Part shown: positions 1-64,000 of the stretch, one piece after another
Numbering within the stretch: the stretch's first letter is position 1
Layout: every line of letters begins with the position of its first letter
Origin: Haliotis asinina
Lineage: Eukaryota; Mollusca; Gastropoda; Lepetellida; Haliotidae
Length of the DNA stretch: 64,000 nt
Assembly (NCBI RefSeq): GCF_037392515.1
Contig: NC_090292.1
Location: 45,931,747-45,995,746 of the forward strand
Direction of reading: 5' to 3'
The notes under the pieces: generated by a model
The model's input: only the letters and a program-made list of their open reading frames with translations
Told to the model about the DNA's origin: nothing
Databases searched by the model: none
Position numbers and translations under genes: made by a program

Positions 1-110
1 CTTAAATGTGAGTCCATCTCCTAAGATGCATTTAAGTACGGTGTTTGTGGGCTAAATTATGTACATAAAGTGACTCATTTGATAAGAAGCCATACTGGAC
101 TTGTCAGATA

Positions 111-272
111 CAGTGGAAGCTGTCTAAACCGGCCCTCATCGGGACTGAAGAAATAATCCATTTTAGATAACGTGCCGGAAAGCTGATGATAAATGTAAAA
201 GTGTGGGACTGAGATTTTATGCCGGTGTTGAGAGCTTACTGGAATGGACTGAGGTCGGTTTGGACAGCTTCC
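111..272. mobile_element. short MITE-like element with inverted ends
   Basis: The left end GGAAGCTGTCTAAACCGG recurs inverted near 255-272, where it reads as CGGTTTGGACAGCTTCC. TA dinucleotides lie at 109-110 and 273-274. There is no coding potential. The inverted ends and the TA flanks suggest a non-autonomous DNA transposon, perhaps pogo/Tc1 related, but the right end lacks the last four bases of the left one and the family is not certain. Confidence 0.4.
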
Positions 273-831
273 TACATGTGGAAGTGACTGATGTAACGCT
301 AATACTATCCATGAGTTGATTACACATTGCCTTAAGGATCGACATAGGTGGTCGGCACATGTACTCAGCGCAAAGAACTTGGTTAAGCACCCCATGAATA
401 ATCTTCACCCTTTAGATCATACTGTCTGAGACATGATCAGTCGTCGAACAAACGGAGGCTCCTTTACAGAACCTAGTTCAACTAGAAACTGCTTCAAACG
501 AGGTATTGTTGTTGAGAAGAGTGCTCACTGTCATGCAGTCACATGGAGGTGACCCTCACCTATAACCTTGAACCATGTAAGACGCGAAATGACAGCTGGA
601 ATGGACTCATTCACCGATAAAATCAACATACTTGTACAGACATAGTTTGGGGTGAAAATCAGTGTTGTTTGTTTTTGAGTGGTCAGCTGGCATCATAAAA
701 TCATCATGCATTTAAATTATTTTGTCTTTTGTTATGAAAGGATCATAATGGTTCATCGTGGTCACCACGAGAAGTGTTGTGTTCGAGTTAAAAACCTATC
801 ATTTCAAAACCACTAAGTTGTTTATTTAAAA

Positions 832-1007
832 GGCGACAATGCTTGTCGTAAAAGGCGACTATGCTTGTCGTAAAAGGCGACTATGCTTGTCGTAAAAGGC
901 GACTATGCTTGTCGTAAAAGGCGACAATGCTTGTCGTAAAAGGCGACTATGCTTGTCGTAAAAGGCGACTATGCTTGTCGTAAAAGGCGACTATACTTGT
1001 CGTAAGA
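832..1007 (+). repeat. 22-bp tandem array, 8 units, inside a SINE
   Basis: Eight consecutive 22-bp units start at 832, 854, 876, 898, 920, 942, 964 and 986. The core is GGCGAC(T/A)ATGCTTGTCG followed by TAAAA. Each unit contains the self-complementary pair CGAC/GTCG. Other copies of this SINE in the window carry only one or two such units, for example near 62093-62125, so the array is a local expansion of an internal SINE motif. Confidence 0.85.
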
Positions 1008-1215
1008 GGCGATTAATGGGATCGGGTGGTCAGGTTCACTGATTTGGTTGACACATGTCATCGGTTCCCAATTGCATAGATCGATGCTTATGTTGTTGGT
1101 CACTGGAATGTCTAGTCCAGACTCTATTATTCACAGATTGCCACCATATAGCTGGAACAGTGCTGAGTGCTGCGTAAAACTAAACTTCACAGGTCACCAA
1201 TATATTGAAAGAAAG
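832..1215 (+). mobile_element. SINE copy with expanded 5' part
   Basis: After the 22-bp array the sequence follows the SINE seen elsewhere in this window: a GGTCAGG block, GGTTGACACATGTCATCGG, GATCGATGCT, GGTCACTGGAATGTCT, a CCATATAGCTGGAA block and the terminal GCGTAAAACTAAACTTCAC. A second, badly decayed tail of the same type lies at about 1310-1405. This copy is old, with many substitutions. Confidence 0.7.
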
Positions 1216-1439
1216 ACTGGCTGGCAGGAAACTTTCATTGATACAAGACCTTTCAAGAGCCGTGATTTCAGAACTCAGAGACATACCAATAAACGAATAC
1301 CTTAATGCCTTTAATACGTGGCTCGACCGCCTCCAATTATTCATAGAGGACGCGAGCACTTTGAGGGAATGTGCGGCGTAAAACTTAACTCACCCACTGA
1401 AGATTGAAACAAATTGAGGAGCCCTTCACATCTTGGTAA

Positions 1440-1885
1440 GGCACCTGTGAAAAGCTTCCTCCTCGTTGTGGATGCAGTGTAACTCTTCAAACCCGGGGAA
1501 ATGGACCAGGGTATATTGGTCCATAGCTCCCCATTGCTTGTCCTAGTACCGAATTGGGCAGCCTGTTTGCCGTGGGTTGTGTGGATGGCGGGGTTCTGGT
1601 TCCGGGAACAGCGTTCCTTTGACAAAAACACCACTTCGACCCTTACTTCACCTAGACGAGAGGTTGAATGGGTGCGATTCTATCAAATAGGCTGGTCACG
1701 CCATGCCCTGTGCATTGTATTTGATAATGCACGCATTTGACTTCTATAAATGACCCTGATAAGTATAATAGTTCAGTTGCGTCACTGAAATTACATTTCT
1801 TTAAAAATTCAAGAAATATTAAATTTGTCTATATTCTTATGCCCAAAAAGCGGTGGCTCATTAGCCAATCTGGCTGATTAAGAAC
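1440..1885 (+). mobile_element. LINE fragment: 5' UTR only
   Basis: This segment matches the 5' UTR of the complete LINE at 3082 and the second copy at 46897 in order: a ribozyme-like head at 1440-1490, the CTTCACCTAGACG block near 1650-1720, and the conserved GGTGGCTCATTAGCCAATCT block near 1850-1875. It has no ORF1 or ORF2. The head is decayed: the core around GGGTAACGCTAAG is deleted, although the CTCTTC arm survives. Normal LINE insertion loses the 5' side, so a 5'-only piece is unusual. It may reflect a later deletion or a chimeric element. Confidence 0.6.
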
Positions 1886-2573
1886 TTATGTTTCTTCTTC
1901 ATGACCAAGTCATTTTATGAAGATTTTTATGGATATCAACTTCCTTATTATGAGAACACAACGTCTCGGAGTTAATGCTTACTGATTCATCCGGTGAATG
2001 AGAATGGGGTACAGAGCTATATTTATATGTCATTTATTCATTAATCTGTGCTGTGCCATCACTATCCTTTCTCGCATACCTGACTGTTCTTCCTCTGCAC
2101 TCCTCCCTCGTAATACATAGTAAACATTTTAATGATAGTTTTTTAAACAACTTTTTATTTTTATGACAAAAATTCTGCAAAAGCGTCACAGAGTTGGAAT
2201 GATGCTTTCATTATGATTAGTGTTTCATTGAAAAAAATATGTTTATGTTGACGAGTTAAACTGCAATTCATCGGTCCGCTCTTGGACAAAACGGACTATG
2301 ACTGATCTTCAGAAACACGTGTTTGTCACAAGATGCGACAAATGAGATCGGGTTTTTTGGCTTGGTGACTCGTAGCTCAATGCCCATAATGACCTCGGTT
2401 TGACTTTGATAAGTCCAGAGTTGATTATTTGCAGTAACACAAACAAGACATATTTGCTGCATAATGCAAAAATAATTGTCTGTATTTATAGATACACTTA
2501 CAGAGGACAAACAACTGCAGTCTGAAAACAAACCAAGCAATAATAACCACCTCGATGTAACACATTCATACTG

Positions 2574-2626
<53 letters not shown>

Positions 2627-3068
2627 AAATAAATAACATTAACTTTGACCTTCACAAATATTTCCTGTATAATCAACAGGATAAGAATCAGTCTGATCTG
2701 TCAGTGATATATACACCATCTGCAGCGATGCCAACCCCTAAGTGATGCAAATTGTGGCTTTCCAGGATCAAAATTAATACAATCATGATAGATTCTGAGG
2801 AAGATAATATGACACTAATCAAGAGTAAAACTTTAATTGCCCATACCTCTAACCGCAGATTTCCAGATTTCTTCTTCTTGTCTCTTTGGTAAAAATGAAT
2901 TTCCCTTGCAAAAACAAACATTTTTGGTCTCTTGATCTAAATTGTAATGAATTTTCTTCAAATTTCATAGAATTCCTAGTGTAATCCTATTGGTATTGCC
3001 TGATACAATAGCCACTATACTTTATAGCAGCTATGATAAGATCGTTGAGGTTGGCATGTCTGCAAATG
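1886..3068. other. non-coding stretch with a CA microsatellite
   Basis: I see no gene here. A (CA)n run occupies about 2577-2622; the minus-strand ORF through it encodes a Cys-Val run and is an artefact of the repeat. The rest is AT-rich sequence without recognisable structure. Confidence 0.7.
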
Positions 3069-3081
3069 TATAAAACATAAA
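3069..3081. repeat. target-site duplication, left copy
   Basis: TATAAAACATAAA directly precedes the first base of the LINE at 3082 and recurs exactly at 9169-9181, immediately after its terminal ACTCACTCAC tail. A 13-bp duplication is typical of target-primed reverse transcription and fixes both element ends. Confidence 0.93.
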
Positions 3082-3139
3082 GGCATCCGTGGCGAGCCAC
3101 CTCCTCGTGGTGGGTGCTGGGTAACGCTAAGTGCTCGCC
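3082..3139 (+). ncRNA. HDV-like self-cleaving ribozyme at LINE 5' end
   Basis: The sequence folds by eye into the HDV double pseudoknot. P1 is GGCATCC (3082-3088) with GGGTGCT (3112-3118), including the G.U pair at the cleavage position. P2 is GGCGAGC (3091-3097) with GCTCGCC (3133-3139). P3 is ACC/GGT (3099-3101, 3109-3111) around the loop TCCTCGT. P1.1 is CC (3103-3104) with GG (3119-3120). The likely catalytic cytosine is C3127 in GCTAAG. P4 is essentially absent. Cleavage would occur just before 3082, which is exactly the element boundary set by the target-site duplication. Known family role: releasing the LINE 5' end from an upstream transcript and aiding translation. Confidence 0.85.
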
Positions 3140-3705
3140 AACCCCCCGTTGTGGACCCGGGGGCATATTTGGTCCACCAACCTGTTGGCCGTGGGTTGCG
3201 GCCCTGTGTCGGTGGAGGAGGGGATCCTGGTGGTTGAGGGCAATAGGGGCCTGCAACCGTGTTCCTGTTGCTCAACACACCACTTTGGCCCTGACTTCAC
3301 CTAGACGGGTGGTTGAATGGGCCCGGTTCAATCAATCGGCTGGTCACGCCAGGCCCTGTGCATAGTTAGTATTATTGCACACATCTATTTTTCTGGTCTT
3401 GGCTATTCTAAATTCAAATTATTCATGATATTGTTTTGCCTAGAGCACTATGCCAGAAGGCGGTGGCTCATGGGCCAATCTGGCATTACTGACCTCCAGG
3501 TTCTAATTGTCTTTAGAAATTGTCATGGATGGAACCAACCTGACATTTATTCTTTTTGACAGTATTGGCTACCTGTGTCTGTATTGCTTGAGTATAACAT
3601 CCCTGTAACCCTGGTGTTTCATCGTTGGTTTCCACTTTAACGCCGTCCTTGTTGACACTCCATGGTGGGTGGGGAGCAGGGATGTCGAATCTACGTCCAT
3701 TCATT

Positions 3706-4941
3706 ATGGCTTCCCAACAACTCTCTGGTTCTCGATCTAAATCCAAGAGAAAACATGTAGACCTAGAAACTGTCTCGTCTTCTGATGATGAATCAGAAAC
3801 AACAAATTTAGATTCTTGGCCCCGTTTCCTGGTTGTCCAGGGAATTGAAGGACAACCATTAAAACTGAACCCTTTTGCAATATCAAAAGCAATTGCAGGA
3901 ATATGCGGCGAAGTGAAAAACGTTACTCGGCTTAGAACAGGTTCCTTGCTGGTGGAATGTGCCAGAAAACAACAGGCTGTTAATTTGCTTAAAGCTCGTC
4001 AGTTTGCAAATACAAGGATTGATGTGTCACCACACAGAACGTTGAATTCGTGTAGAGGCATTGTTCGTGATCGGGCAAAATGTCTCTCTGACATGTCGGA
4101 AGTTGATATCGCAGCAGAACTTAAGTCTCAAGGTGTCACCTCTGTGAAAAGATTTACAAGAAAAGATGGCGATAACACTGTCAAAACAAACACGTATCTG
4201 TTGACGTTTTGTCTTGCTACAGTACCAAAATCAATTAAAGCTGGGTACTTTAATATTGAGGTAGAAGTCTACATCCCTAATCCACTCCGGTGCTTTAAAT
4301 GTCAGTTGTTCGGACACGGTGCTAACACGTGCAAAAACTCCCCAAAATGTTCTCGTTGTGGTGAGAAACATGAGAATGCCGACTGCACAAATGCCATCAA
4401 ATGTGCAAACTGTCATGGAGATCACATGTCCTCATCACGATCCTGTCCAGTCTTTGAACAACAAGCTCAAATGCTCAAACTTAAACATACCAATAATATA
4501 TCTTTTGCTGAGGCAAAGAAACTGTTACCAGTCACTGATAGAATCTCCACACAAAAAACTTACTCTGCTGTTGTATCTACCTCCCGTCCAAAAGTTGATC
4601 ACGAGTGCCAGACCTCCATTTCCTGGGTCTCAGAAAAACAGAACATTCTGTATGCAATTTCTGATGAGGATACAGGAACATCCACCCAGACAGACATGAT
4701 GCCTGAACCAAAAAATCACCATGAACCTGAAAGGAAAACAACAATGTCCAGAAAAGAACAGAAACAACTAAGACGAAAGGAAGCCAGGGCCCTTAAACAT
4801 ATTGAGGTGCCTTTACCATTACAAGTGCCTGTAGAGGTTCATAACACCTATGAACCACTAGATATGGAGACAAGCCCTTCACAGTCATCCCAGCATAAAG
4901 GGACTTCGTCTCGTTCACGCTCTCCTATTGAGCCCCCATGA
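3706..4941 (+). CDS. LINE ORF1, nucleic-acid-binding zinc-knuckle protein
   Basis: A 411-residue protein that would coat the LINE RNA. Three CCHC-type knuckles lie in a row, starting at Cys196 (CFKCQLFGHGANTC), Cys215 (CSRCGEKHENADC) and Cys233 (CANCHGDHMSSSRSC). The N-terminus is Ser/Lys-rich and acidic; the C-terminus is basic (RKEQKQLRRKEARALK) and ends in a Ser/Arg-rich tail. I chose the ATG at 3706 over the in-frame ATG at 3625 because the second LINE copy has its first ATG (47472) at the aligned place, after the same CATTCATTAT-type leader. The stop at 4939-4941 overlaps the ORF2 start as ATGA, which suggests termination-reinitiation. Confidence 0.88.
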   Translation: MASQQLSGSRSKSKRKHVDLETVSSSDDESETTNLDSWPRFLVVQGIEGQPLKLNPFAISKAIAGICGEVKNVTRLRTGSLLVECARKQQAVNLLKARQFANTRIDVSPHRTLNSCRGIVRDRAKCLSDMSEVDIAAELKSQGVTSVKRFTRKDGDNTVKTNTYLLTFCLATVPKSIKAGYFNIEVEVYIPNPLRCFKCQLFGHGANTCKNSPKCSRCGEKHENADCTNAIKCANCHGDHMSSSRSCPVFEQQAQMLKLKHTNNISFAEAKKLLPVTDRISTQKTYSAVVSTSRPKVDHECQTSISWVSEKQNILYAISDEDTGTSTQTDMMPEPKNHHEPERKTTMSRKEQKQLRRKEARALKHIEVPLPLQVPVEVHNTYEPLDMETSPSQSSQHKGTSSRSRSPIEPP

Positions 4942-7900
4942 GTTGCTCTCATAATGTTATCCAGTGGAATTGCAGAGGCCTTAGAAACAATTTTAATGAT
5001 CTTCAACTATTATCACAAGATTTGAAACCATCAGCTTTTAGTTTACAAGAGACGTACCTGAAAAGTACAGATAGATTTGACTTGCGCCAGTATAACTCAT
5101 TTCATTCATTTTCACCTCCAGGTGATAAAGCCACTGGTGGTGCTTCTATTTTGGTGAGGCAAGATGTTCTTCATAGCCCTGTTCCACTTAAAAGCAATCT
5201 TCAGGCTGTTGCTATACGGCTTTCTTTACAAATAACGTTCACGCTTTGTTCCCTGTACATTTCACCATCTTCAACTGTTCAGCCGTCTGATCTTCAGGAG
5301 CTATACGACCAACTTCCCAAACCCTGTATTATCATGGGTGATGTTAATGGACATAACCCTTTATGGGGAAGTACTAATACTAACAATAAAGGGAAAATAC
5401 TTGAAGACTTCATATCTAATAACAACGTATGCATATTTAATGATGGATCAGCTACTTATTTACATCCTGGTACAGGAACGTATTCTGCACTTGATTTGTC
5501 ACTCTCAGATCCCGATATATACAATGAGTTTGAATGGTCAGTCAATGATGACCTTTGTGGAAGTGACCATTTTCCAACAATTCTCACAGCTATAAATCCT
5601 ACTGATAACCCACCTGCAACTAGGTGGAATTTTAGTAAGGCCAACTGGCCATTATTTCGGACACGCTGCACTGAAAACTTGAATAATGATGTTTTTGTCA
5701 ATAGTCTGGATCCGATTCAGGTATTCTCTGATAAACTGAAGAATATAGCTAATGAAACTATACCTAAGTCCTCTGCAACCCCACACGTTCGTAAACCATG
5801 GTTTAATGATGAATGTAAACAGGCCAGAAAGAACAGGAAGAAGGCCGAGAAGTATTTTCGGCGACATCCTACAGTCCATAATTTAGACAAAGTTAAAATT
5901 CTAAATGCTAAGGCTCGACGCGCCTTCAAGCAGAATAAGCGTCAATCTTGGCGAAATTATGTTTCCAAGATAAATTCCCGCACACCAATTTCAAAAGTGT
6001 GGAATATGATTCAACGAATAAAGGGTAAAGGTTGCAAATCAACTGTCCACCATCTGAAGGATGGTGACGATGTATTGACAGACAGGCTTGATATTGCCAA
6101 TAAGATTGGTGTAACTCTCGCCAAACATTCGTCTTCATCAAATTACGTCCCTGAGTTTCAGAAATACCAGAAACAGCAGGAGAAGAAAAAGATCAATTTT
6201 AACTCAGACAATGGTGAAGACTATAATGAACTATTTTCATTACATGAACTATATACAGCCCTTGAGCAAGCTCATGATACAGCAACAGGTTCTGATTGTA
6301 TTCATTATCAACTTCTGAAACATTTACCTGAATCATGCCTGGAAACACTGCTAAATATATTTGACACGATATGGACAACAGGGACCTTCCCAGATTCATG
6401 GCGTAATGCCATTGTAGTTCCCATACCAAAACCTGGCAGGGATCATACTGATCCTTCGAATTACAGGCCAATCTCTTTAACGAGTTGTGTCTGTAAAACC
6501 ATGGAACGAATGGTAAATAGATTGACTTGGTATCTTGAAACCAATAATTTTATAACAAATATTCAATGTGGTTTCAGGAAAAATCGTAGTACCATTGACC
6601 ATTTGGTACGTCTTGAATCCTTTGTCAAAAACGCTTTAGTCAATAAACAACATGCAGTATCGATATTCTTTGATTTGGAGAAAGCATACGATACCACTTG
6701 GAAGCATGGTATTTTAAAGGATTTACATGACTTCGGTTTAAGGGGTCGTTTGCCTCTTTTTATCTCACAATTTTTAAAAGACAGGCAGTTTCAAGTCCGA
6801 GTGGGATCAACCCTGTCTGACCATTATAATCAGGATCAGGGTGTTCCACAAGGCAGCATTTTGTCTGTAACACTTTTTAGCATCAAGATAAACAGTTTAT
6901 CCAAGGTTTTAAATGATTCAATTGATGGATCATTATTTGTGGATGATTTTAATATTTCTTGTCGTGGTAAAAATATGCATACTATCGAACGGCAATTGCA
7001 ATTGTGTTTAAACAAAATAAATAAATGGTGTCTAGAAAATGGCTTTAAATTTTCTAAATCAAAAACTAATTGTATACACTTTTGTAGAGAATATAAGCCT
7101 CATAAGGACCCAGAACTATTTTTAAATGGTTCTCCCATCAAAGTTGTAAAGGAGGCCAAGTTCTTGGGTCTAATTTTCGATTCCCACTTAACCTTTTTGC
7201 CGCATATCAAATCACTAAAAACAAAATGCTTGAAGGCACTCGATGTATTAAAAGTGGTATCCAACTCAAAGTGGGGAGGAGATCAAGCAACTCTCCTACA
7301 TTTATACAGATCACTTGTCCGTTCAAAACTCGATTATGGCTCCATCGTATATGTTGGAGCTTGCAAAAGCAACCTTAAACTTCTTAATTCTGTCCATCAC
7401 CAGGGTCTAAGACTTTGTCTTGGGTCTTTTAGAACATCGCCTATCGACAGTCTCTACGCTGAGGCTGATGAACCATCTCTTGAGCAGCGCCGTATAAAAT
7501 TAACTTTACAGTACATTACCAAATTATACTCTAATGAATCTAACCCTGCATTTAATTCTGTCTTCAATCCCCTTTATGAAGATTTATACAACAAGAAATC
7601 TTCTCTGGTTCCACCTCTAGGGCATAGAGTGAAACCCTTTCTTTCTTCAGCTGGCATTCAGCTGGAAAACATAGCCCCCTCCCGTCTTCTTTCTTCTCCT
7701 CCTTGGCAGTTGGTTAGGCCACAAGTTGACCTAACATTAACTACATTTAAAAAATCAGAAACTAATGAATTACAATATAAACAGGAATATAATCAAATGA
7801 AGCATAAATATAGCAATTATACATCCTTATTTACAGATGGGTCCAAGGACGGTGGCGCAGTAGCTTGTGCCACTGTCATTGGATCCAGAACGATACCTTC

Positions 7901-8624
7901 TAGATTACCAGATAATAGTTCTATTTTTACAGCTGAAGCTAACGCCATATTAACAGCTCTTAAATATATTCGAAGACACCCTAAACATAAACAGTATATA
8001 ATCTACTCAGACTCCCTTTCTTGTCTTCAGGCGATTAAAACTATTTCTTGTAAACATCCACTTTTAATTGAAATTATTGAATTGTATAATGATCTTGCTA
8101 CTGGCCAATACGACATCGTCTTCTGTTGGTTACCCAGCCACGTGGGCATTTCTGGCAACACAATGGCCGATCTTGCTGCCAAGGCAGCACTCAACAAATC
8201 TGTGATACCACTCCATATTCCATACTCTGATTATAAAGCTGCAATTAGAGCGTATATCCGTGATCTGATGCAGAGGAAGTGGGACACCCAAGTGGGTATC
8301 AATAAATTACATGCAATAAAACCCTATATTGGTTATACCTACTTGGGTTGTCAGTCCAGGTTTGAAGAGGTCATCTTGCGACGATGTCGTATTGGCCATA
8401 CGAGATATACTCATAAATACTTATTGAAAGGTGAGGATCCTCCGTTCTGCATCCCTTGTGATGAAATAATCACGGTCAAGCATGTTTTGCTTGACTGTGT
8501 TGAATATTCCATCACAAGGGATAACTATTTTAAATCCCGAACTATGAAGGATCTTTTTAACAATAACAGTGGTCATTTAATTATTGCATTTTTAAAAGAA
8601 TTAGATTTGTTAAAAGAATTGTAA
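4938..8624 (+). CDS. LINE ORF2: endonuclease, reverse transcriptase, RNase H
   Basis: A 1,228-residue polyprotein. The apurinic-type endonuclease (about 1-215) keeps Asn11, Glu38 (LQETYL), Asp135/Asn137 (GDVNGHN) and Asp210-His211 (GSDHF). The reverse transcriptase (about 485-780) shows IPKPGRD, YRPISLTS, Asp579 in FFDLEKAYD, GVPQGSILS and the catalytic FVDD at Asp669/Asp670. RNase H1 (about 960-1085) has the DEDD set Asp967 (TDGSKDGG), Glu1000 (AEANAIL), Asp1025 (YSDSLSCLQA) and Asp1078 (NTMADLAA). A C-terminal CCHC motif uses Cys1171, Cys1174, His1182 and Cys1187. No key residue is missing. It nicks target DNA and copies the LINE RNA there. Confidence 0.95.
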   Translation: MSCSHNVIQWNCRGLRNNFNDLQLLSQDLKPSAFSLQETYLKSTDRFDLRQYNSFHSFSPPGDKATGGASILVRQDVLHSPVPLKSNLQAVAIRLSLQITFTLCSLYISPSSTVQPSDLQELYDQLPKPCIIMGDVNGHNPLWGSTNTNNKGKILEDFISNNNVCIFNDGSATYLHPGTGTYSALDLSLSDPDIYNEFEWSVNDDLCGSDHFPTILTAINPTDNPPATRWNFSKANWPLFRTRCTENLNNDVFVNSLDPIQVFSDKLKNIANETIPKSSATPHVRKPWFNDECKQARKNRKKAEKYFRRHPTVHNLDKVKILNAKARRAFKQNKRQSWRNYVSKINSRTPISKVWNMIQRIKGKGCKSTVHHLKDGDDVLTDRLDIANKIGVTLAKHSSSSNYVPEFQKYQKQQEKKKINFNSDNGEDYNELFSLHELYTALEQAHDTATGSDCIHYQLLKHLPESCLETLLNIFDTIWTTGTFPDSWRNAIVVPIPKPGRDHTDPSNYRPISLTSCVCKTMERMVNRLTWYLETNNFITNIQCGFRKNRSTIDHLVRLESFVKNALVNKQHAVSIFFDLEKAYDTTWKHGILKDLHDFGLRGRLPLFISQFLKDRQFQVRVGSTLSDHYNQDQGVPQGSILSVTLFSIKINSLSKVLNDSIDGSLFVDDFNISCRGKNMHTIERQLQLCLNKINKWCLENGFKFSKSKTNCIHFCREYKPHKDPELFLNGSPIKVVKEAKFLGLIFDSHLTFLPHIKSLKTKCLKALDVLKVVSNSKWGGDQATLLHLYRSLVRSKLDYGSIVYVGACKSNLKLLNSVHHQGLRLCLGSFRTSPIDSLYAEADEPSLEQRRIKLTLQYITKLYSNESNPAFNSVFNPLYEDLYNKKSSLVPPLGHRVKPFLSSAGIQLENIAPSRLLSSPPWQLVRPQVDLTLTTFKKSETNELQYKQEYNQMKHKYSNYTSLFTDGSKDGGAVACATVIGSRTIPSRLPDNSSIFTAEANAILTALKYIRRHPKHKQYIIYSDSLSCLQAIKTISCKHPLLIEIIELYNDLATGQYDIVFCWLPSHVGISGNTMADLAAKAALNKSVIPLHIPYSDYKAAIRAYIRDLMQRKWDTQVGINKLHAIKPYIGYTYLGCQSRFEEVILRRCRIGHTRYTHKYLLKGEDPPFCIPCDEIITVKHVLLDCVEYSITRDNYFKSRTMKDLFNNNSGHLIIAFLKELDLLKEL

Positions 8625-9168
8625 ATATATAAATATTTTATGATTGGAATTTTGAATTAGTAACTAAGATTGTTCGTGGCTGTATCCTCGAAGGGGGTTA
8701 AAGTACTGTAAAATTATTGTCCTCCTGAGAGGGTACGTAAGTCCACAAACGTTCAAAGTAAATTCAAACACTCCGCTCTTTTAATCGTAGTATATGTGTT
8801 CTTTTAAATCTATGGCTATATGTGCCTAAATTGCTAGCGACTGAGGGGATGGTGTAAATCCAGCTCGGGTCCATGCAGGTAGCAAAAGTAATGTAAGTCC
8901 CCATGGTCCCTTGTATGGTGATCTACCTTCAGTTGTTAGCAATCCATAGCCCATTTTTATATTGTCTTGTTCACTATAGTTAAACTGTTTTAGATCTAAT
9001 CACTAGTCTTAAATGTATATCTGTGATATATACTAGTGTTTTTACTGTTCGTTGTCAACAGGGTTTTATTTTCTTATATTCATTCATTCTACAATGTCAG
9101 TATTACTTGTTCTCGTCACGATATGGCTGCAAGATTGCCGATGTGACGATAAATATTAACTCACTCAC
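8625..9168 (+). other. LINE 3' UTR and ACTC tail
   Basis: A 544-nt non-coding tail. Pieces of it recur across the window in both orientations: 11024-11250, 13915-14215, 43555-43940, 55862-55925, 58589-59395 and 60430-61143. The last 48 bases, from ATATGGCTGC to ACTCACTCAC, resemble the 3' end of the local SINE family. The element ends in short ACTC repeats, not poly(A), as in several I-group LINEs that use simple repeats for priming. Confidence 0.85.
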
Positions 9169-9181
9169 TATAAAACATAAA
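9169..9181. repeat. target-site duplication, right copy
   Basis: Exact second copy of TATAAAACATAAA, directly after the LINE tail. Confidence 0.93.
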
Positions 9182-9736
9182 TAAATACACCTTTCCTTTG
9201 GTTAATCAGAAAAATCTTCCCTGTTTAATCCGTGACCATTAGCAGGATCAATAACAGGTCTTTCAGTATTAAATACACCAAATACACCACCCACACCACC
9301 AAGACAACACTCATAATCAAAGATTCAGCAAACAATGCTGGTTGCAAAAGGCAACGTTACCGTATTTGCTTCTTGGCGAATCAAAATTTCCACAGGGTCC
9401 TGGGTCAAATATGTTCTTATTACGCCTTTCTTGTCTTCCCAGTAGACCTTTGGGCAGTAGGGTCAAGTTCGTTGACTTGGTTAACTCCAGTCATTTGTAT
9501 CAGAATTAAGTTGATATATATTTTTGTAATTGTGGTTTAAATTGAGTTGATACTGCTCATGTTATTAATCACAGGATTGTCAATAAATTACAGACATAGC
9601 TGGAATTTCAGTTATTGTGGTTTAAAAACAACAGACAATATATCACAATCTAAGACGTAAATAATGATAGCCTCCACATGGGTTCGGTCTGGAAAAATGT
9701 TCATGAAATAATTCACAGAGGTAAAAAGAGTAAGTG

Positions 9737-9945
9737 ACTGAGTTTAGTTTTAAGCCGCACTCAGCAGTATTTCAGCTATATAGCGGCAGTCTGTAAATAA
9801 TCGATCCTGGACCACACAATCCAGTGATCAACAGCATGATTATCGATCTGAGCAACTGAGAACTGAGTCAGCGAGCCTAACAATCACATCCTGTTAGTTG
9901 CCTCTTACGACAAGCATGGGTTGCTGTAGGCCTGAGATGAAAAGA
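9737..9945 (-). mobile_element. SINE copy
   Basis: In reverse orientation the order is the tail (TTTAGTTTTAAGCCGCACTC), then GCAGTATTTCAGCTATATAG, TCTGTAAATAATCGATCCTG, AATCCAGTGATCAACAGCAT and CCTCTTACGACAAGCATGGG. It is nearly full length. It lies just downstream of the TMEM267 stop codon and could contribute to that gene's 3' UTR. Confidence 0.75.
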
Positions 9946-10005
9946 ACGTTGAACAGATGCTATACAACCAAAAGCTGTCATCGTAACCATGACAACCATT
10001 AGTTG

Positions 10006-10365
10006 TCAGGACTTGGCAGTGAATATAGTCGGTACCACAGCAACAGTCTCCATAGTGCTGTCCAATACTTTCTTTTCTGCCAAGATACTGATATAGACTT
10101 TCCTGACAAGCAGCGGGATCACCATGGTAACTGCGATATACATCCAGTAAGGCACATGACGAGAGTTTGAGAATGGAGTCAGCCAGAACCCTCTGCGAGT
10201 TGCATCACGCAGGTGGTGGGAAAAGACTGCAGTTAAGAAGATGAGAGACATCATCTTCAAGTAGCGGACTTTCAGCACAATCCCCAGCACCCATAATGTT
10301 GCAGACACTACAGGGATGATGGTGGTCAGATGGAGAGGTGGGCGGTCAGGTAGATTCACTGCGGC
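10006..10365 (-). CDS. TMEM267: TMEM267 exon 2 (coding part)
   Basis: Codes residues 117-235 and the TGA stop. The acceptor is CTGTCCACAG|GCCGCAGTG at 10365/10366. Joining gives NIK-AAVNLPDRPPLH, which matches the family's continuous block. The first 50 or so bases of this exon, with the acceptor, are repeated upstream in tandem. Confidence 0.87.
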   Translation of the reverse strand, partial: AAVNLPDRPPLHLTTIIPVVSATLWVLGIVLKVRYLKMMSLIFLTAVFSHHLRDATRRGFWLTPFSNSRHVPYWMYIAVTMVIPLLVRKVYISILAEKKVLDSTMETVAVVPTIFTAKS

Positions 10366-13300
10366 CTGTGGACAGATCAAGTATATCAGAGTGTATGATA
10401 ATATGACAAGACACTGGGATGATGGTGGTCAGATGGTGGTCAGATGGAGAGGTGGGCGGTCAGGTAGATTCAATGCGGCCTGTGGACAGATCAAGTATAT
10501 CAGAGTGTATGATAATATGACAAGACACTGGGATGATGGTGGTCAGATGGTGGTCAGATGGAGAGGTGGGCGGTCAGGTAGATTCAATGCGGCCTGTGGA
10601 CAGATCAAGTATATCAGAGTGTATGATAATATGACAGGACACTGGGACGATGGTGGTCAGATGGAGATGTCGACTGTCAGGTAGACTCACCGCTGCCTGT
10701 GGACAGATAGAGTATATCAGAGTGTATGATAACACGACACAGACACTGGGGTGAGAGTGGTCAGATGCAGAGGTGGGCGGTCAGGTAGACTCACTGCTGC
10801 CTGTGAACAGACAATGTATATCAGCGTGTATGATAACATGCCACAGACAATGGGGTGATGGTGGTCAGATGGACAGGTCGGCAGTCAGGTAGACTCAATG
10901 CTGCCTGTGAACAGATTAAGTATACCAAAAATAAATATTCACCCCAAACCTTATTTCAAAACTAAGATGTGAAGCTGCAGAAATGTTAGGTTAAAATAAC
11001 TGGAAAGACCAATCCATATTTAGAGTGAGTGAGTGAGTTTATATTTTACGTCACATCGGCAATATCTCAGCCATATCGTGACGAGAACATTTAAATGAAA
11101 TATATGCACGTGGTAAAATCTGTCAACAAAGGACAGTAAAAAAACTAGCATATCACAATTTCAATTAAACCTAGCATGAAAAGTTAAAACTAATATCACT
11201 ATTTAGACAATACAATATAAAAACAGACTATAGATTGCAAACAACAGAACCATATTTTAGAGAAGGTTCATCTGGTGACTGATTATCATGTGTATATACA
11301 ATCAAAGGGAATATTGTAAAACAAAATAACTATTCCTATTCTGCTTTCACAACCTTATCAAACCTAGGTTTGAAGGTGACGGATGATCAACTTCTTTATT
11401 TTCACAACAGTGACGTTTCGGTATGGATTCTTATATATCATGCTTGAAAACAGTATAAGAATCCATACCGAAACGTCGCTACTGTGAAAATAAAGACGTT
11501 GATCATCCATAAAATTTGTTCCGTCACCTTCAGCTCAGCAACTTCTACATTGCCTCTAAAACAGTTCAAACCTAGGTTTGACTTGCCACAAATGACAATC
11601 ATATGACCACATGACTGTCATTTCTGATCTCCACTTTCCAAAAGAAGATAACCTTTTGGTGGAAACTTCAATGCCTGTTTTCTACAAATGCATACATTCT
11701 ATCCTGCTTAAATAAAAACATAATTTCATTAGCGGTTTTGTTTTTAAACTAAATCAAAATATCATGTTTTTTTCTGAAAGATTTCATTCGAGACAACCTG
11801 TATTGGTAAAATATATTGGATGGCGTTTCATTTTTGATTCAAAGTTTATATCAGTGTGGGTGATAACAGACACAAACACTGAATAGGACACGGTGGTCAG
11901 ATGGAGAGGTGGGCAGTCAGGTACATTCACTGCTGTCTGTGAACACATATATCAGAGGGTATGATGACGCCACATTGGCACTGGGATAATGACTGCTAGT
12001 TGGAAAGACATAGCACATATACATATATATATGGATAAAAAACAAGTGTGTTTACTTAGTTTTATGCCGCCCTCAGCTATATTCCAGGTATATGGCAGCA
12101 GTTTGTAAACAATCACATCTGGACCAAGCATTCCAGGGATGAACTTCATTAGGATTGATCTGCACAATTAGGAATTTGTCAACAAAGTCAGTGAGCCTAA
12201 CCACCAGATGCCAGATAGCTACAGAAATATAATGATAACTGACTGACAAACATGGATCTCATGTCAAGAAAATGTTATCATGTCTATAAAATCAGGAGAG
12301 CGAGTTAGGTCATCATGTTTATAAAGACAGGAGAGTGAGTTAGGTCATCAGGTATATGTAGTCAGGAGAGTGAGTTAGGTCATCAGGTATATGTAGTCAG
12401 GAGGGTGAGTTAAGTCATCAGGTATATGTAGTCAGGAGGGTGAGTTAAGTCATCAGGTATATGTAGTCAGGAGGGTGAGTTAAGTCATCAGGTATATGTA
12501 GTCAGGAGGGTGAGTTAGGTCATGAGGTATATGTAGTCAGGAGGGTGAGTTAGGTCATCAGGTATATGTAGTCAGGAGGGTGAGTTAGGTCATCAGGTAT
12601 ATGTAGTCAGGAGGGTGAGTTAAGTCATCAGGTATATGTAGTCAGGAGGGTGAGTTAAGTCATCAGGTATATGTAGTCAGGAGGGTGAGTTAAGTCATCA
12701 GGTATATGTAGTCAGGAGGGTGAGTTAAGTCATCAGGTATATGTAGTCAGGAGGGTGAGTTAAGTCATCAGGTATATGTAGTCAGGAGGGTGAGTTAAGT
12801 CATCAGGTATATGTAGTCAGGAGGGTGAGTTAGGTCATCAGGTATATGTAGTCAGGAGGGTGAGTTAAGTCATCAGGTATATGTAGTCAGGAGAGTGAGT
12901 TAGGTCATCAGGTATATGTAGTCAGGAGGGTGAGTTAAGTCATCAGGTATATGTAGTCAGGAGGGTGAGTTAGGTCATCAGGTATATGTAGTCAGGAGGG
13001 TGAGTTAAGTCATCAGGTATATGTAGTCAGGAGGGTGAGTTAAGTCATCAGGTATATGTAGTCAGGAGGGTGAGTTAGGTTATCATCATTATCATCATGG
13101 CCATACTTGTAAAACAGGACTTGAAATACTTCCTCTGGACTTTCACAACTGACTGCTGTGGAATGTAACTGGGTCTTAGGTTTTACACTGCTTTCAGCAA
13201 TATTCCAGGAATAGGGGACACCAGAAACAATTGGGGATTGTCAAAAGCCATATATTAGACATATAACTGTGCTAAGAAAGTTTATTGTGAAGAAAAACAT

Positions 13301-15854
13301 CAAGCTCAGTCTCATGATCCTTTGGCTAAGATTAAGTCAACATCAAGTTTCAAACATGGTGTATTACAGACCTTACAGAATCAGGCTTACTGTCATAGCT
13401 TTCCCACTATCACCAGTTGCTGAAGGGATGGTGTAACTCCAACTAGGGTCCATACAGTGAGTCAATGAGTTAAAACCTAAAGTCACTTTAAAAGATTTCA
13501 GCCATATCATAACTAAAACAAAACACAGATTTACAGTAATAAAAGATAGATTGTACAATCCTGTCAACAAAGGACAACAACATGTCATATTTGGGATTTC
13601 ACTTTCTTAGTAAAGTACAAATTCTAGTACTTTTTTTTGGTTGAGTCCCATTCAGGATTCGAACTCGCACCCTCAGAGTCAGGCACCTAATCGCCAGCAC
13701 ACAAAGTCAGCCGCCTAGCCCGCTCAGCCACTGCGACTTCCACTTCCGCTGAGTGGGCTAGACGGCTGACTTTGTGTGCTGGCGTTTAGGTGCCTGACTC
13801 CGTAGGGTGTTAGTTCAAATCCCGGATGGGACTCAAACAAAAAAAAGTACTAGAATTTGTACTTTACTAAGAAGGTGACATCCCAAATATGACCTATGTT
13901 GCATTTGACCACTTTCTAAATAGCATCGTGTAATCATAACAAAGGACAGTAACATAACTAGCACATCACAGACATACATGTAAAACTACTAATGAAATCT
14001 AAAACATTTTAGCTATAAGGGACAACACAATATAAAAACAGGCTATAGATCGCCAACAACTGAAGGTAGATCACGAAGGGTCCATACAGGTAGAAAAGGA
14101 TGTGGAAACCCCCATGGTCCTTAGTCAAATTATCTACCTTCATTTGTTGGCGATCAATAGTCTGCTTTTATATTGTATCATCTTCTATTGTTCGAGTATA
14201 TATATATATATATTTACGAGTGTGTATTTTCGGTATATTTTGTTATTAATTAAGAGATAAATACTATTGGGTCACAACATTTAGTGTTTTCAATAATAAT
14301 TATGATGGCTCACATTTGGTTTTAATAGATGGTCAACACTTTTAGGATTCTGTTTTCCGAAATTTATCTGCTCTAGTTTTCTATGTGTTTACTCCCGGGA
14401 GACTTATTCGAGGGCATTCTACAGTGTTCCACGATATTCGTAAGTGCCCGAACTTTCGGGAAATGACATAGTATATATTAAAAAGCTGTTGCTGTTGCGG
14501 GGCACACTCATTCATATTTGCTAGAGTTACCTCGCCAACGATCATCAATGTCCGACCTACATTAACCGCTGTCAGACCGATTGCTGTGTTTACATTCTGC
14601 ATAGTTTATTCTCTCTCACACCAAAACTTTGGTGAGTTTGCTACTAAATATATTTTGTGACCCATTGCCTTAGATTTTGCCGCATTTGTATTATATTTGA
14701 AATGGATATTGTGAAATTGACTTGTGACTTTGTATACCATGCTCTCGTTGCATAATAATACAGAATTTGAATGTTTCAGACTTGTCTTTGTTCTGTTTTG
14801 CTGGTTCACAGGGGGTTCCTTACATTGTTAGTCATGGTACATTCATATATATATATGACAGACAAGTTGGTTTTACTGTCCTTTGTTAACAGCTATTTTA
14901 AACTACTTACCTTGTTTTCATCCCAATGTGATGTAAATTTTAACTCAATTTTGAAGAACCTAAGCCCTAAATAGGATAATGAACTATGTGATTAAGGTTT
15001 GGAAAAGGAAAAGAAAAAGTTTTGGGGGTGGAAGTGGGGGGCAGGGATTGGAGGGATCAGGTTTATACACCTAGTAAGTAATCTGAGTGATGATAATGAT
15101 TCCATCTGTAAAATTGAATTACAGGTAAGATGAATAGTGGTTTTCATGTAATATTTGAGTGTTTCAAGTATTCAGATTTGCAAAGAAAGTATTATCAGCC
15201 CCTGTAAGAAGTACAGAGAATACTAAACAATGTCATGTGTAAGACATATACGTGAATCAATGAATGAATGTAACAATTGTGACAGAGGTTGCATATTAGC
15301 ATTGTCACCACCATGTGCATGTAACTGTGGAAATTGTACTTTTTACCTTTGGGACCGAAATACTGAATAAAATGATCTAAATCTAACCTAAGATCAATAC
15401 CGATACATTCATTCAAACCACGTGAAGAGCAGTCATGATTTTGTTTGTGATGGAAGTGTATAACTGTAAATTTCCTAGAAGAAACCATTCACTAATCGAC
15501 CCTCACCTTGATATTTAAGGACCTTGCAGCATAGAAATGATCCAGGTCAACGCCGACAGCCAGCACGGCACACAGGAGGCAGTTGAGAATTTTGTAGCGG
15601 TCAAAGTTGACATTTTCCACCAACGCCCAGGACCACAAAGCTATCAGCCCATGTGTGGCACTGTCAATACCTGCCCGAGCCCACAGAAAGTCTCCAAGTC
15701 TGTTTGAGACAAACGACAGACTCCGGTCTCCGATCAGACAAGTCGACAATAACACGACTTCTAGAACTAAAGTGTTCGTCCTACTGAAATTTTCATAAAC
15801 AAAGTGGCTCAGCTGGGACATTTGTACACGCATATTGTCCGTGCCCCCAATCAC
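10006..15854 (-). CDS. TMEM267: TMEM267 homologue, two coding exons
   Basis: The spliced product is 235 residues (116 from exon 1, 119 from exon 2); the human protein, as I recall it, is about 215. Family signatures are THGLIALWSWALV, DLDHFYAARSLNIK, PDRPPLHLTTIIPVV and FSHHLRDATRRGFW, with several hydrophobic membrane segments (about 28-45, 66-80, 90-108, 130-165 and 190-208). His68, Asp103, Asp105, His106, His128, His166, His167 and Asp170 form a polar set like that of bacterial DUF457/YdjM membrane hydrolases; that comparison is mine. Its function in animals is not established. The intron is GT-AG and phase 0. No defect is visible. Confidence 0.88.
10316..10925 (-). repeat. tandem array of the exon-2 acceptor and exon start, 6 units
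   Basis: Units aligned on the GGACAGA/GAACAGA block fall at 10371, 10485, 10599, 10702, 10806 and 10910, giving periods of 114, 114, 103, 104 and 104 bp. Every unit holds a pyrimidine-rich stretch, a CTGTCCACAG-type acceptor and about 50 nt of exon-like sequence (on the minus strand, CTACCTGACCGCCCACCTCT). Only the unit nearest 10365 continues into the rest of exon 2. The upstream exon copies run into a stop soon after ACCACCATC. A short internal duplication of GGTGGTCAGAT accounts for the longer periods. A more diverged unit lies at 11845-11990. Confidence 0.87.
11024..11250 (-). mobile_element. 5'-truncated LINE 3' UTR fragment
   Basis: Reverse complement of the LINE tail: it opens with AGTGAGTGAGTGAGTT, then ACGTCACATCGGCAATATCT and CAGCCATATCGTGACGAG, and runs to ACAGACTATAGATTGCAAAC. 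It lies in the TMEM267 intron. Confidence 0.7.
11371..11532. repeat. foldback (inverted repeat) in TMEM267 intron
   Basis: The arms run from TGAAGGTGACGGATGATCAA on the left to CCGTCACCTTCA on the right, with long complementary stretches including CGGTATGGATTCTTATA/TATAAGAATCCATACCG around an 18-nt loop. The inner part holds the CCGAAACGTC motif common at the ends of Penelope-like or similar retroposons. Confidence 0.75.
11845..11990 (-). repeat. diverged outlying copy of the acceptor unit
   Basis: It shares TATCAGTGTGGGTGATAACA, GGTCAGATGGAGAGGTGGGC and CACTGCTGTCTGTGAACACA with the 10316-10925 array, but sits about 900 bp away from it, separated by the LINE fragment and the foldback. Part of the array was probably split by later insertions. 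Confidence 0.65.
12045..12215 (-). mobile_element. SINE copy, diverged
   Basis: The reverse-orientation SINE order is recognisable: TTAGTTTTATGCCGCCCTCA, GCTATATTCCAGGTATATGG, TGTAAACAATCACATCTGG and GTCAGTGAGCCTAACCACC. It lies in the TMEM267 intron. Confidence 0.6.
12291..13085. repeat. 35-bp minisatellite, about 22 units
   Basis: The unit begins GTCAGGAGGGTGAGTTAAGT and ends CATCAGGTATATGTA. The first two or three units are diverged; the rest vary mainly at a G/A in GTTAGGTC versus GTTAAGTC and in GAGAG versus GAGGG. It lies entirely within the TMEM267 intron. Near-identity of the central units implies recent expansion. Confidence 0.92.
13584..13893. mobile_element. two head-to-head tRNA-derived SINEs forming a foldback
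   Basis: The left arm is on the minus strand and the right arm on the plus strand, meeting near 13738. Read from the centre, each has an A-box-like TGGCTGAGCGGGCTAGGCGG, then GACTTTGTGTGCTGGCG, GGTGCCTGACTC and a B-box-like AGTTCGAATCCTGAATGGGA (AGTTCAAATCCCGGATGGGA on the right). This is a tRNA-Leu/Ser-like head followed by a short body ending in CTAGAATTTGTACTTTACTA and ATATTTGGGA. A third, decayed copy is at 21163-21290. It interrupts a minus-strand LINE tail. Confidence 0.75.
13915..14215. mobile_element. inverted pair of LINE 3' UTR fragments
   Basis: A minus-strand piece (AAAGGACAGTAACATAACTA to GCCAACAACTGAAGGTAGAT) is followed at about 14075 by a plus-strand piece (AGGGTCCATACAGGTAG to TGCTTTTATATTGTATC). 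The two can pair over about 50 bp around CAACAACTGAAGGTAGA and TCTACCTTCATTTGTTG. A short (TA)n run ends the block. A similar opposite-strand junction lies at 13415-13580. Confidence 0.65.
15507..15854 (-). CDS. TMEM267: TMEM267 exon 1 (coding part)
   Basis: Codes residues 1-116 from the ATG at 15854-15852. The donor reads AATATCAAG|GTGAGG, a near-perfect consensus, at 15501-15507. If unspliced, translation would end five codons later. A second in-frame Met lies at residue 8. Confidence 0.87.
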
Positions 15855-18366
15855 ATTCTCATTATTCGGGATGACCAGTCAAAATATCTCCTGGTGTAGT
15901 TGATGCAATCCTGTGATCGTGATGTGTCCCTCAGCTCCTGCGTGCGTTTGTTTACAGCGGAAGTATCTCGCGATGTACACTTCCGGCTTAAGGTTAGTGT
16001 CAAAGTGATGTACGAAAATGAAACGGAATGTGATCTAACAATATGCAGGAGAGAAATAGCAAGCTCAGAAGACAGGCAGATATTATTCAGATACAATGTA
16101 GCGATTTTTTTCAAGAAGTGCTACACCAGGGCTATCTGAAGATAACACCTATTGTTTCTCTGTAAAGTAGTGATCTCAATTCATATTTGATTCATCAGCA
16201 AGGTTTACAGTAAAATATCTTCCAGTCAAGACGTCGGTTCTCCAACATCTTAACCAGGAAATAACTAGAGCCTTCAAGCACCGATCAAGGAAATTGTGTA
16301 AATCTGACAGTAGTCTAAATCGGACTTTTCAGTCGGTCCCAAGTCGATCCGAATTAGGCAGATTATACTGCATACAAATGTATCCTAACCAGGATGTGAT
16401 AAATGTACCACATCCCAACAATATTCACAAAACTGACGTCATGTAGCTCGTCTCACACTCTGCCACAACTGCCCCTCCTTCATGTTTGAAACGCAACAGG
16501 TTATATTATAATCGGTTTTGTTGGCAAGCTGATGTCAACCTAGTCTTGTTTCTGAGTCCCCGAACCACATTACTTTCCATGCTGCCTAACCTGCAATGCT
16601 AAAGCTTTATATGAATCAAGTCTTGACGTCCTCAGGTTCTGAAGCTCTAGTCTCCTTGGGCTCTTTTTTCATTTAATTTACTCCTTTTGTTAATTTCTTC
16701 GGGTTAGCGTGGTACTATCAAAATTCTATAAATTCAGGGTGAGTGCGGGAGTTTAGTTTTACGCCTCTCTAAGCAATATACCAGCTGTATGGCGGTGGTC
16801 TGTAAATAATCGAGTCTGGACCAGACAATCCAGCGATCAACAACACAGATCGATCAGCGCAACTGGGAACCGATGACATGTGCCAACCATGGCGCCTAAC
16901 CGCCTGATCCCGTTAGTCGCCTCTTACAAGTATAAATATGGAACATAGGCCCTAAATCGTAATAACCCAATCTGTATCAGACAATCAAGTGATTGACATT
17001 ATCCTGATGTTGGTAAATCAGATGTTGGCGAATAAGGTCCTGTGTACCCATCTCAGGGGAACAATAACTAAAACGATACTTCAACCTCCTTTGAGGATAC
17101 TGACATTGACGGGATTCCTAATACTCATACCACTTACTGTAAAATTCCGCTGTCTAATCACAAAACATCTTATTCAAAATTTATCTGTAATTATATTTCC
17201 TTAAAACTCAATTATAACTATAAACTTGGATGAAAAGATCCCTTAACAGTTTTGAAACTGAAATATTCATCCCGTGTTGTTAATGAAGGGTGATGGAGAT
17301 AGCTGACGTATTTTGTGTGTTGCACTGATGTAGAATATTAAAAGTTTTCTTTGAAAAGTTTCAACATTGTGTACTTATATTTATATTACACTTATACTAC
17401 ATAATGCAATTCAAACATGAATGAATACCACCCATTCATAAAAATCATAAAAATATAAATATGCCACCAAACTATAAACACTTAAGCTCCGTACAATTTG
17501 ACGCAAAAATCTGAAATCATCTCAGCTCTGCGACAATAATTCCAGTAAAATTCTCCGACCCCTATTTAAGTAATGACATCACTTTAATCAAATTACGTTT
17601 TGTTCCACAATCCAACCGGCCTCCATGCAAAAGGGTTCACTGTAAATATGTTGAAGAAATCGGCATTCTATAAACATGCTACGGAAAATTAAACAGAACT
17701 GATGTGATTGTTAGGCAAGAGGAATTTGCATTGGATCTTACGGAAATGTAATTCAAGAAAATGATTTATGCTACACTAACATTTAAGTCCATAGATATTA
17801 CGGCAAATGTCCCAATACTTTTATGTACGGCGGTGTGCATGGTTGTGTGTGCCCCACATATAATTACGACAATGCATGGCCTCATTATTTGTGGGGTGAG
17901 TGAATAAATGATTTGTTTCATATAGCAATCCCCACCACCCTCAACCCCTGAAAAAAATAAATATGTAGAAAGCAAGTACCCCCCCACCCCCCACCCCAAG
18001 TAAAAACTATTACTGGTAAACACATATACGATGATCCTGACAAATGACCCCAATTTGCATGCTTGGGAACGCCCCACAGAACGATACACTTGAAACAAGA
18101 GGGAGACAAGTTGTCTGATAATTATCGAGAAGTTCATTTCCCCCGTGCGTTTCACGCATGAATTGTTATAGCAGGTGTAAAACAGTAGCGAGACAGGTGT
18201 TAATCACTAGCAGTGTTGATTTCATGTCACGGTTAGCATGTATTGCATGTGCATAATCGTCAAGCTACCTGTAGCAGCCAAGTGTACTCGCCCAATTCGT
18301 TTTACCGCCTCTCTTGTCACAAATGCGTTTAGTGCGCAGGATCATCTAATATGTGTCCAGCAGTAG
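15855..18366. other. TMEM267 upstream and unassigned sequence
   Basis: The TMEM267 promoter should lie just above 15854; I see no clear TATA box. Apart from a SINE at 16735-16930 and a C-rich run near 17980-17998 I find no gene or repeat I can name. A plus-strand open frame at 15900-16139 has no recognisable features. Confidence 0.5.
16735..16930 (-). mobile_element. SINE copy
   Basis: Good match to the SINE: TTTAGTTTTACGCCTCTC, ATACCAGCTGTATGGCGG, CTGTAAATAATCGAGTCTGG, ACCAGACAATCCAGCGATCA, CAACTGGGAACCGATGACAT and CCCGTTAGTCGCCTCTTACA. Confidence 0.8.
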
Positions 18367-19211
18367 GTGTTAATGGCTGATAAAACTCCATGGCGGACAG
18401 TGACACTTCAAAAGAAAACTTTAGGTTTCCTGAGGACCATGGCAAATCAGGAATCTGTTCGAAGTGTTGGGGACCGGTTTGGCATAGAGAGGGGGCAACT
18501 GCAGAGGATATTCATAAGTTTCTGTGAGACTCCTGGAGATAAGAGGTGAATATGTCACGTGGCCATCTAAGGAGAGTGTGACTGTAAATATTCAAGAATT
18601 CGAAGAAAGGTGGAGCTTTCCTCATACTGTTGGTGCTATTGATTGTACAGAGGTACCTATCAAACCACCTAGTCAGAACAAAGACAGTTACATAAATAGG
18701 AAGGATGTAGCTTCCGTGAAGACTCAGGCAGTATGTGATCATTTATGGACATTTACAGTGGCTGGGTTGGCTCTATTCACGATGCCCGCATGTTCCGAAA
18801 CGATCCATTGGCCGATTTCTTGCCACAGAATGCTCACATCATAGGTGACGGTGCTTATCCACTGCAAGGAAGTCTGATGACTCCAATGATGACTGCATCA
18901 TTTAGGGATAATGGTCATTTAAGCGACGTACAAAAAAGTACGACAGAATTCACAGTTCAGCTCGATCAGTGATTGAACGAAGCTTTGCTTTACTGAAGGA
19001 CAAACGGAGAAGACTCAAGCACTTGGACATGGACAAAGTTCCCAGTTTCATTGTAGCAGGTTGCGTTCTTCACAACTTGATTATCGACCATGAACAGTTG
19101 TAAGAGAATGATACTGTTTCTTATACGGAAGATCAACATGCAGTTCTTGATGATGTAAGAAATCCTGCGGCTGCTGTTAAACGTCCGATGATTGCTAACA
19201 TGTTGCGATAG
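18367..19211 (+). pseudogene. PIF/Harbinger (HARBI1-like) transposase remnant
   Basis: An N-terminal helix-turn-helix (ANQESVRSVGDRFGIERGQL) is followed by a DDE nuclease: GAIDCTEVPIKPP (first Asp), GWVGSIHDARMF (second Asp), GDGAYPL and SARSVIERSFALLK (Glu). It ends with AGCVLHNLIIDHE and a tail to a TAG at 19209-19211. The coding shifts between reading frames near 18530, 18745 and 18945, and a TAA interrupts at 19101, so the gene is dead although all three catalytic residues survive. A short intron at one junction cannot be excluded. The partner Myb-like gene lies convergently at 20480-21092. Confidence 0.82.
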
Positions 19212-19559
19212 ATCATTATGACAGGGAACTGCATCAGAACAGACACAGATACCTTGCCTTCATAATGATATGTGTATTATACAATGGGAAATTAGAGCTT
19301 TGCAGCTGAATGTATCAAATTAAATCATGGTTTAACAAGTTCCTGCTGCTAAGACCCTAACCAATCCACACGTTTTGTAAATTAGTGCAATTAATAACTA
19401 CGATCCATGTTCTTATTTCCTTAGTGGAAAATAAATAAACATAACACTGTCTTCAACAGTAACAGCTGTTATAGAATGAAGTAACAGGATGGCCATTGTA
19501 ATAAACTTTCCATCAGAAGATCCCCAACACACACAGAGATATATTTGAAAGGACAAGTC

Positions 19560-20100
19560 TTTTTAGACAAAGTCTGAATTGTTTCCATGGGATTCATGCA
19601 AAGTATAAATGCCATGTATCTGTAAATAGCAATAGGCACCACTTCAAGATCTGTCTCATGTGCCAAGATCTGAAATGCTTTTCGACTTGTGCTCCAGAAA
19701 CGAAGCCCATCCATCCATTTGAGACTAAGTCCGAATTGTTGGAAACTATCAAAAATAAAAATGCCCAAACTTTATAAATAGCAAAAGGCACCACTTTGTA
19801 GTCTGCTTCAAATAACTGCCCAGATTTTCAGAAAAATATTGAATGGTTTTGAGTTCTACTCGGGAAACGAAGCCCATCCCTCCACTTTGAGACTAAGCCC
19901 GAAACGTTTAAATGGAACCCGAGAGAGTAATAAATCAGAAAAATCTGTACATAGCAAATGGCACCACTTTAGGTTCTGATTGATACGGAGTTCTGCTCCG
20001 GAAACAAAGCCCACCCCACCATTAGACAAACACCAAAACGTTCCATGAAAAAAAAAAGCCAAACATCTGTAAGTAGAAAAGGCACATATATAGCGAAGAA
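19560..20100. repeat. three to four degenerate tandem units, about 150-170 bp
   Basis: The unit head TCTGTAAATAGCAATAGGCA recurs in diverged form near 19618, 19770, 19943 and 20066, each time followed by ACCACTT and, later, GGAAACGAAGCCCATCC and GAGACTAAGTCCGAATTGTT-type blocks. An inverted single copy sits at 54250-54395, so the unit also exists dispersed. It lies between the Harbinger transposase and its Myb gene. Small open frames through it are not credible genes. Confidence 0.7.
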
Positions 20101-20479
20101 AGGTAGCTCTATTTTACTATCAATGTAAAAAATTAACATGTATATTTTGAGCATATATGAAACTAAATCAAACGTTAACTTGCAATTTCAAACCACAAGT
20201 GAAAATTATCTAGTAGCCCATGAACAAGTAAGATATCATTGTTTGACTGCCCGAAATGACAACGAACTTGTCCCAGGCATCATGCGAAGGGATTTAAACC
20301 CAGTGTTCACTTTTTTTATGAGTTTATCAAATCAAGCTACCCATATGTACTTTAAGCGTGTAGCGTGTTACATGGACGGAGAAGGTAATTAAAACACCCA
20401 GATCAATAATACTATATGTTCAAAACTCATAATCAATTCTTACAATGTAATTTCATATAATTTACTGACAGGTATTGAA

Positions 20480-21092
20480 TTTATGACTACATAAATTTTT
20501 TTTTGGACACATTAATGATCTGGACAGCGAATACTTCAGGAGAGTTGCCAGGTCTCTAAGCACACTATTTCTCTCTTCTTGGACTTATATCGACCTTAAG
20601 TGGATTTCCTGCATTCCCTCAAATTGTTGATCCATATGTGCTCTGTCATTATCCATGGCCCTTTCAAACCAGGCTGGAGCTTCAGGAGGGGTGGAAACAG
20701 TTCAAGTACACCTCTTCTTGATCTTTGGTGTGTGCTCTTTGGGTGCTGAAGAATGAGAATGAGAAGCCTGTAGTTTGCCGGATACCTGTGGGGATTCAAA
20801 CCAATGGAATGTGGATCGTCCAGGCAGCTGACGGTTGACAATGGTACCACAGCTGGCTGGATCTCCAGCCATAATGAACTGCATTCGACTGTAATATGCC
20901 CACTGAGTTCTGCCATTTCCGGATTTCTTGTTTCTGTCGCATATCCTCTTGTAGCTCTGCTTCAGATTACGAAGTTTTTTGTCACACGTATCCATTTTGA
21001 AGCTTTGCGTTTGAAATGCGTTTCCATACAGAGGACCTGCTTATGGATGTGTTCGAGAAACTGTCCTTGTTTTCCTCGTACTGGTCCAACAT
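20480..21092 (-). pseudogene. Harbinger Myb/SANT-like DNA-binding protein remnant
   Basis: From an ATG at 21092 the reading gives LDQYEENKDSFSN and SSVWKRISNAKLQNG, then in the next frame CDKKLRNLKQSYKRICDRNK, SGNGRTQWAYY and MAGDPASC, the trihelix Myb/SANT pattern of Harbinger partner proteins. The part after residue 130 or so reads APAWFERAMDNDRAHMDQQF and EERNSVLRDLATLL, a helical tail usual for the family. One frame change near 20990 and in-frame stops at about 20702 and 20585 make it a pseudogene. In Harbinger elements this protein helps the transposase enter the nucleus and bind the ends. Confidence 0.72.
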
Positions 21093-21162
21093 GAGTCAAA
21101 TGGCTCTATCGTGTCAGTGAAACATACCGTCTGTAAAATCAAAACCAAAGAATTTCAATGTG

Positions 21163-21290
21163 TTATATTTGGGATTACATTTTCCTCCTAAAATACACAT
21201 TGTAATACGTTTTGAGTTGAGATACATACAGGATTCAAACGGATGCCCTCAGAGTCAGGCACACAAAATCAGACGCCTACCCATACCTTT
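21163..21290 (-). mobile_element. decayed copy of the tRNA-derived foldback SINE
   Basis: It matches the left arm of the 13584-13893 foldback in order: TGTTATATTTGGGATTACAT, CATTGTAATACGTTTTGAGT, ACAGGATTCAAACGGATGCC and CTCAGAGTCAGGCACACAAA. The A-box half is badly eroded. Confidence 0.65.
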
Positions 21291-21754
21291 ACAGCAAAAT
21301 AATGTCAAAAAAAAATTCAAAGAGTAACTAATCATATTATTTAACATTTATGTTTACATACATTTTTAAATCTCAGAATTTGGGAGTACTGCACGTTATT
21401 ATCAATGGAACTGAAAGAGTTGTCAATGAATTTAAATGAAAGGTAGTTCCGTCAACATTTTGTCTCTGCTTAGATGGCCTACGTTGAGTCACAACACTGA
21501 GTATCACTCAAACGCATGTGCCATTATGACAAAAATAATCACCTCAGTATCCTACCTAGCCTGCATGGGTAGTAACATGTGTCAAGTTATAAGCAACACA
21601 TTGTGTGGTGCTGAACCAGAGGCATTAACATTTGTACAAATAGTATTACATCCACTTGGTTATATACTACCGACAAGAAATAAGGGAAGTAATGAAATAA
21701 TAGCGAATTTGAAACTGCTTTAAATATCCACTAAATCAATTTTAGGCGTCAAGT

Positions 21755-22629
21755 TCAATATCTGGTGTGTCCACCATGTTGGGCAACACATTCACGGCAC
21801 CTTGATGGCATGCTGTTAATCAATGTCCGGATGGTTGCCCGTGGTATTGCCCGCCATTCCTCTTGGAGAGCTGCACCAAGCTGGGCCAGGTTGGGTCCTG
21901 GGTCCCTGGCGTACACCCTTCGACCAAGAACGTCCCAGAGATGTTCAATTGGGGACAGGACTGGGGACTTAGAGGGCCAGTCCAATGTCTGGATACCTTC
22001 TTGTCGGAAATAAGCGGAGACAATTCGGGCCCGATGTGGTCTGGCATTATCATCTTGGAATACAACATTTCGGCCTATAACTCTAGCCAATGGAGCCACA
22101 ACAGGACGCAATATTTGGTCAACGTATCGCTGACCAGTCATGGCTCCGTTAATGATGACCAAATCTGATCGTCTGTCATGTGTAATCCCACCCCACACCA
22201 TGACAGTACCACCTCCATATCGATCATGGTCAAGAATTGCTGCTCTGGCATATCGCTCCCCGCTCCGACGCCAACAACGTTTTCTGCCATCTGTGAATCG
22301 TAGGCAAAACCTTGACTCATCAGAGAACATGGTGTAACGCCAGTGGCTCATAGCCCGTCCCTGATGCTGCCTAGCCCATGCCAATCTTTGGCGCGTATGG
22401 TGAGCTGAAAGGGTGACGCCCTTAAAGGCCGTCTTGCTTTCAGACGAGCTTGATAGAGTCGGTGTTTAACGGTTGAGGTTGAAATGCGTCTTCCAGTGAG
22501 TGTGCGGAATTCTCTATTGATGGCAGGGGCCGATTTAAACCTATCGCGTAGAGCAATTAGTGATTGCGACTTCTCCAGTACATTTACACGAGTTAACTTC
22601 TGTATGCCCGTGTAGCACGTGCTGGGCAT
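21755..22629 (-). pseudogene. Tc1-like (DD34E) transposase remnant
   Basis: The C-terminal two thirds (22384 down to 21755, stop after GGHTRY) keep the catalytic domain: FSDESRF (first Asp), VFQDDNARPHRAR (second Asp), then 34 residues to the Glu in SPVLSPIEHLWDVLGRR. The preceding part in another frame (22629-22420) supplies LTGRRISTSTVKHRLYQARL, the second helix-turn-helix, so one frame change near 22420 breaks the gene. The first helix-turn-helix is missing or unrecognisable. I could not define terminal inverted repeats. Confidence 0.88.
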
Positions 22630-22848
22630 GCATTATGCGAAATTCCATTGTCACTGGATGTTGCGTTTGGGAGATACGCCACGATAACGGACCCTGTCAC
22701 AGTCAAAGTCATCTATATTCAATTTCTTGGTTCCCTTATTTTCTGTCGGTAGTATAAATGGACATGATGAAGTCTTTATGATTTCAGTCAAAGAGCATAG
22801 TGTTATTGAAGGTTTTCCGAAAAATATATTATTGATGACAGTTAATAC

Positions 22849-24827
22849 CTACATCATCAACTGCATCATTCTCTGTTGAACGGACTTGAAGTTCTGGTTG
22901 GTTCATTCTGTTGACTGACAGCGACATCTGAACCTCCACCTGCTGTTGACTCCTCTTTTAAAGCAGGAGGCTGAGTGTTGTCTGGCCTTCGCCTGTCATG
23001 GGGACTGCATTATCATCCTCCTTAAGTAAATATGTCTGTTCACTCGGGGCTAGATAGAGTGTTGTACACTCTGTTGAACATTTCTTGATCTAAGCAGAAA
23101 CAAAATTCACATCTTACATAGAAGAATATGTGTTGAAATTCATTAAGGACCTAATGTATAAATGTATAATGTAATGTATAAATGTATATGAAGGATTAGA
23201 GCAACTAACAAGAAAGTAACGATACTTATATGTAAATATGAATCAATGTGACTTTAAAGAGTGAATGCAGAAAACAGGTATGTACATACTTAGATTTCCC
23301 ATAAATCAAACTTATGTTTGAAACCCTACTTTCATGACTTGATGAGATATAATTAGTATAACCAGCTGATAACAGAAAGATTGAAAGAAACAAACACGCC
23401 ATGTAATACACCACAGACACATACACACACACACTGATCGTGCTTGTGTACTTTTCCTACCACCAGTTCCATTCATCTCAAGTGGACATTTCCAGTAGGT
23501 CTGCCTCCATGGCATAAGACATAGGAAATCATATACTGATTAATGAAATTGTCATTATCATAAAGTTCTGAGCGAACATGTTCTGACGTGGCTGCACCAG
23601 CTGTCTGAGGTCCAGGTATACAATTTTCTGTTGACGTTCTTCAATCATTAACCAGCTGTTCACGTTCGCCTCTATCTTTCATGTCATCCATCACTGACTT
23701 TATGGCTTTGTGGAAATGTCCTGGATGTAAAAAAGAACCTAACCTAATTGATTATTTTTTCATTGGGCTGAAATTATGTTTCATCTCTCAACCAGATATC
23801 ACAGCTTCAGAAGCTCGTGCTCTGAAAAGAAACACATGGTCATGAAATACACACTAAAGCCTATTACATTGGGTGGAGTGGGGCACATCCGCATTATATT
23901 CCAGCCATACAGTGACAACGTATTACATATATCAAGCCTCGTACAAGCCATGTGATTATAGATATCAACAAGAAATGAACGATTTAGCACATGTCTTGAC
24001 AGCGACAGCACTAAACCTTTTTAAAAATAATAATATAACAATAAATTTTGGAGTGGTAAATAGGTACTTCAGAGTGCTGTAGGAATTGCTATAAACTGAT
24101 ATCCTGAAGGATTGGGTTTTTGATCGGATAATAGTAAAACATGTCGTGAACAGAAAATATATGTAATATCGAATAGTTAAATTTTCACAACATGCCTTGT
24201 TTCATAACTGTAGCATGCCATGCGTTTTCTATCGGTTATTGCAGTGAGGCAGACTAAACCGGACATGACGTCACACGATCGTATTTTAGCGATGCTGTAC
24301 ATGCCTGTTATTAAAACAAAGTTACAGACCTACAGTACAGCATGTAATTTCGTAGACACTAAAGAGTTTTCCCTTCAATGTCGTTTCAAAACAATATGTT
24401 ATACACAGCTTAGAAGCGCTGAATATTCTTGCACAGATCTACGTGTACATGTGAAAGATAACCTTTCTGAACGCCCTTAACAGAGCAGAAGTAATCTAAC
24501 ATCTTTTTACGAGTTCTACTGATTGTAAAATTGTCAGTGAGAGAGATGTTGAAGGTCCCGTTATTTCATAAATTCCCAGCAAAGGAAACAAATCCATGCC
24601 CCGAAATCAAACTAACGTGATCACCCAAATGTCGTGGAAGTGTTTTCGTCGCCTTTTAATGAATAGGTGAGTAAACATGCCTATCATGAGTAGGTAACGA
24701 AGCAAAAAACAAAGAAATGCACATACTTACCTCCTTGTAGGCGTCTTGTCTGCTCTTCTGTGAGCAAAAGAGATAAGTTTCCTTTGTCACCTTCGAGAAT
24801 AACACGCTGTGACGCCATTTGTTCCAT
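22849..24827 (-). CDS. tentative multi-exon gene or remnant, unknown product
   Basis: A minus-strand start at 24827 opens MEQMASQRVILEGDKGNLSL and runs to a consensus donor, CAAGGAG|GTAAGT (24731/24730). An acceptor at 23720 (TTTACATCCAG|GACATT) joins in frame to give RRLQGGHFHKAIKSVMDDMK, ending in TGA at 23641-23643 after 58 residues. The same frame is open beyond this stop to about 23470. A further exon-like block, 22849-23089, with acceptor CTGCTTAG and donor GATGTAG|GTATT, shows protein-like sequence in shifting frames. I recognise no domain. It is either a short gene or a decayed one. Confidence 0.35.
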
Positions 24828-25321
24828 TGAGCTGTTGGTTTGTTTTCACCTTTACTGTATGTCAATAAACACTTAATGGTCACCAAATAAATTATAGGAG
24901 GACGTGTACAATGAAAGACACGATTGCATGGATAAGATTTCATTCACTTATTACGGAGTTTTGTCCATTAATGTGCATTTTCCAACTTGACATTTAAAAG
25001 TCAATCTTGCAGTTTCAGCAAATCGGTCTAAAAACGATTGAAGCAGTTACGTCAATTTGTTTACATTGTTACTCTTGTACTAATCGGTATCTGTCCACGG
25101 CAGTGGAGCAGACATGCCAACCCTATTCTCAGCCTGAATGTGATAGTGGACGTCAAATAGTGTAATACTTGTCTGCTTCGAAATTGTGCATGTTTTCACA
25201 AGATTCTAGACAAATGTACACCTGACTAATCATTATGAAGGTTACATACATACATGAAAGATATATATTGGCCAGGTCACACTACATAATTTAATCCCTT
25301 GCCAATTATTTCGAATGTGTG

Positions 25322-25465
25322 CAAATTTTGCGAGATAAAATTTCTCAAGGCAGTGTTCTGCAACACACTGACGTAGGGGTTAAGAAATGTTTATACATTT
25401 CTTAACCCCCTACATCAGTGTGTTACAAACACTTTCCTCCAGAAATTTTAACAAGGAAAATTTGG
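25322..25465. repeat. foldback element with a near-perfect inner stem
   Basis: The inner stem is about 37 bp: CAACACACTGACGTAGGGGT then TAAGAAATG on the left, complementary to CATTTCTTAACCCCCTACAT then CAGTGTGTTAC on the right, with a loop of only a few bases near 25391. The outer arms, around AAATTTTGCGAGATAAAATT and its inverse near 25440-25465, also pair with mismatches. It could be a small foldback transposon or a hairpin RNA source. Confidence 0.75.
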
Positions 25466-26934
25466 GGCTTTTATTTCGAACTTCTCCCTTTACAGACGTC
25501 GAAATTTATGAAGAAAGCACTGGCCTTTCAGTAGGATACATCGCACTTTTAAATGAATGTTAGGACGTTATACCTTCTGGCTGGTGTTACAATGTATTGC
25601 AACACTAACAGAACTTCAATATGATGTCCCCTACAGCATTCAACTTCTAATTCTTCTTCAAACATTGTAACAGTGAAATCTATGATGAGGCACAAGTGAC
25701 CAGTATATCATATTATCAGGCATAATGACATTTTGATAAAACTGTCATTGTGCACATATACCTTAAATAATATGTTGTTATATGCTTTTTATTGGCTCTT
25801 CTAATGCAAGACAAATCTCCCTTGAGCGACATTAAATGAACTTTATCTTACCTTACTTTATTGGTTTTCGTAAAACGAATAGAGAAGCATAATTTTCTCA
25901 GATTAAGTGTAATGGCGTAACTAAAAAAGGTCAAAATCTTGTAACAATTACGCTCAAAGCGTATAAGGGTTGGCATCTCTGCCATGAAGATACCTCCAGT
26001 CACAAACAAGTAATTGTTTCTTTGAGCAAAGTGCATCTGGCTGGAAAAATGCAGAATTAGCTGCATTAACCATAGAAATTTTTAAAATTTAATTTACATT
26101 TTTAAAAGGGTTTTCGAGAGACGGTTTCTTGTGATCGATGGCGACGACGTCCTAAAGCCTCGTCATCATTTATGTCTTGGATTCCACGACCTTTGCTCCA
26201 TGAAGTCAAGCCAGCTGCTAGTGTATGTGGAGACGTCCACGAAGCGGCTGCACGTTCACCTGCCGAACACACGTCTTTTTCTCGAACACCCTGCCCCGCC
26301 GGCTTAAATTTCATAAACAGATCTTCCTCGTCTGATACAGATGACTTTTAAACATGTTTCGAAAACTCATCTTTCTTGAAAAAGGATTCATTAATTCCTC
26401 AGAGACTATAACAATGCCTTCGTACTTCTTTTCAAGTAAGTGTAAAAGGTAACTGATTTCTAAAGATGGCAAATTATTTTCATTAGCTACAATGTGACGC
26501 AAAAAATATTTTGGGGGTCAAAATTAGTATAATACTTTCCAAAGAATTTTTATATTCAATAGAAACAAGTTATAGTGTATACATATACAAATAACTTATA
26601 AAACACTGTGTGTAATCATTTTTGGGTTGTTTGTTGTAATTTGTGCCTACGTCATGTATTTGGGACTGAAAATCTGAACTCATTCAAATCGTGGTTCAAA
26701 ATCAGGAAATAACGTGACTTCGAGAGTACAGTGCTCTGTACACTGCTTCGAGCTCACTATTGACCACTGATTATATATCACTGCACGTCAGCTTCCTATG
26801 GAACGATCCCTTGATCCCGGTTAGAGTTGATGTTCAGCAACCAACACATATGTTTGGGGTGGGTTATTTTTGTCGTTGTTTGGGGGGTAGGTGGGTTCTT
26901 TTGTTCTGTTTTTAGGGTTTTTTTTCACGCTGCA

Positions 26935-27005
26935 CCCATCAAAGTTGCAGCTGTATGGCGACTGTTTTTAACCCGGTCTGGACCAGACAATTCAGTGATA
27001 ACAGA
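26935..27005 (-). mobile_element. short SINE fragment
   Basis: The blocks CAGCTGTATGGCGACTG and GGTCTGGACCAGACAATTCA followed by AGTGATAAC match the SINE middle in reverse orientation. Both ends are missing. Confidence 0.55.
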
Positions 27006-28798
27006 ATACCCTTCAACCTGCGCATTTGGGATATGATCATGTTTCTGAATGAATGTCGCTATCAACTAGAAGCCCATAGTACTCTCCCGGTTCTCCGTGT
27101 ATCTTGATGTCTCACAGGAAATACTGCAAGTAAGTTGCCTCTCCCCATTTAAAAATTGCATCAGCCATGTTATGCTAGTTAAATTCTTTGATGGCGTTTT
27201 TGTTTGGTTTTGATTGTGGGAGGGGGCGGAATTTTTTTTTTTAATTTACAGCTGTGACGAATGCATTCGCGATACATAGAGAAGTTAACAATATGTTAAC
27301 TCGCATTATCAAACCCGTAAAATTTGATAACATCTTTTCACCTGTGTGGTATGTTAGCGAATCTTCTGGCTAGACAAGACCAAACTTTGTTTTCAATAAT
27401 GCGAATGTATTTTACAGCTGAGACGTTGCCATCCACCATGGATAAATTATTTACCCACAACGTATGAAGGGGAAACCAGAAATCATCTCTGTACCCTTGC
27501 ATTGACCACGTACTTGTTCAGGTAAAAACGGCACCAATTAGACAGAAAGGAACCTTGACTTGGCGAAAATCGGAACCAGCTAAAGTCTTATGGGGCAAAC
27601 TGACAACACGCAGGTAAATAATCACCGGGAAAGGAGTTTAGTCCTCTCTCTCTCTCATTAAATATTCCAGCTGTGTCCCTCAAACTTATTTATTTTCACA
27701 ATCCGTCGGAGAAACCAATCCTAACGTCGATGAATCCTTTCGAGGTCTCATCGATCTCTCTGCACGAAATTTCTTCTAAATAGCGCGAATTGTAGACTCG
27801 GGTACCATGATATTACTTGCACCAAATGTTCACAGTTCTTTTTGCCTTCTCGGGTTCCTCTGACTTCTGACCCATGTTTGATTACACAGACATGTAAATA
27901 TTACATTGAACATGTGTGTATCTCCCCCTTGTATTGGTTCACCATTTCCATAAGTCAACCACTGGCCCAGGCTAGTTATTTTTGATCGTTTTTTTCTAGA
28001 TTAATTGGGCACCATTACACGGGTGTAGTCGAACATGCATCTCGATCTGGGACTAGATGTTCGAAGCTCTCTTAGCGCCGAGGTGGTCGTAAGTGTTATA
28101 CATTAAATTACGACTATCCTAGCGCGAAGAAAGACCTTCGAAAATCTAGGCCCATGATCTGAACTGGTTCTCTTTGGCGACAGAGGAAATTATTTGAGTG
28201 AGTAGTTTAATTCCATGGTCACTTTTTCTGACGCATTCCATCGTAAATCACACATTCACTTTATGAATTATTATCGTCCACTCGATCCTCTTCCTCGGTG
28301 AAACTTGCGCTTCCCATACTCTCTCTCATCAGTGTCCACTTCAACCCAGAGCCCACCTATCATCTCATTGTCTTCCTTCATCACAAACACACATCTCTGC
28401 AAAATAGATTCGATTTTAAACCTGTCCACTGAGAATGATACGATCCAGACGGAACTAAACTTCTACTAGTTTCTCTTTCGCTTGATAAATCCAAGAAAAC
28501 GTCCATTCATAATTTCACTAACGGACAAATTAGACATGAAAAATTTCTACACTTTGCATATTATCAACGCCACACATTGCCCTCATAATTCCGATTCAAA
28601 AGGTTTCGCGATCTGATACTTCCATTGTCACATTTCACACCGAAATCTCCTGTCACATCAAATGCTCATCTTATAGCACAACTCATACAAATTATCAAAC
28701 CCAAGCATATGAAATGAAAAGGATTGATATCAATCGACAAGCAAATAATTGAACTCTACGAACGCGTGATCCCGGATGTATGAAAGTCTATTAGGGTC

Positions 28799-28975
28799 AA
28801 CTCCGTATCTGAAGTTTGTTTTTTGTAGAGTCATAATTACGAGATTTTCATAAAATGTAATTACGAGATATTTTTTTTAAAAAGTCGCAATTACGAGATT
28901 TTTATAAAGGTCGTAAGTACGAGATTTTTATAAAATCTCGTAAATACGACTCTTTACGTACGGAGGCAACTGCCT
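28799..28975. repeat. foldback built of ATTACGAGATTTT repeats
   Basis: The outer pair CTCCGTA/TACGGAG encloses five diverged units of the form TAATTACGAGATTTTTATAA, the last one inverted, so AGAGTCATAATTACGAGA pairs with TCTCGTAAATACGACTCT. It looks like a small foldback or MITE with internal tandem growth. Confidence 0.65.
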
Positions 28976-31900
28976 TTGCACAAAACTTTCTGTTGCTTGA
29001 TAAATCCAATAAAAACGTCAGTTACGTATTTTCACTATACAGCGCTGCTGACCTTTGGGCCAATTCCTCTCGGGCTTGGCTGTAAACTCTTCCGTCACGT
29101 CATCATCTCGTGCCATATGACGTCACACATTACGTCACTTACCGCCAATCACACGTTTTCAACGGAAGGAAGCGCAACCTTTGCAAGCGGTGTCATTCGT
29201 CACTTATACTCGAGAGGAGAGGTTTAGTCATGATCCAAAATGGAGGCTGAATGAAATTTGAGTTTCAAAGCAAACCAAGAAATATTTGACTGAGTCAACA
29301 GGAAAGGCCTAATTATTTGATAGGTACATTTCAACCTCCACGTGCACAATAATTTGACATTTCTGGAAGCCAAGCATTATTCAGCATGAGCATATTCTCT
29401 CTTTCAACTTGGGATGCTGGTTACGAAGGACGATAATATTAACCTGAAAGGTCGATATGTTTCTCCGCGTGGGCGGGCACCTCAATAAATTGTAACTATG
29501 TAAAATGTGTGAAATATTGGCAAGTATTGTGGCTTTTCTTTTAGCAAGTAATAATAGAAAAATTATGCATTCTTATAAATTCTAATTAAATGTGCAAAAT
29601 AAACGTGCATAAATATAACACAAGTCTGTCAATCGTGTCATGTTTGAAAACGTTTTATTACCTACGAGGGCAAAATATAAGGAACCATATTTTACATATA
29701 GGATGCCTAAGGGCAAAAGGGAACACTTAAAAAAGATGTCGTGCTCTCGCTCGGGAATTCTACATACTATGACATGGACACTCACATACTCTATTTCACT
29801 CGTCACTGAACGGATAACTCGATCAACTCATCACATCAAACGTCGTCAGCCTTTCAGTATATGGTTTTTAGTAGGCCGTGAACAGACTTGGTGACAAAAG
29901 CAAAGAATCCTCAAGTGAAATGTAAACACTGCTGTTAGATTACTTTAAGTTGAAAATAACGCGTACCGCTGACAGCTTAACATTGCAAAGATAGCACATT
30001 AGTCAAGACATTCCTGAGAGACGGTAAAGCAGAAAACGAGAGTCGAAGTTGCAATAGAAATAGGAGAGGAAGCGACATAACAGCCATTTGGAAAGATCGT
30101 CAGAAGTGAGCGGAGAGACACGTGCTGAAATTATATCGAGATCTATAAAACAACCAAGAAAACGGATGTCCACCATGATTTACGAATCACGTGTAATTAA
30201 ACGGTCACATTAATTTCCAAATATTGTTTGCGCGTCACCTTGTTCCTTAAATTCTGTAACAACAGTCTTCAACTGAACAACGTATGTTAGTGTTTTGACT
30301 AGACAATCTAGTGACTGAGACGCGTGTAAGTACTGCAAAGATCGATGCTTGATCACTGAATAGTCTCGTTTCTATTTACACGGCATATTGCTGGAATATA
30401 TTAATTGCTGTGTTTTGTTTATTTTAGTGTTTGTAACATTTGTAATTGTAATTTGGTTTCAGGGAACGTATCAAGTGTATGAGAGACAATAAATCTGCAT
30501 TCTTCTCACATTTTAGAATCAAGCCACATTTTGCCTCTTTCACCATTACCAGGTGTTAAAATTAGATGAAAGGGTACCGTTCGTTTTGTTGACAAGAAGG
30601 AAGATTAGCCGCACGTTCTTTTCATAGACTTTGTCCGAATTAGTTTATTTATTTATTGATTGATTTATGTATTTATAAGTGACTTCGCGTCTGATTCGAT
30701 TCTAATGATTATTTCATCGCTCGAAGAAGAGTGTGTTGCGTACCAAATGTGAATCGGAACCTGTTGCATCTTTGCAAGTCTTCTGAATTTGGTCGGGGAA
30801 GGGGTGTAATTCCGTAAGTCATTTCCTGATGAATGCTTAAGGACACGAAAACGTATGCTGCCATGAACAGGGGACTTTCTTTATCCCTCAGTCTACTTGG
30901 ACATGTTTTTTTTTGTTTTATCCGCTCAACGCTTCGATGATATACAAATTTCGTTATCGCGACCTCCACAAACAAAACTTTTGGGCCTACGTATACCCTC
31001 TGCTGTTGGGCTCAAGTAAACAATCATTCCACGTTTTCAGGTCGAAAAACAATGGTGTAAGGGAAATGGTTATAGCAGGCCTCCATGGGCCACTGTATTT
31101 CCAGTTTGGCACAAATATGACTCGATATAAACAATATCCTGGGACATCTCGTGCAGTCTTGAAAATGCAAACAGTCCATTGTTGTTAATCTAGATACTTC
31201 CTATGTAGTCACATCTGCAGCAGATAGTCCTTTGATCATCCGAAGAAGCGCAAGCAAGTTATCAAGACATTTCGATGAAGGAGAACCTTGAAGGTGAAGA
31301 AGATATCTTTGCATTTACATTACAATAGAACAGCAGTATTATTATTATTATTATTATTTCCAAAGACAATTTTCATATCAGTTACTTGTGATGGTGGTCG
31401 GAAAAAATAAATAAAAAAACCCACCCTACCAGACAATCCAGTGACTGACACGTGCATCGGGGTCAAGAAAACGAATTCGAAATAAAGCAAGGGTGTACTT
31501 CGTACGGAAGCTTGTCACAGGTTTGTTACTGTATCAAAATTTAGTAACGTAATAATAACCTTTGATGATGGGAAGGCGGCAAAGTGTGAATGGCTACATT
31601 GGTCCCAAACTCCTGTTACACCATTAATTAACTTTTGTTGAATGTTTTCACATTTGGGAAATAACGTTCGTCTTATTTTCTCATGAGAATTTTGATCAAT
31701 CAGAAAGAAGATTCTTCTTTGTAGAATTAGACCATCTTTAACTATTAGTATGGTGCAAGATCCTTTATTTTTTTTTCTCTTTAATTTGAAAATGTTTTGT
31801 TCACCGGATGGCTTTCAAGTCATTTAATGGATTTTTCGTATGCGTTGGTAATATCTTTATATAAAGAGTACAGTTTGATACAGAGGTATGTTTTGTTTGA

Positions 31901-33237
31901 AAGTGTATTTGTATTAGTATTAAGCGTAATAGTGAGTGTTGATCACCTTTTGAAATGTATGCTGCTTCATTACGATTTATTTTTGTGGGGGTGTTGCTGT
32001 GCTGAAGAATCAATATTTTTTTGTAATAATAATAACTAACTAACTTCATAGATCAATGAAAATTTAAAAAAAAACAATATTGAATAATGCCATAATCTTT
32101 TATTACAAACGAATGACAATACTGTTAACATTGTATGTGCAAAATATGCATCCTTTTAAAAGAAGTAATTTTTAAGTAATTAAACTTTAATTAGCAGGTA
32201 AGAAAAATAGTGTCAGTACCGTTACCAATTTGTTTTTGGATTGAAATATTTCAAAACAAGTTTATTTGATTATTCTAGGTATTCATTGTGAAATGTGCTG
32301 TATATGACTTTATACTCACGATTCTGTAATAAAAGATTTAATAAATAGTTGCAAAAATGGATCATTGAGTTTTCTTTAAGTAAGTCTTGAAATACAGCAA
32401 AATGTATCGTATTTGAGCAAATGATTTTAAGTGTCTTTTAGGGTTGTGAATGCAATTATTCAAAATCATATGCCCCTGATAGAAAGTGTACATTCTGCAA
32501 AAATGTAATCTTGTTTGATTAATTTGCATATTTGATTGGGTAGCGGTGCAGGACATGAATGGTATCGGTTTTGACAGGGTTGGTAACGGGTTGGGCATTA
32601 TTTATTTTGTGGTTTCAAGAAATGTTAAAACTCTAACCTCGTGTATAGTGCAAACAATGAAACAGATGGTAACCAACAGCACTGGTTCAAAAACATTGGA
32701 AATGTTAAGAAAAATCCCTTTCATAGAGAAAGGTTTTGCAAACATCAAAATGCAGCAATGTTTGTTGACAAATGTGGTGACAGGTTTGACATACATGGTA
32801 GCAGTTTTGATATACAAGCTGAAAGATAATGAATATTTCCTTGAAATGTTTTTCTAACATCTGTAATGGTAAAAGATGCATTGCAAAAACAAAATGAAAG
32901 TTTCAACCCCATTATCTACGGGTATGATTGCCTGGAGAGGTCCTGAAAACCGTTGCCGCCACTGACAGGTGTGATGTGAACAATGTATAATAATTATCCT
33001 TAGCACACACATATGTTTGCATAACTTGCAAATGCCACTGAAACGCAAATGGAACAAACTCCTCATACTCTTTATCTCATATCTCAAAATTAATCGATAA
33101 TGTCTTTGGATGGAAACTGTTTCCACACAGTGCCATGAACCGTTACCAGTTCTTTAAGGTATTGATATTCCAAACAATATCAGATATGAACGATGACAGA
33201 TCACATCCAGACTATCAATACATGAAATGAGTTACTG
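28976..33237. other. unassigned AT-rich stretch
   Basis: I see no supportable gene. There is an (ATT)n run near 31338-31358 and scattered GTTACCA/ATACCGTTAC words at 32217, 32563 and 33134 that belong to the 34070-34760 repeat family. Short open frames here show no domain or splice context. Confidence 0.5.
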
Positions 33238-35005
33238 TTAAGTTAGTGTTTTCCATATCTTCGAATCAACTCTCATGTGTCTTGATGCTTCTATGGCAGT
33301 TGGTTTTGGAATCTCAGCCAAAATATCATCATGGCTATACCAACACAGATCTCGCATGCGCGGTCAAAAGAAACGATTACTCTCTTTTGTGATGTGATGC
33401 ATGCATTCAACATATAAGTCACTGCTACCAGAATTCACCACCTTTCCAGGGTAAGTTTCACAATCATATGTCACTAAGACATAGTTGCCAAGGAAATCAT
33501 CAAGTTGAGGTATTGCATTTTTAAGATAAGCTGCTGAGGGTGATGCAGGTGTGTTGTCCCCTGGTCGAGAAAATATATAAAAATCAGAGGAGGAAGAGTC
33601 AAGGGTAGCAGCTTTGGGTTCTTCAGTTGTTGGGAATGCCTGTACGTCAGGATTTGTTGACGCTTCAAGATCAGATGCAGAAGAGTTGAGGGCAGCAGCT
33701 TTCAATTTGTCAGGTGTCATGACTGCCTGTCCTTCATTATTTGAAGATGCTTCAATAGCAAATAAAGAAGAAGAGTCGAGGGCAGCAGCTTTGGGGTCTT
33801 CAGGTGTCGGAAATGTTTGTTCATCAGAATTTGACGATGCTTAATGATCACAAGCAGAGGATTCCAAAGCAGCAGCTAGGGATTTCACATTTGTCTGGTC
33901 TCTTTGTTTTTTCAAGACTTGTTGTTGAGGCTTCAGACTCAGCAGATGAGGAATCAATAGCACTTACTTCCATTAAGGGGACAAAATGGAGTTCGTATCT
34001 CCAGTTCATGTGCTTGTCCACATCAGGTGGATCCTTCCTCCATCTTTGGAAATTCGAGGAAGTATCAGTCAACGCAAGCCTTGCCAAACACTAGTGTTTC
34101 CTAACTTTGCCAAACTTTCTATGCCATTTTCGAAAAAATTGTCAAAATTGTTACCAAATTGTTCAATACCGTTACCATTTTTGGAATTAAGTCAGTTTCC
34201 ACAAGACGATGATGCACACAAAATAAATGCATGTATCTTTGAATTGTTCATGCTCTGACCATTAGAAGAAAACTATTTGTTTCAATCTTTTTCGGGACAT
34301 TTTTTGCCCCATATTTCTATTTTTTTCAAAACTGTTACCAACTTTCAATACCGTTACTGTCTTTAGAATCATATTACCTGTCAACATATAAATGACGCAC
34401 TTAGATTTAATTTTTATTTCTGTAGATTGGTTGATGGATTTGTAAAATGGATAAAGTAAGAAAATAATTGTTTTATACAATGATGTCAAAATATCAGGAG
34501 ATTATTCCAAAACTGTTACCAAAATAGTCAATACCGCTGCCACTTTGGCAAGTGTGAGACAGTTTCAAATTCAATTAGTGCAGCCGGGTATATTTTCATT
34601 ATTTTAACTCTTCACATACTTACGGCAATGAAAAAATAATAATTAATAATTAAAGCTTAGAAAATGGACATGTATCTCTAAATTGTCAATACCATTACCA
34701 TAGGTGACAATACCGCTACTTTCTGCATGGTAGTGGTATTGACTGATCAACATGCCATCAGCAGAACAATTTAAATGACAATTTTCAAAGATATATATAA
34801 ATATTTTTATGAATTTTTTTTTAACCTTTGCCTTCCTGGTAACAATATTGACATAATGAATTGGTAGACCCAACCTGCTACTTACTTTGACCACTGGAAT
34901 CTTTTTTTTCTTGGTGTTTTTCCAAACCCTGCAGCCATGTGCTTCTGCACACAGGAAGGGATGGAAGACAGGAAGTGCCTCTTTGACTTAGTGGGGAGGT
35001 CTCAA
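33238..35005 (-). pseudogene. broken gene: Ser/Ala-rich repeats and C-terminal domain
   Basis: The C-terminal part reads LDDFLGNYVLVTYDCETYPG, then KVVNSGSSDLYVECMH and NRFF, a TGA at about 33364 where a Trp is expected, and then PRMRDLCWYSHDDILAEIPK to a TAA at 33238. This PGKV...FFWP...WY pattern is one I have seen at the end of many uncharacterised mollusc proteins, some transposon-derived. Upstream lie repeats of about 32 residues (AAALNSSASDLEAS, KAATLDSSSSDF) and, at 34886-35005, an exon-like KRHFLSSIPSCVQKHMAAGF that stops at a GTAAGT donor. Frame breaks occur near 33845 and 33910. Confidence 0.45.
34070..34760. repeat. degenerate tandem repeat, about 178 bp, four units
   Basis: The paired words GTTACCA and TCAATACCGTTAC recur at about 34150, 34333, 34508 and 34690, each followed by ACTTTGG- or ATTTTTGG-like text. 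Between them the sequence is poorly conserved, so the array is old. The same words occur singly at 32217 and, reversed, at 32563. Confidence 0.55.
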
Positions 35006-35454
35006 TATTTTCACCACAGAAGATGATGGCAATGGTTTTGACATACATCACATGGAGCTTTAAACCAAAAATAACCAATAACATCAAACTTGGGATTAAT
35101 TTGACTCTTTATTATCTATCTCTAATGTATATTGATGAAAAACAAGGCGTAAATCATTATTAGAAAATTCTAGAAACAACATAAAAAAAATCAATGAAAA
35201 TGTGTGACCTGGAGGTAGGGACACGCCATTTTGCCTGATTTTCATGTTTGAAACTAATTGCAAAAATTAATTGATGATGACATTCAAATTTCCATGTGTT
35301 GTATCCCTTTAATTACATATTATGCTATGAACTTAAAAAAAAAATATTGTTTGTGTGTAATAATTGAATGAATTTGTACAAGACAGAGATTTAGACTCTG
35401 GACCAGTTTGACTCATATGGGAAAAATTCTGCATACAGTGATTAACTTAATGGC

Positions 35455-36190
35455 ACAACACCCACTTGCCTAGCCTTTGGTCAGATCTCAAATTGGACGT
35501 CCATTTGAATGGTTGAGTAATGCATGGATGTTTTCCTTCAAAGTTAGCTTGGTGCCATTGGCCAACCTACTTCCATATGATGTGGCGTAGACTTTGCTGT
35601 TGGTAGGCCACATGCGTACATGACAAGCATGTCATTGTAATACAGTTGCGTAGGTCGATGCTCATGCTGTTGATCACTTGACTGGTGCACTCAGTATTTA
35701 TAAACCGCTAAATGTCTTTTAGCGTTTAGCGGCATTCAGAAGTTATTATGTGTAACCAAGATTTGTTATAGATTAAACTTCTTTTTAATTCTTCGAAAAC
35801 AATGCTTCAAGGTCTATTTCAGACCCCTTCATCGGGTCAACTAAACAGCTAATGCTATGACGTCAACCCAATGATGTCATAACTCTGACATGATGTCACA
35901 GATGTGGACAACTCAGAATGAGCAGACACTGCAATGATTAACTTGATGACATAATGCTAACTTGCCTGATCTTTGATCAAATGACAGTTTGGAATAAGAT
36001 AGGAGTGATTCAGTGATGCACTGATGTTCTCCTCAATGGATAGCTTGATGCCATCACCTAATCTGTTCCCACCAAGGAACAAATTGTTTGGCAAGTCAAT
36101 TAATATTTGGCGTTTGCCCTTCTGGACATATGGCACATCCCTGACAATCATTTCATCCCTGGTAATAAACGCCACAAGGTACTCGCACAC
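35455..36190 (-). repeat. diverged tandem duplication with coding-like remnant
   Basis: The segments 35450-35590 and 35935-36075 are homologous: both run from GATTAACTT through CTTGCCT, GATCAAAT- or CAGATCTCA-type text, then ATGGATGTTTTCCTTCAAAG versus ACTGATGTTCTCCTCAATGG. On the minus strand the second gives NLFLGGNRLGDGIKLSIEEN and the first GSRLANGTKLTLKENIHALL, so the duplicated unit was once coding. I do not recognise the protein. Between them is a retroposon-tail-like motif (35804-35866). Confidence 0.4.
35804..35866 (-). other. hammerhead-like retroposon tail motif, degenerate
   Basis: On the minus strand CCCGATGAAG is followed by a 5-bp stem, GGTCT/AGACC, around GAAAT, and then TTGAAGC. 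This has the layout of the hammerhead core (CTGATGA, stem II, GAAA) known from Penelope-like elements, but with substitutions in both conserved boxes. It is probably inactive. Similar motifs occur at 11440-11490, 45039-45080 and 55655-55700. Confidence 0.35.
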
Positions 36191-37973
36191 TAGTCACTGG
36201 TTGCAAAACAACCAGGATCTTAAGTATTTATTTATGTACTCCACCTTTAATGGTGTATACACCCAGGTAGAGGGCCCCTTTGCACCCTGGGGACACATCT
36301 GATAACCCTTGAAAGGATAGGTAACAGGAATGTACCTTCTTGACAAGGCCATAGCCTTGAACTCGTTGGAGAACCTGTTGTGTTCATCTGACTCTTATTC
36401 TTCACTTGGTATAAAGCATGTAGCCCGGTCTTAAATCCTTAGATGACACCGACTGCATTGCATATATGAACCTAATAATGAAAAAGGCCTGTGCCCCAAA
36501 GTTCTTCAGATAATGACAGATATTGATTCCCAACATATGACACAAAGATATGGATAAAATCAGAAGGCATGTGAAGGAGTTAAAAAATTGCCTTGGAACA
36601 ATTACAATTGATGGATTTCACTTCACTTTTATACCACAGATGCTGCAATACACTTACAGGGAGCTGGTGTTGTGGCCTATGCCTTACCTTCAGTTGTCTG
36701 GACATCGGTCAATTAAACAGTCAATTCTTTAGTCAAGTACAGGTGTACAGTTAGTATCTGAGTCATGTGGAGTTTGGGTTGTAGCCACTGCCCTCATCCT
36801 CAGTTTTCTGGACCTCTGTCAGTGATATATAGTCGTGTCTGTAGACAGGAACATACACTGAGTCATGGCCTCCACATTTCTTTTTTGATTGGTGAGGACT
36901 TCGCTTAACATGAGTGTGGTGGCTCTCTATGTTGAGTTAACTGCCATCAGTAAAGGTGAATTTGCACACGACTGAGAACACTCCAGATATGGTGATAGAG
37001 ATGACATAATGGAGAATCATGTACGCCAAACGATTGAAGTTTTGTTTCTTTATACCCTATTGAGGCTCCATGTTGACAAGACATTTTTTTTATATATGGG
37101 TCATGATGTAGTGGCATCAGGGTTCAGAATGTTGAGCAATCTGAGTGGTAAAACTGACGGTGGGCCCCATCGGAGTGGGATAGGCACTTAATTTTAGTAG
37201 CAGGGGGTAACCGGTTTCATTCTAAGTGAACTCATCAGACCATTCTGCATTGGTTGTGCAGCCCTTTATATACTCTGTAGGCTATTGTGTGATGTGTTGG
37301 TGATTGATGTTTTGACGTTATGACGTCATTAACCATTGTGCGTCTTGTCAGTGGTTCAACCACTGGCAAATAGTTGCCCATCGGTTTGATAGGATTGGGT
37401 GCCCCTCCTTAAAATATAAGGAGGGGCCGGAATCACACAGATAGGGGTAAAACTGACCGAGTTTAATCATGTATGGTGACTTATATGAGTATAAGTAAAA
37501 AAATTATATACATACTGCGGACTAGAAATATCTGGTCTGGGCAACATGGACAACTTGAAATAATCGGTAATGATTATTACCAATGCCACAGTTTATTTTG
37601 CCAGATGGTGTTGGTATGCTGGCTGTTTCAGAATGTCAGTTCTGGCACTTGAGGCCAGTCGTTGGTATTTCCTAAATAGGTTGTGGGTTGGTGTGTTTCC
37701 TATGTGGATGACTGCTTAAATCCTTGTGGTCAGTAGACTGGCCACGGCTCCGTTATGAGTCTTTCCATAACAAGGTTAGGATCATCCCAGTTGGTGAAAG
37801 GTGGTATTGGTGTAACAGAGGTGTTCCTGAACAGTATGGAAAGGTGAACACTTGTAGGGGGTCTGCAGAGATTTATTTCGGAGCTGGTGTTTGGGATATG
37901 AAGATCCCCAGTTGGCCGTCAGTCCAGGTGACGAACGAACAAAAAAGGCCCTGAATGATAAAAATATACATAA
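36191..37973. other. unassigned stretch with one sharp hairpin
   Basis: No gene is supportable. A perfect hairpin, CCCCTCCTTA with TAAGGAGGGG, lies at about 37395-37420. Open frames of 60-76 codons have no recognisable domain. Confidence 0.5.
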
Positions 37974-40900
37974 ATAACTACATGCCTTTTATATACGATA
38001 TATTTCATGTCATGCATTCAGTATGATGAACACTGTACTATTGTTATGTTATAACTACATGCCTTTTATATACGATACATTTCATGTCATGCATTCAGTA
38101 TGATGAACTCCGTACTATTGTTATGTTATAACTACATGCCTTTTATATACGATATATTTCATGTCATGCATTCAGTATGATGAACTCCGTACTATTGTTA
38201 TGTTATAACTACATGCCTTTTATATACGATACATTTCATGTCATGCATTCAGTATGATGAACTCCGTACTATTGTTATGTTATAACTACATGCCTTTTAT
38301 ATACGATACATTTCATGTCATGCATTCAGTATGATGAACTCCGTACTATTGTTATGTTATAACTACATGCCTTTTATATATACGATACATTTCATGTCAT
38401 GCATTCAGTATGATGAACACCGTACTATTGTTATGTTATAACTACATGCCTTTTATATATACGATACATTTCATGTCATGCATTCAGTATGATGAACACC
38501 GTACTATTGTTATGTTATAACTACATGCCTTTTATATACGATACATTTCATGTCATGCATTCAGTATGATGAACTCCGTACTATTGTTATGTTATAACTA
38601 CATGCCTTTTATATATACGATACATTTCATGTCATGCATTCAGTATGATGAACTCCGTACTATTGTTATGTTATAACTACATGCCTTTTATATACGATAC
38701 ATTTCATGTCATGCATTCAGTATGATGAACTCCGTACTATTGTTATGTTATAACTACATGCCTTTCATATATACGATACATTTCATGTCATGCATTCAGT
38801 ATGATGAACTCCGTACTATTGTTATGTTATAACTACATGCCTTTTATATATACGATACATTTCATGTCATGCATTCAGTATGATGAACTCCGTACTATTG
38901 TTATGTTATAACTACATGCCTTTTATATACGATACATTTCATGTCATGCATTCAGTATGATGAACTCCGTACTATTGTTATGTTATAACTACATGCCTTT
39001 CATATATACGATACATTTCATGTCATGCATTCAGTATGATGAACTCCGTACTATTGTTATGTTATAACTACATGCCTTTTATATACGATACATTTCATGT
39101 CATGCATTCAGTATGATGAACTCCGTACTATTGTTATGTTATAACTACATGCCTTTCATATATACGATACATTTCATGTCATGCATTCAGTATGATGAAC
39201 TCCGTACTATTGTTATGTTATAACTACATGCCTTTCATATATACGATACATTTCGTGTCATGCATTCAGTATGATGAACACCGTACTATTGTTATGTTAT
39301 AACTACATGCCTTTTATATACGATACATTTCATGTCATGCATTCAGTATGATGAACACCGTACTATTGTTATGTTATAACTACATGCCTTTTATATACGA
39401 TACATTTCATGTCATGCATTCAGTATGATGAACTCCGTACTATTGTTATGTTATAACTACATGCCTTTCATATATACGATACATTTCATGTCATGCATTC
39501 AGTATGATGAACTCCGTACTATTGTTATGTTATAACTACATGCCTTTCATATATACGATACATTTCATGTCATGCATTCAGTATGATGAACTCCGTACTA
39601 TTGTTATGTTATAACTACATGCCTTTTATATACGATACATTTCATGTCATGCATTCAGTATGATGAACTCCGTACTATTGTTATGTTATAACTACATGCC
39701 TTTCATATATACGATACATTTCATGTCATGCATTCAGTATGATGAACTCCGTACTATTGTTATGTTATAACTACATGCCTTTCATATATACGATACATTT
39801 CATGTCATGCATTCAGTATGATGAACACCGTACTATTGTTATGTTATAACTACATGCCTTTTATATACGATACATTTCATGTCATGCATTCAGTATGATG
39901 AACTCCGTACTATTGTTATGTTATAACTACATGCCTTTCATATATACGATACATTTCATGTCATGCATTCAGTATGATGAACTCCGTACTATTGTTATGT
40001 TATAACTACATGCCTTTTATATACGATACATTTCATGTCATGCATTCAGTATGATGAACACCGTACTATTGTTATGTTATAACTACATGCCTTTCATATA
40101 TACGATACATTTCATGTCATGCATTCAGTATGATGAACTCCGTACTATTGTTATGTTATAACTACATCCCTTTCATATATACGATAAATTTCATGTCATG
40201 CATTCAGTATGATGAACACCGTACTATTGTTATGTTATAACTACATGCCTTTCATATATACTATACATTTCATGTCATGCATTCAGTATGATGAACACTG
40301 TACTATTGTTATGTTATAACTACATGCCTTTTATATACGATACATTTCATGTCATGCATTCAGTATGATGAACACCGTACTATTGTTATGTTATAACTAC
40401 ATGCCTTTTATATACGATATATTTCATGTCATGCATTCAGTATGATGAACACCGTACTATTGTTATGTTATAACTACATGCCTTTTATATACGATACATT
40501 TCATGTCATGCATTCAGTATGATGAACACCGTACTATTGTTATGTACGTTATAACTACATGCCTTTTATATACGATATATTTCATGTCATGCATTCAGTA
40601 TGATGAACACCGTACTATTGTTATGTTATAACTACATGCCTTTTATATACGATACATTTCATGTCATGCATTCAGTATGATGAACACCGTACTATTGTTA
40701 TGTTATAACTACATGCCTTTTATATACGATACATTTCATGTCATGCATTCAGTATGATGAACACCGTACTATTGTTATGTTATAACTACATGCCTTTTAT
40801 ATACGATACATTTCATGTCATGCATTCAGTATGATGAACACCGTACTATTGTTATGTTATAACTACATGCCTTTTATATACGATATATTTCATGTCATGC

Positions 40901-41088
40901 ATTCAGTATGATGAACACCGTACTATTGTTATGTTATAACTACATGCCTTTTATATACGATATATTTCATGTCATGCATTCAGTATGATGAACACCATAC
41001 TATTGTTATGTTATAACTACATGCCTTTTATATACGATATATTTCATGTCATGCATTCAGTATGATGAACACCGTACTATTGTTATGT
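37974..41088. repeat. 77-bp satellite array, about 40 units
   Basis: The unit starts ATAACTACATGCCTTTTATA and ends CCGTACTATTGTTATGTT. Two length classes exist: 77 bp (TTTTATATACG) and 79 bp (TTTCATATATACG or TTTTATATATACG). A second variable site reads GAACTCCG or GAACACCG. The outer units (first few and last ten) are mainly 77 bp with GATATATT or GAACACCG; the middle mixes 77 and 79 with GAACTCCG, in partly regular alternation. One late unit has a 4-bp insert (TATGTACGTTATAA). No ORF. Confidence 0.97.
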
Positions 41089-41976
41089 CTAATAACTGTT
41101 AATTAATCATGCAGATTTAAGACATGTACTGCAATTGCAATCTAAAAACAATACCTCACCTCGTCTCAGGGACGCAGGCAGACTAGGCCAACAGCTTAAT
41201 AGATTTTCTCAGTGAACCTAAATAAACAAAATACTGCCTAAGTATGCTGCTTGTATATATATAGGTATACTTGATGCATAGCATCAGCGTTCACGTAAAT
41301 AGGGTAACTTTATGACTCTAATACACACACAAGATATACATATAGAAATCAAACCTTATAGTAAGCATGTATGATACACATTACTGTATCATGACAACCA
41401 TAGAATAGCTAATACATATACCGACTATACACACATATACGTGTATACACATTATAGCATCATGGTATAAAATGCATTACTGCTCGAATAACCGCATGCC
41501 AGTATACTATTGTACTGGTACAAAATATGTAATATATTTGGTCTAAAATACTAAGTATGCATATATCAACAAACACTTAACATGTGCTAGAAATGATGAA
41601 ACACTAATCCTGAAAACATGTAATCTAACATACTAAATCCTATTAGCCCTACTGTAATTTGATATAAAAAGATCTAACTTAACTTACCCCGTAATGTGCT
41701 GGTGGTGTGCTGTGCTCATACAGAGAAAAAATGTGGACTGCCCAGGTGAAAGGCAGTACAAAGCTTCAAATATAACAAGAGGGTGAAATCCATCAAACAA
41801 TAGAAACCTTGTCAACAGGCCAATGCAGAGATTGGGCCTGACACAAATTACTTAACAATAGACCCCAAGCTACCTGCTGCAACTAGCTTACTAGTGAGTT
41901 AATGAATCAGTGAAATGTTAGTGTTAACACAAACCTCTTTAGAAATGATAAAGTTGAATTTTACCTAAGTTTAAAA
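41089..41976. other. unassigned stretch between satellite and mariner
   Basis: AT-rich sequence with many TATATA words. I see no gene or named repeat. Confidence 0.5.
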
Positions 41977-41978
41977 TA

Positions 41979-43243
41979 CGAGGGTTGGCTGAAAAGTTCT
42001 AAGCCTCACTGTGAAAAAAAGTTACAAGGTCCAGGTTTGTAATTTATTTTTCCCCTTCCAAGTTCACACACTTTTGCCAGCGATGCTGCAAGGCCCGAAT
42101 CCCAGTCAGGAAGAAATAATCTTCAGCTACCTTAAAAAAATCAGTCACAGCGGAAATGACGTCATCATTACTTGCAAAATGGCGACCGGCGAGTTCCTTT
42201 TTCACTTTGGGGAACAGGTGGAAGTCAGAAGGAGCCAAATCAGGTGAATAAGGAGGATGGTCAATGAGTTCAAAGCCACAATCGCGGATTGTTGACATGG
42301 CCACCACCGATTTGTGAACAGGCGCATTGTCTTGGTGGAAGACGACACCTTTAGTGATCATCCCTCGTCGTTTGGCTTTGATTGCTTCTCGCAACTGGGT
42401 CAGTAGATCAGTATCTGCCGTTGATAGTTTGACCTTTTTCAAGATAATCAATGAGCAGAATACCCCTGGAATCCCAAAAGACTGATGCCATCACCTTTCC
42501 AGCTGAAGGAACAGACTTGGCTTTCTTCGCAGCTGGTTTGACTGTAGTTTTGTTTCTGGTTGAAAGTGATATATCCAGGTCTCATCCATGGTTAGAAATC
42601 GTGCCACAAAATCATCGGGATCTGCTTCAAAACGACGCAAATTGTCAAGGACGTCTGGAACCTGACACGTTTCTGTTCTGCTGTCAAGAGCTTTGGCACC
42701 CATCTTGCAGAAACTTTAGTCATTCCTAATTCGTTGGTGATAATATGCTCAACCCTCTCATGAGAGATGCCCACTACACTAGCAATAGTCAATTGCTACG
42801 AGGGTTGCTGATCGTTGATCATATCAACATATCGAGCACTCGCGTGATGTTTTCTGGAGTGGTTGCTGTTGAAGGCCTTCCTGAGCGTGGGTCATCATCA
42901 AGGCTTTGTCTGCCACGCTTAAATTCTGCAGCCCACTTCTTTACTGTGGAAAATGAAGGAGCGTCATCCCCTAGAGTGGAGACTATGTCAGCATGTATCT
43001 GTGTTGAGGACATCCCTTTCTTTTGCAAGTACTTGATGACTGCCCTGTATTCAGTTTTGTCCATTTCTGATGATTTCAGAGGGTAGGTTTACCAAAAGAG
43101 CTGTAGTTGAGATAAAACTATTAGTACGTTTGTAGTTCTTGTGTCTATGATTCACTAAATGATTGTCTTTATTGGTGGCAAACACCTGTCTCTACCTGGT
43201 GGGGAAAAACCACTCAGGCTGAGAACTTTTCAGCCAACCCTCG
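41979..43243 (-). mobile_element. mariner (DD34D) element with both terminal inverted repeats
   Basis: This 1,265-bp element sits between TA dinucleotides at 41977-41978 and 43244-43245. Its ends are inverted copies of CGAGGGTTGGCTGAAAAGTT plus CT(A/C)AGCCT, about 28 bp with one mismatch. The single transposase gene, on the minus strand, is broken. The intact ends mean it could still be moved by a transposase supplied elsewhere. Confidence 0.93.
42044..43064 (-). pseudogene. mariner transposase, dead copy
   Basis: From the ATG at 43064 it reads EYRAVIKYLQKKGMSSTQIH, FSTVKKWAAEFKRGRQSLDD and DPRSGRPSTATTPENI (paired helix-turn-helix and linker). Then, in other frames, come TIASVVGISHERVEHI, FLTMDETWIYHF (first Asp) and FHQDNAPVHKS (second Asp), with 34 residues to the third Asp in SPDLAPSDFHLF. 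The coding passes through at least four frame changes between about 42800 and 42430, so it cannot make a full protein. The usual length would be about 345 residues. Confidence 0.9.
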
Positions 43244-43554
43244 TATTAAAATGACATTTATTTACACACTGTTACATTGGTATTGGCCCGTAATAAAAAT
43301 CGTATCAAATGGCCCATGTTGCAAGTGATTGTTTGGCATAAAATGGATAACTTTATGTGCCACTGTAGTGGGTCCACTCCTGTGGGGGCGGCTGGTTTTA
43401 CAGTGGTGGAGGCCTGTTTAAACTTGTGTGACTCCATTGTTATGCTCATCTGGCTTGACAGTAGCTGTGATCTGGATGTGATTAACGAAGTTGTTGGGAT
43501 CATCAATCTGAGCAGTAGTTCGTTGAGCCACTTTTCAGGGAGTTAAAAGTTTTC

Positions 43555-44880
43555 ATGGTTTCTGCAATATTGCAGCCATATAGCAATGAAAACAAGGTAA
43601 TTGATTTAAAATAGCTGTGGAGATATGGCAGTAAAACTATCTAGACTAAATATTGGATATTTAAGACAGTGATGAAATTTAACCAACTTTACCTATAGAG
43701 CAAGATACAAAATAAAAATGCGCTGAACGTCACCACCAACTTAGGTAGATTACCACACTAAGGACCATGAGAACTTGACGGTAGTTTGGCTACCTGCATG
43801 GGTCCAAGCTGGATTTATATCATCCCTTTAGCCATTGGCGATTGTACTGACAGTTAGCCGTAATTAAACAACAAATATTCTATGATTAAAAAAGTGTGTA
43901 GAGCTAAATAGACTTTAAAAGATTTTGGACTATCATACTATCATGAAATGATAATTCATACCAAAATTCTTTATTAATTGTAACCAGTACAAGCAATATA
44001 TTAGCATTCAAATATGAGGAAAATATGAATATAGAATATTAGTTTCATCATGTATCAGTAAAAGCTTAGACAAAACTCCTCTCAAAAGTAGTAAAGCTTA
44101 TCTCACAGACATTCCATTGAAAAAGGTATAAGTAATGACCACACAATTTCACAGTTAGAATCCTAGCCTGAGTTAATCAGAACACTGTAAGACAAACCAT
44201 TCACTAAAACAAGGGTTATGTCTAGACGGGTTAATAAACTGCTTTGAAGAGGTAAACATGCCATCACCTACAGTAAAATAACATTATGCAAACACCAGTT
44301 AAGGGTCGTTAAAGATCTAGCCCAGAGTAAGCAATCAAGCATCCAGTAAATGTGCCAACAAGATTAATGCCACTTAGAATAGGATTAAAAGATTAAGTAC
44401 TCCCCCTGTCTGGTCACTGAAGTTGTAATGGTAAGACACACCCCATTTTATTTATTCTGTATTTCATTGGCTATTGTAGGTTACACCCATTTTTTGTATC
44501 AGTCAGCAAATCAGAATCTTTGTATTGTTTAAATTGTAGTTAAATAGTCTCCAACTTCATTTGTCCATCAGTAGGGTTTAGACTCCCAACACAGGTCAGC
44601 TCAAGCCCTCAGCCCAGAGGGTTGTACCGACTCTCTGTGGCCACCCTTGTTACTCCATCTCTTGTAAATAAAATTGTAATTAGCTTCTTGTGACTTCGGA
44701 CTCTTTGCTGAGTTAATTCCCCCGAGCAAACCAGCACGCCAGTTAGATAAGGGAGCTCACTGGTACCCTCACTTGGACCCGAGATCCATATCATAACAAT
44801 ACCCTCACAGGAGGACAAGTTTTTACAGTGCTTTAACCACTTTCGAGGACACAGCCACTAACAATCATTACAATACATCT
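43555..44880 (-). mobile_element. LINE 3' UTR fragment split by a later insertion
   Basis: 43555-43940 and 44805-44880 are consecutive parts of a minus-strand LINE tail. The first holds TTGCAGCCATATAGCAATGA, CTACCTGCATGGGTCCAAGC and GCCATTGGCGATTG. The second holds CAGGAGGACAAGTTTTTACA and CGAGGACACAGCCACTAACA. In the complete LINE these blocks are adjacent at 8660-8800. About 865 bp of foreign sequence separates them. Confidence 0.7.
43941..44804 (-). mobile_element. LTR-like fossil inserted in the LINE tail
   Basis: About 865 bp. On the minus strand it begins TGTTATGATATGG and ends shortly after a polyadenylation-type AATAAAG. It could be a solo LTR or a non-coding relative. It has no coding region. 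The 3' 455 bp recur at 46107-46562. It is younger than the LINE tail it interrupts. The family cannot be named. Confidence 0.4.
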
Positions 44881-45038
44881 ATATACAGAACATACTAATC
44901 AGATTTCTTAAATAATATCTGTTCCTCTAGAAAACCAGGAATGTAAGGAGTACTAACAGTGTTAAAAAGATCTCTTTTTTCATAGTGATGTAACGAAGTT
45001 ATTTTGTACGGTTGGGACATTGCCAGGTTTCAATGTGA

Positions 45039-45080
45039 CTGACTAGAGATATCTATTTCGACCTATAAAACCTTCATCAG
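45039..45080 (-). other. hammerhead-like retroposon tail motif, degenerate
   Basis: On the minus strand TTCTGATGAAGG is followed by TTTTATAGGTCGAAATAG. The CTGATGA and GAAA boxes are intact, but the intervening bases do not form a convincing stem II. It is probably a decayed retroposon end. Confidence 0.3.
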
Positions 45081-45439
45081 AATCATTGAAGAAATCGTGA
45101 TTTAAATCACTGAGTGATTTTGTTTCTTGTTTACATCAGCAGGGATTAAAACAGTTTTGTTTGAGTTTCTTTTCAACTGTGAATTTATCATTTTTGGTGA
45201 GCTATTGCATGGGACGTATTCATAAGTTAATTTGGTGTATGAAATCCCTTTAAGATTTTACACACACTTCATTTTTGGATCTCAGGTATGCTTCTCCCTG
45301 TCTGTTTATGTGCAGGATGGTCTACAATGATATATTCAGAGTATTTTACATAATGCAGATAATTTTTTAAACACTTCAGATTTTTTAAATTGTTATTGAT
45401 AGTCCAGAAAGTGCACTTACATAATTGAGCTGAGTCCTT

Positions 45440-46106
45440 GAAATAAACGTTTTGAATTGTTGCCTTCATGGCAATTTCATGTTTATCCTTCCATACATAT
45501 TGAGCTTTGCAGTTTTAGAATCTTTCCAAATAAAGCACTCAAATTTTGCTCTCTTGACTTTTCTGAGTGAAAGGCAGCTTTTGCTGAAACTTCCCAATCT
45601 TTGTTTCTGACTTGTTCAGTGTTCTGAAAAATGTGTCCCCTGACTCATATATGCTAATCTGTGAAAAAAAAAATGTTTTTATGAAATTGTGTACTTTCTG
45701 CTAAATTTATGTACAACTTTCAGTAAAATAACAAAAATATGATATATCTCTAATGAACATTTTGAATACTTGCGTTCCTGGCAGTTATATGTTTATTCTT
45801 CCATACTAAGTATTGTTCCTGGCAGTTATATGTTTATTCTTCCATACTAAGTATTGTTCCTGGCAGTTATATGTTTATTCTTCCATACTAAGTATTGTAC
45901 ATTCAGAATCTCCAAATGAAGCAACCGTGTTTGTTCTCTGACCTTTCAGTGTGAAAGTTAGAGCAAGATGATCTGCCAGTAGTTGGGGTTGTCAAGCTTG
46001 GAGCCATGACTGCTAATCTATGGAAAAAAAAAGTTAATATCTTATGAAATTGTGTACTTTCCGCTAAATTTATGTTCATCTTTCAGTAAAATAACAAAAG
46101 TATGAA
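45440..46106. repeat. degenerate tandem units with a perfect 41-bp triplication
   Basis: Two diverged units of about 320 bp share ATGTTTATCCTTCCATAC, a Cys-rich-looking CTTTTCTGAGTG/CCTTTCAGTGTG block, GCTAATCT(G/A)TG, AATATCTTATGAAATTGTGT-like text and AACTTTCAGTAAAATAACAA. Inside, a 41-bp unit starting TTCCTGGCAGTTATATGTTT is repeated three times without change at 45775-45898. Relatives lie at 52545-52800. Confidence 0.7.
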
Positions 46107-46562
46107 ATGATAATTTATACCAAAATTCTTTATTAATTGTAACCAGTACAAGCAATATATTAGCATTCAAATAGGAGGAAAATATGAATATAGAATATTA
46201 GTTTCATCATGTATCAGTAAAAGCTTAGACAAGACTCCTCTCAAAAGTAGTAAAGCTTATCTCACAGACATTCCATTGAAAAAGGTATAAGTAATGACCA
46301 CACAATTTCACAGTTAGAATCCTAGCCTGAGGTAATCAGAACACTGTAAGACAAACCATTCACTAAGACAAGGGTTATGTCTAGACGGGTTAATAAACTG
46401 CTTTGAAGAGGTAAACATGCCATCACCTACAGTAAAATAACATTATGCAAACACCAGTTAAGGGTCATTAAAGATCCAGCCCAGAGTAAGCAATCAAGCA
46501 TCCAGTAAATGTGCCAACAAGATTAATGCCACTTAGAATAGGATTAAAAGATTAAGTACTCC
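46107..46562 (-). repeat. second copy of a 455-bp repeat
   Basis: Nearly identical to 43953-44409 and in the same orientation; only a handful of differences are visible. On the minus strand the shared part starts at ACAGGGGGAGTACTTAATC and ends with the AATAAAG region. It is flanked by a 78-bp direct repeat (45979-46056 and 46819-46896, AGTTGGGGTTGTCAAGCT to CTTATGAAATTGTGT), so a local duplication is involved. Confidence 0.75.
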
Positions 46563-46896
46563 CCCTGTTCCGTAAAGCTTGGACCCCATTTGCTGGTTTC
46601 AATGTCATTGTTTAGATCTTCAAAGTCTACGTCAATGGGTCTAGTACTACTACTACCCGATCAGTACGTTTGTTATTCTAGCATAGGACTATAACACAGG
46701 GGGACCCCCTCACACGACACCGTTCGACACGAGATCTAGGGTTCGACAATAGGGGGCGTCTCGAAGGCGACGAAGAGAGCTGTACGTTATTATACATTTT
46801 TTACAGCACGAACGTGAGCAATAGTTGGGGTTGTCAAGCTCGGAGTCATGAATGCTAATCTATGAAAAAAAAAGTTAATATCTTATGAAATTGTGT
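46563..46896. other. unassigned GC-richer segment and flank repeat
   Basis: 46563-46818 is unlike its surroundings, with CCCCCTCACACGACACC and GGCGTCTCGAAGGCGACG; I cannot assign it. 46819-46896 repeats 45979-46056, and the second LINE begins at its very end. Confidence 0.5.
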
Positions 46897-46954
46897 GGCA
46901 CCCATGAAGAGCCACCTCCTCGTGGTGGGTGCTGGGTAACGCTAAGTGCTCTTC
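46897..46954 (+). ncRNA. HDV-like ribozyme of the second LINE copy
   Basis: The fold is as in the first copy. P1 is GGCACCC (46897-46903) with GGGTGCT (46927-46933). P2 is GAAGAGC (46906-46912) with GCTCTTC (46948-46954). P3 is ACC/GGT with loop TCCTCGT, P1.1 is CC with GG (46934-46935), and the core is GGGTAACGCTAAG. Two P2 base pairs differ from the first copy, G-C to A-T and C-G to A-T, each changed on both sides, and one P1 wobble is now C-G. The fold is intact even though the ORFs are dead. Confidence 0.83.
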
Positions 46955-47471
46955 TCCCGTGTGGACCCGTGGCAGAATGTGTCCACAGCACCCCATTGCT
47001 GGTCGTAAGAGGCGACTAAAATGGGCAACCTGTTTGCCGTCGGTTGGGCCCCTGTGTCGGTGGAGGAGGGGATCCTGGTGGCTGAGGGCATGGGAGCGAT
47101 GAATAGCGTTACTGTGCCCAACACGCCACTTTGGCCCTAACTTCACCTAGACGGGTGGTAGAATGGGCCCGATTCTATCAATGGTCACGCCGAGCCCTGT
47201 GGTATGTAATTTTGTTATATCTTGACTTGGTACCTTCATTCTGAATACTCAGAACGTTCATGAATTTGTTTTATGTTCTTGCCTAGAGCTTATTCCCAGA
47301 AGGCGGTGGCTCATGGGCCAATCTGGTTGATCCTTTGGATTAACTGGAGTATATCATTTCTGTAACCCTTTGGTGTCAGTTTGCTGGAACTCCGCTTACG
47401 CATGACATCGCCCTTGTAGGCGCTCCATGGTGGGCAGGGAACAGATTTGATGAACCATTCTACTATTCATT

Positions 47472-48700
47472 ATGAGTAAGCAAAATCCAAAAAAACCAAA
47501 ACGGCAACTTTCAGAATCTGATTCTGAGCTTGACTCTGATGAAGATGACGTTGTGACAAAATTGTTATATTCTGAGAGGGATACTTGGCCACGCTTTGTT
47601 GTGTCTTGTTTTGGAAGCAAAGGGTGAACGAACCCTTGCTTCCTATTCCCCATTTCTGTTAGAAAAGGGCCTACAAGGTAAAGCTGGTGAGTTGAAGCAT
47701 GTTTCCAAATTACGGTCAGGGGGTCTTCTGGTTGAATGTGTCAGGAAGTCACAGGCCATTAATCTCATGACGTCAACCAAACTAGCTGACATTCCAATTA
47801 CATGTTCAGCACACAAGACACTTAACTTTTCCAAAGGACTAATCCGTGACAGAGACCGAAGTCTCTCTGACATTTCTGTTGAAGACATTGTCTCTCAACT
47901 CTGAAGTCAAGGTGTCATTGAGGCAAAAAGATTCACATACCGTAAAGATGACCGTGTATTCCCGTCCAATACATATCTTTTGACTTTTGACAGCCCAATT
48001 CTGCCACCTTCTATTAAGGTTGGATGTTTCTCCATGAATATAGATCTCTTTATCCCACGCCCTGCTCGTTGTTTTAACTGTCAGAAGTTCGGCCATGGGC
48101 AAAATTCTGGTAGGAATAAGCTAGCTTGCTTTAGATGCGGAGAACCTGACCATGATGGGAAAACATGTACCAACACCATCAAGTGTTTAAATTGCAAAGG
48201 AGACCATATGGCATCTTCTAGAGACTGTCCTCTTTGGAAATATGAGGCCACTATGCAGAGCCAGACTTCTTGCACCTGTTTCAGAAAGTCCATCATATGC
48301 TTCAGTAGCTAAAAAGGTCACAGTGTCTATACCCTGTCAGACAGATCTTTCCTGGGTACATTCCGACCATCCCAAATCCCTTTCAGATCAATTACAAAAT
48401 ACCGTAAGTTCCAAACCGGTCACAGATCCATCACCGAAACAGAAAGGAACATCTTCTACACAGACAGACTCAAATCAAATCAAACCGTCCAAATCTACCA
48501 AAGTGGATACAAAGAAAAAACATATTCAGTCTGACAGATTGCCAAAAGCACTAAAAGATACAGTGCAATTTCATAATAAATATGGATTGTTCGAAGATAT
48601 GGATACTGAAGTATCCACCCATGTGAGCGCTGGTGGCCATTCAAATGGTCACTCACCCAAAAAGAAAGGTAGAGCAGTATCTCCTGTTACTGCTCCTTAG
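47472..48700 (+). pseudogene. ORF1 of the second LINE, broken
   Basis: It opens MSKQNPKKPKRQLSESDSEL at 47472. Homology to the intact ORF1 continues through LRSGGLLVECVRKSQAIN, CFRCGEPDHDGKTC and CLNCKGDHMASSRDC. A frame change lies near 47620, a TGA near 47902 stands where the intact copy has Lys, and another frame change lies near 48250. In the first knuckle the third Cys is replaced (GQNSGR for GANTCK). The tail at 48400-48700 ends in SPKKKGRAVSPVTAP. Confidence 0.85.
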
Positions 48701-48714
48701 ATACTTATCCCTCC

Positions 48715-51700
48715 ATGAGCCATTCAGCTAATCTAGTACAATGGAATTGCAGAGGACTTAAACATAACTTTCATGAAGTACAGTTGTTAGTCCAAGACCT
48801 TAAACCGTCAGCACCATGTCTCCAAGAGACGTATCTCAAACATACTGATACATTTGATTTAAGGCAGTACACTTGTTATCGCTCTTTTTCTCCTCCAGGG
48901 GATAAAGCCACTGGAGGTTCAACTATATTAGTAAGACGTAACATCATTCACAGCGATGTTCATTTGAATACCAATCTCCAAGCCGTAGCTATTCGCCTCA
49001 GCCTGCACATTGCGTTTACTCTGTGCTCTTTGTACATTCCACCTTCATCTGTTCTCCGACAAACTGATCTCCAAAATCTCTATGATCAGTTACCAAAGCC
49101 CTGTATCATCATGGGCGATTTGAACGGGCACAACCCTCTATGGAGAAGTACAAGCACAAACCATAAAGGTCAGATTATTGAGGATTTTATATTTGATAAT
49201 AGCTTGTGTGTTTTTAATGACGAATCAAACACCTATTTACATCCTGGAACAGGAACCTATTCAGCACTTGATCTGTCCCTCGTTGATACGAATGTTTACA
49301 ACGAATTTGACTGGTCTGTTCATGATGACCTTTGCGGAAGTGACCACTTCCCAACTGTCCTAAAAGCTATCAAACCCAATGATGATCCCACTTTATCATG
49401 GTGGAATTTTAATAAAGCCAATTGGCCTTTATATGAAATGCTGTGTATGGAAAAATTAATACCGGAAAACTTTATGAATGTATCAGATCCGATAGAGTTG
49501 TTTTCAGCAGAGTTAAATGAAATCGCTGACCAATCAATTCCTAAGTCCTCTGAAATTCCACACCTTCGTAAACCATGGTTCAACAATGAATGTAAACAAG
49601 CAAGAGAGTGTAGGAAGAAAGCAGAAAAATACTTTCGCAGACATCCTACCGTCCACAACTTAAATACTGTTAAAATTACGAGTGCCAAAGCACGACGAAC
49701 TTATAAACAAAACAAGCGCCAGTCTTGGAGGAAATATGTTTCCAACATTAATTCGCGCTCACCCATGTCTAAGGTGTGGAATATGGTCCAAGGAATAAAA
49801 GGCAAAGGTTCCAAATCCTCTGTTAAACATCTCAAAGAAGGTGATAAATTGATAACTGGTAAGGGTGACATTGCCAATAAAATTGGTGAAACTCTTTCCA
49901 GAAATTCATCATCATCAAATTATACACCTGAATTTCAGAAATATAAAAATCGACAAGAAAAACAAAGAATTAACTTTGACTCTAATAACGGTGAAGATTA
50001 TAATGAAGTATTTTCATTACATGAGCTACATACTGCTCTCGAGCAAGCTCATGATACTGCAGCTGGTAACAAGTGATACTGCAATGCCATTGTAATCCCC
50101 ATACCAGAGCCTGGCCGGGATCATACAGATCCATCAAATTACCGCCCTATATCGTTAACCAGTTGCGTTTGTAAAACCATGGAACGAATGGTAAACAATA
50201 GATTAGTCTGGTATTTGGAAACGAATAATCTTATCACAGATATTCAATGTGGTTTCCGGAAAAACCGAAGTACTACTGATCATTTAGTACGATTAGAATC
50301 CTATGGTAAGAATGCTATTGTAAATAAACAACACGTTGTATCAATTTTCTTCGATCTGGAGAAAGCATATGATACCACTTGGAAGTGTGGCATTTTAAAG
50401 GATTTATATGATTTCGGTTTGAGAGGTCATTTGCCTCATTTTATCTCACAATTTTTAAAAGACAGGCAATTTCAAGTCCGAGTGGGATCAACCCTGTCTG
50501 ACCATTATAATCAGGATCTGGGTGTTCCACAAGGCAGTGTTTTGTCTGTAACACTCTTTAGTATCAAGATTAACAGTTTATCTAAGGTTTTAAATGATTC
50601 AATCGATGGATCACTTTTTGTGGATGATTTTAATATTTCTTGTCGTGGAAAAAATATGCATACTATTGAACGGCTTTAAATTTTCTAAATCGAAAACCAA
50701 GTGTATACATTTCTGTAGAAAATACAAACCGCATAAAGATCCAGAATTGTTTTTAAATAACACTCCCATCAAAGTCGTTAAGGAGGCAAAGTTCTTGGGT
50801 TTGATTTTCGACTCACATTTAACGTTTCTCCCCCATATCAAATCTTTAAAAAATAATTGCCTGAAGGCGCTGGATTTATTAAAAGTAATTTCTAATTCAA
50901 AGTGGGGAGGTGATCAAGCTACCCTCCTACACTTATGTCGATCACTTGTCCGCTCAAAACTTGACTATGGTTCCATCATGTATGGTGGAGCCTGCAAAAG
51001 CAACCTGAAACTATTAGATTCTGTCCATCACAAAGGTCTAAGACTTTGTCTTGTGTCCTTCAGAACTTCACCTATCGACAGTCTCTACATTGAAGCAGAG
51101 GAACTATCTCTTACCCAAACGCTGTATAAAATTATCCTTACATATATATTACAAAGTTATGTTCTAACGAGTCTAATCCTGCATTTCACTGTGTCTTTAA
51201 TTCAACTTATGAAGATTTATATAACAAGAAATCATCTCTTGTTCCACCTCTTGGGCTGAGAATTAAGCCTTTCATTATTGCTGCCGGCATTCAGCTAGAT
51301 AATATAGCTCCTTCCCGTCTTCTTTCTTCTCCTCCTTGGCAGTTGGTTAGGCCACAAGTTGACTTAACGTTAACTACATTTAAAAAATCAGAAACGAATG
51401 AATTACAATATAAACAAGAATATCATCAATTGAAAAACAAATATAACAATTACAAATCCTTATTTACAGACGGATCCAAGGACGGTGGCGCAGTAGCTTG
51501 TGCCACGGTCATTGGATCCAGAACAATATCTTCTAGATTACCAGATAACAGCTCTATTTTTACTGCAGAAGCAAACGCCATATTAACAGCTCTCAGATAT
51601 ACTCAAAGACACCCTAAACATAAACAATACATAATTTTTGTCTGACTCTCTTTCGTGTCTTCAGGCTATTAAAAACCTATTGTGTAAACATCCACTTTTA

Positions 51701-52174
51701 GTTGAAATTGTTGAATTGTATAATTATCTTGCCACTGGTCAATACGACATCGTCTTCTGTTGGTTACCCAGCCATGTTGGGATCTCTGGTAACACTTTGG
51801 CTGACCTTGATGCTAAGGCAGCACTCAACAAATCTATGACACCACTTCTTATTCCCTATACTGATTATAAAGCTACCATTAGATCTTACATCCGTGATCT
51901 GATGCAGAAGAAGAGGGACACCCAAGTAGATATCAGTAAATTACATGAAATAAAACCATATGTTGGTTACACCTACTTGGGTTGTCAGTCCAGATTTGAA
52001 GAGGTCATTATACGGCGATGTCGTATTGGCCACACCAGGTATACGCATGAATATCTTTTGAAAGGTGAGGATCCTCCGTTCTGTATCCCTTGTGATGAGA
52101 TAGTCACGGTCAAGCATGTCTTCCATCACAAGGTACAATTATTTCAAGTCAAGAACTATGAAGGACCATTTTAG
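48715..52174 (+). pseudogene. ORF2 of the second LINE, broken
   Basis: The endonuclease part (48715-50076) is open, with VQWNCRGL, QETYL, GDLNGHN and GSDHF. Near 50070 about 120 bp that join the endonuclease to the RT are missing. The RT then runs YRPISLTS, FFDLEKAYD, GVPQGSVLS and FVDDF. A second deletion of about 60 bp follows HTIER at 50673. Later frame changes fall near 51100 and 51640. RNase H motifs TDGSKDGG and SDSLSCLQA survive, and the C-terminal CCHC lacks its last residues. Lengths elsewhere match the intact 1,228-residue protein. Confidence 0.88.
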
Positions 52175-52726
52175 TAACGTAAGTTCTCATTTAATTATTG
52201 CATTTTTAAAAGATTTGGATTTATTGACTGACATGTAAATAAATATTTTTTATGATTGGAAGTTGAATTAGTAACTGAGATTGTTAGTGGCTGTATCCCC
52301 GAGGGGGGTTGAAGTACCGTAAAATTATTGTCCTCCTGAGAGGGTACGTAAGTCCAAAAACATTTGAAGTCAAATTTAGTCTTCCATTTCTTTTTAGACG
52401 TAGTATTTCTGTCATTTTAATTTGTGGCTAATCTTGCATACAGTCGCCAGCAGCTGAGGGGATTTATAGAGAGAATCTCAGTGATGTTACTTGTTACTAT
52501 TGCCATATCTGCCTAAGCTTTGTAAGATACATCCATGTTTCCTCATTGTTCAGTGTTCTGAAAAATGTGTTATTGAGGTTATGCAATGACATCCCATGAA
52601 TCATATATTATGCTAATCTATGACCAAAAAATATTTTTTAAGGTTATGTACCATCTGCTAAGTCTATGTTCATCCAGGTGAGATAAAATAATATAAGATA
52701 AAAACATTACTTAAAAGATATGTTTC

Positions 52727-53056
52727 CTAATCTTTCAGTGTTATGAAAAATGTGTTACTGAGTTTTTGCATTGACATCCCATAAATCCTTTTTGCTGTGA
52801 TGCTCCAGTGTGGCTGTAGCATGTCCAGATTAGTCTCTGCCCCTGTTGCTCCTAAACCTCTAAGTTCTTGCACTGACCAGTCAATGAATTTCTCAGAATT
52901 TACATTCTTATGCAAGTTTGCAGATTTGAAGATGATCAGTGCATTGCTAAATGAAACTTCCTTCAGGTACAAAAATGTCTTTTTCGACCACTTACAACAC
53001 CTGTGGAGTGCCATGTAGTACTGCCACTGCTTGTCTGTCTGGTACACGCCTTCCAT
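52727..53056 (-). pseudogene. piggyBac-like transposase fragment
   Basis: The minus-strand reading MEGVYQTDKQWQYYMALHRC, CKWSKKTFLYLKEVSFSNAL and IIFKSANLHK resembles the piggyBac block that normally reads GVDLSDQ...YY...R..KKWW..LF....D....NA. Only this C-terminal piece is recognisable; no catalytic Asp block is present. The flanks show the 45440-type repeat words, so it lies in a repeat mosaic. Confidence 0.5.
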
Positions 53057-53343
53057 GTGCTGACTGTTGAGATGAATTGCCTTTTGTTTTTTTACCGCTC
53101 TGAAGTTGTTTTGGTGATTACTTAGATCTTCGTATTTGGTGAATGCTTGTCACAAAAGAGTTTACTTTTCTGAGATGCAAGAATTCATTGTCCTTGAATT
53201 CATTTATGCTGATCATCACAGCCTTGTGTTCCTTGACAGGCTGCAAAAGTCTTGTTGCCACTTTGTTCTTGGAATAGAGAAGAAGTGAAAAAGTCATTCA
53301 TCTTTTCTATGATGAGGCTTTCCATATCCAGAAGCAATGGCAT

Positions 53344-53698
53344 TTGCTATCCGGATCAGAAATGTGCCAGAAAGTGCTCAACTCACCCCACATTGCAGCC
53401 TACAGGAGAAATAAAACCCTGAAGGACCATCTAGTACAAGCATCACTAGAATACCCCAAAACTACGCCCAAGATCAGCGGCCGGTTAGTCACGTTCATCG
53501 ACAACAGAGACTGTTGCAATTCACTTCAATTCAGAAAAACATGGCAAATCAGATCTCACCTGTGAGATCGTCGCACAACTCAGAGAGGACCCTGAACTTT
53601 ATAGCGCCACCCAAAAGAGGAGATCACTCAAATTTAGGTGGATATTCAGACTCCACACGTTCAGCCCACAAGGCCTCAAGGACGAAATAGTTGGATAA
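53344..53698 (+). mobile_element. retroelement C-terminal fragment, Penelope-type
   Basis: SPHIAAYRRNKTLKDHLVQA, then after a gap KFRWIFRLHTFSPQGLKDEI, resembles the linker and the end of Penelope-like proteins, between which a GIY-YIG nuclease is expected. It is a broken, old fragment. Confidence 0.45.
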
Positions 53699-54249
53699 GC
53701 TATCCCCCTTGTCTTCCTCATTTATGACTCCAAAGAGGCCTAGCCCATTTTCCTCTTTTTTCACTCATTCTCATCCCTGTAGCTTTTAACCCTCTACATT
53801 CCAGTAGTATGTCACTTGACCAGCATGATTCATAAGACAGTTTCTTTGACAATCCCATCACTAACAAGATAGAAATGAAGGCCCTCATATTTGAGGTATA
53901 AACCAATTTCCAAATTAGCAGGTGAATGTACTTACATGTCCATCTTTTCAGTCATAAATTGTGCTTCAGACTTGGATTCAGTGACAAGTAATCAAACACG
54001 TCCTCATTGGAAAAAGAGTAAAGAGCAGTCTGCTCACTCCAATTTTCACCTGTATGTTTAGGCTCTTATTAAACACTAGCCATGGTGTTTCTCTCATCTG
54101 ACTGAAGGTCGCCAGTGTGAAAATTGTCAACTTCTTCCAAATCTGTTCTATCAAATATTAATATTTAGGGAAAAGCGAACTAAGAAGGTGAAGATGTTTA
54201 CAGATGATAGTTACATCATTCTCTTACTATTTGGCAGTTTCCGAAACAC

Positions 54250-54395
54250 AACTTGAAAACTATTGAAGATCTTTCAGCAAAACTTGGAAGATATTTGAGG
54301 CAAATGACAAAGTGGTTCCTTTTGCTATTTACAAAGTTTTGGCATTTTTATTTTTCCTGGTTTCCATGGAAACAATTCGGACTTAGTTTCAAAGT
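54250..54395 (-). repeat. dispersed copy of the 19560-20100 repeat unit
   Basis: The inverse of the unit at about 19718-19800: TTTGCTATTTACAAAGTTTT, GGCATTTTTATTTTTCC and AACAATTCGGACTTAGTTTC correspond to its GAGACTAAGTCCGAATTGTT and AAAAATAAAAATGCC blocks. Confidence 0.65.
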
Positions 54396-54404
54396 GTTTC
54401 ATGA

Positions 54405-54610
54405 CTATGCCTGTCTTAAGAGGCGACAAACAGGATTGGGCAATCAGCTTCAATGACTTGGTTGACGCATGTCATCAGTTCCCAATTGCGCAGATCGATG
54501 CTCATGCTGTTGATCACTGGAATGTCTGGTCCAGACTCGATTATTTACAGACCGCCAGGAATATTGTTGAGATTGGCCTAAAACTAGTCTCACTCACTCT
54601 CTCACTTAGG
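54405..54610 (+). mobile_element. SINE copy
   Basis: Well preserved in the middle: CTTAAGAGGCGACAAACAGG, GTTGACGCATGTCATCAGTT, CCCAATTGCGCAGATCGATG, GTTGATCACTGGAATGTCTG and CCAGACTCGATTATTTACAG. The tail is CCTAAAACTAGTCTCACTCA. Confidence 0.8.
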
Positions 54611-55255
54611 AATAATCACAACAAAAGTGAGAACTGGGATTCAGAAACTGGAAAAGGTATTGTTACTCTCACTGACACAGGAAGGTATCAGTTGGTTGAC
54701 ACAGAACATGCTCCATATGCATAGATCCATTCTTAAAGAATGGTAATTTTTCTCTGCTTGAAGCAGTAACACCAGCACCTTGAGAATATGCCAGTTGTGT
54801 GGATATGTGTGTTATGTGACCATAATAATCATAATAATAATAATAATTTATGAGGATCACCCGAACCCTCTCTGCTGCATTTTCATTCTAATCTGTAAAT
54901 AATAATTTATGCCAATTTTTCTTTCAAATTGAGCTAAATTGAATTGTCTAAAACCTTTGAATCCCCTGAACCCCCCCCCCCATTTGATGACCCAATAGTT
55001 TTCAGCTGAAAATAGATCTTCCTAGTGCAATTGCTGTGCTCATGATCTGGATCAGTGGATTGTGTGGTGCAAAGGTTAAGTTATTTAAGGTCTGCCACTA
55101 ATGGTAGGAGTGTTTCTACGTTAACAACAACAATATATATGGTATCTCCCACCCAGGCAGAGGAAGAAACATTACTTTTATGCTTTATGCGTTTGTGTAA
55201 ATAGCAGGAGCATCCATGAACAAGCATAAGATGGGAATTTTTCAACAATGATTGA

Positions 55256-55500
55256 GAAATGGTTTTACGTCGCTTTTAGCAATATTTCAGCATGGCAGAG
55301 GACACTAGGAATAGGCTACACACATTGTCCCTCAGAGGGATGACCCAACACCGGACCCCCTCTCTTTGATGAGTTGAGTGAGTAAAGTTCTAAGCCACTT
55401 TTGGCAATATTCTAGTGATATCATGGCAGGGGACACAGCAAACCTGCCTCAAGTGTGACAAGCAAACTCTAGATCTTATAACCACTAGGGCAGCATTTCT
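55256..55500 (-). mobile_element. two SINE tails of the second type, side by side
   Basis: Both 55256-55340 and 55375-55500 show, in reverse, a tail (GGTTTTACGTCGCTTTTAGC; AGTTCTAAGCCACTTTTGGC), then CAATATTTCAGCATGGCAGA or CAATATTCTAGTGATATCAT and GGGGACAC. This is the body of a tRNA-headed SINE such as the one at 60070, different from the 54405-type SINE except in its tail. Confidence 0.6.
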
Positions 55501-55654
55501 CCTTGGTGGGGTGGAGTGGGATGGTATCTGCTTGTGCTGATGAGATTTTAAGTTATAAGAAAACATCTCTAACTTTGTTAACCCTTTGTCTTTATCATCA
55601 CTTGTTAATTAATTTATGTATATATATCGCCTGTTCTCTCCCTGTATCATTTAC

Positions 55655-55925
55655 ACTTTGAAAACGATACAAGAACCTGTATCGAAACATCGTGTTCCAG
55701 TATTAAAGAAGTTGTCATCCATATACAGTTATCCTATCTCTAACTTCAATGGCAGTGAATGTTTTATCATTATAAACAGGCTGTAGACCCAGGTTTGATT
55801 CCCATTACTGGTGTCTCCTCCCCTCTTCTACTCCCCCCCCCCACTTCATTTCAGTATCAAAATGTTCTCGTCACGATATGGCTGAGATATTGTCGATGTG
55901 ACGTTAAATATTAACTCACTCACTC
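55655..55925 (+). mobile_element. retroposon tail motif and LINE tail fragment
   Basis: 55655-55730 holds GATACAAGAACCTGTATCGA then AACATCG and AAAGAAGTTGTCATCC, related to the foldback at 11371. 55862-55925 is the last 63 bp of the LINE (GTTCTCGTCACGATATGGCT to ACTCACTCACTC). A C-rich run lies at 55833-55843. Confidence 0.6.
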
Positions 55926-56799
55926 TACTCCCCCCACCCACCCCCAACACACACACACCTGGGGATCTGTATAATATACATATATATTACTAAGCCTGCT
56001 TTCATCATGTAATTTCTGCACTTGAATAACACCATTTTATGACAACCTGCTCTTACGTAAATATCTGTGATGTTCTATTAGAAGTAGTTACACTGTTCTG
56101 CAACAAGAGGTTTTTACATATGTAATGTTATTGATCTTGGATGTAGTGATTAATTGTCCTCATTACATTATGACTGAATTTTGCTGATGTGACTATAAAT
56201 ATTAGCTCACTAGCTCACATTCAGAGTTACTGTAAGTCATCTCGGGCTTCAATGGCCCTGAGTGTCTAATACTTACATCAATATTGTCATTACAGGTTGA
56301 ACAACAAACTATTGACTTGGCACTAAAAATAATCCACTCAAAGAGCATGATGGGTAGATTTACCCCACGTGTCATAAGCTGCGGAGCGTTAGGAAACAAG
56401 GATTTGACTGGGGGTAGATGTGTTCATAGACTGCACAGCAGGTAAGTGTTTGGGGTTAGGCACACATAGTAGAAAGGTCTTGTTTCCTACAGACGACCCA
56501 GTTCACTATAGCAGGTGACAGACCGACTGAATCCACAAGTGATGGGTCACTTATTTCACATGTGGCCTGCTATTTCAGGTTTAAGGAGAGCTATATGACA
56601 ATGCTGACTGTATCAGGTCTCATAGTCCCTCAACCGTCACTACTTACCTTTCTGCCCTCTACTTATTCACACTGTGAGATTATGTATTATTTAACCATCT
56701 TTTGTTGATATGTTTATGTTGAAAATGCAATCTTGATAATTATTATGTTTTAACTGCATAACATGATTAAGTCATGTGATTCAAGTTTCTCGCACCCAT
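55926..56799. other. unassigned stretch
   Basis: Nothing I can name apart from short CA and C-rich runs near 55925-55960. Confidence 0.5.
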
Positions 56800-57015
56800 T
56801 CACTCATCCGGTTTAGAATATTGCCTTTCAATAACCCATGCTTGGCATAAGAGACAACTAACAAGATCAGATGGTCAGACTCACTGACTTGGTTGACGAT
56901 TTGCAATCGATGCTCATTCTGTTAATCACTTGATTGTCTGGTCCAGACTTGATTATTTACATTCTGCCGCCATATAGCTGGAATATTGCTGAGTGCAGCG
57001 TAAAACTAAACTCAC
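56800..57015 (+). mobile_element. SINE copy
   Basis: Full order: TTTCAATAACCCATGCTTGG, GACTCACTGACTTGGTTGAC, TTAATCACTTGATTGTCTGG, CCATATAGCTGGAATATTGC and the tail GCGTAAAACTAAACTCACTC. Confidence 0.82.
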
Positions 57016-58588
57016 TCATTGATGCATCTAAGTCCATTCTTCAAACAGAAACTGAAATGTAGGTTAAGAGCTGGGATTTTGTGCAGATAATGGCTTTATA
57101 AAAAGTGTGGGTGTTTTTCATTATTTGGGTGTTTTTTGTTTAAGTAAATTAAATACTTAGCATTAATAGCATACTTTTTTGGTTAGCAGAAGAATTATTT
57201 TTAAGTATGGAGTATTAATTTTTAAAAAAACATTTTGTTAGACAATTATTTTGCTTTTTATGTAAATTTGCAAATTTGGATGGGACTTTGCACAGAGACT
57301 GGCTGTGTTTCCAGTTACGACTGGAAATCAGTGTTTTTGTTTTTTATTTGGTTACTTAAAATTTTAAAGTTTCATGTATTCTGTTAACTCATATCTTTGA
57401 ACAATGTATTTTTGTAGCAGAAAATTTGGTTTTGACAGCAAGGTGTTTATATTTGAAGCCCTTTCCTTGTCGGTTCATATTTTCACACACAAATATGAAT
57501 AAAGATTACAGTTTTTAGGGTGTGAGGAGGTGTTTGCTGGGATTTTGTTGAAACAGTTATTTTCATCCAGGAAAAATATATTGCAGTAGTTATGAAAAGT
57601 GGCTATTCTGTCTGATTAAATTAACATCATTGAACAAATTATGGTGGTGTGTGGTCCTAACCATAGAACTTCAGTCCTGCCCCACAATGAAGCATGTTTG
57701 ATACATGTGGTCTCACCTTCGGCAAGTGAGATGCTTCAAAACTGCTTCAGTTCACCTAGCACATAATGGGTACCTGGTGGGATGTCAAGTGACAGTTAAC
57801 CTATTAGTGCCTTGGGTTTTGGGGGTAATGATGTTCTGTCCTTCGATTGTTAGTGCTATGAGCATTCAACTGGTGGATGGAGTTTAGCAAACTATAAATG
57901 CAGATTTTTTAGGCTTTTCCCAGAGGGCAGTGTTCGAAATAACGGCCAGCCCAGAGGACCAGCGCCAGTTGTTATTTTATCGGGCTGGCAGTTTTGAATA
58001 TATGCAGGCACTTATCGCCTTCAGTAAATCAGTTGTCAGTCATTTTGTAGCTAGAATGTTTCCCCATTTTTCTACATTAACGTTTGGTGTTATCCAGAAT
58101 GCATTGTGTTATGATAACATACAGTTTCACTTCCTGGTATTTCACCACTGTGGAGTATGATTGTCTGACAAATAAAAACTCCTCAGTGTGCCATAGGATT
58201 CACTTGATCTTGCAGAAACAGTGTGAAACTGTGTACAGTGCAGTCTGGCTTTTATTGGGCCTGTAGATTTCATTCAGGGCCTGTAGATTTCAAAGCCTGC
58301 AGTTTGCACCAGGTCCTGATGGCCAGCTGGTAAATTAAAGTATTGCAAACACTGCCAGAGGACTTTGAAGTCATTGTCAGAGTCCATCCATATTGACAAC
58401 AGAAGGAATTGGGACTGAGCTGGTTCTATATATAGCCTGCTTGTTAGGTATTGCTTCAGTGTGTCATCATACGAGATAATCTTTAGGACAGGTGTGCAGC
58501 AGTACAGGTAACTGCATGATTTTCGCCTAATTCTATCACTGTTTTTAATCGAAGAATATTTATTTATTTTAGATACATGTCTAACATT
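57016..58588. other. unassigned stretch
   Basis: No gene supported. Open frames of 60-123 codons here have no recognisable domain, splice context or repeat identity. A short direct repeat, GGGCCTGTAGATTTCA, occurs at about 58257 and 58277. Confidence 0.5.
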
Positions 58589-59395
58589 GTATGCATCCAC
58601 AAGCAGCTGAAGGAATGGTATAAATCCAGCTGGGGTACCATGCATTAATCAGAAGTATTGTAAGTCCATGGCCTCTAGTTTGGTGACATGACTTTGGTTT
58701 CCAGTGATGCTCAAGCTTCTTTTTGTGTCGTTTAATATTTCAAATAATAAACTATGAAGGATGATTTTACTAATAACAGTTCTTATGTAATTATTGCATA
58801 TTGAAAGGAATTAAATTTGTTAACTGACGTGTAAATCAATAAATATTTTATGATTGGAAGTTTGATTGAGTAACTTTAGATTGTTACTGGCTGTATCCTC
58901 GAGTGGGGTTAAAGCAGTGTAAAAATATTGTCCTGAGAGGGTACTAAAGTCCCCAATCATTCAGAGTAAATTACAACATTCCACTGTTTTTAATCATAGC
59001 ACATGTGTATTTTTAATGTATGGCTAGATGTGTCTAAACTGCCAACTGCTGAAGGGATGGTATGAATCCTGAGCTAGCTATAGGGCACATACAGGAAGCA
59101 AATAAACTATAAGTCCCCTTGGTCCCTAGTGTGGTGATCTACCTTGAGTTGTTGGCAATCTATAGTCTATTTTTATATTGCATTGTCCTCTATAGTTAAA
59201 CTGTTCTGAATTTAACAACTAGCTTTAAATGGATATCTGTGGTATACTGGTAGTTTTACTGTTTTACGTCAGCAGGGTTTTAGTGTCTGATTTTCTTGGT
59301 ATACAATGCAATCATTAATTGTTCTCGTCATGATATGGCTGCAATATTGCTGATGTGATGATAAATATAAAATATAAATATAAACTCACTTTCTC
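58589..59395 (+). mobile_element. 5'-truncated LINE tails, two pieces
   Basis: 58589-58700 carries the GCAGCTGAAGGAATGGTATA part of the 3' UTR. 58745-59395 carries a nearly whole tail, from the last ORF2 codons (AACTATGAAGGATGATTTTA) through GGCTGTATCCTCGAGTGGGG to GATGTGATGATAAATATAAA and CTCACTTTCTCAC. The second piece is a typical 5'-truncated insertion of about 650 bp. Confidence 0.82.
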
Positions 59396-59819
59396 ACTTT
59401 TATATTGTGTTGTTGATAAATAATGGTTTCTTTCAACTGATGTTAACTAGTTTTTTATTTTTTCTGTAACATTCTAGTCATTATGTTGTCCATATTTCTA
59501 ATAAAGTTTAATGTTCAATTTTTCACATTAGAACTGAAACATTGACATGAAATTTTAATTTCACTCACTTCACCTGATTCTACATTGTCTGATGGAAAAT
59601 ACACCAAAATTTTGAAATTCCAAAATAGCTATGTTGTAATTCTACCTGTTGTGTGGATTGTTTGATAAGGTTGACTTCACATGGCGAGGTAAACTGTCTG
59701 ATTTATCAGTCGTTGATCTGGCATCTGTCCAGGTATTGCTTCGTGTTCATTGATCAGGCAATGTATGTAGGTGGCTGAGCATTCATTGTAAGCCTTGCAG
59801 ATTCTATGTCTTACAACCC

Positions 59820-60030
59820 GTGACAAGGGTTAGAATGGGTCTTTAGTAACCGATACTTGTAAGGTGCTACTAACAGGATTGGGTACAAGGCTCGCTGGCT
59901 TGGTTATCCCACTTATGTAGATTAATGCTCACGTTGTTGATCACTGGATTGTCTGGTCCAGATTTGATTATCCATGTAGATTCCTGCCTTATAGCTGGAA
60001 TATTGCTGAGTGTGGCATAAAACTAAACTC
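59820..60030 (+). mobile_element. SINE copy
   Basis: Diverged head, clear body (GATTAATGCTCACGTTGTTG, ATCACTGGATTGTCTGGTCC, TTATAGCTGGAATATTGCTG) and tail (GGCATAAAACTAAACTCACT). Confidence 0.78.
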
Positions 60031-60069
60031 ACTCACTTCATCTTTACTGGATTAATCCTTTGTTATTTT

Positions 60070-60260
60070 GGCGGGTGATGGGGTAGCCGAGTGGTCAAAG
60101 CATTTGCTCATCACGACAGAGACCCAGGTTTGATTCCCACATGGGTAAAATATGTGAAGTCTATACCTGTTATCCCATGCTGGAGTATTCATGGGTCTAT
60201 GTGAAGATGTAGATGAACACTCTCTGTTTCAGCTGTTACAGTGGTGTAGCTGATCTAAAC
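60070..60260 (+). mobile_element. tRNA-headed SINE
   Basis: The head GGGTAGCCGAGTGGTCAAAG has an A-box and CCCAGGTTTGATTCCCACAT a B-box; GGGTAAAATATGTGAAGTC and a short body follow. It looks like a decayed tRNA-derived SINE head whose usual tail is lost. It is not a functional tRNA gene: no acceptor-stem partner is found. Confidence 0.65.
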
Positions 60261-60429
60261 CCATCACCATGAGATCTACCATGGGGAAAAACATGTTGAA
60301 GGTAAGGCATGATTTTGCTCATTGAATTATCATAATTCCGAAAGTTAATATATGGTTTGCATGTGTTCGTGAATATTTGTGCTTCTGATCACAGGATTGT
60401 ATGGTTCAGACTCAGTGATTTACATAAAT

Positions 60430-61143
60430 CACACAACATTCAAAGAACATTTAAACTTACCAGAATTTTTAACCATAGTATTTTCGTGATTCTAATGTTA
60501 GCTAAGTCATCCAACAATCACTAGCAACTGATGGGATGGTGCAAATCCAGCTATAGTCCATGCAGGTACCAAAGGCATTGTAAGTCCCCATGGACCCTAA
60601 TCTACCTCCAGCTGCTGGCAATCTGTAGACCATATATTATGTTGTAATGTCCTAAAAGTTAAATGCTAGTTTGAAAGCTGACAGTTTTAGTGTCCTTTGG
60701 CGATATAATTTAGAAAGTAATAATAGGCCAGACCAAATTTATTTCTTGTTACGGATCTGCCGCTCGTATGTTTTTCAAGAATAAGGAAAAAACATAAATT
60801 AATCATTTTTCGCTGAGAACAGAAAATCCTACTGTTTTTAATGTAAAATGTAAACTTACAAGAAAACTTCATGTAGATTGTGTTTTATACACTTCATAAA
60901 TTACCAAAAGTAAAATACTTTTAGTTGTCAGAAAGCATATTACTTTGACTGGTGATTCTATTCTTTGTTTTTTTCCTCCTACTTTAGTTTTTCTGCTAGT
61001 CCTAATTCTCACAGTGATGATACCGACAGGTTTTATAATATAAATACATACATACACATTGTTTAGAAATGTCCAATTTGTTCTCGTCATGATGTGGCTG
61101 AAAAATTGCCGATGCGACGTTAAATATTAATTCACTCATCACT
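60430..61143 (+). mobile_element. LINE tail split by a dispersed repeat
   Basis: 60430-60704 (GCAACTGATGGGATGGTGCA, CATGCAGGTACCAAAGGCAT) and 61078-61143 (TTCTCGTCATGATGTGGCTG to TTAATTCACTCATC) are the two ends of one LINE 3' UTR. The inserted 60705-61077 segment begins AGGCCAGACCAAATTTATTT. Confidence 0.65.
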
Positions 61144-61606
61144 TGTGAGATTTTAACCTATTCCCAACACAGTCAGTGGCTGTGCAGGTTACCATAAGTG
61201 ATTGCACAAGTTCCAGATACGATTATGTCCTCCAACTGGGAAGTAAGTGATATGACTTGTTAGAAGAAACATTTGTGTACTCATAAATCAGTTGTAGAAC
61301 AGTGATCATATGATTGAGATTTGTAAATTAAAGTAAAACAAAATTGAAACTGAATTATTCATAATATATCCTTATAGGGTCAGGTTCTGTTGAAGTTGTC
61401 TGATACACTGAGTACTTGTTATAAAATGTGCTTAGGCCAGACCAATTTTATTATTCGTTTTTCAGATCTGCTGGTCATATTTGTTAAAGAGTAAGAATAA
61501 AAAAAGAAACAATAATTTTTGCCTGCTCATAAAATACAATCCTTATGTTTTTATTGCCAAAAAATGTAAACTTTTAAGAAATATTTTTAGATTGTATTTT
61601 GCCTCA
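60724..61606 (+). repeat. two direct copies of a dispersed repeat
   Basis: 60724-60900 and 61435-61606 align over about 170 bp: AGGCCAGACCAA then TTTTATT, GATCTGCYGSTC, GAATAAGGAAAAAA versus GTAAGAATAAAAAA, and AATGTAAACTT then AAGAAA and TAGATTGT(G/A)TTTT. The family is unknown to me. Confidence 0.6.
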
Positions 61607-61608
61607 TA

Positions 61609-62458
61609 CAGAGTCATGCAAAAAGTATTCAACACTTGGCTTAATTTCCATAAACTTATTTGTTAATTTAGTGTAGCATAAATAATTTTCATGAATTTAA
61701 TTTTCATAAGTTCCTATTCACATTTTACACATTTGTGAGGAATCATCTTACCTGGAATCACATAATTTCTGTTTGCTTATATATCGAATTGCAACAATTT
61801 AATCAACTTCCGTACAGTGTTGTGTACTCCTTCAACATGATGGCCTATGGTATTGTGCATTGTCGAACCATACGTTAATTGATAAATGTGATGCTATTAG
61901 TTAAATAGTGGTCAGAAAATTGATTGCTAATTATGTGCAAAATGCAGAGATGATTTCAAATTTGCCTGTAGCTGTCAAATTTTACAAAAAAGCTCACTTC
62001 AGGAAAATTATATATGCTGCATTACATGTAAAGTCTGGACATGACCCGTGAAGGTCCTGGGGTAGAATAGGCCTTCAGCAACCCATGCTTGCCATAAAGG
62101 GTGACTATTCTTGTCGTAAGAGGCGACTAACGCGATCGAGCGGACAGGCTCACTGACTTGGTTTACACACTTGATCGGTTTTCAATTGCGCAGATCAATG
62201 CTCATGTTGTTGATCACTGGATTGTCTGGACCAGACTCGATTATTTACAGACCGCCACCATATAGCTGGAATATTGCTGAGTGAGGCGTAAAACTAAACT
62301 CACACACTCACACACACTGTGGACATGACGTCTCGTTTATTTACAGACCTCCACCATATAGCTGGAATATTGCTGAGTGCAGTGTAAAACTAAGTTCACG
62401 CACTCACACACACTGTGGACATGACGTCAAGTTGCCAAATACTTTTTGCATGGGTCTG
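61609..62458. mobile_element. non-autonomous Tc1-type element with a SINE inside
   Basis: The ends are inverted: CAGAGTCATGCAAAAAGTAT on the left, and the reverse of CAGACCCATGCAAAAAGTAT on the right, between TA dinucleotides at 61607-61608 and 62459-62460. No transposase is encoded. At 62046 a SINE has inserted with a TGGACATGAC duplication. Without the SINE the element would be about 470 bp. Confidence 0.75.
62046..62425 (+). mobile_element. SINE copy with duplicated 3' half
   Basis: Near-consensus: TCAGCAACCCATGCTTGCCA, TTGTCGTAAGAGGCGACTAA, TTGATCACTGGATTGTCTGG and CCATATAGCTGGAATATTGC. The target duplication TGGACATGAC lies at 62036-62045, 62320-62329 and 62416-62425; the third copy arises because the SINE's 3' half with its flank is repeated in tandem (62330-62425). 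Confidence 0.82.
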
Positions 62459-62493
62459 TAGCTTTAGTGTGGCCTAATATTACTGACAAAACT

Positions 62494-64000
62494 ATGATTA
62501 TTTCCCAGGGAGTGTGGGTGTTCCTGGCCCTAGTTGGCCTGGTGGTGGCACCAACATTAATTTCCAGTGGGCAAGGAACAATAACTGTGGTGCAGAAACC
62601 AGGAGACAAGGTTCTGGATGAGTATGACGTCTTCACGATACATATGCTTATGAGTCGCAGTCTAGAAAGTCTGGAACAGCATATCTCACACGACTGGTCC
62701 TATATCCCCAATCATGAAGGAGCATCATCATCGCTACTGACACTTCAGAGAAAACTTGAGGAACAGGATGTTTTGGAAACACTGATTGTACTTGACACAC
62801 TACCCGAGTTGCTGGATGATGACCTCATCTGGAGGGCTGTGTTAAAGGCGTGGACTACACTAGAAGATGAAGAAGAATTACTGGAAACTCACTTTGGAAA
62901 GAAAACCTCACAAAACAAACATGTTGTACTGACAAAAGGTGCTTTTCAAAGCTTTCTGACTCAACTTAGAGGTGAACCATCTGAAAGTGATGAGGTTCAA
63001 ACTTCAGCAAGCAAACTGGTCATTATGGATGGTGAACCACAACTTCTGAAGCTTCAAGAATTACGAGTTCTGTTTGAAGCTTATGTGCAAACCACTTTGC
63101 TGTACCAAGAACAACAGAGTAAGCAAAAACCTCCAGGAAGGTCAAGCAGAAAATCTGGGTCACATATCAGAGAAGCAGCAGCTACAGATAGCAAGGTTGT
63201 ATTGACAAAAGATGCATTCCGCTGCCTTCTGAAACAGGTAAAACTTGACACATTGCAGGATGAAGATCATGAGTCATCTCGTAGTGTAGATCAGGAAGTA
63301 TCTGCAAGCAAAGTAGCTGTATCTGAAGGCCGAAATACATCACCTCTCATGCTCCAGAAAGAGTTCCTCATTAAACTGGTATCGCAAACTATGAGCACAA
63401 TTTACAGTCAGTCAGCATTGCAGGACCAGCTGAAGTTCCTTGGTGAATTACTGGACTACGACTTACTTGAGAGTCTAGAAGAGCCAGAGTCACCCAGCAA
63501 ATTAATTACCCCCTTGATGTACCAAAGAGCGTTCTTCAGTAAAGAGTTATTGCAAACAGTGAACACCGTTTATGGAGAGTTGGGATTGCAAGAAAAACTG
63601 AAGATGTGGGATGCAATTCTGGACTTGGCATTTCAGGAGCATCTTGAAAAGACAGATTCACCCAGCAAACTAATTAGCCCCATGATGTTCCTCTCTAAAA
63701 TACTATTGCCAACAATGAGTACACTTTATGGAGAGTCAGGACTGCATGGCCAGGTGAAGTTCCAAGGTGGAGAACTGAACCAGAACTTACCAGAGAGTGT
63801 AGAAGAGACAGAGCCACTAAACAAACTAATTACCCCGGTGATGCATCAAAGAGAGTTCCTCAGTAAAGAACTATTTCAGATAATGAGCAAACGTTATGGA
63901 GAGTCAGGATTACTGGACCAGTTGAAGTTCCTTGAGAGAGTGGACTTGGCATCACAGGACCATCTAGAAATGATGGCTTCACCCAGCAAATTAATTACAC
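62494..64000 (+). CDS. long open coding region, partial at right edge, unknown product
   Basis: Open for 502 codons from ATG 62494 to the window end. It begins with a signal-peptide-like or membrane segment (SQGVWVFLALVGLVVAPTLI), then an acidic, helical, Leu-rich chain without known domain. Internal repeats are visible: VVLTKGAFQSFLTQL near residue 144 and VVLTKDAFRCLLKQV near 235; then a 52-56-residue repeat marked by SPSKLITP, FFSKELLQTVNTVYGELGL and LKFL-like motifs, with KLI at residues 336, 392, 444 and 499. The ATG is 36 bp past the Tc1-type element. ATTTCCCAG at 62500-62508 could instead be a splice acceptor, so this may be an internal exon. Function unknown. Confidence 0.7.
   Translation, partial: MIISQGVWVFLALVGLVVAPTLISSGQGTITVVQKPGDKVLDEYDVFTIHMLMSRSLESLEQHISHDWSYIPNHEGASSSLLTLQRKLEEQDVLETLIVLDTLPELLDDDLIWRAVLKAWTTLEDEEELLETHFGKKTSQNKHVVLTKGAFQSFLTQLRGEPSESDEVQTSASKLVIMDGEPQLLKLQELRVLFEAYVQTTLLYQEQQSKQKPPGRSSRKSGSHIREAAATDSKVVLTKDAFRCLLKQVKLDTLQDEDHESSRSVDQEVSASKVAVSEGRNTSPLMLQKEFLIKLVSQTMSTIYSQSALQDQLKFLGELLDYDLLESLEEPESPSKLITPLMYQRAFFSKELLQTVNTVYGELGLQEKLKMWDAILDLAFQEHLEKTDSPSKLISPMMFLSKILLPTMSTLYGESGLHGQVKFQGGELNQNLPESVEETEPLNKLITPVMHQREFLSKELFQIMSKRYGESGLLDQLKFLERVDLASQDHLEMMASPSKLIT

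Follow-up and report, generated by a model that had tools for sequence, protein, structure and literature searches.

The predicted ribozyme at the start of the LINE

What sets the 5' end of a LINE that lies in the 64-kb window (the whole stretch of DNA analysed, 64,000 nucleotides) and begins at position 3082, directly after a 13-nt target-site duplication (TSD)? An earlier note had placed an HDV-like ribozyme on that same boundary, at 3082-3139; its coordinates and sequence were right, and the assignment is now supported by many copies instead of a single one. The evidence for a selected HDV-like ribozyme, as judged from sequence, is strong, and we consider it very probable that the first 58 nt of the element encode a P4-less, self-cleaving member of this class (catalysis being predicted) that sets the 5' end of the RNA.

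In the first copy the 58 nt run, in order, P1 (GGCATCC), J1/2 (GT), P2 (GGCGAGC), a single C, P3 (ACC), L3 (TCCTCGT), P3' (GGT), P1' (GGGTGCT), P1.1 (GG), five bases (GTAAC), J4/2 (GCTAAGT) and P2' (GCTCGCC). The nested double pseudoknot in HDV order (P1, P2, P3 and P1.1), on which membership of the class depends, is complete at 3082-3139. Its parts are as follows.

3082-3139, + strand: predicted HDV-like ribozyme, predicted cleavage at 3081/3082, from the fold, Rfam alignment, covariation and a descriptor scan
3082-3088, + strand: P1 5' strand, partner 3112-3118; helix 92.7% paired across 70 distinct 58-mers
3091-3097, + strand: P2 5' strand, partner 3133-3139; helix 86.1% paired, with both-sided changes at 4 of its 7 pairs
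3099-3111, + strand: P3 (ACC/GGT) with a 7-nt L3, containing CCTCCTCGTGG
3112-3118, + strand: P1 3' strand, read from the sequence
3119-3120, + strand: P1.1 3' strand, pairing with C3103-C3104; 99.3% of cells paired, mostly forced by the search patterns
3121-3125, + strand: GTAAC, 5 nt at the P4 position, read from the sequence
3126-3132, + strand: J4/2, with the catalytic-C position at 3127
3133-3139, + strand: P2 3' strand, from sequence and covariation

P1 comprises seven pairs, among them the wobbles G1.U37 and, in window copy 1, U5.G33; P2 comprises seven Watson-Crick pairs, and P1.1 joins C3103 to G3120 and C3104 to G3119. For P3 we prefer the reading ACC/GGT at 3099-3101/3109-3111, which gives the 7-nt L3; this register was taken from the Rfam alignment and is one base off a CAC/GTG reading. 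A P4 helix is optional within the HDV-like class, and only the five bases GTAAC stand in its place, as expected from the absence of P4 claimed earlier. C3127, within GCTAAG, occupies the position of the catalytic C, in J4/2 after P1.1/P4.

The host LINE and a diverged relative

The ribozyme heads an element that its TSD marks as full length, and a second, diverged LINE in the window begins in the same way.

3069-3081, + strand: 5' TSD copy, TATAAAACATAAA, 13 nt, a perfect match to 9169-9181
3082-9168, + strand: LINE copy 1, full-length by its TSD, with a 3' tail of CTCAC units
3625-4941, + strand: ORF1, 438 aa from the first TTG, with zinc-knuckle-like cysteine motifs seen by eye
4938-8624, + strand: ORF2, 1228 aa, with endonuclease, reverse transcriptase and RNase H (Pfam domains)
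9169-9181, + strand: 3' TSD copy, a perfect match to 3069-3081
46897-46954, + strand: second predicted HDV-like ribozyme, heading the diverged LINE copy, with compensatory P2 changes

LINEs of the I group are defined by an ORF1 together with an ORF2 that carries an APE-like endonuclease, reverse transcriptase and RNase H, and reverse transcriptase phylogeny recognises the clades I, Nimb, Ingi and Loa among them. Copy 1 has this constitution, with the zinc knuckles of its ORF1 recognised by eye only; a Pfam search of ORF1 at 0.001 matched no family. Across sampled molluscs the I-superfamily clades named in PMC10294476 are Nimb and Ingi, plus one unknown.

The two window ribozymes differ at 6 of 58 positions, four of which make up two compensated P2 pairs; the remaining two are a U.G in place of a C-G in P1 and one base in J1/2. 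Elsewhere the two LINEs match at 78% over 5' UTR bases 97-402 and at 72-82% over ORF2, and no alignment was obtained between their ORF1 regions. The diverged copy (46897-55940) has broken ORFs, and its ribozyme is separated by 9 kb from a 3'-end-like motif near 55909, so that it may carry insertions; a TSD was sought for it and none was found.

Conservation in the 5' UTR extends to another segment, 3452-3484, whose core GGCGGTGGCTCA is exact in 58 of the 79 rows that are long enough and which is predicted to form small hairpins that differ between forms. The segment 11019-11249 holds inverted repeats of 8928-8970, 9028-9066 and 9103-9169, which suggests that a 5'-truncated element of this LINE lineage left its 3' end there in the opposite orientation, about 2 kb downstream.

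Descriptor, Rfam and folding tests

On both strands of the window an HDV descriptor matched at 3082 and 46897 only. Among random sequences with the same dinucleotide make-up, the strict form matched in none of 100 and the loose form gave a mean of 0.03 matches in 60, with a descriptor that was composed after the sequence was known and is not blind.

Rfam models represent particular members of the HDV-like class and do not define it. At the gathering score, an Rfam scan of the window returned no match. In a permissive scan of 358 nt, HDV-F-prausnitzii matched from 3082 with an E-value of 0.034 and 22.8 bits, where the gathering cut-off is 44, and HDV_ribozyme scored 21.7 bits (E 0.49), also below gathering; this result agrees in direction with a ribozyme and supports the assignment without deciding it.

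The nested minimum-energy fold differs from the ribozyme and is no more stable than shuffles (z -0.87). At -22.5 kcal/mol this competing, non-ribozyme fold is about equal to P1 plus P3 (-10.2) and P2 (-12.9) taken together, pseudoknot terms excluded. Nested thermodynamic folding of a single copy cannot represent a pseudoknot, and we set it aside as a test.

Covariation and conservation among copies

The fold is accompanied by covariation in P2. In a gap-free alignment of 70 distinct 58-mers, standard pairs filled 92.1% of the cells, against 37.0-47.4% with slid partners; the covariation score was 0.172, a value that none of 500 shuffles reached (they gave 0.095), and both partners had changed in 71 cells, where shuffles gave 28.4. 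Two other counts, pairs changed on both sides (reached in 234 of 500 shuffles) and further pair types (112 of 500), showed no excess over shuffles. The both-sided changes fall at P2 pairs 11-57, 12-56, 13-55 and 14-54, and P2 takes three main forms, GGCGAGC/GCTCGCC, GAAGAGC/GCTCTTC and GAACGGC/GCCGTTC; covariation events are few because the covariation rests on these three subfamilies. The third form was found by requiring a non-T at one 3' position beside the fixed core, which gave 41 places, of which 40 were fetched. Among the 36 rows kept from this search, GAACGGC was present in 13, GCCGTTC in 14 and both in 9, with all seven P2 pairs formed in 12.

In P1 the variation is mainly from C-G to U.G, plus decay. 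Little weight attaches to the invariance of P3, L3 and most of columns 17-50, which the search patterns or the anchor held constant. When the middle base of the P3 3' strand was altered in the pattern and all other core bases were kept, no match was obtained, and the P3 changes actually observed, at loci that fail the anchor, are uncompensated. These anchor-failing loci are among 13 ribozyme loci that gave no row: nine duplicate rows already kept (L029-L031, L036, L037, L045, L048, L050 and L128), and four are without the anchor CCTCCTCGTGG (L059, L115, L119 and L127, with L119 and L127 the same). All four of the latter have the catalytic C and GG at G1.

Conservation of the catalytic C, which the earlier note placed in GCTAAG, is best read from the loci of two similarity searches that did not require this base, though they return the most similar copies and their loci include neighbouring copies: of the 38 rows so obtained, all 38 have C at the catalytic position, 37 have G at G1 and 34 form all 19 pairs. 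Across all 118 rows, 69 form all 19 pairs and 49 have at least one non-standard pair, as expected because dead copies and three variant-seeking searches are included.

Genomic copies and the 5' boundary

The genome searched was a 1.14-Gb assembly, in which the exact ribozyme core has 1,214 matches (617 forward and 597 reverse) and the reversed core pattern, used as a control, has none. A 3'-end pattern gave 2,300 + 2,242 matches, the exact core being about one-quarter as frequent as the exact 3' end. Viral contigs scanned for the core gave no match; records from the window's own genome may be absent among them.

G1 is the 5' end of many independent insertions. When a copy-1 query starting 32 bases upstream was used, the match began at G1 or one base earlier in 32 of 39 non-self matches and 2-13 bases before G1 in the remaining 7, among the best 40 of 3,650 candidates; with a query from the second LINE, for which the best 40 of 2,222 candidates were scored, the match began 0-5 bases before G1 in 39 of 39 scored non-self matches. 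The upstream flanks are unrelated (115 distinct 30-mers among 118 rows), and GG stands at G1 in 107 of the 118 sampled non-duplicate rows, with G1 placed by a fixed distance from the anchor. The best copy-1 matches are 99-100% alike across the 5' end.

TSDs were sought in 14 copies of the same subfamily, namely the window copy and the 13 best non-self copy-1 matches, by matching each 5' flank against the place where the 3' end was expected. Clear TSDs of 11-14 nt were present in 9 of the 14, flush with G1 in eight of these nine and with one extra base in the other, so that the predicted cleavage site coincides with the element's 5' end in 8 of the 9 copies where a clear TSD allows the comparison. 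One copy (L140) shows no more than a 7-nt repeat, flush and accompanied by the right 3' tail, and a recognisable 3' end and TSD were absent in 4 of the 13 fetched 3' regions (L132, L133, L135 and L136). The LINE boundary that had been put at the predicted cut 3081/3082, from the TSD at 3069-3081/9169-9181, is thus borne out by flush TSDs and match starts in other copies.

Several copies have unusual arrangements. An internally deleted LINE copy (L020, 1486-2230) keeps the ribozyme and the 3' sequence, and resembles R2 SIDEs in plan. A search for its derivatives was weak, since the 5' side was represented in the query by just its final ~7-12 bases, and only L020 itself matched the whole query; no short derivative family was seen, none of the 78 rows that extend 1,000 bases or more downstream having an exact form of the 3' terminus. 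Three ribozyme-bearing copies (L005, 957 bp apart; L083, 480 bp apart; and L046) start within another copy's 5' region, an arrangement suggestive of self-insertion by the LINE.

Proposed mechanism and alternatives

We propose that, when the element is transcribed from a promoter upstream of the LINE, the RNA would fold and cut just before G1, shedding the leader and yielding a LINE RNA that starts at a 5'-OH G1. Target-primed reverse transcription would then copy this RNA to its end, and therefore each full-length new copy would begin at G1 with a complete ribozyme. By analogy with proposals for other LINE ribozymes, an extra role in translation initiation is possible.

Uniform 5' ends could also be obtained from an internal promoter that starts transcription at G1, the fold being incidental, and trypanosome L1Tc offers in Pr77 a sequence described as both promoter and ribozyme (PMC4035085). 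A DNA promoter, however, leaves unexplained both the compensatory exchange in P2 and the presence of an HDV-type double pseudoknot exactly at the boundary, and as the whole explanation we find it decidedly improbable; an internal promoter could nevertheless coexist with the ribozyme, as in Pr77. It is also unlikely, to much the same degree, that the pseudoknot has been retained in non-catalytic form for protein binding or translation. The protein of a LINE can bind structured RNA at the 5' end of its element, as in R2, but such a role does not sit well with the C found at the catalytic position in every similarity-search row (a base those searches did not demand, in the most similar copies), with L3 and J4/2 letters that match known ribozyme families, or with a cleavage site that is the element end in many copies.

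Chance complementarity within a GC-rich 5' UTR would fit a nested fold no stabler than shuffles, yet it deserves hardly any credence given the absence of strict-descriptor matches in the 100 random sequences and the identical architecture at both window LINE starts; the check run against it found compensatory P2 changes and a matching boundary in other copies. The reading that we retain is a self-cleaving HDV-like ribozyme, predicted to set the RNA 5' end.

Comparison with known ribozymes

Published systems are compared here as described in the papers cited. HDV-like ribozymes are established at the 5' ends of the LINEs R2, R4, Dong, Baggins, L1Tc and RTE (PMC3774820), and the abalone Haliotis discus is on record as having one with 5 nt instead of P4 (Webb & Luptak 2011, cited in PMC3774820). 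The novelty that the earlier note had hoped for therefore holds for the host, which is newly identified, and not for LINE ribozymes or an abalone HDV-like ribozyme as such: what is new is the host element, a gastropod LINE of high copy number that encodes endonuclease, reverse transcriptase and RNase H. In the literature searched, outside which most subscription papers lie, we found no HDV-like ribozyme tied to a mollusc LINE, which does not prove absence. That the ribozyme at 3082 is the H. discus one is plausible, not proven, because both have five bases at P4, come from gastropods and belong to the same class; the two are likened by published description. An orphan abalone ribozyme may thereby gain a home, in a young, high-copy LINE.

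The R2 ribozyme likewise has an HDV-type fold at a LINE 5' end (PMC3774820, PMC5035012), and in silkmoth R2 it can be without P4. Its most conserved sequence, quoted as CCTCCTCGTGG (PMC5035012), matches the 3082 ribozyme letter for letter (CCUCCUCGUGG); active-site letters converge among HDV-like ribozymes (PMC3774820), and this identity therefore does not show descent. R2 differs in inserting into 28S rDNA, with cleavage often upstream of the element end, whereas the abalone LINE has dispersed insertions. In Drosophila R2, fewer than 40% of 5' junctions are canonical (PMC3774820). The abalone LINE junctions (8 of 9 flush, a small sample) look tidier.

L1Tc/ingi is a LINE of the I group. Its Pr77 is also an HDV-like ribozyme at a LINE 5' end, in trypanosomatids and doubling as a promoter (PMC4035085), a likeness drawn by description. 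The ribozymes of Baggins, R4, Dong and RTE cleave non-LTR elements at their 5' junctions (PMC3774820), as is predicted for the present one. These are other LINE families, likened here by description. Minimal HDV-like ribozymes of gut phages, or theta ribozymes, are also without a P4 stem. They share the minimal class with the ribozyme at 3082 and differ in adjoining phage tRNAs, not retrotransposons (PMC10879173).

The ribozyme at 3082 would be a natural P4-less form, and the TSDs and compensatory P2 changes of one genome point to a ribozyme that defines the element's 5' end. The near-identical copies (99-100%) make 5'-end formation and junction joining testable outside insects. Rather speculatively, the copies might represent a gastropod LINE radiation built on a constitutive P4-less HDV-like ribozyme, its core kept and its P2 rewritten at least twice, in which new copies joined for the most part exactly at G1, with no added bases, in contrast to Drosophila R2, would point to a different finishing of the 5' end after processing; we think this somewhat less likely to hold than to fail.

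Other features of the window

The genome has 16 matches to a molluscan haemocyanin domain (PF14830), all on one contig and eight to each of two clusters, and 14 control genomes have none; the best solved relative is 3j32, a Haliotis structure. Exons resembling sperm lysin (PF01303) have six matches in the genome and likewise none in the 14 control genomes, the best PDB match being 3lyn, sperm lysin (E 3.9e-11). Both finds support the molluscan origin assumed in the earlier note, and the lysin-like exons, taken by themselves, point to a vetigastropod, perhaps an abalone or a trochoid. About six units in tandem, at spacings of 103-114 nt, occupy 10302-10975, and a further related unit lies near 11873. 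What looks like a miniature inverted-repeat element lies at 11358-11581, where a 55-nt inverted repeat (93% complementary, with an 18-nt spacer, 11381-11508) stands between two copies of TCAAACCTAGGTTTGA. On the - strand at 21755-22384, a 209-aa ORF resembles by eye a transposase of the Tc1/mariner type.
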